64,000 nucleotides of DNA from an uncultured Gammaproteobacteria bacterium. GTDB taxonomy: Bacteria; Pseudomonadota; Gammaproteobacteria; DRJJ01. The first letter of the stretch is position 1. Every line of letters begins with the position of its first letter. The position numbers and the translations under genes are program-made. Where the stretch lies: the NCBI GenBank assembly GCA_947258795.1, contig CAMYJU010000007.1, forward strand, positions 200,712-264,711, in the 5' to 3' direction. Positions 1 to 64,000 of this stretch are shown here, one piece after another. The notes below the pieces were generated by a model, which was not told where the DNA came from, searched no databases, and saw nothing but the letters and a program-made list of their open reading frames with translations.

Positions 1-2355
1 AAGCATAATATAATCACCAGGTTTGAGGTGAAGTACACGCGCGTCAAGGTCGTTTAGTTGCTCATTCTTTGTGCTTACCGTAAATTGACCGCCGGATTCC
101 ATCGCATATTTCGCATTTATGGCCATGTTGACTATGGCATCTTCCAGATCACCACTATCCAGGCTGGTTGGCCATAAATCACTTTCCAGATCATAAATAA
201 GTTTTATATTGGCGGTCAGGGTTTTTTCCAACATCAGTTTTTGCTCATGTAAAAGATTATTAATATTAAGCGTGTTTACAATGGGTGTTTTATGTTGTGA
301 GAAAGATAATAACTTTTGAGTCAATTTTGCTCCACGTCTGGCCGCCTTGAAAATGTCATTAGCATATTTTCCTAATTTGGCATCACTGTTGAGATGTTCT
401 TCGAGTTGCTCTGCATATCCCATTATAATTCCGAGTAGGTTGTTGTAGTCATGTGCGACGCCACCGGTCAGCTTGCCTAATGCGTCCATTTTCTGGCTGC
501 GACGGAGTTGTTCTTCCTGGATTTTCAGTGCCTGTCTTGCTTCATGCTCGGATGTTATATCCAGTATGATCGAGGCGGCACCTATTACAGCACCCGAGTC
601 ACCTCTTAGTAAGGTGTTATGCCACTGACATTTAATTATGCGGCCATCCTTGGTAAGGCTATCGATGATTTTGATATGTCTGTCTGATGTGCTTTCCAGA
701 TCATCCCATATCTGACTAGTATTAAAATCTATGTTTTCAGGCAACAGGAAGTCTGTTGTTTTTCCCTTTATTTCCTCATAAGTGTAGCCAAATATATTTT
801 CTGCTGCCTTGTTCCAGGCGACGACCTGAAGGTCAGTATTCCATTCGATTGCAGCCAGTGGCGTTTGTTCGCGATAATGACTCAGATGCTGTGCATATGA
901 GCGAATTTTATCTTCCATTTGTTTGCGTTGATCTATGTCATAACCTTCAGCGACCAGTTTGACAATCTCCCCATGTTGATTGGTTACGGGGTGAATAGAA
1001 AGTGATATCCATAACCTCCCATGTGTTGTCTTAATGCCAAGGTCGTGATTGCTAATCTGACCTGATGCTGCAATTCGGCATGTTTTTTCGACTACAGCCT
1101 GTATGTTGCTGTCACAATCAAAGGTAGGTGAGTCCCAAAGCTTTTTACCAATGATCACTTGCTCCTTTAAACCAGTCATCTTGAGTGGCGTATTGTTACA
1201 GAATGTTGTAGTACCATCTGGATCCAGTATCCATACCATGCTTCGCATGTCATCAAAGAGACCTTGCAGTTTCTGCTGATGCTGCGTTGCAGCTTCTCGC
1301 AAGCGGTATTGTTCAGTTACGTCATTGAATACAAGTATCATACCCAGAATATTGCCATTATCATAAATAGGTGCAGCAGAATCAGCGATTTGGTACTCTT
1401 TGCCCTCACTTGAAATAAGGGTTGTATGATTGCTTAGGAATACGGTCTTTCCAGTCGATATAACCTTGTCTATAGGGTTTTCAATAGGTCTTCGAGTGGT
1501 TGCATCAATAATAGGGAAGACATCTTTTATAGGCCTGCCCGCCGCCTCAGTATTAGACCAGCCAGTTAATTGTTCAGCAACGGGATTTAGTGTATTGATC
1601 AATCCGTTTCTATCTGTTGTTATTACTGCATCGCCAATAGAGATAAGAGTGGTATGAATCAGTTCTTTCTCACGGGTCAATCTTCTTTCTGTATCTTCTT
1701 GTCGGGCCAATATTGATCGTATCGAGACGAATGCCCTATTTGTAATATATCCAACCGAAATGATTGCGATAGTAATAAATATAACAATATATGGAAAATA
1801 TTTTTCATGCTGTATATTGGCCTTGCTATGCATTTCTCTATTGGCAATTTTGTGAAGTCGGGCAAGTTGATTAAGTGTCAACAGGATTGACTCAATAGCA
1901 GGGATATTGATTGCATGCATGCTTGAGTCACTTTGCTTAGAGGATGAAATAAATGACAAGACACTTGCCAGTTGACTCTTGAGTTTGTCAGTCAGGTCAT
2001 TAGTCAGAGAATTTTGAAATTTTTCATTTAGGGAATAGAGTTTGTCTGCATTTATCCTGATTATATGTAGTGATCTGGTTATCGTATGATTGGGTTGTGA
2101 CAATAATCTGGAATCAGAATCCTGTACTTGAGCTTTATATAATTCATTCTTTAAAGTATGTAGCTCAAGCTGGATATTGCTGATATTCTGTGAGGAGGCA
2201 TCGTGAAATTCTTTTGCATAATAAAAGATCGCATCATGTTCATATTTCTGCCAGAAAAGCAGTGCACTTGCCAACAATACAAACAGTGTTAATACTGCAA
2301 GCATTAGGCGAATATACCTGATGATAATATGAGTCTCTGATGATATGGGGGTCAT
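1..2355 (-). CDS. PAS-domain sensor histidine kinase, 3' part outside window
   Basis: The reading frame is open from the ATG at 2355 to the window edge (785 residues visible), so the C-terminus is missing. In order it shows a transmembrane helix near residues 13-33, a periplasmic helical region, a second helix near 190-215, three PAS-like segments, and a HisKA box GGVAHDYNNLLG with the phospho-acceptor His at residue 635 (codon 451-453). An N-box with NMAINA follows in the ATPase domain. The GGVAHDYNNLL form is typical of PAS hybrid kinases, so a receiver domain may lie beyond the edge. It starts 11 bases after the stop of the PhnD-like lipoprotein gene, so the two are very probably one operon in which the lipoprotein delivers a ligand signal to the kinase. 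The cognate regulator is not visible. Confidence 0.9.
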   Translation of the reverse strand, partial: MTPISSETHIIIRYIRLMLAVLTLFVLLASALLFWQKYEHDAIFYYAKEFHDASSQNISNIQLELHTLKNELYKAQVQDSDSRLLSQPNHTITRSLHIIRINADKLYSLNEKFQNSLTNDLTDKLKSQLASVLSFISSSKQSDSSMHAINIPAIESILLTLNQLARLHKIANREMHSKANIQHEKYFPYIVIFITIAIISVGYITNRAFVSIRSILARQEDTERRLTREKELIHTTLISIGDAVITTDRNGLINTLNPVAEQLTGWSNTEAAGRPIKDVFPIIDATTRRPIENPIDKVISTGKTVFLSNHTTLISSEGKEYQIADSAAPIYDNGNILGMILVFNDVTEQYRLREAATQHQQKLQGLFDDMRSMVWILDPDGTTTFCNNTPLKMTGLKEQVIIGKKLWDSPTFDCDSNIQAVVEKTCRIAASGQISNHDLGIKTTHGRLWISLSIHPVTNQHGEIVKLVAEGYDIDQRKQMEDKIRSYAQHLSHYREQTPLAAIEWNTDLQVVAWNKAAENIFGYTYEEIKGKTTDFLLPENIDFNTSQIWDDLESTSDRHIKIIDSLTKDGRIIKCQWHNTLLRGDSGAVIGAASIILDITSEHEARQALKIQEEQLRRSQKMDALGKLTGGVAHDYNNLLGIIMGYAEQLEEHLNSDAKLGKYANDIFKAARRGAKLTQKLLSFSQHKTPIVNTLNINNLLHEQKLMLEKTLTANIKLIYDLESDLWPTSLDSGDLEDAIVNMAINAKYAMESGGQFTVSTKNEQLNDLDARVLHLKPGDYIML

Positions 2356-2366
2356 TGAGGCTTTCT

Positions 2367-3320
2367 TTAATCAACTAGCAGTCCTGCTTCATTTGCAGTC
2401 TTTTCTAGTACCTTAAAATCTTCGGTTGATGCAGGCAAAAAACCACCCGTATCCATACCAGACAGAATTAGTGCGTGGAAATTATCTGATGGATTGAGGG
2501 AGAGAAAGATGTCGCGTATTTTAGCCTGCATTGCCGGACTAAAATCCGATTGCAGCGCCCAAACATAATCAGGGTAAGGCGGTGTTTCCCAGATAATATG
2601 TATATCGGTATGATTTAATCTCCCGTCAAGAAGCATCTTATCGATCACCTTGGAATTGGACACGCCAAGATCAACAATACCGTCTCTGACCCAGTAGGCA
2701 GTTTTATCATGGGATCCAGAATAAACTACTTTGCTAAAAAATGATTCGGGTGATATTTCTTGTTCTTTCAGATAAAACCGTGGCATCAGATGCCCTGAGG
2801 TTGATAGATTGGAGCCGAATGAGAATGATTTACCCTTAAACTCCTTAATCTTTTTGAGATGGCTTTTGGGGGCACTGATAAAGTAGCTGGTAAAATTAAT
2901 ATCGATATCTCGCATCACCAGTGGTACTGCCTTGGCAGAACGGTGTGCCTTGATAAAAGTAAAACCACCAAAATAGGCCAGATCTATGTTGCCTTGTTCA
3001 AACTGAAAAAGCAGTTCACTATAGCTATCTGGGATTTTTAATGCATAGGGAATATTCAGTTTCTCGGAGATGTATTCAAAAAAAGGGGTATAGCGTTTTA
3101 GTAAGGTCTCTTCGTTTTCGTCAGGGAGTATCCCGATTCTCAGCACATCAATTGTATCCCGACCTTGATTATCCTGCTTAGAGCATGCCGACAGGTTTAA
3201 TATCAGTAGTGGGAGGAAAACCAGGACGATAAAGAATTGTCTAGTATAAGATACAATGTTCTTTGCAAATTTGTATAAATAGTGGTTTTGGTGAAACCCT
3301 GCGTTTTTCCTTGTGCTCAT
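2367..3320 (-). CDS. PhnD-like periplasmic substrate-binding lipoprotein
   Basis: 317 residues. A hydrophobic signal segment (about 29-44) ends in the lipobox LSAC with Cys46, so the protein is probably a lipoprotein. The mature part reads as a PhnD/SsuA-type phosphate, phosphonate or oxyanion binding protein: RIGILPDENEE near the start, YFGGFTFIKA in the middle, then a GVSNSKVIDKML segment. There is no ABC permease or ATPase next to it. Instead the sensor kinase gene follows 11 bases later, a known arrangement in which a binding protein acts as the sensory input of a kinase. The n-region before the hydrophobic core is unusually long (about 28 residues), but there is no other Met start. The ligand cannot be deduced from the sequence. 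Confidence 0.85.
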   Translation of the reverse strand: MSTRKNAGFHQNHYLYKFAKNIVSYTRQFFIVLVFLPLLILNLSACSKQDNQGRDTIDVLRIGILPDENEETLLKRYTPFFEYISEKLNIPYALKIPDSYSELLFQFEQGNIDLAYFGGFTFIKAHRSAKAVPLVMRDIDINFTSYFISAPKSHLKKIKEFKGKSFSFGSNLSTSGHLMPRFYLKEQEISPESFFSKVVYSGSHDKTAYWVRDGIVDLGVSNSKVIDKMLLDGRLNHTDIHIIWETPPYPDYVWALQSDFSPAMQAKIRDIFLSLNPSDNFHALILSGMDTGGFLPASTEDFKVLEKTANEAGLLVD

Positions 3321-3753
3321 AATCGTCCAGGATATTGATTCTCAAATATAATTAATATACACCATAATTTGGATATTACCTTATTCCGTACAACGGTAAT
3401 GGTTTATCTCCGATATAACTCTTTGAGGATTAATGTGGGCTTGAAAACTTATGTATCGAGCTACCTAGACGAGAGGCTACGCACATAGTCAAGTTTCGTC
3501 CATAGGTAAGATGACCAGTGAATAAATAACCATGCTGTAGTTGATTGCCCATCAACTACGGGATAAGAATCATCTTAAGACGACCAATACTGTATTCAAG
3601 GATGGCAAGTACAAGAAAGACTCGATATGCTATTTTTTCCGTATTGACTGAATGTGATTAGGTGGTCATGAAAAGCCGGTGTATAGCACACCTTTTTTTC
3701 TGAGATAGTAAAAGGGTAAGGGTCTAATATGAAATCCCGGGCTCGGAGTTGCA
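3321..3753. other. intergenic region, no gene recognised
   Basis: This 433-base stretch lies between the start of the PhnD-like lipoprotein gene and the end of the chemoreceptor gene. I see no convincing ORF. It contains a 9-bp-stem hairpin at 3537-3559 (GTAGTTGAT / ATCAACTAC with a TGCCC loop) and a terminator-like hairpin at 3678-3699. The left part must hold the promoter of the lipoprotein operon, but no clear -35/-10 pair stands out. Confidence 0.5.
3678..3699. terminator. short bidirectional terminator-like hairpin
   Basis: GGTGT and ACACC pair around a 5-base loop. Seven T follow on the plus strand and GGCTTTT follows on the minus strand. It lies about 55 bases beyond the chemoreceptor stop and probably ends that transcript. 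The five-pair stem is weak. Confidence 0.45.
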
Positions 3754-5340
3754 TCAGCTTCGACGTTTGCTCCAGAACTGGTCTGACAGAATTTTCATTT
3801 CCCGAGACTGGCTGGACATGGTGTTGCAGGTCCCCTCACTGGCGTTTATGCCTGAAACGCTAAGCTCGGAAGTCTGCTGGATATTGACTAAATTCTGGTT
3901 AACCTCATTGACCACGGCATGTTGCTGCTCAACTGCTGTAGCAATCTGGGTGCTCATGTCGTTAATTGTCGCGACTGCGTCGGTAATCGCGTTCAGGGAC
4001 TCGACGGTCTCGTTTCCGCGTTCGACGCTATTATTGGCCTGTGTACAGCTCTTGTTCATGACATCAACGGCCTGGGCGCTCCCGTTTTGCAGGCTTTCGA
4101 TCATGGCCTGTATTTCGCGGGTTGAGTCATGTGTACGATTGGCCAACGTGCGTACTTCGTCGGCAACCACTGCGAAGCCACGCCCCTGTTCACCGGCGCG
4201 TGCGGCCTCGATGGCAGCGTTCAGTGCCAGCAGGTTGGTTTGTTCGGCAATATCACTGATGACATTGACTACACTGCTGATTTTTTCACTGTCCTCGTTC
4301 AGCTTGCGTATTACCTCACTGGCCTGTTCCACATCCTGGGCCAGATTGTGAATGGCATCCATGGTACGGTTAACGACCTGTTTGCTGTTACTCGCCTCGT
4401 TATTGGCCTGTGTCGCCGAGTCCGCTGTCTGTTGTGCGTTAACGGCTACTTCCTGGATGCTGGCGGCCATTTCTGTGACCGCGGTAACCACCTGCTCGGT
4501 TTCCGTATGCTGGTTCTGGATGCTGTCCTGGTTCATTTCTATGGATGTGGTCAGCTTGTCAGCAGAATCCGAAATGGACTGTGAAGCATCTGCAACACGG
4601 CCTACCACACCGCCGGTTTCCGATTCGAGGTACTTGAATGCCATCATTACCTGGCCAGCCTCGTCATTGCGTCCTGCGAACACGTGTCGTGCAATCGAGT
4701 TATCGAAAATGCTCCTGGCCTTGGCGAAGATCCTGCACAACGGTGTAACCTCGCGATACAGGAACGCAGACATGATCGCGATGCCGGGCAGCAGGCTCAG
4801 CAGTGCTGTTGTCAGGGACACATTACCATTGATAAAGGGTATCGCCAGGGTGCCGAGTTGTAGAAGGATAAATGTTATGGTCAGCTTGGTGCGAAACCGG
4901 AGTGGCTTGCGTTTGACCCAACCCGGCTGTTTACCGGCATTCAGCCGTTCATACAGGGCCTGAGCGCGTTTGATTTCTTCGGGCCTGGCCTTGCTGCGTA
5001 CCGACTGGTATTCGTAGATTTCACCGTTCTTGATAATCGGACTGACGTAGGCCGATACCCAGTAATGGTCGCCGTTTTTACAACGGTTCTTGACGATACC
5101 GAGCCAGGACTGTCCCGATTTGACGGTTTTCCACAGATCCTCGAACGCGGCGGGTGGCATGTCCGGGTGTCTGACTACATTATGGTTCCTGCCAATCAGT
5201 TCGTCTTTTTCAAAACCACTGATGCTGATGAAATCCGGGCTTACATAGGTAATTGCGCCTTTCAGATTGGTGGTCGAAAGGATATTCGCATCATCGGCAA
5301 AGTTCTGCTCGATATTGGTTATGGGCAGGTTTTTCTTCAT
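3754..5340 (-). CDS. methyl-accepting chemotaxis protein with N-terminal PAS domain (Aer-like)
   Basis: 528 residues from the ATG at 5340; an upstream in-frame ATG at 5379 is possible, but the MKKNLPIT start matches how Aer-type receptors usually begin. A PAS domain (about 20-110, with [12 protein letters not shown] and [14 protein letters not shown]) is followed by two closely spaced hydrophobic helices and no large periplasmic domain. A HAMP-like linker comes next, then the methyl-accepting domain with the conserved hairpin around [20 protein letters not shown]. It probably senses redox state or energy through the PAS domain and signals to CheA/CheW. There is no C-terminal pentapeptide tether for CheR; the protein ends WSKRRS. 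A sigma-28-type promoter lies upstream at 5425-5451, which links it to the flagellar regulon. Confidence 0.93.
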
Positions 5341-5424
5341 TGAGGTAGTGCCTCTGGTCAGCGCGTGACAGTTATTCAAACCCGTGATCGAGCCAGTCCG
5401 GCGTTGTTTATACGGGTGCCATGT

Positions 5425-5451
5425 TTATCGGTTGCCGGGTCCAAACCTTTA
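5425..5451 (-). promoter_or_regulatory. putative sigma-28 (FliA) promoter of the chemoreceptor gene
   Basis: Read on the minus strand: TAAAG, 14 bases, ACCGATAA. Three other sites in the window show the same spacing between AAG and a GCCGATA-like -10 element. The first base of the -10 deviates (A instead of G). The site is about 85 bases upstream of the chosen start. Confidence 0.65.
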
Positions 5452-5590
5452 GTAAAACGGACATAAATACCACTTTTCTCAGCCACTGATTCAAAGTGAT
5501 ATATAAATTACTATCCACATTGATTAGAAATTATTAATATGCTAATATGTGGGGTTTTTTACGCCACTACCGGTACAGCAAGAGATCGCC

Positions 5591-7123
5591 ATGTTATTTA
5601 ATATTAAATGTAACGAGCGGGGTTGCCCGAAGAACGATATTCTATCTGGCCTGACGGTGGCGCTGGCGCTGGTTCCCGAGGCGGTGGCCTTTGCGTTCGT
5701 GGCTGGGGTGGAGCCGCTGGTCGGCCTGTATGCGGCGTTTATGGTTGGACTGATCACAGCAGTGATCGGCGGGCGACCGGGTATGATTTCCGGAGCGACC
5801 GGGGCGCTGGCTGTGGTTATGGTCAGCCTGGTGGCCGAACACGGTGTGGAATATCTATTCGCTGCGGTCGTGCTGATGGGCCTGATCCAGATCAGTGTCG
5901 GTTTGTTGAGGCTGGGCAAGTTTATCCGTATGGTACCACACCCGGTTATGCTGGGCTTCGTCAATGGTCTGGCAATTGTGATCTTTCTGGCACAACTGAA
6001 TTCTTTCAAGATCGAGAACCCGGCGGGTGAAATGGCGTGGCTGCAGGGGCAGTCTCTGTGGCTGATGTTGGGCCTGGTTTTATTGACCATGGCCATTATT
6101 CACTTTCTACCAAAGCTGACCAGGGCTATCCCGTCATCTCTGGTAGCGATCGTGTCCGTCTCGGTACTGGTTATTGTGTTGGGTCTGGACAGCCGTACCG
6201 TTGGCGATATGGCCTCGATCGCCGGTGGTTTGCCGGAATTTCATATCCCCATGGTACCGTTTAGCCTGGAAACCTTGCAGATAATCCTGCCTTATTCCAT
6301 TGTACTGGCGGTCATTGGTCTGATCGAATCCCTGTTGACCCTGAGCCTGATTGATGAAATTACCGAGACCCGTGGTCAGGGTAACCGTGAATGTATCGGC
6401 CAGGGGGTTGCCAATAGTGTTACTGGTGTGTTCGGTGGCATGGGGGGGTGCGCGATGATCGGTCAAAGCATGATCAATATCAATTCCGGTGGAAGAGGAC
6501 GTTTGTCCGGGCTGAGTGCCGCTTTATTCCTGCTGATGTTTATTTTGTTTACATCCGATCTGATCGAGGTGATCCCGCTGGCAGCATTGACCGGCGTCAT
6601 GTTCATGGTGGTAATCGGGACCTTTGAATGGTCCAGCTTGCGTATCATACGCAAAATCCCGGCCAGCGATGCCTTTGTCCTGGTACTGGTCTCGGCGGTG
6701 ACTGTGGCAACGGACCTGGCAGTTGCGGTGGTGGTTGGTGTGATTGTGTCTGCACTGGTATTTGCGTGGGAACACGCCAAGCATATCAATGTAAAGGAAT
6801 TTATGGACCATAATGGTTCAAAAGTGTATGAATTGCATGGTCCATTGTTTTTTGCGTCTGTGCGCAACTTCCAGGACCTGTTTGAATGCAAGAGTGATCC
6901 GGATGATGTTATTATCGAGTTTCAGCATTCCCGGGTTATGGACCATTCGGCAATTGAGGCTATAGATACCCTCGCGGAACGTTATCTGAATGCCGGTAAA
7001 ACACTGCATTTGCGCCATCTGAGCCCGGAGTGTCGCAGATTGTTACAGAAAGCCGGCGACCTGGTCGAGGTCAATGTGCTTGAAGATCCACGCTACCACG
7101 TGGCCGTAGATAAACTGGCCTGA
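5591..7123 (+). CDS. SulP family anion transporter with STAS domain
   Basis: 510 residues from the ATG at 5591, preceded by an AAGAGA ribosome site; an in-frame GTG at 5549 would add 14 residues without hydrophobic or conserved character. The membrane part holds the SulP signature stretch near the N-terminus ([20 protein letters not shown]) and about 10-12 hydrophobic segments. A cytoplasmic STAS domain occupies roughly the last 110 residues (from [12 protein letters not shown], with [15 protein letters not shown]). SulP proteins carry sulfate, bicarbonate or dicarboxylates, usually with Na+ or H+. The substrate cannot be told from sequence, and no carbonic anhydrase or sulfate assimilation gene is adjacent. 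The gene stands alone between the divergent chemoreceptor and the helicase. Confidence 0.93.
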
Positions 7124-7250
7124 CCGTATCTTTGCTACAACTACATTAGTAAGATAGACAGGTTAATGGTGGACAGCCTTGCCTGGTTTGTCTCACCAGC
7201 AGCTGACAGGACCAGGCTCCGTGAAGTCCGGGCAATAAGGTAGAATCCGT

Positions 7251-9077
7251 ATGTCTCAAGACAATTCCTCGATCAGCTTCGCTGATATGAAACTCGCACC
7301 GGCCCTGTTGCAGGTGCTTGAAGATGTCGGTTACGAGCAACCGTCGCCTATCCAGGCAAAGAGTATCCCGACACTGCTGGAAGGCAAGGACGTACTCGGT
7401 CAGGCGCAAACCGGTACAGGCAAGACAGCTGCCTTTGCCCTTCCATTATTGTCTCGTCTTGATCTTCGCAAGCGCGAACCACAATTGCTGGTGCTGACAC
7501 CAACACGCGAACTGGCAATCCAGGTTGCGGAGGCCTTCCAGACCTATGCCCGTCATCTGAAGGGTTTTCATGTATTGCCTGTCTATGGCGGTCAGTCCTA
7601 TGAAATACAGTTGCGACAACTAAAACGGGGTGTGCATGTTATTGTCGGTACACCGGGCCGGGTAATGGATCATATGCGCAGTGGCAAGCTCAGGGTGAAT
7701 GGCCTGAGAGCCCTGGTACTGGATGAGGCCGATGAAATGTTGCGCATGGGCTTCATCGATGACGTGGAGTGGGTACTTGAACAGGTTCCATCGGAACGTC
7801 AGATAGCGCTGTTTTCTGCAACCATGCCAAAAGAGATTCGCAAGGTGGCGCAGTGCTATCTGCGCGATCCGGTGGTGATCAAGATTGTACAGAAGACGGT
7901 TACTGCGGAGGGTATTCGTCAGCGTTACTGGCAGGTTTCCGGCTTGCACAAACTGGATGCGCTAACCCGGCTGCTTGAGGCTGAACCATACGATGCGATG
8001 ATTGTGTTCGTGCGCACCAAAACGGCTACGGTTGAACTGGCTGAGAAACTGGAAGCACGTGGTCATGCCTGTGATGCACTGAATGGCGATATCCCCCAGA
8101 ATATGCGCGAACGCATAGTTGGACGCTTGAGGAATGGACAGACGGATATCCTGGTGGCCACCGATGTGGTAGCCCGGGGGCTGGATGTTAAACGTATTAG
8201 CCACGTGGTCAATTATGATATTCCTACCGATGTCGAAGCCTATATACACCGTATTGGCCGTACCGGTCGAGCCGGGAAGACAGGCGATGCCATTTTGTTT
8301 GTCTCGCCTCGTGAGAAGCGGCTGTTGAAGGCGATAGAGAAAACCATACGCCAGCCGATCGAACCAATGCAGATGCCGACTGCAAAAGATATCAATCTAC
8401 AGCGAATTCAGCGCTTCAAGCAGCGTGTTTGTAATAGCTTGTCTGAGGAGAAGAATGAATTTTACTACCAGTTGCTGACCGAGGTGCAGCAGGAAGAAGG
8501 TGTCGAGGTGATGGAGATAGCCGCCGCGCTGGCAGGGCTGTTGCAGGGTGAGGAGCCGCTGTTACTGCCGGAAAAATCAAAACCTGCCATAGGTGACAAG
8601 CGCGGAAAAGACAAGGCACCCGGGAAGCGAAAAAGAACCACCGAGACAGCTAATCTGAACGCGCGGCCGCTCGCAGGTCATCCCGAGGTCGAGATGCAGC
8701 GTTTCCGGATTGAAGTAGGCAGTGCGCATGAGGTCAAGCCCGGGAACATCGTTGGAGCAATAGCCAACGAGGCTGACCTGGAGAGTCAGTACATCGGGCA
8801 TATCGAGATTTATGAGGATTATACAACCGTTGATCTGCCAGCCGGGATGCCCAAAGAGATATTTCAGGCAATGAAGAAGGCCCGGGTTTGCGGACGGCGC
8901 CTGGATATCAGCCTGTTGGGTGGAAAACCTGTGCGTGCCGGCGCAGCCGGAAATGAAGGTGGTACTGCCCGGGGCAGGCAGCCCCGGCGCAAGGCCGGTG
9001 GTGGTGCGCGTCCGTCGTCCGTGAAAAAAGGTAAAGCTACGCGGAAGAAGCCTGGCGCAGCAAAACGCTCGCGATAG
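7251..9077 (+). CDS. deaD: DEAD-box ATP-dependent RNA helicase (DeaD/CsdA type)
   Basis: 608 residues. The helicase core carries the Q motif (GYEQPSPIQ), motif I AQTGTGKT (52-59), DEAD (158-161), SAT (189-191), ARGLDV and HRIGRTGRAGKTG. A DbpA-type RNA-binding domain follows (about 475-550, with VKPGNIVGAIANEADL), then a basic Gly/Arg/Lys-rich tail. Length and domain order match DeaD/CsdA, which unwinds structured RNA and helps ribosome assembly and mRNA decay in the cold. The start at 7251 has AAGG about 11 bases upstream. No partner gene is adjacent. A short ATAGC-TTA-GCTAT hairpin after the stop may be a weak terminator. Confidence 0.95.
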   Translation: MSQDNSSISFADMKLAPALLQVLEDVGYEQPSPIQAKSIPTLLEGKDVLGQAQTGTGKTAAFALPLLSRLDLRKREPQLLVLTPTRELAIQVAEAFQTYARHLKGFHVLPVYGGQSYEIQLRQLKRGVHVIVGTPGRVMDHMRSGKLRVNGLRALVLDEADEMLRMGFIDDVEWVLEQVPSERQIALFSATMPKEIRKVAQCYLRDPVVIKIVQKTVTAEGIRQRYWQVSGLHKLDALTRLLEAEPYDAMIVFVRTKTATVELAEKLEARGHACDALNGDIPQNMRERIVGRLRNGQTDILVATDVVARGLDVKRISHVVNYDIPTDVEAYIHRIGRTGRAGKTGDAILFVSPREKRLLKAIEKTIRQPIEPMQMPTAKDINLQRIQRFKQRVCNSLSEEKNEFYYQLLTEVQQEEGVEVMEIAAALAGLLQGEEPLLLPEKSKPAIGDKRGKDKAPGKRKRTTETANLNARPLAGHPEVEMQRFRIEVGSAHEVKPGNIVGAIANEADLESQYIGHIEIYEDYTTVDLPAGMPKEIFQAMKKARVCGRRLDISLLGGKPVRAGAAGNEGGTARGRQPRRKAGGGARPSSVKKGKATRKKPGAAKRSR

Positions 9078-9158
9078 CTTAGCTATTCTGCTGGTTGGTG
9101 TATACAGACCTATTGTATACTGCCCGTGATCTCGATCGATACAACACAGGAATAGTGG

Positions 9159-10430
9159 ATGAATGCATATGCTGACTGGCCGGCGGTACGCTGGCTGAAA
9201 GACAATTATGCCTGGCTGTTAATTGTTTCCTGTTTACTGCTATTTACAACCAAGAACAAGTTCAATCTTCCATTGCTGGTCATGGCGATCCTGGGATCAA
9301 TCCAGATTATCAGGCATTGGCCGGAAGTGAGAGCCAATCAGGCTATGCGTCTGATGTTGCTGTTGTTTTTATGTTTGTGGATACCGATCGTACTGTCCGT
9401 CCCGGGCGCGGTAGAGATGCAGCGTGCTGCGAGCACGGCGATGCGCTATATCGGATTCATACTGGCTGGTGTTTTTATCGTGCATTCATTGCAGAATGCC
9501 ATGGTCAGGCAGCGGGTGTTTCAGGCAGGCGTTATAATCATTCTGTTCTGGTGTGTTGACGGGTTGATCCAACAATTCTTTGGCAGCAATATACTAGGTA
9601 ATCCTGTGCATGAGAACGGGCGTTTGACCGGTCTGTTTTATCCCAAGGCACGTATAGGTACCGTGACAGCTGTTGTATCGCCGCTGATATTTGAACTTGT
9701 GCGCCGAAACTGGCGAACGGCACCCTGGAGTATATTAGCGTTACCGGTATTGCTTGCGGTATTACTGCTGGGTGGCAGCCGGTCCTCATGGATCATGTTT
9801 ATCGTTGCAATCATATTGTATGCGGGGATGCTGTTCGTTATATCCCGCAGATCACCTGGCTGGAAGCCGGTCATTGCGACCGTCGTGGTCATACTGATTG
9901 CCATTGTTGCCGTTGCTAAAGTACCGGTCGTGCAAAAACGGGTTTCAGAGACCGCAGGTGTATTCAGCAGCAACCTTGATGCCTTTGATAAGGCCTCGTC
10001 CATGCGTCTTTCCCTGTGGGAAGTCGCGTTGACTATCTACAGGGATAACCCGGTTAACGGTATCGGGCCACGCGGGTTCCGGTATGCCTATGCAAGTTAT
10101 GCGGATACCGATAATTTCTGGATGACCAGGGAAGAAAAGGGGGCGACACATCCGCATTTGATGGTGCTGGAGGTGGCTGCGGAAACCGGTACGATTGGTT
10201 TGGTCGGTTACTTGCTGTTCTATGTATTACTGTCAAGAGGGTTTGTCTCGTATTCCAGATCCCAACGGCTGCAGGCGTTACCATGGATAGTCACAGCCGC
10301 AGTAGCGGTGTTTCCGCTAAATGCCCATATGGCGCTATATGGCAGCTACTGGGGGACCATAGCCTGGTGGTTATTGTTCATTGCTCTGGGTATGAGCCAG
10401 ACTGATGGTCAGCAGGAAGAGCTGGCTTGA
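9159..10430 (+). CDS. O-antigen ligase / polymerase family membrane protein
   Basis: 423 residues with roughly ten hydrophobic helices. It shows the layout of the Wzy/WaaL (O-antigen ligase, PF04932) family: a long periplasmic loop in the C-terminal half with the short motif NPVNGIGPRGF, then THPHLMVLEVAAETG, where the conserved H..LE pattern of ligases is seen. It probably either joins undecaprenyl-linked O-antigen to lipid A-core or polymerises repeat units; WaaL and Wzy cannot be separated by reading. The start at 9159 has AGGA about 9 bases upstream. Its 3' end overlaps the convergent methyltransferase gene by 22 bases. The neighbours are LPS-type glycosyltransferases, which supports a role in surface glycan assembly. 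Confidence 0.87.
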   Translation: MNAYADWPAVRWLKDNYAWLLIVSCLLLFTTKNKFNLPLLVMAILGSIQIIRHWPEVRANQAMRLMLLLFLCLWIPIVLSVPGAVEMQRAASTAMRYIGFILAGVFIVHSLQNAMVRQRVFQAGVIIILFWCVDGLIQQFFGSNILGNPVHENGRLTGLFYPKARIGTVTAVVSPLIFELVRRNWRTAPWSILALPVLLAVLLLGGSRSSWIMFIVAIILYAGMLFVISRRSPGWKPVIATVVVILIAIVAVAKVPVVQKRVSETAGVFSSNLDAFDKASSMRLSLWEVALTIYRDNPVNGIGPRGFRYAYASYADTDNFWMTREEKGATHPHLMVLEVAAETGTIGLVGYLLFYVLLSRGFVSYSRSQRLQALPWIVTAAVAVFPLNAHMALYGSYWGTIAWWLLFIALGMSQTDGQQEELA

Positions 10431-11164
10431 TGATTCATGGCCAGTGAGCCAATCAGCACGATATTACCCCGCATCAGCGGGTGCCTGCGAAAGTAGCGGT
10501 TTCTGAAAATTGACCGTTGTTTAACAATGCCGCCTTTGCACATGATGATGTTTTCAATCTGTATACCTGCCTGCGTCACTACCTTGGACAGGGTGTACGG
10601 GGTAAACCAGTAACGATGATCCGTGTTGATGCCTTCATAGCCCTTGCTGGCAAGTCTGTTGATGTCTTTCGAGAACGCGTTGGGAACCGTGATCACAACC
10701 CGGTCAATATTCTGGTGGTACTTGCTGTTTATTGCGGACAGGAAGCTGACCGGGTTGTTGATATGTTCCAGTACTTCAGGGATTAACAGGTAGTCCCATT
10801 TGCTGTTGTTGATGGTGTCACTATTATCTTCAATAATATCAAGCGCCTCAACATCCTCATAGCCAAGCGTTTCTTTCAGGAATTGTATGCCAGGTGTAGA
10901 GATGTCGACACCCAGGCAGCGGCCGCTGACATCACACAGGTGTTTATGCAGCCATTTATCATGCTTCAGTTTTTTCCTGATCATATCGTAGTCGTGATCG
11001 ACACAGCCCAGATGGATAAGCTGAAGGCCTGAGCAAATTTCCCTGAGTACATCAATACGCGACCGATAAAGCCAGTCCTGCTGTTCATAGTCAAAGCCAA
11101 TGCGATAGCCGTTGGAGAATTTCTCTCCATGCAGGTAGGGAAGGCCGTCGGACGAGATTCGCAT
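10409..11164 (-). CDS. class I SAM-dependent methyltransferase
   Basis: 251 residues. A Rossmann-type methyltransferase core is visible: a degenerate motif I (LIHLGCVDHDY in place of the usual D-x-G-x-G), an acidic second strand (CLGVDIS), then YLLIPEVLEHINNP, which matches the post-I ELEH region of glycan methyltransferases. It is probably a sugar or lipid-linked glycan methyltransferase of the polysaccharide locus. It lies 19 bases downstream of the glycosyltransferase gene on the same strand and is likely co-transcribed with it. Its C-terminus overlaps the end of the convergent O-antigen ligase gene. The methyl acceptor is unknown. Confidence 0.8.
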   Translation of the reverse strand: MRISSDGLPYLHGEKFSNGYRIGFDYEQQDWLYRSRIDVLREICSGLQLIHLGCVDHDYDMIRKKLKHDKWLHKHLCDVSGRCLGVDISTPGIQFLKETLGYEDVEALDIIEDNSDTINNSKWDYLLIPEVLEHINNPVSFLSAINSKYHQNIDRVVITVPNAFSKDINRLASKGYEGINTDHRYWFTPYTLSKVVTQAGIQIENIIMCKGGIVKQRSIFRNRYFRRHPLMRGNIVLIGSLAMNHQASSSC

Positions 11165-11183
11165 GGTTAAAACTCCCGGGCAG

Positions 11184-12287
11184 TCATGTTGCCTTGCTTT
11201 GCTTCAATTGCTGATAGACTGACAAATACTGGTTAACAATGGCTTTTTTACTAAAATTCTGTTGTACGGTTTTCAGGCCGTTGTCAGCCAGTACCAGTCG
11301 GTCCTGTGGTGTAGCTTGTAACAGATCGAGCAATTTGCCTGCTATGGATTTCGGGTCATCAATATCTGTTAACAGGCCGTTATTGCCGTCACGGATCAGT
11401 TCGGTACCACCTGCTGTATTGGTCGATATGACCGGGCAATGATGGGCCCAGGCCTCCAGAATGACATTTCCCAGTGGTTCATGCCTTGAAGGACAGACGA
11501 ACACATCGGCCATGTGATAGTAAGGCCCAACGTCGACCTGCCATCCTGCCCAGTGAACCCGTGTTTCTATGTCCAGGGTTTGTGCCTGTGAGTGTAGTGC
11601 GGCTTTCAGGTCCCCATCTCCGGCTATCAGTAAATGCACAGGTCTGTCCGAGATTTCAGCCGGTAGCCTGGAAAAGGCGTTGAGTAATGTGTCGAAGGCC
11701 TTGTTCGGATGCAGTCTTCCGACGCTACAGATCATCAGTGCATATGGTGGAATCTTATGCTCCTGCCGGATAGCCTGCATGCTTTGTTCATCCCGTTCAA
11801 GAACCGGGTCGACAAAATTGCCAATGTAAAACACCTTTTGATGCGGCAGCCCGTTCCTGACCAGGTAGTCTGTGATACCACGTGTATTTCCGATCCATGC
11901 ATGTGCATGGCGGTAACCCTTCAGGTTGTAATATCCACCCAGGCGTGCAATATGGATGGGGTCTGTGCCTGGTCGCAGATGCGTCAGTCGGGTTGCCCTG
12001 CCCATATAGGTCTGGACGATATCGGGTTGTTCCTGCTTGACCAGGCTGCTGATTTGCCAGCGGGAAACCAGGTCATAGACACTGCGCATGCTGATGTGTG
12101 TCTGGGTAATCCTGTTGCCCAGTGTGGTTGCGACCGGGCTAGCAGGCGGGTTTACAGCCTGTACAGGAGAGCCAGCCTCATGCAATGCAAGTATCAACCG
12201 TGTATAGAAGTTTTCGGCTCCACCCGGCCCTTTACTGCCTATTATATGGAGACTGGAGATTGCAGGTGAGTTCATGGGGCCAAACAC
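11184..12287 (-). CDS. glycosyltransferase family 4 (GT-B fold)
   Basis: 367 residues. The N-terminal half has the glycine-rich acceptor loop HIIGSKGPGGAENFYTRLI. The C-terminal half has the nucleotide-sugar signature: LLIAGDGDL, then VCPSRHEPLGNVILEAWAHHCPVI, with the E-x7-E pattern of GT4 enzymes. It probably adds a hexose to LPS core or O-antigen. A second start at 12275 (Met5) is equally possible. It is divergent from the GT2 gene starting at 12348, so both promoters lie in a gap of about 60 bases. The methyltransferase gene follows on the same strand. Confidence 0.88.
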   Translation of the reverse strand: MFGPMNSPAISSLHIIGSKGPGGAENFYTRLILALHEAGSPVQAVNPPASPVATTLGNRITQTHISMRSVYDLVSRWQISSLVKQEQPDIVQTYMGRATRLTHLRPGTDPIHIARLGGYYNLKGYRHAHAWIGNTRGITDYLVRNGLPHQKVFYIGNFVDPVLERDEQSMQAIRQEHKIPPYALMICSVGRLHPNKAFDTLLNAFSRLPAEISDRPVHLLIAGDGDLKAALHSQAQTLDIETRVHWAGWQVDVGPYYHMADVFVCPSRHEPLGNVILEAWAHHCPVISTNTAGGTELIRDGNNGLLTDIDDPKSIAGKLLDLLQATPQDRLVLADNGLKTVQQNFSKKAIVNQYLSVYQQLKQSKAT

Positions 12288-12347
12288 TGTACAATGTGAG
12301 TTGTGATTATGTCACAGTTGTTGCTATGAATCATGTCTGGAGGCGAA

Positions 12348-13154
12348 ATGGACAAGCTGTCTGTATTTGTAACAACCTATAATAATGAAAAGACCCTGGC
12401 CGGCTGTCTGGACAGTGTCAAGTGGGCGGATGAGATCGTGGTATTGGATTCATTCAGTACGGATGCGACGATGGAGATAGCGAAGCAGTTCGGTTGCCGG
12501 ACATTCCAGCACAGGTTCATGGGTTATGGTCCGCAGAAACAAATGGCGCTGGAGCATACCCGTCACGATTATGTGCTGCTACTGGATGCTGACGAACAGC
12601 TGTCCCCGGCCTTGCAGGACGAGATAAAGGCTTTACGTGAAAAAGGTTTTGACGCAGACGGCTACACCATGGCCAGGCAGGAACAGTTATTCTGGCGAAT
12701 GTGTTCGCCAAAAGTCAGGATGAATCACTTTCTCAGGCTGTTCAACAGGAACAAGGGAAAGGTCAGCGATATGCCTATCCATGCGGCGCCACAGGTCGAC
12801 GGTGTTATCAGGAGGCTGGGTGAGCCTTTCTATCACTTTGGCGAGACCAGTGTTCACGTCAAGGTTGAAAAAATCAATCATTATTCCAGCGGCCTGGTTG
12901 AAGACAAGGTCGCCAAAGGTAAAAAAAGCCGACCCTGGATACGGCTGGTGTTGTATCCTCCGTTCTTTTTCCTGCGTTCCTATCTGTTCAAGCGAAATTT
13001 TCTGAATGGCTGGGCAGGCTTTATTGCCTCTGTCACTATGACCTATTACAGCTTTCTGAAGTATGCCAAACTGTATGAATATGAACAGCGACAGAAATAT
13101 GGTGGTAGTTTATTGCCAAAGGGAGCTCCGCCTACGGACAGTACATGTCAATAG
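12348..13154 (+). CDS. glycosyltransferase family 2, LPS core type (WaaE/KdtX-like)
   Basis: 268 residues from the ATG at 12348. This start is chosen because a GGAGG ribosome site ends 4 bases before it; an upstream ATG at 12333 overlaps that site. The GT-A fold is clear: VFVTTYNNEKTLAGCLDSV at the N-terminus, then DEIVVLDSFSTD and LLLDADEQL, the DxD-like metal and nucleotide site. Length and motifs fit the WaaE/KdtX group, which adds glucose or another hexose to heptose in LPS inner core. A C-terminal hydrophobic, basic segment (PPFFFLRSYLFKR) suggests membrane association. The gene is isolated from the following AT-rich genes by 252 bases. Confidence 0.88.
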   Translation: MDKLSVFVTTYNNEKTLAGCLDSVKWADEIVVLDSFSTDATMEIAKQFGCRTFQHRFMGYGPQKQMALEHTRHDYVLLLDADEQLSPALQDEIKALREKGFDADGYTMARQEQLFWRMCSPKVRMNHFLRLFNRNKGKVSDMPIHAAPQVDGVIRRLGEPFYHFGETSVHVKVEKINHYSSGLVEDKVAKGKKSRPWIRLVLYPPFFFLRSYLFKRNFLNGWAGFIASVTMTYYSFLKYAKLYEYEQRQKYGGSLLPKGAPPTDSTCQ

Positions 13155-13406
13155 TTCAATTCTTATCTGATTGATACAAATACATATATAAGATCCTGGT
13201 AGATTGGAGGTGATATTCGGATTTAAACCATACTTGGCATAATCAGGTCAGAATTTGATTTTCAATTAGTCAGATTTTAAAGCAATATTAGTGCATATGT
13301 CAGGGAAAGCAGATTGTTTAAATGGGTCTTATTTAAAATTTGGCATTAATGGGTTTAAGCATGACTGTTTATTTTTAGAGGTATATCAAGAGTCTATTGC
13401 AATATA

Positions 13407-14366
13407 ATGAATGTTAAAAGTTTATTAAAGTATGTTTTGTTTGGGTTAAATAAAGGACTTTCATATGTTGATCGTCTTTTTTCGGTGGACAGGGATGAAA
13501 ATGCCCCGCCTCCACTGTTTATTGTAGGTGTGCCACGTTCAGGTACAACCTTGATGTATCAAATAATTACCCAGCAGTTTGAGGTTGGATATTTTTCGAC
13601 TGTCATGGGTTACCTTTATGGCATACCAAATATCCTGGCGAGAGTCTTACAGAGAGTTTTTACAGGTAAATCGAGTGATGAATTTGAGTCCAAATATGGG
13701 AATATAAAAGGATTTTCTTCACCTTCTGAGCACGCGGATTATTGGCGTCTATGGTTCGCTTATAATGATAAATATGGATTTCATGTTATTCCTGAAGAAA
13801 TTAGTCATAGGAATTATAATGGCTTAAGGCGAAGCCTTGACTCCATTTCAACCATATTGAGAAGACCGATGGTTTTTAAGTGCCTGTATCTGGATACAAT
13901 ACTTGGTGTTCTAGCCAAGGCTTTACCGGAGGCTAGATTTATAGTTGTTCGGCGTGATTTGTTGTTGACAAGCCAGTCGCTCTATCTGGGGCGTATGAGT
14001 CAAAAAGATCCAAGTAAATGGTGGTCAGTCAGGAGGCCTGAGTTTATAAAGTTATTATCATTACCAGTTTGGCAGCAAATTGTTGAGCAGGTATATCAAA
14101 CAGAAAAGTTAATTCTTGAGGATCTAGAAAAGTATGCTTCTGGGAGATATATAGTGTTAAACTACGAGGATATATGCGAACAACCTGTAGCCAGTATAAT
14201 GGTTCTGGAAGAATGGCTTGCGCCGATTGGTTACAAATCAAATCATAATTGTACTATGCCTGAAAGATTCACGGCTTCCAAGGATATGGTTTTGCCTGAA
14301 GAAACACTTTCTAAAATGAAAGATTATCTGAATAAACTAAAATCACAGGACCTGATTGATGAGTAG
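13407..14366 (+). CDS. sulfotransferase family protein (PAPS-dependent)
   Basis: 319 residues. Near the N-terminus lies the 5'-phosphosulfate-binding loop FIVGVPRSGTTLMYQ (PRSGTT at 43-48). A 3'-phosphate-binding segment follows in the middle (RFIVVRRDLLLTSQSL). Together these define the PAPS sulfotransferase superfamily (Sulfotransfer_1/3). The likely role is sulfation of an extracellular polysaccharide or lipid-linked sugar, given the neighbours. It overlaps the following membrane protein gene by 8 bases, which indicates translational coupling. Base composition is clearly more AT-rich than the genes at 5-13 kb, a sign of recent acquisition. The acceptor substrate is unknown. Confidence 0.85.
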   Translation: MNVKSLLKYVLFGLNKGLSYVDRLFSVDRDENAPPPLFIVGVPRSGTTLMYQIITQQFEVGYFSTVMGYLYGIPNILARVLQRVFTGKSSDEFESKYGNIKGFSSPSEHADYWRLWFAYNDKYGFHVIPEEISHRNYNGLRRSLDSISTILRRPMVFKCLYLDTILGVLAKALPEARFIVVRRDLLLTSQSLYLGRMSQKDPSKWWSVRRPEFIKLLSLPVWQQIVEQVYQTEKLILEDLEKYASGRYIVLNYEDICEQPVASIMVLEEWLAPIGYKSNHNCTMPERFTASKDMVLPEETLSKMKDYLNKLKSQDLIDE

Positions 14367-15204
14367 TCAAAATGACAAATCATCATCAATATGGAATAAA
14401 ATTAAATACTGGTTTGGATACTGCCTGTTTATTATTGCTATTATTTTTGGGGTAAGCAAAGCTCCGGTTGGGCTACTAGATATAAGGCCAATATGGCTAC
14501 TTTTTGCCGTACTAGTAGCTTTAACAATGTTTATGCTTCAGGGTATACAGGTACTGATTTTTCTAAGATATCATAATGTCAATACTAATATATTATATCC
14601 CGCCCTGTTTACAGCAAGAAAGGGAGTGTTGAATACCATACTACCGGCAAAATCTGGTACATTGATACTGCTTACAATGTTGACCAGAAATTATCAATTA
14701 AAATGGTATAATTTTGTAGTTTTTATCCTGGTGTCCAGCGTAGCTTCATTGATCATTAGCCTGGTTGGTTTGGTATGGCTGTTATTACCAATTGAATATA
14801 CATTTATATTTTTACTATTTGTAATATCAAGCGTTTACTATTCTTTACGTAAGGGATTATTTGCGTATTCAAGGTGTATGCCTTCATTGTTGCTAATTGC
14901 GTTAGGTTTGTTCATCGCTACAATCTTTTCTTTCTTTTGTATGTTACGAGGGCTTGGATTTCAGCTAAGTTTTGTTGAAATATCTTATTTTGCCATTGCC
15001 TTAAATGCCTTGGCTCAATTTTCAATTACACCGGGTAATGTTGGTGTTCGTGAAGTGGTAGTTGGTATGATGGCGCCATATCTTTCATTGCCCGTTTCAG
15101 TCGGAATTCTGGCCAGTGCAGGATTTTTCATAATAAGAATGCTGACATATTCAGTTATTCTAGTTTATCTGGAATGGCTTTCCAGGCGTAGACCAGAAAT
15201 CTGA
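14359..15204 (+). CDS. lysylphosphatidylglycerol synthase TM / UPF0104-type membrane protein
   Basis: 281 residues from the ATG at 14359. It is almost wholly hydrophobic with about seven or eight helices. The pattern, including ALNALAQFSITPGNVGVREVVVG near the C-terminus, matches the LPG_synthase_TM (PF03706) superfamily, whose members act as lipid flippases or are found in polysaccharide clusters. The soluble aminoacyl-transferase domain of MprF is absent. The start overlaps the end of the sulfotransferase gene (8 bases). It may move a lipid-linked sugar across the membrane; this is inference from context. The gene ends one base before the convergent FemAB-like gene. Confidence 0.75.
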   Translation: MSSQNDKSSSIWNKIKYWFGYCLFIIAIIFGVSKAPVGLLDIRPIWLLFAVLVALTMFMLQGIQVLIFLRYHNVNTNILYPALFTARKGVLNTILPAKSGTLILLTMLTRNYQLKWYNFVVFILVSSVASLIISLVGLVWLLLPIEYTFIFLLFVISSVYYSLRKGLFAYSRCMPSLLLIALGLFIATIFSFFCMLRGLGFQLSFVEISYFAIALNALAQFSITPGNVGVREVVVGMMAPYLSLPVSVGILASAGFFIIRMLTYSVILVYLEWLSRRRPEI

Positions 15205-15205
15205 T

Positions 15206-16162
15206 TTAACGAAAGTATTTGTTGAAATAACTATATAACAACATTGTCCCCTTGAATGCACCTGATGCCATCCTCTTGATTGGAATATCATAAGTCTTAT
15301 GATCTTTAGTTGTTCCACCCCATTTTTCTTTATAACGTACAAGTGTAGACTGGTTGGGTGGTGATGACATCAAGTTGAAGTATTTCATATTATTTTCCCT
15401 TGACCAGATAATTGATTCAAATAGCAATCTATCGGATACGCCATATTTTTTTAATGACTGGTCAATGGCGCCATGTAAATAATAGGCTGAGTCACCATGT
15501 AGTGCCACTACAATGAAACCTGCAATATTGTCATCCATTTTAGCTAGTAAGATACGGAGATTATTTGTTAATGTAGACAATTCTAGTAATGCATCAAAAT
15601 ACTTGGGGTTATAGCGTAAATTACCATAGTGACGATGTATGGTCTCCTTGAAAAGGCAGTAACAGATTTTACTATCGATAAGCGTTTTTGCTTCTTCAAG
15701 TTTTATATTGGATCGTAAGGATTTTTTTATATCTCGATTCAGCTTGGGGAATTGTTGATGATCCCAATTTCCTAGATCTACGATAGCGGTTTCAGGAGTG
15801 ATAATGCACCTATAATCAAGTTCGGTGTTATCACAAAAGCCACTTTGTTGTAGTCTTAATAGATCTAATCTGACCGGAAATGATGATTTCTTCAGTATCT
15901 TGATTATGTTATTATCAACTTTCGAATCGCCTACTATTCCGCCGACAGGAAATGCCATATAGCCTATCCGAAAAGGTCCTGCTTTGAATATGGTGATGGC
16001 AGTTCCTGTATTCGCATTTTTATTCCAGCCATAAACCGTCTGACAGTCAAATGCCTTGTTGAGAGTATTCTGCCAGCTCTCACTATTAAAAAAATTATTT
16101 TCAGAATCGCATAATTCACCCCAAAAGTGAGAAGGACTAGTTTCAAAATTAAATTCGTCCAT
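15206..16162 (-). CDS. FemAB / GNAT-like acyltransferase
   Basis: 318 residues. It resembles the GNAT_6/FemAB-like proteins common in exopolysaccharide clusters: WQNTLNKAF early on, AYYLHGAIDQSLKKYGVSDRL in the acetyl-CoA-fold part, then a MKYFNLMSSPP segment and a KEKWGG motif near the end, which is typical of this family. Substrates of the family include peptidoglycan stems and polysaccharides. Here an acyl or aminoacyl transfer to the surface glycan is plausible but unproven. It lies in an AT-rich minus-strand operon, 10 bases after the methyltransferase stop. Confidence 0.75.
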   Translation of the reverse strand: MDEFNFETSPSHFWGELCDSENNFFNSESWQNTLNKAFDCQTVYGWNKNANTGTAITIFKAGPFRIGYMAFPVGGIVGDSKVDNNIIKILKKSSFPVRLDLLRLQQSGFCDNTELDYRCIITPETAIVDLGNWDHQQFPKLNRDIKKSLRSNIKLEEAKTLIDSKICYCLFKETIHRHYGNLRYNPKYFDALLELSTLTNNLRILLAKMDDNIAGFIVVALHGDSAYYLHGAIDQSLKKYGVSDRLLFESIIWSRENNMKYFNLMSSPPNQSTLVRYKEKWGGTTKDHKTYDIPIKRMASGAFKGTMLLYSYFNKYFR

Positions 16163-16172
16163 TTATCTAGGG

Positions 16173-16904
16173 TTAAGGCTTTCGTAGTACAAATACAAAA
16201 CCTGGCGACATCCAGGTTAATGAATTTAATACAGGGTAAGGGAATAGTGAAATAATTTTCCACCACCATTTAGTTTTATGAAATATTTCAGGATTTTTCA
16301 GAATAAAGGGGACGGCATTGCATATTTCAAAGGAATTCAGCCAATTTTTTAATGTCCAGTAACTGACAGAATATGCATCCAAGACAGATTTAGATCCACA
16401 CATTCTCATTAAAGTGATCGAAAACTTTCTTGGTAACCAATGAACAAAGGGCCAAAAAACATGTGGTTCAATAGGAAAGATTAGGTTCGGGCCGGCAAAA
16501 TAGCAATACCCGCCTGGTTTTAATATACGATATATCTCAGATATAAGGAGCTTTGGATCTGGAACATGCTCATATACTTGATTGCATATAACTGTATCTA
16601 CACTATTATCCATACATGAAAGATGTTCAATCGACTCGGTCAAAAAACGCAGATTAGGATGTAGATTCTGAAACTCTTTCCATCGCTCCCATGACTCTGG
16701 ATCGATTCCCGTTATGGATGTTACATTAGGTGCGATTGCAGCGGCTATGCCACCGCTACCGCACCCAATATCTACCCATGTGGTATGTAATATTGGGGTG
16801 TTATTATAATGGGACAGGGTTTTGAGTATTACCTCCGCCTTTTTATCTCTGTCTTTTGATCCCCAGCGAGGGTCAGCTGATTGATTTGAGTTACTATTAG
16901 GCAT
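16173..16904 (-). CDS. class I SAM-dependent methyltransferase
   Basis: 243 residues. Motif I is intact (WVDIGCGSGGIAAAI), followed by the acidic residue of motif II (ITGIDPES), the NSVDTVICNQVYEHVPDP segment, and LKPGGYCYFAGPN after motif III. This is the Methyltransf_11/25 pattern. It is encoded 14 bases downstream of the GT4 gene and 10 bases upstream of the FemAB-like gene, so the three form one operon. It probably methylates a sugar of the glycan made by this locus. Confidence 0.87.
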   Translation of the reverse strand: MPNSNSNQSADPRWGSKDRDKKAEVILKTLSHYNNTPILHTTWVDIGCGSGGIAAAIAPNVTSITGIDPESWERWKEFQNLHPNLRFLTESIEHLSCMDNSVDTVICNQVYEHVPDPKLLISEIYRILKPGGYCYFAGPNLIFPIEPHVFWPFVHWLPRKFSITLMRMCGSKSVLDAYSVSYWTLKNWLNSFEICNAVPFILKNPEIFHKTKWWWKIISLFPYPVLNSLTWMSPGFVFVLRKP

Positions 16905-16918
16905 AATAGATTAAAATA

Positions 16919-18067
16919 TTAACGTCCATCTTCTTCAGATAAGATTATTTTCATAAAGTTATCAACAATATATTCTAATCTAAAAACATTAGCAACTTGG
17001 TCTAGTTTTGCTGAATAGCTGTCTGGATGCTCTAATAGAATCCTGCTTATTGCTTTTGAAAATGATTCTGCAGTAACCTGATTAGCGAGTATACCAATAT
17101 TATATTTATTAATTAAATAGGGTAAATCGCCTACCGGCATGCAAACTACCGGGCAGGCACATTTCATAGCGTCTGAGAATACTACTGGTATGCTTTCAAT
17201 CCTTGAAGGAATAAGCACATAATCTGCCCATTCGAAAAGTTTGGTGGCTTCCGCTTTATCTAGATAGCCTCTTATTGTTATGGGTCTGTTACTTAGGTTC
17301 TTGGCAGAGTTCCGTACAATATCGTTCATTGGTCCTCCGCCACAAATTTGTATCTCCTTAATATGTTGCCAATCCTCTTCTCTTAAAAGAATTAGGCTAT
17401 CCAGTAACAAATCTATACCTTTATTAGCATGCCACCGTCCCAAGTACGCCAGTCGGAATGGAGGGGATGTTGAGAGTTGTTTTCTTGAGGTGATGTTAAC
17501 TGCACGAGTGCTGGGTAAAAAGATACAGTCACGTTTTGTAATTGATTGAATCGTATCTCTCAATAAATAACCATCTGCAAAGTTAGATTGACTAGCCAAC
17601 AAAACATTTTTTAATATAGTTCTGATTATAGGGATTTTCCCCAAACTCCATATATCACTACCTAATGACCAAGTCGAGTATGGAATCTTAAATTTCCTAT
17701 ATCCTATATTTCTGGCCCAATATCCAGATGGTAAGGTCCACAGTGCAAAAATATGGTCTATATGAGTGTCCTCAAGTACTTGTTCAAGAGCTCTGGCGCC
17801 TGACTTCAGGGTTTTAAGTATTGAAAGCCAGTTCATTGGGTTATATGGCTTAAGCAAAGATAGGGGCAATTTGGGAACTTTAAATCGTACTATAGTTATA
17901 TTATTAGATATGGATTCTGGGTCGGTCGTATTATTACCCGGTGCAATGACAGTAACCTTCGTATGATTGGAAAGTTCCTTTGAAAAGTCTGCGACAAACG
18001 ATCCGGCTGCTTCACTCCCATCATTAGAGATTGGATAAGAAGTGGTGATGAGTACTATATGAGCCAT
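16919..18067 (-). CDS. glycosyltransferase family 4 (GT-B fold)
   Basis: 382 residues. The N-terminus reads HIVLITTSYPISNDGSEAAGSFVADF, typical of GT4 enzymes, and the C-terminal domain has RLAYLGRWHANKGIDLLLDS and YVLIPSRIESIPVVFSDAMKCACPVVCMPVGDL, with the E-x7-E-like nucleotide-sugar site partly degenerate. It probably transfers a hexose to a lipid-linked oligosaccharide. It is the first gene of an AT-rich three-gene minus-strand operon with the methyltransferase and FemAB-like genes. AT-rich codon choice (AAT, ATA, TTA) differs from the housekeeping genes in the window. Confidence 0.87.
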   Translation of the reverse strand: MAHIVLITTSYPISNDGSEAAGSFVADFSKELSNHTKVTVIAPGNNTTDPESISNNITIVRFKVPKLPLSLLKPYNPMNWLSILKTLKSGARALEQVLEDTHIDHIFALWTLPSGYWARNIGYRKFKIPYSTWSLGSDIWSLGKIPIIRTILKNVLLASQSNFADGYLLRDTIQSITKRDCIFLPSTRAVNITSRKQLSTSPPFRLAYLGRWHANKGIDLLLDSLILLREEDWQHIKEIQICGGGPMNDIVRNSAKNLSNRPITIRGYLDKAEATKLFEWADYVLIPSRIESIPVVFSDAMKCACPVVCMPVGDLPYLINKYNIGILANQVTAESFSKAISRILLEHPDSYSAKLDQVANVFRLEYIVDNFMKIILSEEDGR

Positions 18068-18214
18068 TACTCTGAAATTGAATGATTTTATTGAATTATG
18101 CTGTGACGTGTAGAATAAAATCTGTATTGTGTAGCATGCATTATATATATGAATTTCAGTCTACCATATAATTATCTACAATACATAACGTAGTCGTACT
18201 GGAAACAAAGAAGC

Positions 18215-18307
18215 ATGGAAGCTATTGAAATACTGGTAATATTATTCTTCTTATATATAGGAATACTAGAAAAACTAGCACGTCCTTTGTTGTCATTGAT
18301 AGGATAA
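18215..18307 (+). CDS. possible single-span membrane microprotein (30 residues)
   Basis: An ATG at 18215 opens a 30-codon frame ending with TAA. The peptide starts MEAIEILVILFFLYIGILE and goes on with a basic, proline-containing tail (KLARPLLSLIG), so it would form one membrane helix with a charged flank. A GGAAAC or AAGAAG stretch lies just upstream as a weak ribosome site. Such composition can arise by chance in AT-rich DNA, so this is a low-confidence call. Confidence 0.25.
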   Translation: MEAIEILVILFFLYIGILEKLARPLLSLIG

Positions 18308-18466
18308 AATATTTAAATCACTCCATAAAACAATGATAAATGAATGTGGACGTGATGGTGAAATGCCAGGTAAAGAGATATCCGTATCTAAGCACACTAT
18401 AATATAATTATTCGTGAACAATATTTTTGGATAATCAAGCACCCTAATATAAATTCATAGAGATGA

Positions 18467-18494
18467 GCCGGAGACAGTAGCAGGTGTCTCCGGC
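18467..18494. terminator. strong hairpin, possible terminator
   Basis: GCCGGAGACA pairs perfectly with TGTCTCCGGC over ten bases, with an 8-base loop. It sits 14 bases beyond the stop of the minus-strand small periplasmic protein gene. No T-run follows on either strand, so it may act as a 3' stabilising structure rather than an intrinsic terminator. Confidence 0.5.
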
Positions 18495-18508
18495 CTATAA
18501 ATATTTGC

Positions 18509-18769
18509 CTATGGAATTTCACTCCATTCTTCAGGTTGCCAATCATGAATTTCGTCAGTCTGGCTGACGTTTTTCCTGACTGGCTGGGAAATCACTTCAT
18601 GTTCGACTGTATCGGCCTCGAACTCATAAGCGGCAAATTCGGCTACCTCATCTGATTGCAAAAACTGGGTGGCATCGGGTGTCTGGCCTTGTTGTACTTC
18701 AGCCATGGCAGTACCTGTCAGAATGAAAAATGAAATAGCGGTTGTCACAGCAGTTAGTTTTACGTTCAT
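18509..18769 (-). CDS. small secreted protein of unknown function
   Basis: 86 residues from the ATG at 18769, preceded by AAGGATAA; a longer frame from 18823 lacks sense before the signal peptide. The N-terminus MNVKLTAVTTAISFFILTG ends in an AMA-type signal peptidase I site, so the mature protein is about 62 residues. The mature part is acidic (many Glu and Asp), rich in Gln, Val and Trp, and has no cysteine. I recognise no family. It lies 173 bases downstream of the Ser/Thr kinase gene on the same strand, so it could belong to that transcription unit or have its own promoter. Confidence 0.65.
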   Translation of the reverse strand: MNVKLTAVTTAISFFILTGTAMAEVQQGQTPDATQFLQSDEVAEFAAYEFEADTVEHEVISQPVRKNVSQTDEIHDWQPEEWSEIP

Positions 18770-18942
18770 GGCAATTATCCTTAAATAAAGTATTGTCAGT
18801 GTATCCCTGGTCAACATCTCCATTGACGTATATCTTTGACCATATCTAAGGAAAAGAATTCGGCATATTCACATCGGGGCTGTGAATAAGTGACGAATCA
18901 AAAACTATATATTAAATAAGGGGAAGTGTGGTCAGGGAGCCG

Positions 18943-20379
18943 TCAGACCCGCGTACGCAGGCTGTTGCTACCCAGAAACTCTGATCTTTCGTGTTCTGTA
19001 GGGATAAACTGGGCAAGCCTTTGAAACAGTTCCTCTTCGCAGGTAACCGTTGTGGAGACCTTTTTCAGGATGGTGGTTGCCAGGGGGCCGATATAGAAAG
19101 CGAGACGACCTTCAATCATCTTCAGGTGTTCGTTGGAAATAGAGTAGCTGTCGTCCGGAACATGCGGGGTGCCTGCCATGTATGCCTGATTTTGATTGGG
19201 TATTGCGGGTATTGATGGTGCTATCGTGCCGATTACGGATGATACAAAACGGTCGCGGTCTTTCTGGTCAGGTATCTGTTTTGCCAGCGCTTCCACCAGA
19301 GCGCTTTTGCTGTTAAAGCTGTCCAGGTGCTTCTTGACCAGCAGGCGTGCCAGTGGACCGATGTAGAAGGCCAGACTGTTTTTCAGATTGTTCAGAAACT
19401 CATCATCCAGCTGGTTGTTGATCGTGCCGCCAGGTGCTGCAGCGGTGGCAAATTGGGTGGCCGTATAGGATATACCGGACAAAGAGTTTTCCTGTGATTC
19501 GGCCTTGTCCAGTACCGCCGTGAATTCCTCGGTAATCGAAATATTGTCTGTTATGTGGTCGTGCCTGAATTCATCGAGTCTGAGCAGCTTGCGTATCTCA
19601 AGGGCGAATGAAGCCGCTGTCTGAAAACGGTTACCGGGTTCGATGGACAGGGCCTTGCTGATAATCTTTCTGCAAGATCCGGGAATAGAACTGATGTCCT
19701 TGTTTTTCAGGTCAACGGGCCTGTTCTTGTCTTGCAGCCTGAGGGTGCCTGACAGAACAAGCAGTTCATACAGGATAATGCCGGTACTGTACAGATCGGC
19801 ACGATGGTCGACTTTGTGGCCCTGAAGCATTTCGGGAGCCATGTAGCGCAGGGTGCCGACCAGTTGCCCAGACAGGGTGATATCTGACTGATCAAGACGG
19901 GCAACACCGAAATCGGATATTTTGATATTCTTGCCGTTTTGAATAAATATATTACCCGGTTTCAGGTCTCGATGAACAATGCCGCGCATATGGGCATACT
20001 GTAGTCCGTCCAGTAATTGCTGGGTAATGACCAGGGCCTCAGTTTTGCTGATTTCGTTGCTTTGTAAATATTTTTTCAGGTCAGAGCCATTGTAGTATTC
20101 CATCACGATATAGGGCGTGTTCACATCTTCCCCATAGTCGAATACCGTCAGTATGCTCTGGTGGAGGCATCTGGCCGCAGCCTGGGCCTCCTTCCTGAAT
20201 CGGTACAGGTATTCTTCCTTTTTGTTACCTGCCAGCAGGTTATAGTGTATGGTCTTGATCGCTACATCGCGGTCAATACTTTCATCATAGCCTTTGTAGA
20301 CTATGCCCATCGAGCCTTCACCCAGGATACGGTCTATCCTGTATTTGCCTATACTGAGCGGTGTGGGTTGTGGGCTCAT
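18943..20379 (-). CDS. eukaryotic-type Ser/Thr protein kinase with two C-terminal YIGPLA repeats
   Basis: 478 residues. The kinase domain (about 13-270) is complete: glycine loop GEGSMGIVYKG, Lys42, HRDLKPGN (137-144), DFG (156-158), APE (181-183), with a typical activation loop. After a low-complexity linker come two copies of a 55-60-residue repeat, at about 325-384 and 416-470. Each starts with LAFYIGPLA and ends with an I-P-x(5)-R-x-x-F pattern. No transmembrane segment is visible, so the kinase is cytosolic. It begins 2 bases after the stop of the haem/HAMP gene, so both are co-translated and the membrane protein is the probable input. Target proteins are not visible. A matching phosphatase gene is absent from the window. 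Confidence 0.93.
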   Translation of the reverse strand: MSPQPTPLSIGKYRIDRILGEGSMGIVYKGYDESIDRDVAIKTIHYNLLAGNKKEEYLYRFRKEAQAAARCLHQSILTVFDYGEDVNTPYIVMEYYNGSDLKKYLQSNEISKTEALVITQQLLDGLQYAHMRGIVHRDLKPGNIFIQNGKNIKISDFGVARLDQSDITLSGQLVGTLRYMAPEMLQGHKVDHRADLYSTGIILYELLVLSGTLRLQDKNRPVDLKNKDISSIPGSCRKIISKALSIEPGNRFQTAASFALEIRKLLRLDEFRHDHITDNISITEEFTAVLDKAESQENSLSGISYTATQFATAAAPGGTINNQLDDEFLNNLKNSLAFYIGPLARLLVKKHLDSFNSKSALVEALAKQIPDQKDRDRFVSSVIGTIAPSIPAIPNQNQAYMAGTPHVPDDSYSISNEHLKMIEGRLAFYIGPLATTILKKVSTTVTCEEELFQRLAQFIPTEHERSEFLGSNSLRTRV

Positions 20380-20381
20380 AT

Positions 20382-21278
20382 TTACTGGGGCGGCTTGTTG
20401 TAGATCGTATCGTCAAGCATGTTGATAGCGCTGCCCAGGCTGCGACGCATGCGATTAAAGGACTGGGCCAGGGATGAGATCTCATCATTGCCCTTGGGTT
20501 CAAATTCCGGCGTCTCGGTACCGCCCATACTGACCTCGTTTGCCAGTTTGGACATGACGCGTATGCGTCGAATGATCATGCCGTGTAATGACAGGTTCAG
20601 TAAAATAGCGATAATGACAAAGACACCCAGCAAGGATCCCATAAAGGTATAAAAGGCCCGCTCGGCTCTCTCATACGGAATTGTTGCCGGTACCGACACA
20701 ACCTGTGCACCAACCACCTGGTCCATCTTCCAGCCAAAACCGTTAGCGGTGCCATACAGTACCTTCATGGTATCAGGGGCGTCGCTGATTATGCCATGAC
20801 AGCTCAGGCATCCTTCATTCTTTATCCTGATCGGGCGGCTCAGGAACAGGCTGGGGCCGGTAGGCGTGTCACGTTCACCGATAAATTCTTTTTCATCAGG
20901 ATGTGATCTGAACCATTCAACAATATCCATTTCCCAGGCCGCGGCGCGGTTCATCGGATTGGTTGGATTGATAGTTGCTTCCTTGTAGCTGTAGTCAGGA
21001 TATTGTATTTGCAGTCGTTTGATATTCTGAGTGGCGGCATAGGCAGGAACGGTTTGTGGCAGGAACTGCTTCTTTTGCTGTCTTGCCAGCAATGGTTTGA
21101 TTTCGTTTACGGTATAGCCGCGTATGGCCATGGCGCTGGCCATCATGATGCCGGCATTATGCAGCACCTCTTCCTGCGCATTTTTCTGTAATATAGTAAA
21201 TGCAAAAAAGCCGGCACTCACAAAGCCGATTGCGAAAGCGAGTATCAGTATTAGATTAAATTTGAAACGTAAGCCCAT
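20382..21278 (-). CDS. membrane sensor with periplasmic CxxCH haem domain (Tll0287-like/DUF3365) and HAMP
   Basis: 298 residues. An N-terminal signal-anchor helix (about 8-30) is followed by a periplasmic domain with one haem-c motif, CLSCH (157-161), and a distal GAQVVSVPATIPYE segment typical of DUF3365/Tll0287-like sensors. A second helix (about 212-235) and a HAMP linker (about 232-285, ending DEISSLAQSFNRMRRSL) follow. The protein then stops, so it has no kinase, cyclase or chemoreceptor output of its own. It lies 2 bases from the periplasmic protein gene upstream and 2 bases from the Ser/Thr kinase gene downstream, which strongly suggests a sensor-kinase system responding to redox state or a diatomic gas. 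The haem is inferred from the motif only. Confidence 0.88.
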   Translation of the reverse strand: MGLRFKFNLILILAFAIGFVSAGFFAFTILQKNAQEEVLHNAGIMMASAMAIRGYTVNEIKPLLARQQKKQFLPQTVPAYAATQNIKRLQIQYPDYSYKEATINPTNPMNRAAAWEMDIVEWFRSHPDEKEFIGERDTPTGPSLFLSRPIRIKNEGCLSCHGIISDAPDTMKVLYGTANGFGWKMDQVVGAQVVSVPATIPYERAERAFYTFMGSLLGVFVIIAILLNLSLHGMIIRRIRVMSKLANEVSMGGTETPEFEPKGNDEISSLAQSFNRMRRSLGSAINMLDDTIYNKPPQ

Positions 21279-21280
21279 GG

Positions 21281-21841
21281 CTATTCTCCAACGTATAGTG
21301 CAATTTCAGATTTGGCCTGACACTGAATGTACTCGGTATAGGTTTTGGTAAAACCAACCAGGTCAAAGCGAGCCTCCTGTAAACCGCTTTTCTCCCAACT
21401 TGGCCAGAAGCCCATGTGAACAGACGCCCAGTAACCCTTGATAAACTGGGCCAGATATTCAGGATCAAATGTTGCGATCAGAGCGGTCTTTTTATCGGTA
21501 AATTGCTCAATCACTATCGGTTCGTATTTGTCTACGTTGATACGGGTGTTACTATACGATGTATCGATGATTGAATTTGTGACGATATACAGATTGGCGC
21601 CGGTTAATAACAGATAAAGCCTGGTTTCATCATCCTGGATACGCACCGCGGCATCAGCAGATCGCATATAGCAGCCCTGCTTGTGAGTTACCGGATTGTA
21701 TCCCTTTACGACCTGCCAGTTCCGGGCAGCCATGCGACTCTCCAGATCAGTCGACGCATGGGCTGGATAAATAATAACCAGACAGTAGATAAGGCAGAAG
21801 CTGAAAAAGCGGGTAAAAAAGCTTGGAATAGAAATCTTCAT
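21281..21841 (-). CDS. periplasmic protein of unknown function, first gene of the haem-sensor/kinase operon
   Basis: 186 residues from the ATG at 21841; a frame from 21889 adds 16 residues before the signal peptide and is less likely. The N-terminus MKISIPSFFTRFFSFCLIY continues hydrophobic and ends PAHAS, a signal peptidase site. The mature protein has two cysteines (in KQGCYMRSADA and YIQCQAK) that could form a disulfide. I do not recognise the family; the sequence is weakly reminiscent of IalB-type periplasmic proteins, which I cannot confirm. Its stop is 2 bases before the haem/HAMP gene, so it may be a ligand-binding or accessory subunit of that sensor. Confidence 0.75.
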   Translation of the reverse strand: MKISIPSFFTRFFSFCLIYCLVIIYPAHASTDLESRMAARNWQVVKGYNPVTHKQGCYMRSADAAVRIQDDETRLYLLLTGANLYIVTNSIIDTSYSNTRINVDKYEPIVIEQFTDKKTALIATFDPEYLAQFIKGYWASVHMGFWPSWEKSGLQEARFDLVGFTKTYTEYIQCQAKSEIALYVGE

Positions 21842-22168
21842 TTGTTTGCTCGTCCATTGAACACTGCTACCGAGAGCATTTAAATCCATCCTGACATCCG
21901 TCAGTTTCCTGTGTCGATTATGGTCTTGTATGCCGACAGGAACAGGCTACGCCACTTTGAAAAAAAAACAAGTGGTGACGGCATTATAGTATTAATAGAC
22001 TATTCTTGTATATGGAAATGCTAATACAACACAATATGTAGGGCATTATCTCATAGTCAGATGATGCTGAACAGAACAAATATGACGGCTGGACTAATAA
22101 CCTTATTAACCATATGTTAGCGTTAAGCTTGTACTGTGGCGTCAGACTATGGATCGACAGGTGAGTGG
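21842..22168. other. divergent intergenic region
   Basis: 327 bases between two divergent genes, the periplasmic protein (minus) and the RND transporter (plus). It holds an inverted repeat CCACTT / AAGTGG around an A-tract at 21952-21975. Both promoters should be here but no clear consensus pair is visible. An in-frame GTG at 22136 could start the RND gene earlier. Confidence 0.5.
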
Positions 22169-24727
22169 ATGCGATTTTCGCCAAGGCAGACATACGAGGT
22201 ATTGGTGCTGGACCGGCCGGCAATCACCCTGTTGCTCGCTTTTATCTTGCTGGTTGTATTTGGATTGTATGTACACCAGTTCAGGCTGGATGCCTCCGCG
22301 GATTCCCTGGTGCTGGAGAACGATGAAAACCTGCGTTACTACCGCTCTGTGAAAGCGCGATATGGTACTGCGGATTATATTGTCATTACCTATAAGCCAT
22401 ACAGAAGCCTGTTGGCCGATGAATCCCTGGCCGACCTGGTCAGCTTGCGTGACAGTCTGCTGGCAATGGAAAGCGTGGAGTCGGTTAACAGTATCCTTGA
22501 TGTACCACTTATTAGCAGTCCTGCTGTCAGTATTTCGGAATTGCAAAAAAAAGTACCTACCCTGCTGGATACAGATACCGACCGGGCCCTGGCACGCAAG
22601 GAGTTTCTGCAAAGCCCACTGTACAAGGACATGATCCTGAGCAAGGACGGGAAAACGACTGCCTTGCAGATCAATTTTCACAGGGACGGGAAATACAGTA
22701 AGTTACTGAGCAGGCGCGAAGCCTTGAGGGAGAAAGGCCAGCATCGGCAACTGACAGATGAAGAGGCTGTCGAGCTTGAAACGATCAGTGATGAATTTCA
22801 GCAATACAGTATACTAGTCGCAGCCAGGGAAAGCCGGGATATCGGCATGATCCGCGCTATTATGAATGAGCATCGCTCATCTGCTGTCATGCACCTGGGT
22901 GGTATTCCGATGATCACCTCGGATATGATTGATTTTATCAGGCATGATCTGCTGGTGTTTGGGGTGGGCGTTATCGTTTTTCTGATTGCTATGATGGCGA
23001 TTATTTTCAGAAAGCCCCGTTATATTCTGTTACCCTTGTTTTGCTGCCTGATAACAGTCATCTTTATGGTTGGTTATCTCGGCATGGTTGACTGGCGTGT
23101 CACCGTGGTCTCATCGAATTTCATTTCCCTTTTGCTGATTATTACCCTGTCACTGAATATACACCTGGTGGTGCGTTATCTTGAGTTGCTGCGCATGCAT
23201 CCGGAAGCAGACCAGAAAACGCTGTTACAGGAAACCATCAGGACAAAGGTGATCCCGAGCTTCTATACAGCATTGACTACCGTTGTGGCTTTCAGCTCAT
23301 TGATTGTGAGTGATATCCGACCGGTTATTGATTTTGGCTGGATGATGGCGATCGGGATTAGCGCAGGATTCGTATTTACCTTTACAGTGCTGCCGGCCAT
23401 TTTTGTACTGCTGAAGCCTAAGCGGGTGCATTTGAGACTGGATATTACCGGCAGGTTCACCGGTTTTATTGCTAACCTGGTCATACAGAACACAAGGCCG
23501 ATTATGTATTTCTTTATTGCCTTTTCGGTACTCAGTGTGGCCGGTATGTTCAGGCTGACGGTTGAAAACAGGTTCATTGATCATTTCAAGGATTCGACTG
23601 ATATCTACCAGGGGATGAAGGTTATCGATGAAGAGCTGGGTGGAACGACCCCGATGGATATCATCGTTGACGCAGATGCTGAATTTTATAAATCGCTGAA
23701 AGAAGAGCAGGCCTTTCTGGAAGAACTGGATATGGAGGATGAAGAACCGGGTGAAGCCGGGCTGAGTGGAACCAGTTACTGGTTTAATATGTACCGCCTC
23801 GACAAGATAAATGAGATTCATGCGTATCTGGAGCAGTTGCCGGAGTCAGGCAAGGTGCTTTCCCTGAATACAGCCATGTCCATGCTCAAAACGATCAATG
23901 GCGGCAAGCCGCTGGATAACTACAGCATGTCGATTCTTTACAAGAAGCTGCCGACAGACATCAAGGAAACCCTGTTTGACCCGTATATGTCTGATGATGC
24001 CAACCAGCTACGTTTTTCAGTTCGTGTATATGAGTCAGACCCGGCTCTGAGACGCAACGAGTTGATCAAAAAAGTCAGGCATGACCTGGTCAACAAGCTG
24101 GGTCTGGCCGAGGAACAGGTTCACATGACCGGCATGGTGGTGCTTTACAATAACATGCTGCAAAGCCTGTTCAGGTCCCAGATATTAACTATCGGGGCCG
24201 TATTCCTGGCCATTATGCTGCTGTTCATCATACTGTTCAGGTCCTTGCTGATGGCAACGATCGCAATCATACCCAACCTGTTCGCCGCCGGCATGGTGCT
24301 CGGACTGATGGGCTGGCTGAATATACCGCTTGATATCATGACCATTACCATTGCGGCCATTACAATCGGTATCGCAGTTGACAATACCATACACTATATA
24401 CATCGCTACTCCGATGAGATCATCCGGGATCATGATTACGCTGCGGCAGTCAGGCGTTGTCATGGCAGTATCGGCCGGGCGATGTACTATACATCCATCA
24501 CCGTCATAACAGGATTTTCTATCCTGGTCTTTTCGCGTTTTATGCCAACGATCTATTTCGGCGTGCTGACCGGTTTTGCGATGTTTGTCGCCATTATCGC
24601 AGACCTGATCCTGTTGCCGCTAATTCTGATGATGGTCAAACCGGGCGTGAAGCATATGCCCGAAGCCAGGCCGACACGGCTGGTTCCTCATCGGTATGGG
24701 CAGACTGCAAACCTGCTTCAAGATTAG
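22169..24727 (+). CDS. RND superfamily (MMPL-type) transporter
   Basis: 852 residues from the ATG at 22169, which has AGGTGAG just upstream; a GTG at 22136 would add 11 residues before the first helix. The protein has two related halves. Each half has one N-terminal helix, a large periplasmic loop, then a cluster of five helices, giving about 12 membrane spans. The second half shows the conserved GIAVDNTIHYIHRYSDE motif of sterol-sensing/MMPL-type RND proteins. Such proteins without a membrane-fusion partner often move lipids, hopanoids or siderophores. No membrane-fusion or outer-membrane channel gene is adjacent. The substrate cannot be inferred. Confidence 0.92.
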   Translation: MRFSPRQTYEVLVLDRPAITLLLAFILLVVFGLYVHQFRLDASADSLVLENDENLRYYRSVKARYGTADYIVITYKPYRSLLADESLADLVSLRDSLLAMESVESVNSILDVPLISSPAVSISELQKKVPTLLDTDTDRALARKEFLQSPLYKDMILSKDGKTTALQINFHRDGKYSKLLSRREALREKGQHRQLTDEEAVELETISDEFQQYSILVAARESRDIGMIRAIMNEHRSSAVMHLGGIPMITSDMIDFIRHDLLVFGVGVIVFLIAMMAIIFRKPRYILLPLFCCLITVIFMVGYLGMVDWRVTVVSSNFISLLLIITLSLNIHLVVRYLELLRMHPEADQKTLLQETIRTKVIPSFYTALTTVVAFSSLIVSDIRPVIDFGWMMAIGISAGFVFTFTVLPAIFVLLKPKRVHLRLDITGRFTGFIANLVIQNTRPIMYFFIAFSVLSVAGMFRLTVENRFIDHFKDSTDIYQGMKVIDEELGGTTPMDIIVDADAEFYKSLKEEQAFLEELDMEDEEPGEAGLSGTSYWFNMYRLDKINEIHAYLEQLPESGKVLSLNTAMSMLKTINGGKPLDNYSMSILYKKLPTDIKETLFDPYMSDDANQLRFSVRVYESDPALRRNELIKKVRHDLVNKLGLAEEQVHMTGMVVLYNNMLQSLFRSQILTIGAVFLAIMLLFIILFRSLLMATIAIIPNLFAAGMVLGLMGWLNIPLDIMTITIAAITIGIAVDNTIHYIHRYSDEIIRDHDYAAAVRRCHGSIGRAMYYTSITVITGFSILVFSRFMPTIYFGVLTGFAMFVAIIADLILLPLILMMVKPGVKHMPEARPTRLVPHRYGQTANLLQD

Positions 24728-24823
24728 ATTCGAAATGTCGATATACCTGTAACAGGGACAGAATGAATTAGAGAGCGGTAGTGGACGTGCTCGCTGGTTA
24801 TCCCTGGTCAGGTGATGTAAATA

Positions 24824-25081
24824 ATGAACAAGTTTACTGTTTTAGGTTACGGATTGATTTTGGCAGGGTTGCTGCTGGCAGCCTGTGGATCAGGTCAGGT
24901 CAGACATGCTGACAGGCTGATTGCATGCCCGCCCGAGCCACGGCCACAGGTCTGTACCCGGGAATACAGACCGGTATGTGCGCTACACCTGGGTGGCGAG
25001 GAAAGGACCTATGCGACGGGTTGTACCGCATGCACCAACCCGGAAGTAACGGCTTATCACGAGGGTGCCTGCAAGGAATAA
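24824..25081 (+). CDS. small lipoprotein with Kazal-like cysteine domain
   Basis: 85 residues. The signal peptide ends in LLAAC with Cys21, a clear lipobox. The mature part has six further cysteines in a Kazal-like order: CPPEPRPQVCTREYRPVCA, then TYATGCTACTNPEV and a final C near the end. The PVC and TY-x-x-x-C elements match Kazal-type serine protease inhibitors. It may protect the cell against external proteases or simply be a disulfide-stabilised lipoprotein. It follows the RND gene by 96 bases on the same strand. The ribosome site is AGGTGATG. Confidence 0.78.
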   Translation: MNKFTVLGYGLILAGLLLAACGSGQVRHADRLIACPPEPRPQVCTREYRPVCALHLGGEERTYATGCTACTNPEVTAYHEGACKE

Positions 25082-25106
25082 TGTTCACATCCTTGCAGGG
25101 CACTGT

Positions 25107-26186
25107 CTACCAGCCATATCCCAGTTTGATACTGTATCGATTATCGATCCGGTCCTTGCCGGCGGCCGGGGTGTTGTCAAAGTCGACGTTGGCCTCGAGG
25201 CTTGCACTAAAGCCGTGCGGCAACAGGAATCTTAGCCCGGTCCATGATTTGACAATGACATCCTCTGTGTCTTCTAGGCTCAGTACCCCCAGGTGTTTGT
25301 GGTAGAACTGCGTGAAGTCGGTAAATACAAACTTGTCGAAGTCAATGGCCCAGTTCATGGCGCCAAATTCGTTGAGGTCCTCATTTTCAAAATCCTCCCG
25401 TGCCCACGATAAACCCAGTTCGCCTGACAGGTTCAGTTTCTTGCGTTTGTAGAAGAGGTAACCAATGCCGCCACCCAGACCGCTGCGCAGATTCAGGTCG
25501 GCCAGCTCATCACTTTCGAAATAAAGACTGCCATAGTAATAATGCCTTTCCGAAACAAAGTAGTCGTATTTGCCGGTCGTCAGCCATTTGTCCTTGGTAG
25601 TCACACTGCTGGAGGAATCCTTTTCCAGGTCTGCAAACAGGCGTACGCGGTCGTGTGCCCGGCGAATTGTCAGTTCGGCGTCCAGGTCAATCTCATCGGT
25701 GTCAGTGTTGCCCCGCTCAAAGTCCAGTGCGACATTCACCTTGCCGGATGTCTTGTAACCCCCGTCAATTCGCCAGGATTCCGGGTTGATATAAGCCAGT
25801 GTTTTGCGTTTAACGATCACAGGGGTGGTGCCGGTTTCGGTTTCTATAATCGTCGAGTCGGCCTCATTCCTGATCGCCCTGGTAGAGACTATCTGTTTAT
25901 CATCCAGCATGATCCTGACGGGTTTGACGGTTTGTAACTGGCTGACCTCGTCCCAATTGACCTTTATCGTGCCGGCATAGGGTGTTTTGAATTCCAGAAC
26001 CTGCTGGGCCTGTTTTAGCACCTGTCCGGTGATCTGGTCACCGTTTTTCATGATCAGGACATCGGCATAAACAGCGTCTACCGACAACATGGCCGTCAGA
26101 AAAAGGACGGTCGTTTGCAGCCGGTGTTTAAATCTTGTCATTAAGGGTTTGGTATTGCGGGTGTTGTTCAGATTGTTATCGCTCAT
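25107..26186 (-). CDS. DUF481 family outer membrane protein (YdiY-like)
   Basis: 359 residues from the ATG at 26186, which has GGATAAG 7 bases upstream; an internal ATG at 26141 gives a more standard signal peptide (MTRFKHRLQTTVLFLTAML, cut after VYA), so that start is a real alternative. The first mature segment (DVLIMKNGDQITGQVL) is a short Sm-like fold often seen before DUF481. The rest is rich in alternating beta strands (LRSGLGGGIGYLFYKRKKLNLSGELGLS) and ends in the aromatic motif KLGYGW, as expected for an outer membrane barrel. The DUF481 family's role is poorly known; some members respond to salt or acid stress. Confidence 0.85.
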   Translation of the reverse strand: MSDNNLNNTRNTKPLMTRFKHRLQTTVLFLTAMLSVDAVYADVLIMKNGDQITGQVLKQAQQVLEFKTPYAGTIKVNWDEVSQLQTVKPVRIMLDDKQIVSTRAIRNEADSTIIETETGTTPVIVKRKTLAYINPESWRIDGGYKTSGKVNVALDFERGNTDTDEIDLDAELTIRRAHDRVRLFADLEKDSSSSVTTKDKWLTTGKYDYFVSERHYYYGSLYFESDELADLNLRSGLGGGIGYLFYKRKKLNLSGELGLSWAREDFENEDLNEFGAMNWAIDFDKFVFTDFTQFYHKHLGVLSLEDTEDVIVKSWTGLRFLLPHGFSASLEANVDFDNTPAAGKDRIDNRYSIKLGYGW

Positions 26187-26424
26187 ATCGTGTCTTATCC
26201 ACTGATTAATCATTGTGTGGCGTAGTCCGGAACAGGGGGCATCTTTACCTGGCCTGCTGGTCAGCCAGACAGCCGGCGCCAGCCCCACGCTATTGTACAC
26301 GATTATGGGCCCTTATACCTTATAATAAATATGGAAAATCGGGCGAGGCTGATATTAAACCGGAAATCGGCTATAAATGATTTTTTAATAGCTGATAAGG
26401 TCAGATTATTACAGCTTATTTGAC

Positions 26425-26452
26425 TTGACCTTGCACCTGCCTTGTCTAGACT
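26425..26452 (+). promoter_or_regulatory. putative sigma-70 promoter of the EF-hand gene
   Basis: TTGACC, a 16-base spacer, then TAGACT. Transcription would start near 26459, immediately before the first hairpin of the leader, giving an unusually long 5' leader of about 210 bases. Confidence 0.45.
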
Positions 26453-26459
26453 CAAATCA

Positions 26460-26595
26460 CGAGAAGCTCTTTCTCGACTTCAATACACAACCGGAACGGG
26501 TCTTTCCGGGTTGTCAGGTTTTGTACCTGATTGTCCTAGATAAAGAAGATAAATATCTATGATTCGGTAGTCCGGTTCGATCTATCTTGCGAACC
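26460..26595 (+). promoter_or_regulatory. structured 5' leader with four hairpins
   Basis: Four inverted repeats lie in a row: CGAGAA/TTCTCG (26460-26476), ACAACCGGAA paired with TTCCGGGTTGT with one bulge (26487-26514), CAGGT/ACCTG (26515-26529) and GGTTCG/CGAACC (26574-26595). No known riboswitch class is recognised. It could be a cis-acting RNA element controlling the EF-hand gene. Confidence 0.4.
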
Positions 26596-26607
26596 CGCAA
26601 CCAGATC

Positions 26608-26653
26608 ACTGACATATGGAAAGATCACATACTGACATATGGAAAGATTACAT
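26608..26653. repeat. tandem duplication, two 23-base units
   Basis: Two adjacent units beginning ACTGACATATGGAAAGAT differ at a single base (C or T at unit position 19). The second copy ends 2 bases before the GGAGG ribosome site of the EF-hand gene. Each unit contains an ATG. Confidence 0.85.
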
Positions 26654-26668
26654 GTGGAGGAACTAACC

Positions 26669-26938
26669 ATGACCAGATTTACTTTATTCATTGTCATGCT
26701 AACAGCGATGACAACTGCATTTTCTGCCGGCGAAATGAACAAGGATCAGGAAATGCGCTTCAATAAACTGGACACGGATGCCAATGGTTATATCAGCCAG
26801 GCTGAAGTCAAGGACAAGCATCGTGTCTTTTACTATTACCAGAGAGCGGATAAGAACTCAGACGGGCATCTGGATACATCCGAGTTCAGCGCTTTTGAAA
26901 TAGAAGTACCGGCATACCCCGCTTCAACAGGGCAATAA
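26669..26938 (+). CDS. secreted EF-hand calcium-binding protein
   Basis: 89 residues from the ATG at 26669, with GGAGG 8 bases upstream; an in-frame ATG at 26639 lies inside the tandem repeat and precedes the signal peptide. The signal peptide is MTRFTLFIVMLTAMTTAFSAG. Two EF-hand loops follow: DTDANGYISQAE and DKNSDGHLDTSE, both with the expected acidic residues, so the protein should bind calcium in the periplasm or outside. It is only slightly longer than a minimal EF-hand pair. It is convergent with the aspartic protease gene, with a long hairpin between them. Function beyond calcium binding is unknown. Confidence 0.87.
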   Translation: MTRFTLFIVMLTAMTTAFSAGEMNKDQEMRFNKLDTDANGYISQAEVKDKHRVFYYYQRADKNSDGHLDTSEFSAFEIEVPAYPASTGQ

Positions 26939-26957
26939 GCCTGATCAGGTGTGCGGT

Positions 26958-26996
26958 TTTGCCTGTTGCAGTCAGAAACTGGCTGCAACAGGCAAA
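26958..26996. terminator. long perfect hairpin between convergent genes
   Basis: TTTGCCTGTTGCAG pairs perfectly with CTGCAACAGGCAAA over 14 bases with an 11-base loop. It lies 19 bases after the EF-hand stop and 23 bases before the aspartic protease stop. No T-run follows on either strand, but the position suggests a shared transcript end. Confidence 0.6.
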
Positions 26997-27019
26997 GGAG
27001 TAGTAGATTCCGCTTTCTG

Positions 27020-27490
27020 TTACAAACTGGCGACGCAGTTACTCAGGGTCAGTTCAGGCGGATCGACAGAGAATGTAAAGGGCGATGTTTTCTTCAGCGC
27101 GCTCAGTCCGAGTATTTGTCTGGTTTTGCCCGGGAATACAGCAACCTCAATATTTTCCAGCCAGCAGTTGGAACCAATATTCAGTGCGCTGATTTTGTAC
27201 ACTTTGACAACCATTTTATCTCCGTTGGCGAGTATCCCAACCAGGTCTTTTACGTATTCTGCCTTGCCCTGCCCCTTAAGTACGGACAGGGTTTCTTCAT
27301 TGATTGTGCTGTAACCAGAGCCGGTGTCGACCATCATCCTAACCTCACCCAGTCCCTGAATTTCTCCCTGGACATAGTAGGTAGAGGCACCTGTCGTTTC
27401 CATGCTAATAATGGTTAATGGATTGCTGGCAGTAATCGTTTGGCTAAAGAACACTGTAAATACGGCAATCAGCGTGGTAGACAGCTTCAT
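27020..27490 (-). CDS. secreted clan AA (retropepsin-like) aspartic protease
   Basis: 156 residues. A signal peptide (MKLSTTLIAVFTVFFSQTITA) precedes a small single-domain protease: MMVDTGSGYSTI carries the catalytic DTG (55-57), a flap-like ILANGDKMVV follows, and QILGLSAL is the conserved hydrophobic-hydrophobic-Gly after the second half. This is the retropepsin-like, TIGR02281/gag-asp type pattern; such enzymes act as dimers. Two cysteines (in NCWLE and SNCVASL) could form a disulfide. A strong sigma-28 promoter match lies 115 bases upstream, which would put it in the late flagellar regulon. The substrate is unknown. Confidence 0.85.
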   Translation of the reverse strand: MKLSTTLIAVFTVFFSQTITASNPLTIISMETTGASTYYVQGEIQGLGEVRMMVDTGSGYSTINEETLSVLKGQGKAEYVKDLVGILANGDKMVVKVYKISALNIGSNCWLENIEVAVFPGKTRQILGLSALKKTSPFTFSVDPPELTLSNCVASL

Positions 27491-27816
27491 AAGATTTACT
27501 CTTTATATATTATATGGGTTAGATGCCTGGCAAAGCCTAACATAAAAAGTGCCTATAAGTGTATCAGTCTGCCAGCGGTTCCATATCAGTTAGTCGGTAT
27601 CTAACATATCGGCATTCTGTAAGGGGACTTGATCCCGATCGCGTTGAAAAGGCGGCCGGTAACGTCGAAATGTGCCTGATTTCTCTTTTTAATCAGTTTG
27701 ATATGTGCAGGAGCAGGTGCCTGGGCGGGTTTGCCAGCAGCCCGTTAGCGGTTCGCAGGCCGCAATCAAGCTTTACACGTATTATAAGTATGGGAAATAG
27801 ATCGATAGTCCAGGCT
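27491..27816. other. intergenic region between aspartic protease and fabB
   Basis: 326 bases. It contains the sigma-28-like promoter of the protease gene (27606-27632). The rest is the 3' side of fabB. I see no other convincing gene; a plus-strand frame across 27559-28044 is a shadow of fabB. Confidence 0.6.
27606..27632 (-). promoter_or_regulatory. putative sigma-28 (FliA) promoter upstream of the aspartic protease gene
   Basis: Read on the minus strand: TCAAG, exactly 14 bases, GCCGATAT. This is the same -35, spacing and -10 as upstream of flgM and cheV. Predicted 5' leader to the protease start is about 108 bases. Confidence 0.65.
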
Positions 27817-29037
27817 TTACGAATCAGTGTAGCGTTGTATGACCAGACAGGCATTGGTACCGCCAAAGCCGAAATTATTGGTCAATATCGTATTCAGCCC
27901 CACCTGGTCTTGCCGTGCAGTCACAATCGGGAAATCCCGGGCGCGTTTATCCAAATCAGTGATGTTGGCCGAGGCCTGGATAAAGCCATGCTCCATCATC
28001 AGCAGGGAATAGATAGTCTCCTGTGCGCCAGATGCCCCCAGTGAGTGACCGGCCAGTGATTTGCTCGAACTCAAAGGCGGGACCCGGTCGCCCAATACGC
28101 TGCGGATGGCCTCCAGTTCCTTGACATCGCCAACCGGTGTACTGGTGCCATGCGTATTGATGTAGTCCGGCGTTGCGTTAACCGTGGACAGCGCCTGTTT
28201 CATGCAACGGGCAGCTCCCTCTCCGGAAGGTGCGACCATATCGACGCCATCGGAGGTGGCGCCATAGCCGGTAATCTCGGCATAGATATGTGCGCCACGG
28301 TCCAGCGCATGCTGAAGTTCCTCGATAACCAGTACCGCACCGCCACCAGCAATGACAAAACCGTCACGCGAGGCGTCATAGGTACGTGAAGCGGTTTCAG
28401 GTGTATCGTTATAGCTGGTGGACAATGCGCCCATCGCATCAAACAGCATGCTTAGTGTCCAGTGTTCCTCTTCACCACCGCCGGCAAAGACGATGTCCTG
28501 TTTGCCCATCTGGATCTGCTCCATCGCGTTACCAATACAATGGGTACTGGTCGCGCAGGCGGAGCTAATCGAATAGTTGATGCCTTTTATTTTAAACGGT
28601 GTTGCCAGGCAGGCCGAAGTCGTACTGGCCATGGTTCGGGGTACCATGTACGGACCTACGCGTTTAATGCCGCGGTTGCGCAGGATATCGGCGGCCTCGA
28701 CCTGGTTGAAGGAAGAGGCGCCGCCCGATCCCATGATCAGACCGGTGCGGGGATTGGAAACCTGTTCTTCAGTGAGCCCGGCGTCTGCTATCGCCTGCTG
28801 CATCGCGATATAGGCAAAGGCGGCGGCATCACCCATAAAGCGGCGTGCCTTGCGATCGATATGGTCTTCGATATTCAGATCAATGCTGCCGGCGATATGG
28901 CTGCGCATGCCCATATCCTGGTATTCCTGCTTGAAGCGGATACCTGATTTGCCCTCATACAGGGAATTCAGGACATCCTGTTTATTGTTGCCCAGACAGG
29001 AAACTATGCCATAGCCGCTAATTACTACACGTTTCAT
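27817..29037 (-). CDS. fabB: beta-ketoacyl-ACP synthase I
   Basis: 406 residues, the usual FabB length. The protein begins [18 protein letters not shown] and holds the catalytic Cys161 in [11 protein letters not shown], the two histidines in [11 protein letters not shown] and [11 protein letters not shown], and [10 protein letters not shown] at the C-terminus. It condenses malonyl-ACP with acyl-ACP in type II fatty acid synthesis and is needed for unsaturated fatty acids. It lies 12 bases downstream of fabA on the same strand. The fabA-fabB operon is the classical unsaturated fatty acid pair of gammaproteobacteria. Confidence 0.97.
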
Positions 29038-29049
29038 AACACTCGGGTC

Positions 29050-29565
29050 CTATAAGGATTGTTCTTCGGTAAACAGGCCGACGCGGAGATTTTTGGCATG
29101 ATAAATTTCCTTGCCACCCGATTCAACCACACCGTCAGCAATACCAAGCACCAGGCCTCTGGAAATAACTCTCTTAATATCAATTTGGTACGTGACCAGT
29201 TCGGCACCAGGTAGAATCTGGCCACTGAATTTAACCTCGCCGACCCCCAGGGCGCGGCCTTTGCCGTGATGATCACACCAGCCCATAAAAAAGCCAACCA
29301 GTTGCCACATCGCATCCAGGCCGAGGCAGCCCGGCATCACCGGGTCTCCCGGAAAATGGCATTCAAAAAACCACAGATCCGGTGAAATATCCAGTTCCGC
29401 CTTGATTTCACCTTTACCATAGAGGCCGCCCTGGTCGGATATATGGGTAATCCGGTCCAGCATCAGCATATTCGGCAGCGGTAACTGTGGATTTCCCGGA
29501 CCAAACAGCTCACCACGACCGCATTTGAGCAGCTCATCACGTGTAAAGGAATTCTGTTGTGACAT
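29050..29565 (-). CDS. fabA: 3-hydroxydecanoyl-ACP dehydratase/isomerase
   Basis: 171 residues from the ATG at 29565, preceded by AGGGTAA; this start aligns with the normal FabA N-terminus, whereas an upstream ATG at 29610 gives an extra 15 residues. The hot-dog fold active site is seen: His70 in [15 protein letters not shown] and Asp84 in LGLDAMWQ. FabA dehydrates 3-hydroxydecanoyl-ACP and isomerises the product, which starts unsaturated fatty acid synthesis; FabB extends it. Co-transcribed with fabB. Its promoter must lie at 29566-29748, shared with divergent uup. Confidence 0.97.
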
Positions 29566-29748
29566 GTATATTACCCTAGTTCGTACATGGATCGGATTGA
29601 TCCGGATCATATTGTATACGGATTACAGGCCATATAGCCATTGGATTGCATGATTGGCCTGTTGGAATTTTTTATTAGCGAATACCGGCACAGACCGGGC
29701 GGTCAGGCGATATAATAGCCTGCACATAATTTCGGATATGACATAAAC

Positions 29749-31653
29749 ATGACACCAGTATTGACACTGAAAAATACCTCACTGAGTTTCGGGTATGTTG
29801 CCCTGCTTGACGCCATCGAACTGGTGGTTGAGAGCGGCGAGCGCTTGTGCGTGGTCGGGCGGAATGGTACCGGCAAATCCAGTCTGCTGAAGGTCCTATA
29901 TGGTGACGTGCAGGCTGATGAGGGTGAACGCTGGGTGCGTCCGGGACTGCGTATCGCACGCCTTGAACAGGAACTGCCTGAAGCGACTCACGGCAATGCC
30001 TATGATGTGGTCGCACAGGGCCTGGGCCGGCTCGGACAACTGATACAGGAATATCACCATGCCGTCGTGGAACTGGAACACAACCACAGCGAACAGCAGA
30101 TCGACCATGTTTCAAGATTGCAGCATGAACTGGAGTCGGCTGATGGCTGGCGTTTCGAGCAGCGAATTAACACCATGTTATCGAAAATGGAATTGCCACC
30201 TGAGCAGGAAATCAGCACGCTGTCCGGCGGTATGCAACGGCGTGTGTTACTGGCCCGAGCCCTGGTAACTGATCCTGAGCTACTGTTGCTGGATGAGCCG
30301 ACCAATCACCTGGACATCGAAGGGATTACCTGGCTGGAAGAGTATTTATCTAGTTATAGTGGCGCGCTGGTATTCGTAACCCATGACCGTAGTTTCCTGC
30401 AGCACATGGCGACTCGCATACTGGAACTGGACAGGGGGATGCTGAGTTCATGGCCCGGTGACTATGCCAACTATCTGGTCAAGCGGGAAGAACGTCTTGC
30501 CGTTGAAGCCGAACAGAATGCCAGATTTGATAAAAAGCTGGCACAGGAAGAGGTCTGGATACGTCAGGGGATCAAGGCCAGGCGAACCCGTAATGAAGGA
30601 CGGGTCAGGGCGTTGAAGTCATTGCGCGAACAACGCAAGGCGAGAAGAGAAATGCAGGGCAAGGTGCGTCTGAATCTGGATTCGACTGAACAGTCGGGAA
30701 AGCTGGTTGCTGAAGTAGAGCATATCTGTGTCAGCTTTCAGAGCGAGCCGCTGATCAGTGATTTTTCCACCCGCATCATGCGTGGTGACCGCATCGGCAT
30801 TATCGGACCCAATGGTGTGGGTAAAACCACGTTGATTCGTACTTTACTCGGTGAGCTGAAACCGGACTCCGGTTTGGTAAAGCTGGGCAGCAAGCTGCAA
30901 ATTGCCTATTTTGACCAGACCCGCGCTCAGCTGGATCCGGAAAAGAGTGTTGAAGACAATCTGAATCGTGGTAGTGAGATGGTCAGTATCAACGGCAGGC
31001 AAATGCATGTAATCAGCTATTTGCAGAATTTCCTGTTCACGCCGGAACGAATCAGATCTCCGGTCAAATCACTTTCAGGGGGTGAGCGCAACCGGCTGCT
31101 GCTGGCACGTCTTTTTACCCGGCCGGCCAATGTGCTGGTCATGGATGAGCCGACCAATGACCTGGATGTCGAGACCCTGGAGTTGCTGGAAGAGCTGTTG
31201 AGTGAATTTGACGGCACCCTGCTGCTGGTCAGTCACGATCGCGCTTTTCTGGATAACGTCGTAACCTCTACCATCGTATTTGAGGGTGACGGGAAGCTGG
31301 GTGAGTATGTCGGCGGCTACCAGGACTGGTATGACTATCAGCAACAGCATGATACGTCAGGCGAGATTATAGGGAACAAGCCCAAAAAACCCGAAAACAG
31401 GTCCATCAAGCAGGTCGCAGCAACCGCGAAGTCGGCAAAACTCAGCTACAAGGATCAACGTGAGCTGGACAGCTTGCCTGAAAAGATTGAATCCCTGGAG
31501 TCGAAACAGCAAGCCCTGGATGAGCAGATCAATGACCCCGGTTTCTATCAGCAGGATCAACAATATATTCAGGATAAACTGTCTGATTTGGCAGAAGTAG
31601 CGCAGGACCTGGAACAGGCCTACCAACGCTGGGATAGGCTTGAAAACAACTAA
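29749..31653 (+). CDS. uup: ABC-F family ATPase Uup
   Basis: 634 residues with two ABC ATPase domains in one chain and no membrane segment. Walker A motifs are GRNGTGKSSL and GPNGVGKTTL; the ABC signatures are LSGGMQRRV and LSGGERNRL; Walker B are LLLDEPTNHLD and LVMDEPTNDLD. The linker is the basic ABC-F type (RRTRNEGRVRALKSLREQRKARR). The C-terminus holds the coiled-coil Uup domain (about 560-634). ABC-F proteins act on ribosomes; Uup also affects precise transposon excision and Holliday junction binding. Divergent from fabA. A short GC hairpin (31682-31700) after the stop is a possible weak terminator. Confidence 0.95.
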   Translation: MTPVLTLKNTSLSFGYVALLDAIELVVESGERLCVVGRNGTGKSSLLKVLYGDVQADEGERWVRPGLRIARLEQELPEATHGNAYDVVAQGLGRLGQLIQEYHHAVVELEHNHSEQQIDHVSRLQHELESADGWRFEQRINTMLSKMELPPEQEISTLSGGMQRRVLLARALVTDPELLLLDEPTNHLDIEGITWLEEYLSSYSGALVFVTHDRSFLQHMATRILELDRGMLSSWPGDYANYLVKREERLAVEAEQNARFDKKLAQEEVWIRQGIKARRTRNEGRVRALKSLREQRKARREMQGKVRLNLDSTEQSGKLVAEVEHICVSFQSEPLISDFSTRIMRGDRIGIIGPNGVGKTTLIRTLLGELKPDSGLVKLGSKLQIAYFDQTRAQLDPEKSVEDNLNRGSEMVSINGRQMHVISYLQNFLFTPERIRSPVKSLSGGERNRLLLARLFTRPANVLVMDEPTNDLDVETLELLEELLSEFDGTLLLVSHDRAFLDNVVTSTIVFEGDGKLGEYVGGYQDWYDYQQQHDTSGEIIGNKPKKPENRSIKQVAATAKSAKLSYKDQRELDSLPEKIESLESKQQALDEQINDPGFYQQDQQYIQDKLSDLAEVAQDLEQAYQRWDRLENN

Positions 31654-31681
31654 TCTCTGACTATTATTCAGTGGATGCTTT

Positions 31682-31700
31682 AAGCCTGATCTTCGGGCTT
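31682..31700 (+). terminator. weak terminator-like hairpin after uup
   Basis: AAGCCTGA pairs with TCGGGCTT (one G-T pair) around a 3-base loop, 29 bases after the uup stop. There is no T-run, so the call is tentative. Confidence 0.3.
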
Positions 31701-31803
31701 ACTAAAATAGTCGAACGCATACCCTGTCGGTCATGTTTGCTGTAGCCATGGCCAGGGGATAAAATCAGGCGTTGTTTGATTGATCACGAATACGGAGCCG
31801 CCT

Positions 31804-32346
31804 ATGTCAGGTATGATTTCCCGCTTAATCCTGTTGCTGTTGATCCCGCTAGTGTCGGGCCTGTCCCTGTCCATGGTCCGAGCAGAAGAAGGAGCCATCC
31901 AGATACTGGCGCCATGGGAAGGTGAGGGAAAAATGTATCAGGTGGGTCCGGATACCATACGTTTCATCGGCACCTTTGAAGGCATCATGTATATGGAGAA
32001 TAACAGGCATGAGCTCAGTGCTGCTTCTTTTGTATGCCCGACTACTCAGGACATCAATACCGGTACCGGGGAAATCAGTGCCGAGGGCCGTTGTCATATC
32101 GCTGCGAAACACGGCAAGGTGTTTGCCGGATTTGAATGCAAAGGCAAGCAGGGTAGTTGCGAAGGTGAGTTCAGCATCATCGCCGGCACAGACAACCTGA
32201 AAGGTATTAGTGGCTCCGGTCCGATGCATGCCCGTACTGCAGTTGGGAAAGATGTCGGGAATATAACCAGTGGTGATGCGGTGCACGCGGCCAAGGGGCT
32301 GGTAGTCTGGCCTGAAATGATAATCAAACTGCCGGTAACGAATTAA
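31804..32346 (+). CDS. periplasmic protein of unknown function
   Basis: 180 residues from the ATG at 31804, with GGAG about 7 bases upstream. A TTG at 31780 and an ATG at 31813 are other options. A signal peptide (MSGMISRLILLLLIPLVSG, cut after VRA) leads to a glycine-rich beta-type mature protein with three or four cysteines (in SFVCPTT, GRCHIAA, FECKGKQGSCEG), so disulfides are likely. I recognise no named family. Repeated GTFEG, GKVFAGFEC and ISGSGPMHA stretches suggest a small beta-barrel or sandwich. A strong terminator follows. No operon partner. Confidence 0.8.
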   Translation: MSGMISRLILLLLIPLVSGLSLSMVRAEEGAIQILAPWEGEGKMYQVGPDTIRFIGTFEGIMYMENNRHELSAASFVCPTTQDINTGTGEISAEGRCHIAAKHGKVFAGFECKGKQGSCEGEFSIIAGTDNLKGISGSGPMHARTAVGKDVGNITSGDAVHAAKGLVVWPEMIIKLPVTN

Positions 32347-32370
32347 CCATAACCAGACTATTCATTGAAT

Positions 32371-32407
32371 AAAAAAAGCCCGGCGGTCAACCCGCCGGGC
32401 TTTTTTT
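32371..32407. terminator. strong bidirectional intrinsic terminator
   Basis: GCCCGGCGG pairs with CCGCCGGGC around TCAAC. It is flanked by A7 on the left and T7 on the right, so it terminates both the plus-strand periplasmic protein gene and the minus-strand adk gene. Confidence 0.95.
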
Positions 32408-32426
32408 CAGCTTTCAGGCTTGACTG

Positions 32427-33071
32427 TTAATCCAGGTTGGCCTTGATCGCATTAATTACCGCGTCGCTGGAGGTCGCATCAACGGTAATGAGCATACCTT
32501 CATTATCGTAGAAGCCGATTAATGGTGCGGTTTTCTCATTGTAGGTAGCCAGACGGTTGCTGATCGCCTCTTCGGTTTCATCTTCACGCTGAACAACATC
32601 ACTGCCACACTTGTCGCAGACACCTTCCTTCTGCGGCGGGTTACTCTTGACGTTGTAAATGGCCTGGCAATCCGGGTTAACGCAGGTACGACGTGTGGTC
32701 AGGCGATCCAGGATAACCTCGCGTGCTACATCGATATTAACGGCCATATCCAGCTTCACGCCAATACGTTCCAGCAGTTCCTTGAGTTGTTCGGCCTGTG
32801 GGATAGTGCGCGGAAAGCCATCCAGCAGGAAACCCTTTTCACAATCCGGCTCCTGCAGGCGCTGTTCCATGATACCCATGATCAGGTCATCCGGTACCAG
32901 GTCGCCGGCCTTCATAAAGGCCTCAGCCTTTTTGCCGAGTTCGGTACCAGCCTGCACGGCACCACGCAGGATGTCACCGGTTGAAATCTGTACAGAGCCA
33001 TCAATTGCAGTCAGCAACTTGGCTACAGTGCCTTTACCTGCGCCCGGGGCGCCTAGCAGTATCAATTTCAT
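32427..33071 (-). CDS. adk: adenylate kinase with cysteine-type (zinc) LID
   Basis: 214 residues, the normal long-form length. The P-loop is GAPGAGKGT near the N-terminus, followed by the AMP-binding region (STGDILRG, GFPRT). The LID (about 122-160) carries four cysteines: Cys130, Cys135, Cys152 and Cys155. This is the zinc-binding form common in Gram-positive bacteria, whereas the well-known enteric enzyme has His, Ser, Asp and Thr at these sites. It converts ATP and AMP to two ADP. The gene has its own terminator (32371-32407) downstream and no operon partner in the window. Confidence 0.96.
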   Translation of the reverse strand: MKLILLGAPGAGKGTVAKLLTAIDGSVQISTGDILRGAVQAGTELGKKAEAFMKAGDLVPDDLIMGIMEQRLQEPDCEKGFLLDGFPRTIPQAEQLKELLERIGVKLDMAVNIDVAREVILDRLTTRRTCVNPDCQAIYNVKSNPPQKEGVCDKCGSDVVQREDETEEAISNRLATYNEKTAPLIGFYDNEGMLITVDATSSDAVINAIKANLD

Positions 33072-33231
33072 GTTAAATTCTCTTCTGGTTAGCGGTAGTG
33101 TTGGTGCGCATAATCTATATAAATAATCTGTTCAGGGCAAGGCTGCATACCTGAAACTTGCACATAAATAACTGATTCTTGGATAAAATGATTTATCGCT
33201 ATACGGGCAGTCGTTGTCGCGGACCCAATAC

Positions 33232-33260
33232 TTGACAAAACTGCTAAGGTAATTCAGAAT
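33232..33260 (+). promoter_or_regulatory. putative sigma-70 promoter of the DsrC-like gene
   Basis: A perfect TTGACA, a 17-base spacer, then CAGAAT. Predicted start of transcription near 33267, giving a leader of about 65 bases before the ATG at 33334. Confidence 0.6.
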
Positions 33261-33333
33261 TGCCGTCCAGAAAAGTACACCATTTGTGTACGTGGCGAAG
33301 AATTTGTGTCAATCGTAAATTATGAGGTTTATT

Positions 33334-33627
33334 ATGGATTTACCAGAACGTGACGGGGATGGCTACCTGTGCAATATTAATGACTGGACCCCGGAAATCG
33401 GCCGGGCGATGGCTGAACAGGACGATATTGAGCTGGACGATATGAAGTGGGAGCAGATCTTGAAAGCACGTGAGTACTATGAGGAGAATTCCACTGTGCC
33501 ACCCATCCGGAAATTCGCCAAATACATCGGTCAGGACCAGAAAGAGATATTCAAGATGTGGATGACCGGTCCGATGAAGCCCATTAGCAAGTATGGCGGA
33601 TTACCAAAACCGACCGGTTGTGTATAA
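33334..33627 (+). CDS. DsrC/TusE-family sulfur-carrier-like protein with one conserved Cys
   Basis: 97 residues from the ATG at 33334, with AGG 8 bases upstream. It has the DsrC fold pattern: NINDWTPEIGRAMAEQDDI, then the helix KFAKYIGQDQKEIFKMW, and the C-terminal arm ending GGLPKPTGCV with the penultimate Cys96. True DsrC proteins have a second Cys ten or eleven residues before it; here that position is Lys or Ser. So it is more like TusE (tRNA thiolation relay) or a regulatory DsrC homologue. No dsrEFH, tusBCD or sulfur oxidation gene is adjacent. It is monocistronic, with its own promoter and terminator. Confidence 0.87.
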   Translation: MDLPERDGDGYLCNINDWTPEIGRAMAEQDDIELDDMKWEQILKAREYYEENSTVPPIRKFAKYIGQDQKEIFKMWMTGPMKPISKYGGLPKPTGCV

Positions 33628-33945
33628 CGCCCTGGGCTAGCTTCAGGTCATACTGACTGATCCGAAGCAGACTCCATACCTCAAGGCGCCGCCATAGTGA
33701 GCGGAAGGTTCCATCAGGGCCTTCCGCTTTTTTTTATCCTGACAGGCAAAATTATCTTTTAATCACGATATCGATTCGACTGTAATTCCTGCCCAAATAT
33801 TATGGAAATGGTTTTGTGTGCAGACCGGTGTCTTGATGTGAACTAACGATCAGTGTTCAAATTTGAGTTGGTTGCGTCTTGTGACTTGCACGGCATGGTG
33901 GCGCCTGTGTACTATGCATTTGATCAAAATCACAAAGGAGCAAAC
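33628..33945. other. intergenic region with terminator
   Basis: 318 bases between the DsrC-like and zinc-ribbon genes. The intrinsic terminator at 33701-33735 closes the first gene. The right part is AT-rich and must carry the promoter of the zinc-ribbon gene; the frame is also open upstream to a GTG at 33853, so an extended N-terminus cannot be excluded. Confidence 0.55.
33701..33735 (+). terminator. intrinsic terminator of the DsrC-like gene
   Basis: GCGGAAGG pairs with CCTTCCGC around an 11-base loop, followed by eight T. Confidence 0.9.
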
Positions 33946-34146
33946 GTGGCCCAACCAATATGTCCCGAATGTTCAGCCAGCGGTATCGAGCATATCGTTT
34001 CCAAAGACAGTGTTGAACATTCACGTCGCCGAGAAGCCTGGTTTTATGTTGTTTTTTGTTCAGAATGCGGTCACGTATACGGGGTATTCAGCAAGCATGT
34101 GTTTACCCAGGGTAAGCCGGTCCAGTTTGTTATGCCTGGCAAATGA
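33946..34146 (+). CDS. small zinc-ribbon protein
   Basis: 66 residues from the GTG at 33946. This start is chosen because an ideal AAAGGAG ribosome site lies 5 bases upstream and the protein then begins right at the first zinc knuckle (AQPICPEC). A second CxxC follows (VFCSECGHVYGVF), so the four cysteines make a zinc ribbon. The frame is open further upstream, to a GTG at 33853, but those residues look non-conserved. The small proteins of this type (with GIEHIVSKDS and GHVYGVF) are, from memory, widespread in proteobacteria but without assigned function. It precedes the HAMP pseudokinase gene by 52 bases. Confidence 0.7.
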   Translation: MAQPICPECSASGIEHIVSKDSVEHSRRREAWFYVVFCSECGHVYGVFSKHVFTQGKPVQFVMPGK

Positions 34147-34198
34147 ACGGATCAACATCAGATAGAGTCCATTATCCATAACCCGGTTGGTTGGGGAC

Positions 34199-36124
34199 AT
34201 GAAGCAGGATCACTCGCTCTCTTTTCGATACAAGCTGATTACCGGTTTTATGGTAGTCATACTGGTTCTGGCTGCCAGTATGGCGATTACCCTGTTTCGC
34301 ATGTTCAAGGTAACCCATCTCGGTATCGATGCGATCGAGAACCGTTACCCGATGGCTATGCTTGCCCTGGGTGCTGTATACAAGATAAACGAGTCACAGG
34401 CAGCGTTACATAGCTACATCCTTACCGGGGATGAGGACTATTTCAAATCCTATAATAAAAACCTTGATGATCTGGCGTTTGAGATAGACCGGATAAGTGC
34501 TTATGAATCCAGGCATGGGCTGGAAAAGGAGGACCAGGGAAACAGTCATGAGTCCATGCTGAAGCTACTGAAACAACTGGACGTGGCCGGACAGCGTATA
34601 AAGTTTCTGCAGCAAAATCCCCGCGACAATTACCCGTTGCTGACCGAAGCGGAGGAAAGCCTCAACCCGCTGGCATTACAGTACCTGGGTTATCTGAACG
34701 AATACATCGACGAGATACGTGAAGGTGAACTCAGCGACAGAAAATCCAGCATCCAGAATCTGCTGACTGATATACGCCATAACTGGGCACAGATGCTGGC
34801 CGCTCTCCGTATTGCACTGGCCGCCCATAATCTGAACAATCTGGTTGATGTCGATACCTATCTTGATGTCAGTCATCAGCAACTCAAGGAATTGCTGGTG
34901 CTGAAGCCTGATCTGGGTCTGGACGGGGCCAGCACCCTATTGGGTATACATGAGCGTTACACCAGGGCACTGATCGAATTCAAGCATCACTATGAGCAGG
35001 CCGACTGGCGCGAAGACCTCAAGTTGATGAAGAATACAGTGCTGCCTGACATGCACAAGCTGGAGGCACTGTTGTCACAGGTTTCGGTACGACAGACCAC
35101 CATCTCCAAGGAAGTTGGTGTGCTGTTAACGGATACCCTTGAAAATATACGAACTGGCGCTGTCATAATTTTCATCCTTGGGCTGGTGATAGCGATACTG
35201 GTGGCAACCCTGCTGATCCAGTCACTGGTAAAACCGCTGTATGAACTGATACGCGCGTCCAATGATGTGGCAAACGGCAACCTGAGCGCGCGGGTTACTC
35301 CCCATGCTCATGACGAGTTTGGTGAGCTTGCGGTTCGTTTCAATGATATGGTTACACGACTGCGTTCGGAAATGAACCAGAAGGATGTCGCGGTATCCGA
35401 GTTGACCTACAAGGTAAACCAGGCAGAACAGGCCAGTATAGAAAAATCGGAATTCCTGGCGCGCCTGAGTTATGAATTTCGTATCCCGTTGACTACCATG
35501 ATCGGTTTTGCCGAAGTTATTCTGTCTGATGCCAGGGAGAGCGGTAACAAGGCGCAGGAAAAAATCACATCCAGCATCATAGAGTCGGGTGAAGCCCTGT
35601 TGCACCTGGTCGACGAGGTGGTTGTTCTGGCTGATATGGAATCAGGCAATGTCGAACTTGAGTCAGCCAATGTCAGGGTGAATGATATACTCAAGATGAC
35701 CCAGGATGTGCTCAGAGCCAAACTGGAAGCCAGTAATTTCAAGTTACTGATAAACGAAAACGAAGAAGGCAGGTCGAAACTGTATATTGATCAGCCCAGG
35801 CTGACGCATGCTTTCTACAATATTGCCAATTATCTGATACGCTCCATGCCAAGACCGCATGATCTGGTACTGGACTGTGAACGCCGCTCCGAGACCCGGC
35901 TCAGGTTCAATTTCAGCTGTGAAGAATCCATGACCTCTGAAGAAGAGATCACCACGATCTTTCACATCAGTCACTATCGTGCAAACAACAGTCTTAGCAC
36001 CAGTCAGGAGAGTATGGACCTGGTTATTTCACGCAAGATCATTGACCTGATGGAAGGGCGTATCGGTGCTACCGTGCAGCAGAAGGGCGGACTGACCATA
36101 TGGGTCGAGTTTGAATCAATTTGA
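34199..36124 (+). CDS. HAMP-containing membrane protein with degenerate histidine kinase core
   Basis: 641 residues from the ATG at 34199. The protein has an N-terminal membrane helix (about 14-36), a long helical periplasmic domain, a second helix (about 318-340) and a HAMP domain (about 340-395). A HisKA-like segment follows, but it reads FLARLSYEFRIPLTT: the phospho-acceptor His of the S-H-E-x-R-x-P-L box is Tyr425. The C-terminal ATPase-like domain keeps an N-box-like NIANYLIRS and a final SRKIIDLMEGRIG, but no D-x-G-x-G motif is visible. It is therefore probably a pseudokinase, acting as a sensor or scaffold. No response regulator is adjacent. It overlaps convergent slt by 9 bases. Confidence 0.85.
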   Translation: MKQDHSLSFRYKLITGFMVVILVLAASMAITLFRMFKVTHLGIDAIENRYPMAMLALGAVYKINESQAALHSYILTGDEDYFKSYNKNLDDLAFEIDRISAYESRHGLEKEDQGNSHESMLKLLKQLDVAGQRIKFLQQNPRDNYPLLTEAEESLNPLALQYLGYLNEYIDEIREGELSDRKSSIQNLLTDIRHNWAQMLAALRIALAAHNLNNLVDVDTYLDVSHQQLKELLVLKPDLGLDGASTLLGIHERYTRALIEFKHHYEQADWREDLKLMKNTVLPDMHKLEALLSQVSVRQTTISKEVGVLLTDTLENIRTGAVIIFILGLVIAILVATLLIQSLVKPLYELIRASNDVANGNLSARVTPHAHDEFGELAVRFNDMVTRLRSEMNQKDVAVSELTYKVNQAEQASIEKSEFLARLSYEFRIPLTTMIGFAEVILSDARESGNKAQEKITSSIIESGEALLHLVDEVVVLADMESGNVELESANVRVNDILKMTQDVLRAKLEASNFKLLINENEEGRSKLYIDQPRLTHAFYNIANYLIRSMPRPHDLVLDCERRSETRLRFNFSCEESMTSEEEITTIFHISHYRANNSLSTSQESMDLVISRKIIDLMEGRIGATVQQKGGLTIWVEFESI

Positions 36125-38053
36125 GTTGTCCTCCGGCACGGTTATAGCCGGCATACGTTTCCCGAGTTGTGTATAGGGCAGTTCCAGACGGTTTTCATAT
36201 ATCAGTGTGTAGGCAAGGATGTTTTTCAGATAGCCTCGTGTTTCCCGATATGGAACGGTTTCAATCCAGATGTCGGCATCCATTGGATTTTGCGAAGGCA
36301 GCCAGCGCATGACGGCACGTTTGCCCGCATTGTAGGAGGCCATTGCCAGCAGGGGGTGCTCCAGCTCATCGATCAGGTCATTAAGGTAAGCCAGACCCAG
36401 ACGGATATTCTGTCTGGCATCAAACAGTTTTTGGGTGGCGATTGGTTTCCCGTCCAGATTTTTCGCCACCCGGTTCGCGGTGCCGGGTAACAGTTGCATC
36501 AGCCCCCTGGCGTTTCGGGGCGACTGTGCGGACAGATTGAAGCTGCTTTCCTGTCTGATTACCGCATAGGTCCATGCGGGATCCACCTTGCCCTGGCCAC
36601 TTGCAGTGTATATGAGGTTTTTGTATGGCAATGGAAAGCGGATATCCAGGTCATCGCGATATTGGGCCTGTGCAAGTGTCAGGATTGCCCGGTCATGCCA
36701 CAGCCATTCATCGGCAATCCAGGCTGCATGTCTTAAAGTGTCCTCATCCATTTTCCGGGTCAGGAAATGCCACTCACGCCGTGCATCCAGTAATTGCTTA
36801 TGATAAAAAAGCTCACGTGCACGGGTAATGCCGGCCAAGGTCCGGAGTTCGCTCAACAGGTTCTGGTCAGGCTTGAGCGGCTTATGTTCCATGCTATAGG
36901 GGAGCTGCAGTCGTTCAGCAGAGAGAAAACCCTCATAGCTGCGCTGGCGAGCGAGCTTTCTGAAAATAATCTGCGCCTTGTCGTCCTGGCCGGTGCTGGC
37001 CAGGGCGCGTGCCAGCCAGTACTGCCAGCGGGAGGATTGCTGCTCTCGATGTGGCAGCAGGTTGACCAGTTCTTCTATGTTGTGCCAGTTACGCTGATGT
37101 AGTGCCACACGTAGTCGCCAGACGACCACATGTTTGTTCTGCATGGTATCAGGCAGACTTTCGAGCCATTGTGCGGCATCCGGATCATAACGATAGGACA
37201 GGGCCAGGGCCAGCTTTTTCCTGAGTTCAAGTAGTTCGGGTGCGGAGACTTCATCCTGCAGGCTTATGGCATCCCAGTTTTCCTTTGCGTAGTCAGGTTG
37301 TGTCCGGATCAGGCGAGACAGGGCGGATAGCCTGATCTTGTGGCGATACGGGTTGTGGGTGCCGAGTGCGTTCCCGTCCAGGGAGCGACGGGGTTGTTTG
37401 TATAGTTTGATCCATGTCTTGAGCCAGGCATGTTCATGTGATGGTAGGAAACGGCGTAAGTAGGAAGCCAGGCTGGTGTTACCGCGTTGCATCGCCAGGT
37501 CGATGCGTTTCCAGACCAGTTCAGGGGTCAGGCGGTTCTGTTTATATATCTGCTCGATGACCGGATCACAGGCTGATGGTAATGAGCTTCCCGATAGCCA
37601 GATCCTCTGAAACTGTTTGATATTGATTTCATTGTCAACGATCAGGCGTGCGTTCAGGGTATGGCAACGCAATGTGGTGTTGTTGCGTAATGGTTGCTCT
37701 GACAGAAAGTCATGCCAGCGTTTTTGCCTGGCCAGTTGCTGCAGCCAGTTATTCTGCAATCGCCAGGCCAGCGGGGAATCCGGAAAGGCCATCATGAACG
37801 CCCTGATCTCGGAAGCCTTGGCGGAATCAAGCCGGGCATTGATATCCTCGTAGCGCAGGTACGGGTATAGCGGGTACTCATGCAGCCGGGCCAGTAACGA
37901 CCAGAATCTCAAGCGGACGCCCTGTTTCAGGGCCTGCCTGGCATTCTTGTACAGGCTGCGCTGGTTTTCGAGGCGGGAATCAGCATTTGTCGCCATCGTC
38001 GACTGTGGCAACAGCAGTATGAGTATTGCCAATAATAAGAAAATCCGTTTCAT
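36116..38053 (-). CDS. slt: soluble lytic murein transglycosylase (Slt70)
   Basis: 645 residues from the ATG at 38053, chosen because the signal peptide MKRIFLLLAILILLLPQ starts there; a frame from 38116 is longer but lacks a ribosome site. A long alpha-superhelical region of paired helices (about 40-470) is followed by the lysozyme-like domain: AVIRQESSFN with the catalytic Glu, then NARGLMQLLPGTA, and MASYNAGKRAV. This is the classical doughnut-shaped Slt70, which cleaves peptidoglycan glycan strands to 1,6-anhydromuropeptides. It is convergent with the pseudokinase gene and divergent from the NERD-domain gene. Confidence 0.94.
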   Translation of the reverse strand: MKRIFLLLAILILLLPQSTMATNADSRLENQRSLYKNARQALKQGVRLRFWSLLARLHEYPLYPYLRYEDINARLDSAKASEIRAFMMAFPDSPLAWRLQNNWLQQLARQKRWHDFLSEQPLRNNTTLRCHTLNARLIVDNEINIKQFQRIWLSGSSLPSACDPVIEQIYKQNRLTPELVWKRIDLAMQRGNTSLASYLRRFLPSHEHAWLKTWIKLYKQPRRSLDGNALGTHNPYRHKIRLSALSRLIRTQPDYAKENWDAISLQDEVSAPELLELRKKLALALSYRYDPDAAQWLESLPDTMQNKHVVVWRLRVALHQRNWHNIEELVNLLPHREQQSSRWQYWLARALASTGQDDKAQIIFRKLARQRSYEGFLSAERLQLPYSMEHKPLKPDQNLLSELRTLAGITRARELFYHKQLLDARREWHFLTRKMDEDTLRHAAWIADEWLWHDRAILTLAQAQYRDDLDIRFPLPYKNLIYTASGQGKVDPAWTYAVIRQESSFNLSAQSPRNARGLMQLLPGTANRVAKNLDGKPIATQKLFDARQNIRLGLAYLNDLIDELEHPLLAMASYNAGKRAVMRWLPSQNPMDADIWIETVPYRETRGYLKNILAYTLIYENRLELPYTQLGKRMPAITVPEDNSN

Positions 38054-38128
38054 AGAGGCATTGTGTTCAATCAGATTTGCTGTGTCCACCTTTCCATGGG
38101 TATTATGCCTATTCATGAGGTGTTATAA

Positions 38129-38743
38129 ATGGAGGCGGAGTGTGGTGGTAACATGGATGCCATGATTCCTGAACTTGACTGGCATCAACTTGACTGGCAC
38201 CTGGTTGCATATGGCCTGGTGGTATTGCTGTTGCTGTTATTGATAACCAGGTTTCTAAGCAGACGACGTCGGCCACTGGCCCAGATATCCCGCATTGTAC
38301 GCAAGTTCAGTGTGGAAATTCGTGGTCCTGTGATCGTTCCCGGAATTGATGGTCAGCAGTATAGTGTCGATTATGTGGTGATGACGCCGTGCGCTATCTG
38401 GGTGCTGGATGTGCTCGACTATGAGGGTATGATATTCGGTGGCAGCCAGACCGATGAGTGGACCCAGGTTATCGGACGCAAGAGTTTTCGTTTCACCAAC
38501 CCCTTGTACGTGATGCGTGATAAGCGTATCCAGGTGCAAACGATGACGGACCTGGAAGAGATCAAGTCGGCAGTCGTATTCAGCCGGGCCAGTAACTTCC
38601 CGAAAGACCGTCCCGGAGGGATAGTCCAGCAGGAAAACCTGGCGCAACTGCTTGCCTGTCCAGGGCAGGAACGAAAGAAGCAGCAGAATGCTCACCTGCA
38701 ACGGGCATGGGACCAGATTGTTACCGAGCTGAGTATCGGCTGA
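38129..38743 (+). CDS. membrane-anchored NERD-domain protein with degenerate active site
   Basis: 204 residues from the ATG at 38129, with GAGGTG upstream (starts at 38153 and 38162 are possible). An N-terminal membrane helix (about 26-42) is followed by a NERD (nuclease-related) domain: the DYVVMTP strand is intact (the Asp of NERD), but the usual E-x-K is replaced (WVLDVLDYEG), so nuclease activity is doubtful. The C-terminal part has LEEIKSAVVFSRASNFPKD, typical of NERD proteins. It is followed by DUF2835 and dual-thioredoxin genes on the same strand, with gaps of 26 bases and a 4-base overlap, so the three form an operon. Function unknown. Confidence 0.8.
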   Translation: MEAECGGNMDAMIPELDWHQLDWHLVAYGLVVLLLLLLITRFLSRRRRPLAQISRIVRKFSVEIRGPVIVPGIDGQQYSVDYVVMTPCAIWVLDVLDYEGMIFGGSQTDEWTQVIGRKSFRFTNPLYVMRDKRIQVQTMTDLEEIKSAVVFSRASNFPKDRPGGIVQQENLAQLLACPGQERKKQQNAHLQRAWDQIVTELSIG

Positions 38744-38769
38744 CCCGGGCGTCTGGATGTCATGCGCTC

Positions 38770-38988
38770 ATGCCGGACTCGAGATTTCATTTACACCTGA
38801 ACAAGGATCAATATCGGCAATACTATCGTGGTGAGATTACCCAGGTTCAGGTAGTCGACGACCAGCACCGGACTATCCGCTTCCCGGCTGCGATGTTACG
38901 TGAACATGTCGGTCATGATGGTGTTCATGGCGAGTTCATTCTGGAGTATGATCAGAATAATCGCTTCATCTCGTTAAAACGGGTATGA
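38770..38988 (+). CDS. DUF2835 family protein
   Basis: 72 residues from the ATG at 38770; a longer frame from 38707 would overlap the NERD gene and is not needed. The pattern FHLHLNKDQYRQYYRGEITQ, then RTIRFPAAMLREHV, then GVHGEFILEYDQNNRF matches the small DUF2835 family (PF11197) of gammaproteobacteria, whose function is unknown. Its stop overlaps the start of the thioredoxin-like gene (ATGA at 38985-38988), a sign of translational coupling. Confidence 0.82.
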   Translation: MPDSRFHLHLNKDQYRQYYRGEITQVQVVDDQHRTIRFPAAMLREHVGHDGVHGEFILEYDQNNRFISLKRV

Positions 38989-40016
38989 CTATGTTTGTCA
39001 GATCAGTAGCATTACTGGCGTTGTTGTGGCTGGCATGTGTGCCGGCGCTTTCCCATGCATCTGCAATCGATATCACGGCGCCGGATTTTGATGACCGGCC
39101 TTTGGCTGATACGATCGATATTCCGGACTGGTTCCTGCTTAGTTTTCTGGACATAAAGGAAGACCTGGGGGAAATCAATAAAGCCGGTAAAAAAGGTCTG
39201 ATCGTTTACTTTGGTCAGAAGCGATGCCCTTACTGCAAGGCCTTTCTGGATAACAACTTCAGCAAACGTGATGTAGTTGACTACACCAGGAAGCATTTCG
39301 AGGTCATTGCGATTGATGTGCGTGGTACCAGGCTGGTCACCGAGCTGGATGGTACCGTGATACCGGAAAATGAATTCTCGGTGAAGCAGGAGGCCAATTT
39401 CACTCCCTCACTACTGTTTTACGATCTGGCAGGAAACGAGATCCTGAAGCTGGTTGGTTACCAGTCGCCCTACCGCTTTCGGGCGGCGCTGGAGTTTGTC
39501 GCCGATGCCCATTACCGGAAGGAAAATTTTCGTGAGTACCTGGCACGCGGAGCAGGGGCGCCGAGCGAGGGGCAGGCGGCCCTGAATGACGCCCCGTTCC
39601 TGGCGAAACCACCCTTCGTATTGGATCGCAGTCGCTTCCCCGGGCAACGTCCGTTACTGGTGTTGTTTGAGCAAAAGAGCTGCCATTCCTGTGATGTCCT
39701 GCATGCCGGGCCATTTTCCCGGCGGGAAACCCGGAGCCAGCTGCGTGCCCTGGATGTCGTTCAGCTGGACATGTGGTCGGACACGCCAGTGGTGACACCG
39801 ACCGGCAAGAAAACCACAGCCAGGGCCTGGGCCGACCGCATGCGACTGAACTATGCTCCGACCCTGGTTTTTTACAGTGAACGTGGCAAGGAAATTATTC
39901 GTGTCGATTCGGTCATCCATTTCTACCGCCTGCGCGGTGTATTGGACTATGTCCTTACCCGCGGCTATGAGCATTTCCCGGGCTTCCAGGAGTGGCGCAG
40001 GCGCCTGAACCGCTGA
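38985..40016 (+). CDS. secreted protein with two thioredoxin-like domains
   Basis: 343 residues. A signal peptide (cut near SHAS, about residue 26) is followed by two thioredoxin-fold halves. The first has CPYC (81-84) and the cis-Pro region FTPSLLFYD; the second has CHSC (233-236) and YAPTLVFYS. Both halves carry a GYQSPYRFRAAL- or HFYRLRGVLDYV-type helix after the sheet, which shows internal duplication. Such periplasmic proteins (SoxW/DUF953-like) reduce or exchange disulfides. The start overlaps DUF2835's stop, so they are co-translated. The function of the operon is unclear; a redox or protein quality role in the envelope is plausible. Confidence 0.85.
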   Translation: MTMFVRSVALLALLWLACVPALSHASAIDITAPDFDDRPLADTIDIPDWFLLSFLDIKEDLGEINKAGKKGLIVYFGQKRCPYCKAFLDNNFSKRDVVDYTRKHFEVIAIDVRGTRLVTELDGTVIPENEFSVKQEANFTPSLLFYDLAGNEILKLVGYQSPYRFRAALEFVADAHYRKENFREYLARGAGAPSEGQAALNDAPFLAKPPFVLDRSRFPGQRPLLVLFEQKSCHSCDVLHAGPFSRRETRSQLRALDVVQLDMWSDTPVVTPTGKKTTARAWADRMRLNYAPTLVFYSERGKEIIRVDSVIHFYRLRGVLDYVLTRGYEHFPGFQEWRRRLNR

Positions 40017-40145
40017 GTCCCGGTATGGATTCCGGTGACTATCCGCCCCTGCTCTCGTTTCCGGAGTATACGTCCCGGGAAAATTGCCAATAGCGGCAAT
40101 TAGTTCTATCTTTATGAAATGTAAGGGTCATTTAAGCTTGATACC

Positions 40146-42377
40146 ATGGTAAGCACAACCCAGCAACATGAGGCCTATGACCAGGAATTCTCCCTGGATG
40201 AGTGGATACGCCGCTGTGCATCGCAATACAGCGGCGATGAACTGGCGTTGATCCGTCGTGCCGGCGAACTGGTGCTGGAGGCACACAAGCACCAGCGACG
40301 CGCATCCGGTGAACCCTATGTTCATCACGTTTTTGCAGTGGCGGAAATCGTCAGCAAGCTGAATATGGATCATGAAACGGTTTGCGCAGCCATCCTGCAT
40401 GATGTGGTAGAGGACACCGAGGTCGAGCTGGAGCAGGTCAAGACAGAGTTTGGGCCGGTGATTGCCAGCATGGTTGATGGTGTGACCAAGATGTCGCTGA
40501 TTCATTCGTCGACGGATGAGAATGGTGACCGTGAGACCGGCAGGCGTGACAAGGAATGGGCCAACGCGGAAAACCTACGCAAACTGTTGCTCGCCATGGT
40601 GGATGATGTCAGGGTCGTACTGATCAAGCTCGCAGACCGGCTGCACAATATGCGTACCCTGAACTACCTGTCTGAAGCAACCCGGAAGCGTATCGCGACC
40701 GAGACCATCGAGATATTTGCGCCGCTGGCCAACCGTATGGGTATCTGGCAGATCAAGTGGGAGCTGGAGGATCTGTCTTTACGCTACCTGGAACCGGCCA
40801 ATTATAAACGTATTGCACATATGCTCGATGAGCGCCGGGTTGACCGCGAACGCTATATCGCCAATGCGGTCGAACGCCTGAAATTGGCCCTCGCGTCAGA
40901 AGGGATCGAGGCCAGTATTGCCGGAAGACCCAAGCATATCTATAGCATCTGGAAAAAGATGATACGCAAGGGCATCGATTTCCATGAGATTTTTGATGTG
41001 CGTGCGATTCGCGTGATTGTGAATAACCTGGCCGAGTGTTACGGGGCACTGGGTGTGGTGCACAGCCTGTGGAAACATATCCCGCGCGAGTTTGATGACT
41101 ATATCGCGACCCCAAAAGGGAATATGTACCAGTCACTGCACACGGCGGTCATCGGCCCTGACGGCAAGACCCTGGAGGTGCAGATCCGTACCGCCAAGAT
41201 GGATGAACATGCCGAGCTGGGTGTGGCGGCGCACTGGCGTTACAAGGAAGGCGGCGGCCATCACGACGAGGCCTTCGAGCAGAAAATTACCTGGCTCAGG
41301 CAATTGCTGGAATGGAAAGAGGAAGAACCCAGTGCGGGCGATTTCATCGACCGTTTCAAGGCGGAGGCCTTTGAAGACAGGGTCTATGTGCTGACACCGC
41401 GTGGCAATGTGATCGACCTGCCGAGTGGCGCAACCCCGCTGGATTTTGCCTATTACATCCATACCGATATCGGCCATCGCTGCCGTGGCGCCAAGGTGGA
41501 TGGCAAAATCGTGCCGTTGACCTACCAGCTTCAGAATGGTGAGCAGGTCGAGGTGCTGACCACACGTAATGGCACACCCAGTCGTGACTGGCTGAATCCG
41601 AACCTGGGTTATCTGCGTACTTCACGTGCGCGTGCCAAGGCCCGTAGCTGGTTCAGGCATCAGGATCTGGACCAGAATATCGCCGATGGCCAGGCATTAC
41701 TGATTCGCGAACTGGGTCGCCTGGGTCTCGGATTGGCTAAGCCCGAACAGCTGGTTTCGCGCTTCCATTGCCAGACGGTTGATGAATTGCTGGCGCAGAT
41801 TGGCCGGGGTGAAATTACCACGGGCAAACTGGCCAATGCGGCTCATGAATTACTGCGGCCGCATCATGAAGACGCAAAGATCCTGCGCGAGGTCAAGGAG
41901 CCGACTGACAGGGAAGAGGTGCAGGGTGATATCAGCATCCAGGGGGTCGGTAACCTGCTGACCCGCATCGCACGTTGTTGCAAGCCGGCACCCAATGATG
42001 CGATCGTCGGATTTATCACGCTGGGCAGGGGGGTTACCATACACCGTTCGGATTGCCCGAATATCCTGCGCTTGCCAACAGACAAACTGGCGCGCCTGAT
42101 CGAGGTGGCCTGGAATACCGCACCACGTACGACCTATCCGGTTGACATACAGGTACTGGCCTATGACCGTCAGGGCCTGTTGCGTGATATTACCCAGGTC
42201 CTGACCAATGCGAAGGTGAACGTACTGGCTGTCAACACCATGACTGATGTCAAGGACCATATGGCGCGTATGAGCCTGACCGTTGAAGTGATCGATACCG
42301 GTCAGCTCAGTGATATGCTTGAACGCATCAGGCAGTTGAGTAATGTGGTCGAGGCCAACCGCAAGGATCAGAGCTGA
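40146..42377 (+). CDS. relA: RelA-type (p)ppGpp synthetase with apparently intact hydrolase HD site
   Basis: 743 residues, close to the enteric RelA length. The order is HD (about 25-180), synthetase (about 220-370), TGS (about 393-455), a helical region and ACT (about 665-743). The synthetase carries EFDD (315-318), the RelA signature, and PSRDWLNPNLGY after TGS is RelA-like. In enteric RelA the HD site is degenerate, but here all key residues are present: R-R-x-S-GEPY, His61, HD (85-86), ED (89-90) and D164 in ADRLHNMRTL. It may therefore both make and hydrolyse (p)ppGpp. Stringent response; ribosome-associated. A monocistronic gene followed by a minus-strand tRNA. Confidence 0.92.
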   Translation: MVSTTQQHEAYDQEFSLDEWIRRCASQYSGDELALIRRAGELVLEAHKHQRRASGEPYVHHVFAVAEIVSKLNMDHETVCAAILHDVVEDTEVELEQVKTEFGPVIASMVDGVTKMSLIHSSTDENGDRETGRRDKEWANAENLRKLLLAMVDDVRVVLIKLADRLHNMRTLNYLSEATRKRIATETIEIFAPLANRMGIWQIKWELEDLSLRYLEPANYKRIAHMLDERRVDRERYIANAVERLKLALASEGIEASIAGRPKHIYSIWKKMIRKGIDFHEIFDVRAIRVIVNNLAECYGALGVVHSLWKHIPREFDDYIATPKGNMYQSLHTAVIGPDGKTLEVQIRTAKMDEHAELGVAAHWRYKEGGGHHDEAFEQKITWLRQLLEWKEEEPSAGDFIDRFKAEAFEDRVYVLTPRGNVIDLPSGATPLDFAYYIHTDIGHRCRGAKVDGKIVPLTYQLQNGEQVEVLTTRNGTPSRDWLNPNLGYLRTSRARAKARSWFRHQDLDQNIADGQALLIRELGRLGLGLAKPEQLVSRFHCQTVDELLAQIGRGEITTGKLANAAHELLRPHHEDAKILREVKEPTDREEVQGDISIQGVGNLLTRIARCCKPAPNDAIVGFITLGRGVTIHRSDCPNILRLPTDKLARLIEVAWNTAPRTTYPVDIQVLAYDRQGLLRDITQVLTNAKVNVLAVNTMTDVKDHMARMSLTVEVIDTGQLSDMLERIRQLSNVVEANRKDQS

Positions 42378-42406
42378 ACTGGCCGCCTGGGCTCTTCCTG
42401 GTGATC

Positions 42407-42483
42407 TGGCGTCCCCGACAGGAGTCGAACCTGTAACCTACGCCTTAGGAGGGCGTCGCGCTATCCAGTTGTGCCACGGGGAC
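42407..42483 (-). tRNA. tRNA-Arg (anticodon CCT)
   Basis: On the minus strand the cloverleaf is complete: acceptor GTCCCCG paired with CGGGGAC, anticodon stem ACGCC/GGCGT around CTCCTAA (anticodon CCT), and T-arm ACAGG-TTCGACT-CCTGT. Discriminator G and an encoded CCA follow (42407-42409). It reads the rare AGG codon. It stands alone, antisense to the relA downstream region. Confidence 0.96.
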
Positions 42484-42583
42484 GTGAGCCGGCAGTATAA
42501 CAAAGATTCCCGGGAACTGTTACGCACCCTGGTACGTTCCCCGGCTGCTCGCGAGTGTGCAAACGCTGCTATACAATGGCCTT

Positions 42584-43267
42584 ATGAGCTCAGGCCTTTC
42601 CGTTATTATTCCCTGTCTGAATGAAGCAGCGCACATTGGCGCCACCTTGTCCGCCTTACAGGGATTACGTAGCGGTGGCGCTGAACTTATCCTGGTAGAC
42701 GGTGGCAGTACAGACCGGAGTGTTGCGCTTGCCAAAGGCAAGGCTGACCTGGTCGTAAGCAGCCTGCCCGGCAGGGCCATACAGATGAATGCCGGGGCGA
42801 GCAGGGCGAGCGGCCGTCTGTTGTGGTTTTTACATGCGGATACCATAGCGGATATCAACACGCTGGAGAGGATATGCCAGCTGGCTGATAGCGATGAGCA
42901 GGTGTGGGGGCGTTTCCGGGTGCGGATTGATCATCCGGGGATGATCTACCGCTGCATTGCATTCATGATGAACAGCCGATCCTGCCTGACCGCTATCGCT
43001 ACCGGTGACCAGGGGATATTCGTGTCACGTGAACTATTTGAACAACTTGGCGGATTTGCGGAAATCCCGTTAATGGAAGACATCGAAATCAGCAAACGGT
43101 TGAAAAAACGGCAACGTCCATTGTGCTGTGACGAGCAACTGACCACCTCTAGCAGGCGTTGGCAAAACCACGGCGTCCTCAGAACGATAGGCCTGATGTG
43201 GACACTGCGCACCGCATATGCCCTGGGTGTTTCACCTGCTACACTGGCCCTGCGTTATCGTCGTTAA
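42584..43267 (+). CDS. glycosyltransferase family 2, rSAM/selenodomain-associated (TIGR04283 type)
   Basis: 227 residues from the ATG at 42584. It is a compact GT-A protein: GLSVIIPCLNEAAHIGATL, then ELILVDGGSTDRS and LLWFLHADT, ending with a GDQGIFVSRELFEQLGGFAEIPLMEDIE stretch typical of the TIGR04283 group. Members often sit beside a radical SAM or selenodomain protein, or in arsenosugar pathways; none is present here. The stop codon overlaps the next gene's start by one base (TAATG), so the two are translationally coupled. The sugar and acceptor are unknown. Confidence 0.85.
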   Translation: MSSGLSVIIPCLNEAAHIGATLSALQGLRSGGAELILVDGGSTDRSVALAKGKADLVVSSLPGRAIQMNAGASRASGRLLWFLHADTIADINTLERICQLADSDEQVWGRFRVRIDHPGMIYRCIAFMMNSRSCLTAIATGDQGIFVSRELFEQLGGFAEIPLMEDIEISKRLKKRQRPLCCDEQLTTSSRRWQNHGVLRTIGLMWTLRTAYALGVSPATLALRYRR

Positions 43268-43896
43268 TGTATCGTTATCCGCATATCCTGTTGATCGTGA
43301 TGGCGCGGGCACCGGTCAGCGGTCAGGTAAAAAGCCGTCTGGCCAGAACGATTGGTCACCGGCGGGCGACGGCTGTTTACCGGAATATGCTAAAGGCCCG
43401 GATCAACACCCTGCTCACAGCCCGGATCTGCCCGCTGGCGTTACATGTCACGCCTGACGGGCGTCATCCATTATTTCTGGCCATGCGTCGCAAAGGCGTG
43501 AGCCAGGTGAAGAGACAGACTGGCAGGGATCTGGGTGGCCGTATGTATCATGCACTGCGTTCAGGCCTGACGCGCGCCGAATCAGTGATCCTGACTGGAG
43601 CGGATGTGCCCGGTATCAGTGTCGGTGAAATCGAACAGGTCTGTCAGTACCTGTCTGGCAACAATGATTTAATACTGATACCGGCGCGGGATGGTGGTTA
43701 TGGCCTACTGGCAAGCGGCAGGACTGAAGCGGGATTGTTTCGTGGTGTGCAATGGGGCTCGGAACGGGTTTGTAGCCAAACACTCAGGCGGGCGCGACAA
43801 CGGGGTTTGAATTGTCTGTTGCTTGGTAGCTGTCAGGATATCGATGACAGCCATGACCTGCCCATGTTGCATGAACTGGGCATTCGTTGCTGGTAG
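43267..43896 (+). CDS. glycosyltransferase/nucleotidyltransferase-like protein, rSAM/selenodomain-associated (TIGR04282 type)
   Basis: 209 residues from the ATG at 43267 (TAATG overlap with the upstream gene). The N-terminus LLIVMARAPVSGQVKSRLA has the MobA/CofC-like loop. Further on come ILTGADVPGIS and DLILIPARDGGYGLLA, both signature elements of the TIGR04282 family (DUF2064). The pair of TIGR04283 and TIGR04282 genes is a known unit, but its end product has not been settled in general. It is convergent with flgN, 7 bases apart. Confidence 0.85.
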   Translation: MYRYPHILLIVMARAPVSGQVKSRLARTIGHRRATAVYRNMLKARINTLLTARICPLALHVTPDGRHPLFLAMRRKGVSQVKRQTGRDLGGRMYHALRSGLTRAESVILTGADVPGISVGEIEQVCQYLSGNNDLILIPARDGGYGLLASGRTEAGLFRGVQWGSERVCSQTLRRARQRGLNCLLLGSCQDIDDSHDLPMLHELGIRCW

Positions 43897-43903
43897 CAGC
43901 CCG

Positions 43904-44386
43904 TCAGGCCTTGGCCAGGGCGCGGCCGTCGTTGTCTGATATCCTCGCTCCGCTGGCATCGTAGGAAATATCGGTAACGGTCTGTCCGGACAGAATGGCC
44001 AGGGCGTGACGCAGGGTTTGGGTGCTTTTTTCAACCACCATGCCATTGATCTGATTCAGACGACGGCAACTTTCGATATTCTCCAGCAAATGCTGCCAGT
44101 GCTTGTGCAAGGTCTGCTCACTGTCGTCGCACCAGGCCAGAAACGCCTGCATACCATCACTGTCGCCGGCATAGCCGGTTTGCTGCAACAATGAATTCGA
44201 TTCATGATGCAGTTCTTCAAGCTGGCTGACTAGCTGGCGCTTTTCTTCTGCGAGTCTTTCCACTGCTTCCGGATCGCTGGTGAGCACGGCTTTTTCATGT
44301 TTCAGCGTATCGATCAGCCTGGTGGTGCCAGACAGTTGTCTGCCCAGTATCTGATCCAGTGCCTTGCTCGCTAGTTCCTTGTCCAT
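43904..44386 (-). CDS. flgN: flagellar export chaperone FlgN
   Basis: 160 residues, mainly alpha-helical and charged, as expected for FlgN. Heptad-like helices cover about 15-120 (LIDTLKHEKAVLTS and following, NGMVVEKSTQTLRHALAILSG near the end). FlgN binds FlgK and FlgL in the cytosol and delivers them to the export gate; both targets are encoded at 55.2-58.1 kb in this window. It lies 17 bases downstream of flgM on the same strand. Confidence 0.87.
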   Translation of the reverse strand: MDKELASKALDQILGRQLSGTTRLIDTLKHEKAVLTSDPEAVERLAEEKRQLVSQLEELHHESNSLLQQTGYAGDSDGMQAFLAWCDDSEQTLHKHWQHLLENIESCRRLNQINGMVVEKSTQTLRHALAILSGQTVTDISYDASGARISDNDGRALAKA

Positions 44387-44403
44387 AATTTTATCCTGTC
44401 ACA

Positions 44404-44718
44404 TTATGCCGGTAGGTAGGACTCGTACTGCAGCAGTTTTTGTGCCACCTTGTCCGGGTTAACCGTATGGTTACCGGTTTCCAGGGCCTGTCGTACCTGC
44501 TCTACCCGGTTGCTATCGACCACCGGTAGTTCTTTTGCACGGGCTTCCAGGTCCTGCAGTTGCCGTGCCGAATCCGTGATTTTGAGCGTATCAGCGCTCT
44601 GGGTCGGAACCGCAGTCGAAATTTTTTCAGGTGTCTGAGCACCGGTCGGGCTGGCATTTTGGGTTCCCGGAGTAATCAGTGTACTGACCGATCCCAAATT
44701 ATTGATATCATTAGACAT
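44404..44718 (-). CDS. flgM: anti-sigma-28 factor FlgM
   Basis: 104 residues. The N-terminal half is low complexity (Asn, Ser, Thr) and probably disordered. The C-terminal half (KITDSARQLQDLEARAKELP, VDSNRVEQVRQALETGNHTVNPDKVAQKLLQYE) matches the FlgM sigma-binding region. FlgM inhibits FliA until it is exported through the finished hook. Its own sigma-28 promoter is visible at 44760-44786, giving the usual autoregulatory loop, and flgN follows in the same operon. Confidence 0.94.
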   Translation of the reverse strand: MSNDINNLGSVSTLITPGTQNASPTGAQTPEKISTAVPTQSADTLKITDSARQLQDLEARAKELPVVDSNRVEQVRQALETGNHTVNPDKVAQKLLQYESYLPA

Positions 44719-44759
44719 TGTTGTCTACTCCTGTCAAGAATCTCTTTTCACCATACTAT

Positions 44760-44786
44760 TTATCGGCACTCAGGATCATTCCTTGA
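44760..44786 (-). promoter_or_regulatory. putative sigma-28 (FliA) promoter of flgM-flgN
   Basis: Read on the minus strand: TCAAG, 14 bases, GCCGATAA. It matches the gammaproteobacterial FliA consensus and lies about 42 bases before the flgM ATG. Confidence 0.8.
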
Positions 44787-44815
44787 GCTTTGCTAGGGAT
44801 AATTAACAGGGCTGG

Positions 44816-45559
44816 TTAATTTAACGAGATGGAAACCACGCCAGGTGCCACGGCGATACCTTCAACGACGCGCTTCGAACTCAGGTTCTGCACCTTGACG
44901 TTATTGCCTTTGGTCGCATTGCCGAGAGCTTTGCCTTTCATTTGCACTCTCAGGCCGGGCGTCTGTACGATCAGATTGACCGATTCGCCACGTTTGACCA
45001 TATAGGGGCGTTTCAGCATATGGCTATTGATCAGATCGCCGGGTTTGATGGTCCGTCTGGCCATCATGCCAGCTACCTGACCGGTATTATCAAAAAAGCC
45101 CTGCGGCAGGCTGCCGATATCATGCGCCTCAAGTTTCAGATCCTGATCAGAGATGAGCTGGCCGCGCTCCAGCATCGCATCTGCAACGACAATATTCAGA
45201 ATGACCTTGATGTCGGCCTGAACATAGATTTTCCAGCGATTGCCGGTATTACAACTGACCGCGACACTGGTGGTACCAACCAGCTTGCTGCCACGACGCA
45301 ATTCAGCCTGCAGGGGCTGATCGCAGGCCTTGAGTTTTAGCCTTGGATCCAGTCGGCGTACTGTAATGTCAGGTTCGGTCTGATAACGCGAAACGACTTC
45401 CTGGGCCAGGTAATCCTTAATGGTTTCATGTATGTTAGTCAGGGTAGTCCGGTCCAGGGCCCATACCGGAGCCGCAGCGATAGCCAACACCAGGCTGGCG
45501 AGGGTCCGGCCAAGATTCGGCCGAAATCTCAAAAACCCTTTATTTTCATACATTTTCAT
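44816..45559 (-). CDS. flgA: flagellar P-ring chaperone FlgA
   Basis: 247 residues. A signal segment (about 18-35, ending VWAL) is followed by the FlgA/SAF region: RRLDPRLKLKACDQPLQAEL, then LERGQLISDQDLKLE and MMARRTIKPGDLINSHML, ending in the conserved VEGIAVAPGVVSI. FlgA assists assembly of the FlgI ring in the periplasm. It is the first gene upstream of flgM on the minus strand. A weak sigma-54-type site lies upstream at 45625-45639. Confidence 0.93.
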   Translation of the reverse strand: MKMYENKGFLRFRPNLGRTLASLVLAIAAAPVWALDRTTLTNIHETIKDYLAQEVVSRYQTEPDITVRRLDPRLKLKACDQPLQAELRRGSKLVGTTSVAVSCNTGNRWKIYVQADIKVILNIVVADAMLERGQLISDQDLKLEAHDIGSLPQGFFDNTGQVAGMMARRTIKPGDLINSHMLKRPYMVKRGESVNLIVQTPGLRVQMKGKALGNATKGNNVKVQNLSSKRVVEGIAVAPGVVSISLN

Positions 45560-45624
45560 TGTTAAATTCTCATGAGTCTGTGCGGGTCAAAATGTCGTCA
45601 CATTGATGTTCTGGGTTGATTACT

Positions 45625-45639
45625 GCAATAAGCATGCCC
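45625..45639 (-). promoter_or_regulatory. possible sigma-54 promoter of flgA
   Basis: Read on the minus strand: GGGCAT, 5 bases, TTGC. The GG and GC dinucleotides have the exact -24/-12 spacing, but two bases of the -24 element differ from consensus. Confidence 0.45.
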
Positions 45640-45685
45640 GTACAGGCCTGCTGCAGAGAGATCGTCATTCAGGCGGCGTGTGGAT

Positions 45686-45712
45686 TTAAGCATAGATGGT
45701 GATGGCCGATAT
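45686..45712 (+). promoter_or_regulatory. putative sigma-28 (FliA) promoter of cheV
   Basis: TTAAG, 14 bases, GCCGATAT, located 35 bases before the cheV ATG. Same spacing as the flgM site. Confidence 0.75.
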
Positions 45713-45746
45713 GATCAGCATATCTATATAAGGGTGGGGGAAAATC

Positions 45747-46679
45747 ATGACAGGATTACTGGATGCAGTCGATTTACGTACCCAACTGGCCGGACACAAC
45801 CGGCTGGAGTTATTGATGTTTACATTGGGTGGACGACAAACCTATGCACTGAATGTGTTCAAGATCAAAGAGGTGGTCCATTGTCCTCAGTTAAACGCCC
45901 TGCCTGACAGTCACCCGGCGGTATGCGGGATAGCCAATCTGCGTGGAACCACCATACCGGTGCTGGATATGTCCATGGCCATCGGCAGGCGACCGCAGAC
46001 GGAGGCATCCGATCCGATTGTTATCGTAACGGAGTATAACCGCAAGGTGCAGGGCTTTCTGGTCAGTAATGTCGATCGTATCGTCAATACCAACTGGGAG
46101 AATGTCCTTCCGCCCCCGGCAGGGACCTCGCGCAGCTATGTAACCGCGGTAACACGTATTGAAGACAAGATCGTCGAGATCATAGACGTCGAGAAAATCA
46201 TGTATGAGGTGATGGGGCAGGCAGCGGACGTATCGGAAGATGTTAGAGAAAACCTAGTCAATAGCGAGGATATTCCGAAAAAAATCATGGTGGTCGATGA
46301 CTCGTTCGTGGCCAGAAAGCAGATTGTACAAGCACTAAAATCGCTGGACTTTGACAGCGTGGTTGCAAATAATGGACGTGAGGCACTGACCAAGCTGAAG
46401 GAAATGGCCAAGGAAGGACCTGTCGAAAAACAGCTGACACTGGTCATTTCTGACGTGGAAATGCCGGACATGGATGGCTATACACTGACCACCAAGATAC
46501 GCAAGGACCCGTTGTTGAGCAGCCTGTATGTGATCCTGCACACCTCGCTGAGCGGGGTTTTCAACACCGCGATGGTGGAATCTGTGGGCGCAAACAAGTT
46601 TATCGGTAAATTTGATGCGGACGAGTTGGCAACTGGTATTATGTCAGCTATTGATGAACTGAAGAGCAGGGTAGCGTGA
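45747..46679 (+). CDS. cheV: chemotaxis coupling protein CheV
   Basis: 310 residues with an N-terminal CheW domain (about 15-160, with GIANLRGTTIPVLDM) and a C-terminal receiver domain (about 178-305). In the receiver, Asp184/Asp185 and the phospho-acceptor Asp236 (VISDVEMPDMDG) are present, and Lys in GKFDADEL is the conserved one. CheV couples receptors to CheA and adapts the signal by phosphorylation. It starts 35 bases after a sigma-28 promoter. cheR follows 87 bases downstream, so they may share the transcript, as in Vibrio and Pseudomonas type loci. Confidence 0.95.
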   Translation: MTGLLDAVDLRTQLAGHNRLELLMFTLGGRQTYALNVFKIKEVVHCPQLNALPDSHPAVCGIANLRGTTIPVLDMSMAIGRRPQTEASDPIVIVTEYNRKVQGFLVSNVDRIVNTNWENVLPPPAGTSRSYVTAVTRIEDKIVEIIDVEKIMYEVMGQAADVSEDVRENLVNSEDIPKKIMVVDDSFVARKQIVQALKSLDFDSVVANNGREALTKLKEMAKEGPVEKQLTLVISDVEMPDMDGYTLTTKIRKDPLLSSLYVILHTSLSGVFNTAMVESVGANKFIGKFDADELATGIMSAIDELKSRVA

Positions 46680-46686
46680 GCCAGGT

Positions 46687-46712
46687 GTCAGATATCAGAT
46701 GTCAGATGTCAG
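46687..46712. repeat. short degenerate direct repeat (GTCAGAT units)
   Basis: Between cheV and cheR a run of three to four units of about 7-8 bases (GTCAGAT, with a TA or G spacer) is present. The function is unknown; it may be a replication-slippage product. Confidence 0.7.
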
Positions 46713-46766
46713 GGGTTAGAGGTAAAATACTTGAACGCTGAACTCTGTATAAAGTAGATCCAGACC

Positions 46767-47597
46767 ATGTCAAATGCGATAAAGCCTGCAGACTATTCCG
46801 CCTTCCAGCGCTACCTGGAGCATGCCTCCGGTATTGTTCTGGGTGATAACAAGCATTACCTGGTTACCAGCCGGCTGAACAGAATCCTGAAAGAGCACAA
46901 AATCGACCGCCTGGGCGAACTGGTGAAGGTTCTCGAGACCGGGCGGAATCGCAACCTGCAGACGGAAGTCGTGGACGCGATGACGACCAACGAGACCTCA
47001 TGGTTCCGCGACAGTCATCCATACCGGATTTTGCAGGAAGCCCTGTTGCCGGATTTCAGCAAGGCCAGGCGTACACCGATCCGGATCTGGTCAGCCGCCT
47101 GTTCATCAGGCCAGGAGCCGTACTCCATCAGCATGGTCATCGATGACTTCCAGCGCAAAAACCCGGGTGCACTGGGCTCTAATATACAGATTATCGCGAC
47201 CGATATATCCTCATCTATCCTGGCAAAGGCCAAGGCCGCGCGTTATGACAATATCGCGATAGGCAGAGGCCTGGCCGAGGACTTCAAGTCCCGCTATTTC
47301 CGCAAAGACGGTGATCAATGGGAAGTGATCGAGCCAATCAGAAACCGGGTGCAGTTTCGCCAGATCAACCTGATGCAGAGCTATGCCTTGCTGGGCCGCT
47401 TCGATATAATTTTCTGCCGTAATGTCCTGATCTATTTCTCCGGAGAGGCAAAGCAGGACATACTCGAGCGTATGACCAGCGCCATCAACCAGTGTGGTTA
47501 TTTGTTTCTGGGTGGTTCCGAGTCCCCCGGCAATGCCGGCCGGCACTATGATATGGAACGTCATGGTGGCGGTATGGTGTACAAGCGGAAATCCTGA
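46767..47597 (+). CDS. cheR: chemotaxis protein methyltransferase CheR
   Basis: 276 residues. The N-terminal helical domain (about 8-80) is followed by the SAM methyltransferase domain with IRIWSAACSSGQEPYSI, ATDISSSIL and FDIIFCRNVLIYF, all highly conserved in CheR. TTNETSWFRD matches the receptor-binding region. It methylates glutamates of chemoreceptors and acts with CheB, which is not in the window. It precedes flgB by 249 bases. Confidence 0.96.
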   Translation: MSNAIKPADYSAFQRYLEHASGIVLGDNKHYLVTSRLNRILKEHKIDRLGELVKVLETGRNRNLQTEVVDAMTTNETSWFRDSHPYRILQEALLPDFSKARRTPIRIWSAACSSGQEPYSISMVIDDFQRKNPGALGSNIQIIATDISSSILAKAKAARYDNIAIGRGLAEDFKSRYFRKDGDQWEVIEPIRNRVQFRQINLMQSYALLGRFDIIFCRNVLIYFSGEAKQDILERMTSAINQCGYLFLGGSESPGNAGRHYDMERHGGGMVYKRKS

Positions 47598-47797
47598 GTC
47601 CTGCTGTTATCCACGGCCGGTACATGCTACCGGCGGCAAAATCATTCCCGTTAACGACATCCACCTGGATATCCCGTTCAGCCCGTCGGCAAGCCTTGCC
47701 GCTTGGGTCCTGTCTGGCGGTAAACGTTTGCCACCCTGGCTTGCCGTTTAACCGTGAAAATACTCTAAGTAATTGAAATTCATGCATGTTCAAATTT

Positions 47798-47812
47798 TGG
47801 CACGGCATTTGC
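47798..47812 (+). promoter_or_regulatory. sigma-54 promoter of the flgB operon
   Basis: TGGCAC, 5 bases, TTGC: a perfect -24/-12 element, 34 bases before the flgB start. Flagellar rod and hook operons of polarly flagellated gammaproteobacteria are typically sigma-54 dependent. Confidence 0.88.
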
Positions 47813-47846
47813 TCTATTGAAGTCAATAGTTACACAGGAGCGGAAA

Positions 47847-48242
47847 ATGCCAATCAGTTTTAATGCAGCACTCGGTAGCCATGAGCAAGCACTGTTGCTT
47901 CGCACAGAGCGCATGCGCTTGCAGTCTTCCAATATAGCCAATGCGGAGACACCGGGTTACAAGGCAAGGGATTTCAACTTTGCCGAGGCATTGAAGCAGG
48001 CAACCGGTAACGGTATGCGCATGCAGACCACCAATGTCGGACATATGCAGCCTCATGGAACCACCACAATGGGTACAAACCTGCAGTACCAGGTACCTAT
48101 GCAGCCCTCCATGGATGGTAATACCGTGGATTTGCAGCAAGAGCGTGCGAGGTTTTCGGAGAATGCAGTGGCCTACCAGGCAACCCTTCGTTTTCTGAGT
48201 GGAAAATTTACCGGCATGAAGAATGCCCTGAAAGGAGATTAA
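47847..48242 (+). CDS. flgB: flagellar basal body rod protein FlgB
   Basis: 131 residues from the ATG at 47847, preceded by AGGAG; an in-frame ATG at 47817 would overlap the sigma-54 promoter start site region. The N-terminal rod motif is LQSSNIANAETPGYKARDFNF. FlgB forms the proximal rod together with FlgC, FlgF and FliE. First gene of the flgBCDEFGHIJKL run, 3 bases before flgC. Confidence 0.95.
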   Translation: MPISFNAALGSHEQALLLRTERMRLQSSNIANAETPGYKARDFNFAEALKQATGNGMRMQTTNVGHMQPHGTTTMGTNLQYQVPMQPSMDGNTVDLQQERARFSENAVAYQATLRFLSGKFTGMKNALKGD

Positions 48243-48245
48243 CAC

Positions 48246-48662
48246 ATGGGATTGGGTAAGGTTTTTGAGGTCGCTGGTACGGCATTAAGTGCACAGAGCG
48301 TTCGCCTGAATACGGTTTCCAGTAACCTGGCGAACGCCAACAGCATCAGCACCACGCCGGAAGGGGTATACCGGTCAAGACAGCCGGTGTTCTCGGCCAT
48401 CATGGACAACACACTGCCGGGTGACAAGTCGTCAGTTGGTGTCAGGGTGGTTGATATTGTCGAAAAACAGGGTGATGTGCAGAAGTTGTACGAACCGGGT
48501 AACCCCAGGGCAGACAAGGACGGTTTCATCTACCAGTCCAATGTCAATGTCATTGAAGAAATGACCAACATGATTTCGGCATCCCGTTCCTATCAAAACA
48601 ATATCGAGGTCATGAACACGGCCAAGCAATTAATGCTCGCAACCCTGCGTATGGGTGAATAG
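48246..48662 (+). CDS. flgC: flagellar basal body rod protein FlgC
   Basis: 138 residues. It starts with the rod-family segment SAQSVRLNTVSSNLANANS and ends with the conserved INVIEEMTNMISASRSYQ-like segment (here VNVIEEMTNMISASRSYQNN). FlgC is a proximal rod subunit. Spaced 3 bases after flgB. Confidence 0.95.
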   Translation: MGLGKVFEVAGTALSAQSVRLNTVSSNLANANSISTTPEGVYRSRQPVFSAIMDNTLPGDKSSVGVRVVDIVEKQGDVQKLYEPGNPRADKDGFIYQSNVNVIEEMTNMISASRSYQNNIEVMNTAKQLMLATLRMGE

Positions 48663-48687
48663 ACAGATTTTTTTCGGAGCCACCGTA

Positions 48688-49356
48688 ATGCAAACAACAT
48701 TTGATTCAAATATCTCGGCACAACTCGGACTGGCAAACCAGGCCGGTTCGCAGGACAACGACAAGATCCTGCAACAGGATTTTCTTAAGTTGATGGTTAC
48801 CCAGTTGCAAAACCAGGATCCGTTCAAGCCGATGGAGAGCGGCGACTTTCTGGGTCAGATTGCCGCCTTTGGTACATCGTCCGGGATCAATGAACTGAAC
48901 CAGTCCTTCCAGTCCCTGGCCGGTTCGATGACCTCAAACCAGAACATGCAACTGGTCTCACTGGTAGGACGCAGTGTGCAGGTTGCATCGGATGTTGCCA
49001 ATTATGACGGCCAGACATCTGTTGAAGGTGGCTTTGAACTGCCGGTGACGGCAAGTGATGTAAATATCAGCATCTATGACAGCAGTGGCCAGGTGATCAG
49101 GGAAATTCAAATGGGCACTTTGCAGCCAGGGTCGCATAGCTATACGTGGGAAGGATTGAATGACAATGGAACAGCAGTCGCACCCGGTAACTACTTTATG
49201 GCTATCGATGCCACCATCGATGGTCAGGTATATGCGCTGGAGAACCTGGTTAGCGCACAGGTAAGCAGTGTAACACTGGGCGCAGCAGGTGGTTCACAAC
49301 TGGAGTTACAGGGATTGGGTACCCACAGTTTCGGGGACATTAGACAGGTATTCTGA
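48688..49356 (+). CDS. flgD: flagellar hook assembly (capping) protein FlgD
   Basis: 222 residues from the ATG at 48688, with GGAG upstream; a GTG at 48655 would overlap flgC. The N-terminal motif DFLKLMVTQLQNQDPFKPM and the C-terminal FlgD Ig-like part (SYTWEGLNDNGTAVAPGNY) are typical. FlgD caps the growing hook and is later replaced by FlgK. Confidence 0.95.
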   Translation: MQTTFDSNISAQLGLANQAGSQDNDKILQQDFLKLMVTQLQNQDPFKPMESGDFLGQIAAFGTSSGINELNQSFQSLAGSMTSNQNMQLVSLVGRSVQVASDVANYDGQTSVEGGFELPVTASDVNISIYDSSGQVIREIQMGTLQPGSHSYTWEGLNDNGTAVAPGNYFMAIDATIDGQVYALENLVSAQVSSVTLGAAGGSQLELQGLGTHSFGDIRQVF

Positions 49357-49382
49357 TTTAACGGTTTTAGGAGAGCAAGACT

Positions 49383-50645
49383 ATGCCATTTACAATTGCA
49401 TTAAGCGGACTGAACGCAGCATCATCAGATCTTCGTGTTATCGGTAACAATGTTGCGAATTCAAGTACTACGGGTTACAAGTCATCCCGTGCCGAGTTTG
49501 CTGACATTTTCGCATCATCCAATCTCGGTGTAACAGCCAATGCGATTGGTAATGGGGTACGCGTATCCTCGGTTACCCAGCAGTTCACCCAGGGCAACAT
49601 CGGTTTTACCGACAATAACCTGGATCTGGCGATCAGTGGACAGGGCTTCTTCCGACTGAACGATAACGGAACCACCGCCTATTCCCGTGCCGGTGCATTC
49701 GGTGTCGATCGTAACGGCTTTGTCGTTAACAGCCAGAACCAGAGACTGACGGCCTTCCTGGCGGACAGCAATGGCAATATCACCGGCGGTCTGGGTGATT
49801 TGCAGCTCAGCACAGCCGATCTGCCGCCTGCGGCAACGACCAGTGTGTCACTGGCGGCCAACCTGGACTCTACCGAACCGGCGATTACGATCCCGTTTGA
49901 TCGTACTGACCCGACAACCTTCACCAGTTCCACCTCACTGACTGTATACGACAGTCTGGGTAACCCGTTGCTGATGACCATGTATTACCAGAAGCAACCG
50001 GCCAGCAATACCTGGAACCAGTACACCTACCTGACCGAGCCGGATGGCACGGTAACCGAAATGCTACCGGCCGGTGGTGCAGCAGGTGATCCGGTGGTGA
50101 TAACCTTTGACAACAGCGGTACGCTGACAACCGTTACCCCGAATACTGGTACGCCGACAACAGCCAGCTTTGATCCGGTTGCACTGGGAACCGGTGCGGC
50201 GGCCTTCAACACCACTATGGCATTAAACAATGTCTCACAGTATGGCAGCGCGTTTTCTGTTACTGCACTGGACCAGGACGGTTTCTCTACAGGTCGTCTG
50301 AGCGGCGTCGATATCGGTGAGACCGGTATCGTTACAGCCCGTTATACCAATGGCCAGTCCCGTACCCTGGCGCAGATCGCTACCGCGAACTTCACCAATC
50401 CGACCGGCCTCAGACAGCTGGGTGACACTACCTGGGTTGAAACCTTTGACTCCGGTGTTCCACTGGTCGCAGCCCCGGGTAGTGGTAGTCTGGGTCTGAT
50501 TCAGTCGGGCGCGCTGGAGTCATCCAATGTCGAGATTACCGAGCAGCTGGTCAACATGATTACCGCACAGCGTAACTTCCAGGCCAATGCCCAGGTGATT
50601 TCGACTGCTGACACCATTACGCAGACGATCATCAATATCCGTTAA
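49383..50645 (+). CDS. flgE: flagellar hook protein FlgE
   Basis: 420 residues. N-terminal MPFTIALSGLNAASSDLRVI and NNVANSSTTGYKSS, and C-terminal ESSNVEITEQLVNMITAQRNFQA, mark a hook/rod-family protein; the central part is variable and Thr/Ala/Gly-rich as in hook proteins. FlgE polymerises into the universal joint. 27 bases after flgD. Confidence 0.96.
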   Translation: MPFTIALSGLNAASSDLRVIGNNVANSSTTGYKSSRAEFADIFASSNLGVTANAIGNGVRVSSVTQQFTQGNIGFTDNNLDLAISGQGFFRLNDNGTTAYSRAGAFGVDRNGFVVNSQNQRLTAFLADSNGNITGGLGDLQLSTADLPPAATTSVSLAANLDSTEPAITIPFDRTDPTTFTSSTSLTVYDSLGNPLLMTMYYQKQPASNTWNQYTYLTEPDGTVTEMLPAGGAAGDPVVITFDNSGTLTTVTPNTGTPTTASFDPVALGTGAAAFNTTMALNNVSQYGSAFSVTALDQDGFSTGRLSGVDIGETGIVTARYTNGQSRTLAQIATANFTNPTGLRQLGDTTWVETFDSGVPLVAAPGSGSLGLIQSGALESSNVEITEQLVNMITAQRNFQANAQVISTADTITQTIINIR

Positions 50646-50679
50646 GTACTGGCTATTTAACTGAAACGAGGAATCACTG

Positions 50680-51420
50680 ATGGACCGCGCAGTATTTATC
50701 GCCATGTCAGGAGCCAAGCAGGCCCTGACCGCACAGGGAATGAATTCCAATAATCTCGCCAATGTGAATACCACCGGCTTTCGTGCGGACCTGGCGCGTG
50801 TTCGCGATATGCAGGTGCAGGGCGAGGGAATGGCCACCCGGTTCTATGGTGTGGCTGAGAACAATGGCATAGCCGTCACACCCGGTGATATCCAGCATAC
50901 CGGCAATGAGCTGGATGTCGCGGTCGAGGGTGACGGTTTTCTGGCCGTGATTGGACCGGATGGCCAGGAGGCATTGACCCGTGCCGGTAACCTGCGTGTC
51001 AATTCTGTCGGCCAGTTGATAAATGGATCGGGTTTTCAGGTTATGGGTAATGGCGGTCCGATCAGTCTGCCGCCGTTCGAGAAAATTGAAATAGCGACAG
51101 ATGGCACGATCTCTGTACTGGGGCAGGGTCAGGATGCAACCACACTGGCGGCAGTGGACCGGCTCAAACTGGTCAAACCGGAACCAGGTAGTCTGGTTAA
51201 AAATGAATACGGATTGCTGACGACTGCCGGTGGTGCGGAGTATGTCCCGGATGCATCGGTCAAGGTAGTGGCCGGCTCTCTCGAAAGCAGTAACGTATCG
51301 GCAATCGGTTCCATGACCACGATGATCGATCTGGCCAGGAAGTATGAGGCGCATGTGAAACTGATGAAAACCATGGAAGAGATCGACAGTAGCTCAGCCA
51401 AGCTTTTATCACTTTCATAA
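50680..51420 (+). CDS. flgF: flagellar basal body rod protein FlgF
   Basis: 246 residues. MDRAVFIAMSGAKQALTAQG and [15 protein letters not shown] at the N-terminus, ESSNVSAIGSMTTMIDLARKYE at the C-terminus. Proximal rod subunit. 34 bases after flgE, with a GAGGAA ribosome site. Confidence 0.95.
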   Translation: MDRAVFIAMSGAKQALTAQGMNSNNLANVNTTGFRADLARVRDMQVQGEGMATRFYGVAENNGIAVTPGDIQHTGNELDVAVEGDGFLAVIGPDGQEALTRAGNLRVNSVGQLINGSGFQVMGNGGPISLPPFEKIEIATDGTISVLGQGQDATTLAAVDRLKLVKPEPGSLVKNEYGLLTTAGGAEYVPDASVKVVAGSLESSNVSAIGSMTTMIDLARKYEAHVKLMKTMEEIDSSSAKLLSLS

Positions 51421-51481
51421 ATAGTTTAACAGAACCGGGTCTGGGCAGTTTCAGGCACGGTAACAGCAAGAGGTAAGGAAC

Positions 51482-52270
51482 ATGGATCCAGCACTTTGGA
51501 TAGCAAAAACAGGTGTCGATGCACAGCAAACACGTATGGCTGTGATTTCCAATAACCTGGCTAACGTTAATACAACCGCGTTCAAGCGTGATCGCGCCGT
51601 ATTTGAGGACCTGCTTTATCGCAATGTACGCCAGGTAGGTGCGCAGTCTTCACAGGATACACAGATTCCGACCGGACTGGCGGTCGGCACCGGTGTGCGT
51701 GCGGTTGCAACCGAGAAAATCTATACCCAGGGTAACCTGGTGCAGACAAACAACAATCTCGATCTCGCTGTTCAGGGGCGCGGATTCTTCCAGGTGCTGA
51801 TGCCGGACGGCAATACCGGTTATACCCGTGCCGGCAGTTTTCAACTGGACTCGACCGGGCAGATGGTGACCGCCAGCGGCTATCCGTTGCAGCCCTCGAT
51901 CACGATTCCGAATAACACGCTCAGCGTGACTATTTCGTCAGACGGTATCGTCAGCGCCCTGGCAGCAGGCAATAATGCGCCTACACAGGTCGGCACCATC
52001 CAGATGGCCGATTTCATCAATCCGGGCGGCCTGCAGGCCGAAGGCGAGAACATATTCCAGGAAACGGTCTCCAGTGGCAGTCCGCAGACCAGCAACCCGG
52101 GACTGAACGGACTGGGTACCCTACAGCAGGGTTTCCTGGAAACTTCCAACGTGAGCGTGGTCGAGGAACTGGTGAACATGATCGAGACCCAGCGCGCGTT
52201 CGAAATGAATTCCAAGGCGATCTCAACCATGGATGACATGCTGAGATTTGTCAGCAACCAGATTGGTTAA
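51482..52270 (+). CDS. flgG: flagellar basal body distal rod protein FlgG
   Basis: 262 residues, the usual length. [20 protein letters not shown] and [21 protein letters not shown] at the N-terminus, [26 protein letters not shown]-like C-terminus. FlgG forms the distal rod. The 61-base gap to flgF has an AAGGAA ribosome site. Confidence 0.96.
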
Positions 52271-52347
52271 CAGTCAACTGACTGACGTGGCATGAATATC
52301 GCATAGCATTGTTAATGTGATGTGATTTTGGCACCGAGGAACCAAGA

Positions 52348-53031
52348 ATGAACTATCGTCAAATTGTCATTACCTGTATCGCGGCGAGCAGCCTGTTGCA
52401 GACCGGCTGTATCTCCGTGCAGCAGAAACCTGCCAGGGACTTCACTGCGTCAGCTCCGGTCAATTATATTCCGCCGGAGCCGAAGTCAGGTTCGATCTAT
52501 AACCAGCAGACTGCGATCCCGTTGTTCGAGGATCACAAGGCAGGACGTATTGGCGATATTCTGACTATTGTGCTTCAGGAAAACACCCAGGCCAAGAAAA
52601 ACGCCGAGACCAAACTGGCCAAATCAACCGATATCGATACCGGCATGCCAACCCTGCTGGGTCGGCCTACGACCCTGAACGGTACCGAGGTGTTGAACTT
52701 TGAGGTCGAAACCGAAACGGAATTCGAAGGTAAAGGCGATAGCCAGCAGAGTAACCAGTTAAGCGGCACGATCAGTGTTACGGTTTATGGTGTGTTACCG
52801 AACGGCAACCTGCAGGTCAGGGGACAGAAATTCGTACAACTGAACCAGGGCGAGGAATATGTGCAGATATCGGGTATCGTCCGGCCCTCTGATATCGATG
52901 CCAATAACCAGGTCATTTCAACCAAGGTCGCGGATGCACGGATTGCATACAGTGGTACCGGTGCCGTGGCCGACAGCAACGCCGCCGGCTGGTTGACCCG
53001 TTTCTTCGTCAGTGCATTCTGGCCATTCTGA
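52348..53031 (+). CDS. flgH: flagellar L-ring lipoprotein FlgH
   Basis: 227 residues. The signal peptide ends in the lipobox LQTGC (Cys21). The mature protein carries [22 protein letters not shown] and [31 protein letters not shown], conserved in FlgH. It forms the L-ring in the outer membrane. 10 bases separate its stop from the flgI start. Confidence 0.96.
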
Positions 53032-53041
53032 GGTGGACGTC

Positions 53042-54190
53042 ATGACCAGAAAAATTTACAAGGGGCCAACCGTCAGCAAACTGTTACTGACAGCATGCAT
53101 CGTGATGCTGGTACTGCTGGCGGGTGTTACCAATATTGCGAAAGCGGATCGTCTGAAAGACCTGGTGTCGATCAGCGGTATACGCTCTAACCAACTGGTC
53201 GGTTATGGTTTGGTGGTCGGACTGGACGGCACCGGTGACTCAACCAATCAGACCGTCTTTACCATCCAGAGTCTGAAGAGCATGTTACGTCGCTATGGCA
53301 TTACCTTACCACCAAACGTCAATCCAAGACTGGATAACATTGCGGCGGTTTCGGTGCATGCCGTGTTACCGCCGTTTAGCAAGATCGGACAAAAGATAGA
53401 TATAACCGTTTCTTCACTCGGTAATGCAGACAGTCTCAGGGGAGGCAGCTTGCTGATGACACCATTGAAAGGCGCGGATGGACAGACCTATGCGATTGCA
53501 CAGGGTAACCTGGTGGTTGGCGGTTTTGGTGCCAAGGGTAATGATGGTTCGCGCGTGGTTGTGAATGTGCCCAGTGCCGGACGGATACCGAACGGGGCCT
53601 CGGTCGAAAAGCTGGTCAATACCGGTTTTGCCGAAGGCGATACCATCACCCTGAATCTGCATAGTGCCGATTTCACTACCGCTAATCGCATCAGTGGCGC
53701 GATTAATCGACTGGTTGGGCAGGGTACTGCACGTCCGGTCGATGCTATATCGATCAATGTGAATGCGCCGAAAGACGCCGCACAACGCGTTGCATTTGTA
53801 TCATTTCTGGAAGAAATCAATGTTGAACCGGCCGACGCACCGGCCAGAATAATTGTCAATGCACGTACCGGCACGATCGTGGTCGGCGATCATGTGCGCG
53901 TGATGCCATTCGCTGTAACGCATGGCAGTCTGACAGTGGCTATTACAGAGAGTCAGGATGTCAGTCAGCCAGCAGCTTTTGCGAGAAGAGGCAGGACGGT
54001 GGTTACCGATGCCACGGATATCAGTATCGAACAGGAGCAGGCGCGCATGCTGATGTTCGATAGCGGTGTGACCTTGCGTGACCTGGTACGTGCCGTTAAC
54101 GAAGTTGGTGCAGCGCCAGGTGACCTGATGGCAATACTGGAAGCGCTGAAGCAGTCCGGTGCGTTACGCGCGGAACTGATTGTGATCTAG
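53042..54190 (+). CDS. flgI: flagellar P-ring protein FlgI
   Basis: 382 residues from the ATG at 53042, with GAGGTGG just upstream; a frame from 53012 overlaps flgH and is less likely. A signal peptide (cut near IAKA) is followed by [31 protein letters not shown], the FlgI signature. The C-terminus has [25 protein letters not shown]. It builds the P-ring around the rod with FlgA's help. Confidence 0.96.
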
Positions 54191-54202
54191 GGCTCTGGTG
54201 TA

Positions 54203-55177
54203 ATGGACGTCACGCCAGCCCTGTATACCGATTTTTCAGATTTACAGAATCTGAAATATGACAAGTCTGTAGACGAGCAGGCGCGTCTGAAGGCGGTAGC
54301 CAAACAGTTCGAAGGCATCTTTCTACAGATGATGCTCAAGTCCATGCGTGATGCAAATATCGGTGAAGAGCTGTTTGATAACGATCAGGTAAAAATGTAT
54401 CAGGACCTGTTTGATAAACAGGTCGCCCTGGAACTGGGCAACAGCCGTGGGGTCGGGCTTGCGGATATGCTGGCGAAGCAACTGGACAAGTCTTCGCCGG
54501 AGCAGGTCAACACTGGCAAGAATATGGCGGATTATCAGCGCAATGTATTCCATCGGATCAATGAGCTTTCGGCCAGGTCCAGGCTGGAGATGAATAATCC
54601 CCAGGTCGTTGCAGCCACCACCGGCAACATGGCTGCCGGCATGACACAAAGGGTGGTCAAGCCGGCCGAAACCGGACAGGTGGAACAGCCATCCTGGGAT
54701 ACACCGGAAGGATTTATTGAATCCCTGATGCCGCATGCCCGTACCGTGGCCGGCAAACTGGGCCTGCATCCGGCCTTTATTGTCGCGCAGGCGGCACTTG
54801 AGACCGGTTGGGGTGAGCATGTAATGAAAACAGCTGAAGGCCACAGTAGTCACAACCTGTTTGGGATCAAGGCGGGAAGTCACTGGCAGGGTAATACCGT
54901 TAGTTCAGATACGCTGGAATTCAGGGATGGTGTGATGAAACAGGAGAAGGCAGCATTCCGCTCCTATTCATCACTGGCAGATGCCTTCCATGACTATGCG
55001 AAATTCCTGTCCGACAATCCGCGTTACCGCAAGGTGGTCAACAGTGGCACTGATGTCGAACAGTTTTCAAACAGTCTGAGCAAAGCCGGCTATGCCACCG
55101 ATCCGGCGTATGCGAACAAGATTAGGGCGATTGTGCAGAGCGAACGCATGAAGCCATTTTTGAACAACGGTTTTTGA
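54203..55177 (+). CDS. flgJ: flagellar rod assembly protein/muramidase FlgJ
   Basis: 324 residues. The N-terminal rod-binding domain (about 25-100, KAVAKQFEGIFLQMMLKSMRD) is joined by a linker to a C-terminal glucosaminidase domain (about 170-320) with HPAFIVAQAALETGWGEHV and NLFGIKAG. It caps the rod and opens peptidoglycan for it. The dual-domain form is the one found in beta- and gammaproteobacteria. It starts 12 bases after flgI. Confidence 0.96.
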   Translation: MDVTPALYTDFSDLQNLKYDKSVDEQARLKAVAKQFEGIFLQMMLKSMRDANIGEELFDNDQVKMYQDLFDKQVALELGNSRGVGLADMLAKQLDKSSPEQVNTGKNMADYQRNVFHRINELSARSRLEMNNPQVVAATTGNMAAGMTQRVVKPAETGQVEQPSWDTPEGFIESLMPHARTVAGKLGLHPAFIVAQAALETGWGEHVMKTAEGHSSHNLFGIKAGSHWQGNTVSSDTLEFRDGVMKQEKAAFRSYSSLADAFHDYAKFLSDNPRYRKVVNSGTDVEQFSNSLSKAGYATDPAYANKIRAIVQSERMKPFLNNGF

Positions 55178-55246
55178 TGACGGATCTATTGTTGGTCATG
55201 CGAGCGGAGATATTGTTACAGGCGCTGGCCTGACCTGGAGAGTAAG

Positions 55247-57178
55247 ATGGCAGGATTTCTAGATATTGGTATTACGGCACTGCTGGCCAATCAGAGGGCA
55301 TTGACCACGACGTCCCAGAATATCGCCAATGTAAATACCCCTGGCTACAGTCGCCAGCGCGTGGAGTTTGCGACCCATCCGCCGCAGTTCGTGGGTGTCG
55401 GTTTCCTGGGTAATGGCGTACAGATTACCGATATCACCCGGGTATATGACCAGTTCCAGTATGATCAGATCAGGTCATCGACCACCGCATTCAATCAGCA
55501 GGACACCTTGTTCCGGTTTTCCAGCCAGGTTGACAATCTGCTCGCGAACCAGGACTCCGGACTGCAACCGGTACTGAACGGGATGTTCAGCGGTATACAG
55601 GACCTGGCCAATAATCCGGCATCCATAGCCAGTCGTGATGTCATGTTGAGTTCGGCCAATGACCTTACCGCTCGTTTACAGATTCTTTATGACCGTTTGA
55701 CAGGTATCCATAATTCGGTAAGTGCCGAGGTGACCAGCGCTGTCAACGAGGTCAACTCGCTGGCCAAGGGCATCGCGGACCTGAACAACACCATTGTCAC
55801 CACCAGCGGCAACAGTAGCGGCGAGGCGAATGACCTGCTGGATCAGCGTGATGAACTGATCAGCAGACTGTCCAGCCTGGTCGCGGTTGATACCGTTGAA
55901 CAGTCAGACGGTACCGTGAATGTCTATATCGGCAACGGACAGGCGCTGGTTTCTGGTATTGACCACCAGACACTGACCACCATGCGCGATGAATACGATC
56001 CGTCCAGGCTGAATGTCGGTTTTTCATTTGGGGGTAGTACCGTCGATATCAGCAAGCAGTTGACCGGCGGAAAGCTGGGCGGACTGTTGCAGTTCCGTTC
56101 GCAAGTGCTGGACAGCAGTTTTAACCAGCTCGGCAGGGTCGCGGTTGGTCTGACCACGACGATGAATAACCAGCACCAGCTCGGTATAGACTTGAACGGC
56201 AACCCGGGTGGGTTATTGTTTAATGACCTGAGTACCACGTTGTCATTCGCGAATGCGAATAATAACGCGGCGACCGATGTGGTCTACAGTGCAACGGTTA
56301 CTGATGCCGGCATCCTGCAGGCCAGTGACTACGAATTGAGTTTTGACGGCGCTAATTACAGCCTTACCCGACTGTCAGACTCAACGGTTGTGGGTAGTGC
56401 GGCATCTATCGCGGCCCTGTCTACCAGTGTATCAGGCACAGAAGGTTTCAGTCTCGGCTTGTCCAGTGGCGCTACTGTCAATGCAGGTGACCGTTTCCTG
56501 ATCTCGCCGGTTCATAACGCCGCTGGCAATGCCGCTGTCGCGATCACTGATCCGCGCAATATTGCGGCGGCTGCACCAATCCTGGCACAGGCAGGCAGTC
56601 TTGGGCCCAATAGTACCGCAGCCATAGCGCCGGGCACTGTAACCAGCGGTCCACCAACAGACCCTAATCTGACCCAGACAGTTACCATTACCTTTACCGG
56701 ATCGGGTACCTTTGATGTGACCGGGACAGGCACCGGTAATCCAACCGGTGTAGCCTATACTTCGGGTGGCGATATTTCCTTTAATGGCTGGACCACCCAG
56801 ATCAGCGGCACACCCGAGGCGGGTGATGTGTTTACCATCCAGGTCAACAGTAACCCGGCCGGCGATAATCGTAACGCGCTGGCGATGGGAGCAATTCAGG
56901 ATCTTTCTGCGCTGGAGAACAATACCCTGACGATACAGGAGGCATTTGGCCGCCTGGTTTCATCGACCGGTGCACAGACCCGTAGTGCGGAATTCGGTGC
57001 CGAGGCGCAGTCGGTATTACTGGAACAGGCAATCAATGATCGTCAGTCCACCTCGGGTGTCAATCTTGACGAGGAGGCCGCTAATATACTGCGTTTCCAG
57101 CAGGCCTACCAGGCCTCTTCCCAGATTATCAGTATCTCGAATTCACTGTTTGACAGCATACTGAATGCTTTAAGATGA
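55247..57178 (+). CDS. flgK: flagellar hook-associated protein 1 FlgK
   Basis: 643 residues. N-terminal ITALLANQRALTTTSQNIANVNTPGYSRQ and C-terminal GVNLDEEAANILRFQQAYQASSQIIS are FlgK-type. The middle (about 330-570) is a Thr/Ala/Gly-rich variable region, probably the exposed D2/D3-like domain, and makes the protein longer than the enteric form (about 550). FlgK joins hook and filament. FlgN is its chaperone. Confidence 0.96.
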   Translation: MAGFLDIGITALLANQRALTTTSQNIANVNTPGYSRQRVEFATHPPQFVGVGFLGNGVQITDITRVYDQFQYDQIRSSTTAFNQQDTLFRFSSQVDNLLANQDSGLQPVLNGMFSGIQDLANNPASIASRDVMLSSANDLTARLQILYDRLTGIHNSVSAEVTSAVNEVNSLAKGIADLNNTIVTTSGNSSGEANDLLDQRDELISRLSSLVAVDTVEQSDGTVNVYIGNGQALVSGIDHQTLTTMRDEYDPSRLNVGFSFGGSTVDISKQLTGGKLGGLLQFRSQVLDSSFNQLGRVAVGLTTTMNNQHQLGIDLNGNPGGLLFNDLSTTLSFANANNNAATDVVYSATVTDAGILQASDYELSFDGANYSLTRLSDSTVVGSAASIAALSTSVSGTEGFSLGLSSGATVNAGDRFLISPVHNAAGNAAVAITDPRNIAAAAPILAQAGSLGPNSTAAIAPGTVTSGPPTDPNLTQTVTITFTGSGTFDVTGTGTGNPTGVAYTSGGDISFNGWTTQISGTPEAGDVFTIQVNSNPAGDNRNALAMGAIQDLSALENNTLTIQEAFGRLVSSTGAQTRSAEFGAEAQSVLLEQAINDRQSTSGVNLDEEAANILRFQQAYQASSQIISISNSLFDSILNALR

Positions 57179-57188
57179 GGTTGGTTAT

Positions 57189-58082
57189 ATGAGAATCTCC
57201 AGCTTGATGATATCGCAGGCATCGATCAACCAGATCCTTGACCAGCAAAGCGAGTTACTTCGGACCCAGTTACAGTTGTCGTCGGGTAACCGGATTTTGT
57301 CACCTTCTGATGACCCGGCCGGTGCACGCAAGGTGCTCGATCTGAATGACGTGATCGAGACATTTGACCAATATCAGCGTAACGCGGACTCGGCCGGTTT
57401 CAGCCTGTCGCTGGAAGAGAACGTCTTGACCAGCGCGACGGATGTATTACAGCGCGCGCGTGAACTGGCGGTGCAGGGGCTCAATGACACAGTAGGCTCG
57501 GAAGAGCGTGTCACGATTGCGAAGGAAATCAGGCAACTGATGGACCAATTGGTATCGGTTGCGAATACACAGGACTCGGATGGCCAGTATATCTTCGGCG
57601 GGTATAACACAACCAATACCCCATTCAGTGGTGATGGCGCCGGTAATTTCACCTATGCCGGAGACCAGGGCCAGAAGCTGTTACAGATCAGCACCACACG
57701 CCAGATCGCAGCGGGTGATTCCGGTTATGACGTGTTCATGAATATACCCGGAACGACCGTCAATGCGTTCGATACCCTGTATGACCTGGCAACCGGCCTG
57801 GAGGCCGATGCACCCACGCAGGCATCATTGGATGATATCGATGCGGTCATGCAAAACTTTCAGACCATACGTGCCAGTATCGGTGCGCGCCAGAATGCGC
57901 TGGAAAACCAGAAATCGGTGAACGATGATGTGATCATCTCCAGTAGGGAAATCCTGTCGGATACACAGGATGTGGATATAGCGGAAGCCGTGGTCGAACT
58001 GAACAAGCGCCTGACCGGTTTGCAGGCGGCGCAGCAGAGCTATACGCGCATACAGGGCCTGTCACTGTTCAACTTTCTTTAA
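57189..58082 (+). CDS. flgL: flagellar hook-associated protein 3 FlgL
   Basis: 297 residues, short for FlgL but in range. The N-terminus MRISSLMISQASINQILDQQ and LQLSSGNRILSPSDDPAGA, and the C-terminus DVDIAEAVVELNKRLTGLQAAQQSYTRI, match FlgL/flagellin ends. It is the last flagellar gene; a small hairpin (58101-58118) lies between it and the sugar genes. The flagellin gene itself is not in the window. Confidence 0.95.
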   Translation: MRISSLMISQASINQILDQQSELLRTQLQLSSGNRILSPSDDPAGARKVLDLNDVIETFDQYQRNADSAGFSLSLEENVLTSATDVLQRARELAVQGLNDTVGSEERVTIAKEIRQLMDQLVSVANTQDSDGQYIFGGYNTTNTPFSGDGAGNFTYAGDQGQKLLQISTTRQIAAGDSGYDVFMNIPGTTVNAFDTLYDLATGLEADAPTQASLDDIDAVMQNFQTIRASIGARQNALENQKSVNDDVIISSREILSDTQDVDIAEAVVELNKRLTGLQAAQQSYTRIQGLSLFNFL

Positions 58083-58100
58083 TACTATAATAAACAAAAG

Positions 58101-58118
58101 AGCCCGATAGCCCGGGCT
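58101..58118 (+). terminator. weak hairpin after flgL
   Basis: AGCCCG pairs with CGGGCT around a 6-base loop, 18 bases beyond the flgL stop. No T-run; it may be an inefficient terminator or attenuator before the nucleotide-sugar genes. Confidence 0.35.
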
Positions 58119-58142
58119 TCCGACACGATAAGGGAATAACAT

Positions 58143-59270
58143 ATGTCTGACAGGCTCAAGGTCGCAACGGTAGTCGGAACGCGCCCGGAGCTGATCCGCC
58201 TGTCGCGCATTATCGCCCGCCTGGATGCCTGCACCCGGCACGCCCTGATACACACCGGACAGAACTACGATTTTGAACTGAACCAGGTGTTCTTTGACGA
58301 GCTGGAAATCCGCAAGCCGGATTACTATCTCGACGCCGACAAGGGGCCTGTCGCAAAAACCATTGCAGATATACTGCAAAAAATCGCCGTCGTGTTTGCA
58401 GAAACCGAACCGGACGCGGTGCTGATACTGGGCGATACCAACAGCAGCTTGTCAGCCATTATCGCCAAGAAAATGAAAATCCCGATTTTTCACATGGAGG
58501 CGGGCAATCGCTGTTTCGACCAGCGCGTGCCGGAAGAAACTAATCGCAAAATTGTGGATGTAACCAGTGATATTAATCTCCCATACAGTGATATTGCCAG
58601 GGAATACCTGTTGCGCGAAGGTTTTCCTCCGGACCGGGTAATCAAGACCGGTAGCCCAATGCGTGAAGTGGTTGATTACTACAGCACCGGCATCGAACAA
58701 TCGGATGTGCTTGCTCAGTTCGGCATAGACAAGGGCCGTTATTTTGTGGTCAGTTCTCATCGCGAGGAAAATGTCGATGACCCGGAAAATATGATGCGGC
58801 TGGTCAGTATGCTAAATGTGTTGGCCGAAAAATACCAACAGCCGGTGATCGTCTCAACCCATCCGCGTACACGTAACCGGCTCGACAAGCTGGATATCAA
58901 GTTGCACCCGCAGGTCAGGATGCAGAAACCGCTAGGCTTCTTCGACTATATCCAGCTGCAGAAGAACGCACATGCGGTATTGTCTGACAGCGGCACACTG
59001 ACCGAAGAGGCATCGATTATCGGTTTTAATGCACTGAATATCCGCGAGGCGCATGAAAGACCGGAAGGCATGGAAGAGGCGGTCGCGATCATGACCGGAT
59101 TCAATATCGACCGCATCATGCAGGGGCTGTCCGTTCTGGATAACCGCAGCGACACTTTTGTACCTGAAGTTGTACAGGATTACCAGGTCAGCAATGTATC
59201 AGAGAAAATCGTACGCATTATTCACAGCTACACCGACTATGTTAATCGTGTGGTGTGGTCAAAGTCCTGA
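58143..59270 (+). CDS. UDP-GlcNAc 2-epimerase family, FnlC/WbjD/WbvD type
   Basis: 375 residues. The sequence starts VATVVGTRPELIRLSRI and continues with HTGQNYDFELNQVFF, FHMEAGNRCFDQRVPEETNRK and SSHREENVDDPENMM. This matches the Cap5G/FnlC/WbjD/WbvD branch (2-epimerisation of a UDP-2-acetamido-2,6-dideoxy-L-sugar) rather than WecB, which starts VFGTRPEAIKMAP. Together with the RmlD-like reductase 40 bases downstream and the dehydratase at 63.3 kb it forms a nucleotide-sugar pathway. It follows flgL by 60 bases. Confidence 0.88.
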   Translation: MSDRLKVATVVGTRPELIRLSRIIARLDACTRHALIHTGQNYDFELNQVFFDELEIRKPDYYLDADKGPVAKTIADILQKIAVVFAETEPDAVLILGDTNSSLSAIIAKKMKIPIFHMEAGNRCFDQRVPEETNRKIVDVTSDINLPYSDIAREYLLREGFPPDRVIKTGSPMREVVDYYSTGIEQSDVLAQFGIDKGRYFVVSSHREENVDDPENMMRLVSMLNVLAEKYQQPVIVSTHPRTRNRLDKLDIKLHPQVRMQKPLGFFDYIQLQKNAHAVLSDSGTLTEEASIIGFNALNIREAHERPEGMEEAVAIMTGFNIDRIMQGLSVLDNRSDTFVPEVVQDYQVSNVSEKIVRIIHSYTDYVNRVVWSKS

Positions 59271-59310
59271 TAGTCATGTGTAGTCAGGTTCATCAAAAGC
59301 AGGCTCGACG

Positions 59311-60183
59311 ATGAAAAAGGTACTGGTACTGGGTGCAGGGGGCATGCTGGGTCATCAGATGCTACACCAGCTGGCTGCTCAATACACTGTTGCAGGTACG
59401 ACCAGAAACTATGACCAGCAACTGGCGCATACCGGTGCCAACCTGTATTCCGGTGTCAATGTTCAGGACATCGACACCGTCGAAAACCGCATCGACAGTT
59501 TTATGCCTGATGTCGTGCTTAATGCGGTTGGCGTGATCAAACAGTTGCAGGAATCCACTAATGCCGAATTGTCCATTCATATCAATTCGCTGTTTCCGCA
59601 TCAGTTGGCCAGAATCTGTAGTGAACGATCAATCCGGCTGATCCTGTTCAGTACAGACTGCGTGTTCAGTGGCAGCAAAGGCAAGCCCTATACCGAGGAA
59701 GATGTTGCCGATGCCCGTGACCTGTATGGCCTGAGCAAGTATATGGGGGAGGTGCAGCAATCAAATGTGCTGACCCTGCGCACTTCCATCATCGGGCATG
59801 AACTGAAGGGTAAACACAGCCTGCTGGAATGGGTGCTGTCACAGGCAGGGGCCGCTATTAATGGCTATGCCGGTGCGTTGTACAGTGGCTTTACGACACT
59901 GGAGATGTCTCGTATTGTATCGATGTTGATTGATGACTATCCTGAGATGCATGGGCTATACCATGTTTCCAGTGATGCAATCAGCAAGTACGATCTGATC
60001 AATATGATCAACGAAGCCTATGATCTGGGTATAACGATCAACAAGGATGAAGCATTTGTGTGTGACCGGAGGCTGGATAGCAATCTGTTTCGCAGGCAAA
60101 CCGGCTACCAGCCACCATCATGGCATGAGATGATCTGCAAGGCGCATGAAGAGTACAGCAAGACTGGTACTGGCCAGGGATGA
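59311..60183 (+). CDS. RmlD-like NAD(P)-dependent sugar reductase
   Basis: 290 residues. Rossmann motif GAGGMLGHQM at the N-terminus, FSTDCVFSGSKGKPY and YGLSKYMGE (the SDR Tyr-x3-Lys), then LRTSIIGHE. It resembles dTDP-4-dehydrorhamnose reductase (RmlD) and the WbvR-type reductases used with FnlA- and FnlC-type enzymes. It lacks the extra cupin domain of Cap5F/WbjC reductases that make FucNAc. Predicted role: reduces the 4-keto intermediate to UDP-L-RhaNAc, which the 2-epimerase turns to UDP-L-QuiNAc. 40 bases downstream of the epimerase. Confidence 0.82.
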   Translation: MKKVLVLGAGGMLGHQMLHQLAAQYTVAGTTRNYDQQLAHTGANLYSGVNVQDIDTVENRIDSFMPDVVLNAVGVIKQLQESTNAELSIHINSLFPHQLARICSERSIRLILFSTDCVFSGSKGKPYTEEDVADARDLYGLSKYMGEVQQSNVLTLRTSIIGHELKGKHSLLEWVLSQAGAAINGYAGALYSGFTTLEMSRIVSMLIDDYPEMHGLYHVSSDAISKYDLINMINEAYDLGITINKDEAFVCDRRLDSNLFRRQTGYQPPSWHEMICKAHEEYSKTGTGQG

Positions 60184-60218
60184 TATTTGCAACGGACTGA
60201 ACTATTGGAGCAAACAAG

Positions 60219-61160
60219 ATGATGAACTCGGTCAATTGGTTATCCAGGGAAACCTTGTTTCCGGCAGTAAGCCAGATACTGGATAAGGTCGACACCTTGC
60301 TGGATATCGGTTGCGGTATCAAGCCGCAGAACCTGGTCGTACCCAAGGTACATATATGCTGCGAGCCCTACTCGGAATATGTCGAGAACCTGCAACAGAA
60401 TGTTAACGCCTTGACGGATAGAAGCTTTCTTATTCTGCAGGCAACCTGGGCAGAGGCGGTTAGGGTATTTCCGCCAAAGTCTGTCGATACGATATACCTG
60501 GCCGATGTGATCGAACACCTGGACAAGGAAGAGGGTGCACAGTTGCTCAGGGAAACGGAGAAGATCGCGCGCAGGCAAATCGCAATCTTTACGCCTTACG
60601 GTTTCATGCCTCAGTGTCATCCGGATGGCGTGGATGCATGGGGTATGAATGGTGGTGACTGGCAGGAACATAAATCCGGCTGGTTACCGGAAGACTTCGG
60701 CCCTGGATGGGATTTTTATGCATGCAAGGACTTCCATCCCAATGACCATAGCGGACGCCCGTTTGAGAAACCCTACGGTGCATTCTGGGCGGTCAGGAAT
60801 ATGGGTACCGAATCGGACAGGCTGAATGCAGAAGGCGAGGCCCTGTTCCAGTCAGGCAATAAAGGTAATGCCTGTGATGCGTTTATTAACGCGATTCGTG
60901 AAGACTCCGACAATCCCAATCCGTATATTAATATGGGTGTGCTGGCCTGGGAGTATGGTTCTGCGGAAATGGGGCTCAGGTTTATCAAGGCTGCGCTGGA
61001 CATCGAACCATCAAATCAGGACGCGGCGCTGAACAGCGTTCTGATGTTACAGGCCCTGGGCCAGGGGGAGGCGGCGCTTGAAATGACCCGGTTTTATAGT
61101 CAGCAGTTTAGTGACAATGCACAATTCCGTCAGCTGCTGCAGGAGATGGAGCAAGGATGA
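60219..61160 (+). CDS. SAM methyltransferase fused to C-terminal TPR repeats
   Basis: 313 residues. The N-terminal half is a class I methyltransferase fold: LLDIGCGIKPQNL (motif I), then SVDTIYLADVIEHLDKEEG. About residues 205-313 form two to three TPR-like helix pairs (AEGEALFQSGNKGNACDAF, NPYINMGVLAWEYGSAEMG). It is 36 bases after the reductase gene. The opposite-strand neighbour has TPR first and methyltransferase last. A role in modifying the locus's glycan or a glycosylated protein is inferred from context only. Confidence 0.82.
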   Translation: MMNSVNWLSRETLFPAVSQILDKVDTLLDIGCGIKPQNLVVPKVHICCEPYSEYVENLQQNVNALTDRSFLILQATWAEAVRVFPPKSVDTIYLADVIEHLDKEEGAQLLRETEKIARRQIAIFTPYGFMPQCHPDGVDAWGMNGGDWQEHKSGWLPEDFGPGWDFYACKDFHPNDHSGRPFEKPYGAFWAVRNMGTESDRLNAEGEALFQSGNKGNACDAFINAIREDSDNPNPYINMGVLAWEYGSAEMGLRFIKAALDIEPSNQDAALNSVLMLQALGQGEAALEMTRFYSQQFSDNAQFRQLLQEMEQG

Positions 61161-61175
61161 TCGAACACGCAGGTG

Positions 61176-62819
61176 TCAGGCCTGGGGATTGATGAAGAAT
61201 AGCGGACGAATGTCCTGCTCACTATAACCGAGAAACTCGTATTTCAGACCAAAGCATTCAAATAACCAGTCATGATATTCGATTGTGTCAATTTTCGGGT
61301 GGGCGTGACCTTCGAAGAAAATACCCTTAGTTGACTTGTTGATGATATACCTGAACAGTGCTTCCCTTTGGGTCAGTTCCTTGGTCCGGTAGACCGAGAA
61401 GAAGAAAGAATAATCTGTGGGATCTGGATGCTGTGCATCGATTTTTTTGTCAAACTCCGGGTCATTGAAGTCAATATTGATATAGTCCAGATTGCTGAAG
61501 CCGGTAATGTCTCCGATCGCCCGCGCGGCATGATAGGTTTCTACATGCCCTTCGATCCCCATCACGTTGAGCGCCCCGGCTTGTACTGCTGCAATACAGG
61601 CCTGACCAATATTACAGCCAAAATCCATTACCGTGCTGTCTTTCAATAACTCAAGATTCATCAGGTCAAAGCGTTTTAAGGTACGTTCTCCGCTCAGGCC
61701 CGTTAACGGGATGGACTGGTAGGAACTGAACCAGGAGATGCCTTGTACCATAGTGCTGATCGTGTTAATTCTGTCCTGATTGACCAGATTTTTATATTCG
61801 GTCTCATGAGCCAGTAACAAGATATCGATGTCATCCTTATGGGCGAGAGCATGTGCCGATATCCGGTGAGCGCCATCGATCATATACAGATCGGTATCAC
61901 TGATCTGCCCACCAAGCTGGTTCAGGATCGTGCCGGTGACATAAAGTGGCATGCCAAGGTCAGTTCCATGTCCAAGCTGTGTAGACAGGCTGGCAATGTT
62001 CGCCGTTCTGGTGGGACCTTCATCAATGGAGAACTGTGGATCGATATCATCCAGTTCGGTCGGGCGCAGGACCGAAAAGGCATCGCCTGTACCCGCATTG
62101 GAGATTTTACAATGAACCTGAACCACAATGGTTTGACGCCAGATCGCATCATTCCACAAACTCTGTATGCCTAGCTTGTTTTGCAGGATATGCAGCAGGA
62201 TGTGTTTGACCGCATCCAGACCGCTACCGGTCCCAATAATCTCATAGTCCTTAAGGGCCTGGTAGGAAGACTGGGTATTCCCCTTGATAGCAACGGCTTG
62301 CAGATTAATATATTTTTCCGTATTTCCACTGGGTGGCTGTATGTAGGCCTGTATTCGTTCACTGTATAGCGTGCTTGCAGTCGGAGCAGCACCTGCTTCG
62401 GATGTCTGAATGGTTTGTGCGGCAGACAGTGAGTCTGAACGAATCTGCTCGATCTCTTGTAATTTTTCAGTTACCAGGCTATCGCCAGGTTTATGGTCCA
62501 GAAAACTGCGGAAGACCAGCAGGGCATCATCCAGTGCACCCAGGCTGGCCAGTATGGTACCGGTATTTAATACAATCGCCTGATTGTTCTGCTCCAGTTC
62601 ATATGCCCTGGTGATATATTCAAGCGCAGTGGTGTAATTGTTTTTCAGCATATACGCGCAGGCCATATTGTTATAGGCATCAGCGAAATCGGGATCTTTG
62701 CTTATTGCCTGTTCAAGGGCTGATATGGCCTTTTCGATATCCCCACTTTGAAGAAGTGTCTCACCTTCCTGGTTATATTGTATTGCCGGATTCCCTGAAT
62801 CAGTCACGATATGCCCCAT
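61176..62819 (-). CDS. TPR protein with ParB-like segment and C-terminal methyltransferase
   Basis: 547 residues. The N-terminus has TPR repeats (about 15-115: EGETLLQSGDIEKAISALEQA, ADAYNNMACAYMLKNNYTTAL). A middle region (about 165-345) contains LYMIDGAHRISAHAL, which resembles the D-G-x-H-R box of ParB/sulfiredoxin-like folds. The last third is a class I methyltransferase with VMDFGCNIGQACIAAVQAG as motif I and VMGIEGH as motif II. It is convergent with the MT-TPR gene, 15 bases apart. The substrate is unknown. Location in a nucleotide-sugar locus next to flagellar genes suggests glycan or flagellin modification. Confidence 0.78.
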   Translation of the reverse strand: MGHIVTDSGNPAIQYNQEGETLLQSGDIEKAISALEQAISKDPDFADAYNNMACAYMLKNNYTTALEYITRAYELEQNNQAIVLNTGTILASLGALDDALLVFRSFLDHKPGDSLVTEKLQEIEQIRSDSLSAAQTIQTSEAGAAPTASTLYSERIQAYIQPPSGNTEKYINLQAVAIKGNTQSSYQALKDYEIIGTGSGLDAVKHILLHILQNKLGIQSLWNDAIWRQTIVVQVHCKISNAGTGDAFSVLRPTELDDIDPQFSIDEGPTRTANIASLSTQLGHGTDLGMPLYVTGTILNQLGGQISDTDLYMIDGAHRISAHALAHKDDIDILLLAHETEYKNLVNQDRINTISTMVQGISWFSSYQSIPLTGLSGERTLKRFDLMNLELLKDSTVMDFGCNIGQACIAAVQAGALNVMGIEGHVETYHAARAIGDITGFSNLDYINIDFNDPEFDKKIDAQHPDPTDYSFFFSVYRTKELTQREALFRYIINKSTKGIFFEGHAHPKIDTIEYHDWLFECFGLKYEFLGYSEQDIRPLFFINPQA

Positions 62820-63305
62820 CTGCTGTCTTTATAGTTGTTCACAATAATAGAGATCAAAGACATTAGCTGTAAAGAACATTTAACAATCGCGCTATAACGC
62901 AGTGTTCAATGCTGGCCATACCTGTTCCAGGATGTCTTGAGCGTGTTGTGCAAATGCTTGCGGGTCAAGAGTCATATTCTTGCCGCTTTAAACACCAGAA
63001 CGGACATCTGAGTATGTCTCTAGCAGAAATAACCATGTTTATATTCAGACTACACAATAAAGATTAGCCATAATGGGAAAATACCGGATTGCTCGGCAGG
63101 CCGTATATGCAACATAACATTATGTAATTAATAAAAAAACAAGAATTCAGCATCCGCTGAGCTGGTTATAAAGGATGTGTCGTCATACCTTATTATTATT
63201 GTGGTATATGAGTATATTGTGATGACTGCAGGTGGCATGTTTCATGCATTTATCAGGCTGATCGTCAGAAAACACACGACACAGTCAATGACAGGCAGGG
63301 ATATT
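62820..63305. other. intergenic region, mostly without recognised features
   Basis: 486 bases between divergent genes. On the minus strand, 62892-62975 holds a short gene-like fragment listed separately. The right part is AT-rich (TATTATTATTGTGG) and probably carries the promoter of the dehydratase gene. No clear sigma-28 or sigma-54 site is seen. Confidence 0.5.
62892..62975 (-). pseudogene. possible remnant of a gene start (27 codons)
   Basis: ATG at 62975 opens a 27-codon frame, MTLDPQAFAQHAQDILEQV and eight further residues, then TAG. The composition looks like the beginning of a helical protein rather than random sequence. No ribosome site stands out. It could be the decayed 5' end of a lost gene; the identity cannot be determined. 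Confidence 0.25.
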
Positions 63306-64000
63306 GTGACCGGATTTGCAGGTAAAACCATCTTGATTACCGGAGGGACTGGTACGTTTGGCCATGCCTTTCTTGACTACCTCCTGCAGTTTGATTTTAA
63401 CGAGGTGCGGATTTTCAGCAGGGATGAGCTCAAACAGGAGCTGATGCGTACCCGGATCAATAATCCCCGGGTCAAGTATTACATAGGCGATGTACGCGAT
63501 CGCGACAGTGTAGACTACGCCAGCAAGGGTGTGGATTACATCTTTCATGCTGCCGCGCTGAAACAGGTGCCATCCTGTGAATTTTTTCCTATGCAGGCGG
63601 TGATGACCAATATCATCGGTAGTAATAATGTGATCGAGGCGGCGATCAGCAACAAGGTCAGAAAAGTGATCTGCCTGGGTACCGACAAGGCGGTCTACCC
63701 GGTCAATACCATGGGCATGAGCAAGGCACTGATGGAAAAGATGGTCCAGTCCGCGGCCAGGGGCCAGGACCAGACCGATACCCTGATTGCCTCCGTACGC
63801 TATGGAAATGTCATGTGCTCACGAGGTTCGGTGATTCCATTATTTATCAAGCAGATCAAGGAAAACAAACCGATCACGATTACCGAAAAGGACATGACGC
63901 GCTTTCTGTTACCACTGAATCATGCGATAGAACTGGTCGACTACGCATTCGAACACGCCCGGCAGGGCGATATTTTTATCAAAAAGGCACCGGCCTGTAC
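63306..64000 (+). CDS. UDP-GlcNAc 4,6-dehydratase/5-epimerase, FnlA/Cap5E/WbvB type (partial)
   Basis: Starts with GTG at 63306 (AGGGA 6 bases upstream; an ATG at 63288 is an alternative) and runs off the window, 231 complete codons visible. GKTILITGGTGTFGHAF is the NAD loop. The catalytic part reads TDKAVYPVNTMGMSKALMEK, where Met replaces the usual Tyr of the SDR triad, a hallmark of the FlaA1/Cap5E group of inverting dehydratases. Product: UDP-2-acetamido-2,6-dideoxy-beta-L-hexos-4-ulose, the substrate of the RmlD-like reductase at 59.3 kb. It is separated from its two partner genes by the TPR-methyltransferase pair. Confidence 0.88.
   Translation, partial: MTGFAGKTILITGGTGTFGHAFLDYLLQFDFNEVRIFSRDELKQELMRTRINNPRVKYYIGDVRDRDSVDYASKGVDYIFHAAALKQVPSCEFFPMQAVMTNIIGSNNVIEAAISNKVRKVICLGTDKAVYPVNTMGMSKALMEKMVQSAARGQDQTDTLIASVRYGNVMCSRGSVIPLFIKQIKENKPITITEKDMTRFLLPLNHAIELVDYAFEHARQGDIFIKKAPAC

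Follow-up and report, generated by a model that had tools for sequence, protein, structure and literature searches.

A three-gene operon in the window, the 64,000-nucleotide stretch of DNA that was analysed, probably encodes a split transmembrane receptor (probability roughly 0.7), in which a haem signal would pass through a HAMP domain to the STAC-like repeats of a separate serine/threonine kinase. Receptor and kinase are, with high confidence, functionally coupled, and it is likely that this coupling occurs by contact between the HAMP end and the STAC-like domain. At the level of sequence, the domains, the intact motifs, the adjacency of the genes, the swapping of effectors and sensors around the pair of HAMP end and STAC-like repeat, and a common tail behind the HAMP domain are established.

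Architecture of the operon

The genes are separated by gaps of 2 bp each (20380-20381 and 21279-21280). Their layout as given in a preliminary description of this DNA, namely a secreted protein, a membrane protein with one CxxCH motif and a HAMP domain but no output domain, and a soluble eukaryotic-type kinase, was confirmed in each of these points (Table 1).

Table 1. Genes, domains and motifs of the operon (positions in the window)
Feature	Positions	Strand	Length or residues	Basis
Kinase gene	18943..20379	minus	478 aa	ORF list and PF00069
STAC-like (IGP) repeat 2	18967..19128	minus	residues 418-471	Repeat searches, AF2, VIA-align to 5a1q_A
STAC-like (IGP) repeat 1	19234..19398	minus	residues 328-382	Repeat searches; AF2 with four helices, GP between h1/h2
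Kinase catalytic domain	19621..20343	minus	residues 13-253	PF00069 Pkinase, E 1.3e-51
Receptor gene	20382..21278	minus	298 aa	PF11845 and PF00672; two predicted TM segments, no output domain
Tail motif SLGSAINML, candidate docking element	20415..20441	minus	residues 280-288	Motif comparison
HAMP domain	20436..20585	minus	residues 232-281 of 298	PF00672, E 1.3e-10
Tll0287-like / sCache_heme sensor domain	20688..21188	minus	residues 31-197	PF11845, E 1.8e-35
CLSCH c-type haem attachment motif, predicted	20796..20810	minus	residues 157-161	Motif conserved in homologues
Secreted (periplasmic) protein gene	21281..21841	minus	186 aa	ORF, hydrophobic N-terminus, IalB-like fold

The sensor region of the receptor scored 123 bits against the Tll0287-like family (PF11845; cut-off 24.1), which was formerly named DUF3365. 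C157, C160 and H161 were invariant in an alignment of 13 receptor homologues, and Cys157 and Cys160 are the only cysteines of the protein. In lacking an axial cysteine and in carrying a HAMP domain, the receptor has the sequence features of the NO-type sCache_heme proteins (Cluster 2, PMC12889525), and the absence of cysteines outside CLSCH, as in the NO-binding sCache_heme-HAMP protein, was counted in favour of the proposed split receptor. That the signal is NO, or NO plus redox, is a tentative assignment. Following the Pfam HAMP match, the receptor has 17 further residues; the other 24 of the 25 HAMP matches of the window genome have at least 195 aa beyond the HAMP midpoint, and the operon receptor is the only one that ends in HAMP.

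The kinase reached 175.9 bits against PF00069 (cut-off 31.7) and possesses the intact Hanks-type motif set, consisting of the G-loop, VAIK, HRDLKPGN, DFG and APE, with K42, D138, N143 and DFG156 as catalytic residues. No transmembrane segment was predicted in it. Assignment to the PASTA-type Stk1/PknB kinases (NF033483) was rejected on the basis of a score of 253.7 bits, below the equivalog cut-off of 450, and the missing transmembrane segment; matches to PD-T4-6 and mad6 in PADLOC were dismissed as generic kinase-domain matches. Two YIGPLA repeats, referred to here as IGP repeats, occupy the C-terminal part. Among 27 members the repeat gave no consistent match to a Pfam or NCBIfam family. The operon kinase is the only one among the eight kinase matches of the window genome to carry the repeat, which a genome-wide search did not find anywhere else in that genome. 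The sole HAMP-terminated receptor of the genome therefore adjoins its sole IGP protein, which was counted as support for coupling.

The open reading frame of the secreted protein may have an alternative, longer start at 21889. Its AF2 model (pLDDT 84) retrieved the IalB structure 3dtd as top Foldseek match (E 4.7e-4, prob 1.00, ranks 1-6). The window protein itself matched no Pfam family, PF06776 (IalB) included, and PF06776 was matched weakly by two of six homologues. The gene is accessory, as only part of the relatives have it.

Receptor and repeat occur together and adjacent

An initial search with the receptor yielded 12 related loci, and tblastn showed that most HAMP-bearing relatives of the receptor lie next to a kinase whose C-terminus carries the IGP repeats. 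Among the loci are those of Methylococcaceae, Competibacteraceae and Crenothrix as well as those of an Acidobacteria and a Rhodospirillales MAG. On annotated plasmids of Rhodovulum, Caballeronia, Skermanella and Paraburkholderia, a 'DUF3365 domain-containing protein' is followed directly by a 'serine/threonine-protein kinase', and these kinases carry IGP repeats. Its recurrence across Gammaproteobacteria, Alphaproteobacteria, Betaproteobacteria and Acidobacteriota shows that this gene arrangement is not due to chance.

Among 369 Gammaproteobacteria genomes, the IGP repeat was detected in 29 and the receptor family in 28, with 25 genomes containing both, 3 the receptor only, 4 the repeat only and 337 neither (Fisher p 1.8e-31); leaving out the genomes that had built the models, the corresponding counts were 12, 3, 4 and 337 (p 1.1e-16). 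In three of the repeat-only genomes (G015, G043 and G312) the repeat adjoins a Cache receptor of another type that also ends in HAMP, and in the fourth (G289) the IGP gene lies at a contig end. Searches anchored on the repeat found 40 of 45 IGP genes next to a HAMP-terminated receptor, a tally made by hand from locus tables in which frameshifted or contig-cut receptors were counted in; the 45 genes comprise 34 from the 369-genome search plus 3 and 8 from wider searches. The conserved adjacency in related genomes, the lack of which the preliminary description had named as evidence against its proposal, was thus found. The five exceptions are three genes at contig ends (G291:C196, G087 and G289), one on a short contig (G791) and one in G284, where the receptor is located 260 kb away from the IGP gene.

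Departures were also seen from the side of the receptor. Genome G369 has a receptor and an unlinked gene in which the repeat is joined to PP2C (L118); it was found via a receptor locus and is therefore outside the tally of 45. A neighbourhood search revealed no IGP gene near the receptors of G342 (L078) or of the cyanobacterial locus L164. At three loci (L153, L155 and L157) the gene order is convergent, and the link therefore outlives co-transcription.

Effector heads vary around a constant repeat

The kinase domain was rejected as the conserved partner of the receptor, since the neighbouring IGP gene encodes something other than a kinase at L019/L124, L057, L059, L075, L076 and L157. Class III cyclase (Guanylate_cyc) heads are joined to the repeat at L057, L059, L060, L061 and L076, TIR heads at L019/L124 and L157, and an ACT-like head at L075; at L060 and L061 a single receptor is positioned between a kinase-repeat gene and a cyclase-repeat gene. 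In total, kinase, Guanylate_cyc, TIR, DUF4388, Roadblock-like and ACT-like heads were found with the repeat. The sensors of the HAMP-terminated partners vary likewise, comprising sCache_heme, dCache_1, sCache_3_3 and others, with eight such loci, and wider searches added further pairs with other sensors (L119, L120, L121, L158 and L159) as well as DUF4388 heads. Thus, the constant partner of the HAMP-terminated receptors is the STAC-like repeat and not the kinase domain. The split serine/threonine kinase receptor of the preliminary description therefore stands with regard to the functional link, which the adjacency supports, but the kinase is not the constant partner and represents one case of a wider rule that includes cyclases, TIR proteins and others. 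Genome G002 has two copies whose kinases have lost some of the catalytic residues (HGD/YFD in L005, HRN/GFG in L009), suggesting that docking can persist without catalysis.

The receptors also share what follows their HAMP domain. Of 59 HAMP-terminated receptors, 53 had the pattern S-L-x-x-A-M-x-x-L, compared with 1 among the 24 fused HAMPs that the window genome contains. The p value of 6e-14 overstates the evidence, since the receptors are related to one another and the motif was chosen once the tails had been inspected. The same tail follows the HAMP domain of AF1503 (RRSLKVAMESL), which is the closest solved relative of the receptor HAMP.

Putative assignment of the repeats to the STAC type

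Af1502 of Archaeoglobus fulgidus (Korycinski et al. 2015, as described in PMC4834066) is the STAC type structure (5A1Q). Its four helices form a bundle in which LGPx(x)A lies between h1 and h2, it is translationally coupled to Af1503, and in sequence searches it is described as a singleton. The AF2 model of the kinase C-terminus predicted two four-helix units (helices 7-21, 24-33, 39-47 and 53-67, and 97-111, 114-123, 129-137 and 143-154 of the model), each with the invariant GP, at 22-23 and 112-113, between h1 and h2. In a Foldseek search of this model against the PDB, 5A1Q topped the list (rank 1-2) as a weak match with E 0.99 and prob 0.85. VIA-align superimposed repeat 2 and 5a1q_A over 61 residues with an rmsd of 2.9 and a Z of 5.5, a value nearly tied with those of unrelated helical chains, and a sequence-profile search with the repeat alignments A5 and A8 gave no 5A1Q match. 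By motif, predicted helix layout and this fold match, the kinase repeats may be termed 'STAC-like', which is a weak assignment.

Proposed mechanism and alternative explanations

In the proposed mechanism, the predicted periplasmic c-haem Cache domain would bind NO or shift its redox or ligation state. The change at the haem would move the transmembrane helices and the HAMP bundle, and the short tail behind HAMP would pass the signal to the STAC-like repeats of the separate kinase, whose activity or location would change in response. Elsewhere, the STAC-like domain would act as a general receiver for HAMP-terminated receptors, with cyclase, TIR, DUF4388, Roadblock-like or ACT-like heads in place of the kinase. 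With somewhat less confidence than the split receptor itself, we favour the view that STAC-like domains are general cytosolic receivers of HAMP-terminated receptors in bacteria and archaea, and that the SLxxAM tail plugs into any STAC effector.

Receptor and kinase could also belong to one pathway without any touch between HAMP and STAC, the STAC-like domain binding another partner, e.g., a transporter, and the adjacency reflecting co-regulation only. This would agree with the proposed role of STAC in regulating solute transport, with its position between an SLC5 transporter and a histidine kinase in other proteins (PMC4834066, PMC5715377), and with the structure of CbrA, where it is packed against the SLC5 domain. 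However, it is precisely the HAMP end and the STAC-like domain that are retained when sensors and effectors are unrelated, and the loci have no transporter gene in common, an MMPL gene being shared by the window and its sister genome only. We therefore regard this explanation as unlikely. Deletion of the CbrA STAC in P. fluorescens gave no visible phenotype (PMC7918813), a result which was counted against the split receptor with HAMP-STAC contact.

The split receptor also has to be weighed against a role of the pair in type VI secretion, as a substitute for PpkA whose adjacency would be part of T6SS islands. T6SS genes flank the pair on the Caballeronia, Skermanella and Paraburkholderia plasmids and at L016 and L126, and where the pair sits in such clusters T6SS is a plausible target. 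As a general context it was ruled out, since a TssC match was missing in 24 of the 41 genomes with the pair or the repeat, and in the window genome the T6SS is located on contig C1 but the operon on contig C7, which makes this role improbable as an explanation of the module. A receptor acting chiefly in periplasmic electron transfer or redox reactions, with a vestigial HAMP domain and the kinase as a separate regulator, would be in line with the redox-like properties of stand-alone Tll0287-type proteins (PMC12889525). In the same study, however, the NO-type sCache_heme protein had a HAMP domain whereas the redox-type had none. In addition, the HAMP end is conserved among the relatives of the receptor, dozens of which keep HAMP and tail together with TM2, and the genomes of two relatives that end before HAMP (L021 and L022) contain no IGP gene. 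A purely redox role is accordingly very improbable.

Comparison with known systems

Two parts of what the preliminary description had presented as an undescribed system have been published, namely the sCache_heme-HAMP protein (PMC12889525) and the Af1503/Af1502 pair (PMC4834066). The match to AF1503 had led us to predict an IGP-like neighbour of AF1503, and its pairing with Af1502 proved to be already published.

WP_033902098 of Pseudomonas azotoformans resembles the window receptor in its Tll0287-like domain with CxxCH, two transmembrane helices, a cytoplasmic HAMP domain and the lack of an axial cysteine. It binds c-haem, and NO is bound tightly (PMC12889525); the main text of that paper is without the words 'serine', 'threonine' and 'operon' and names no output partner for the protein. 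The SLC5-STAC histidine kinases CbrA and CrbS (PMC5715377, PMC13022988) are similar in that STAC joins a membrane input to a cytosolic output, but they are single chains with a transporter as input, a histidine kinase or GGDEF output and no HAMP-terminated partner. PpkA of the T6SS (PMC12607579) is likewise a Hanks-type kinase, and several of the kinases studied here are found in T6SS clusters, next to FHA, TagF and TssM genes; PpkA, however, has the transmembrane and periplasmic domains in its own chain, whereas sensor and kinase are separate here.

In Af1503, as in the window receptor, HAMP is the sole cytosolic part and the tail behind it (SLKVAM) is alike, and Af1502, like the predicted units of the kinase repeats, is small, has four helices and a GP-containing motif (LGPx(x)A in Af1502), and is coupled to a HAMP-terminated receptor. 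The archaeal STAC differs in being a stand-alone protein of 60-90 aa with no effector head, whereas two copies are attached to a serine/threonine kinase here, and the predicted c-haem Cache sensor is unlike that of Af1503. STAC coupled to HAMP-terminated receptors is thus already known as the archaeal stand-alone form. In the open-access literature no paper was found that joins STAC, HAMP-only receptors and serine/threonine kinases; the original 2015 STAC paper (Korycinski et al.) may contain more architectures. As far as this literature shows, STAC-like domains on soluble serine/threonine kinases, cyclases, TIR proteins and other effectors that partner bacterial HAMP-terminated haem or Cache receptors are new. 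If HAMP end and STAC form a plug and socket, the sCache_heme-HAMP proteins would gain an output, and serine/threonine kinases, cyclases and TIR proteins a common membrane input. If STAC-like domains are indeed general receivers, STAC would gain a function and Af1503 a partner logic.

Candidate effector partners and genomic surroundings of the receptor

Both kinases carrying the STAC-like repeat in genome G002 have lost catalytic residues but retain their repeats and an adjoining receptor; they are likely pseudokinases. Other effector heads on the repeat include a TIR domain encoded next to an sCache_heme-HAMP receptor, which may represent a membrane-gated TIR enzyme, and a PP2C-type phosphatase. 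Locus L094 possibly encodes a receptor-coupled small-GTPase module, made up of a GTPase, a protein with Roadblock-like and STAC-like parts, and a receptor of the Cache-HAMP kind.

Features of the window and of compared loci (L)
Feature	Position	Strand	Remark
STAC-like kinase, G002	L005:4-1482		HGD/YFD
STAC-like kinase, G002	L009:742-2178		HRN/GFG
TIR-STAC-like fusion	L019:5940-6494 / L124:2-556		adjoins receptor
TIR-STAC-like fusion	L157:5121-5867		adjoins receptor
PP2C-type phosphatase-STAC-like fusion	L118:4118-5548		follows HEAT-like repeat kinase gene
Possible small-GTPase module	L094:2367-4336		GTPase gene precedes Roadblock-like/STAC-like and receptor genes
Caspase-like (Peptidase_C14) plus peptidoglycan-binding protein	L125:2493-3545		directly upstream of receptor-kinase pair
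MMPL/RND-family transporter	window 22136-24727	+	divergent, adjoins operon
Small protein, 104 aa	window 18509-18823	-	downstream of kinase
Homologue of small protein, sister genome	L011:8246-8530		close to operon

The transporter flanking the window operon is also kept in the sister genome (L011); the 104-aa protein had no family match. Upstream of the receptor, the position of the IalB-like gene is occupied by peptidoglycan-binding proteins in L160 and L125, and by a different secreted protein, lacking any Pfam match, in L122, L153, L155, L161 and L163.

In three plasmid loci (L161, L162, L163) and in L016 and L126, type VI secretion clusters (TagF, TssM, TssH, FHA) contain or adjoin the receptor-kinase pair, which might serve there as an alternative to PpkA, the Hanks-type kinase with its own transmembrane and periplasmic domains.
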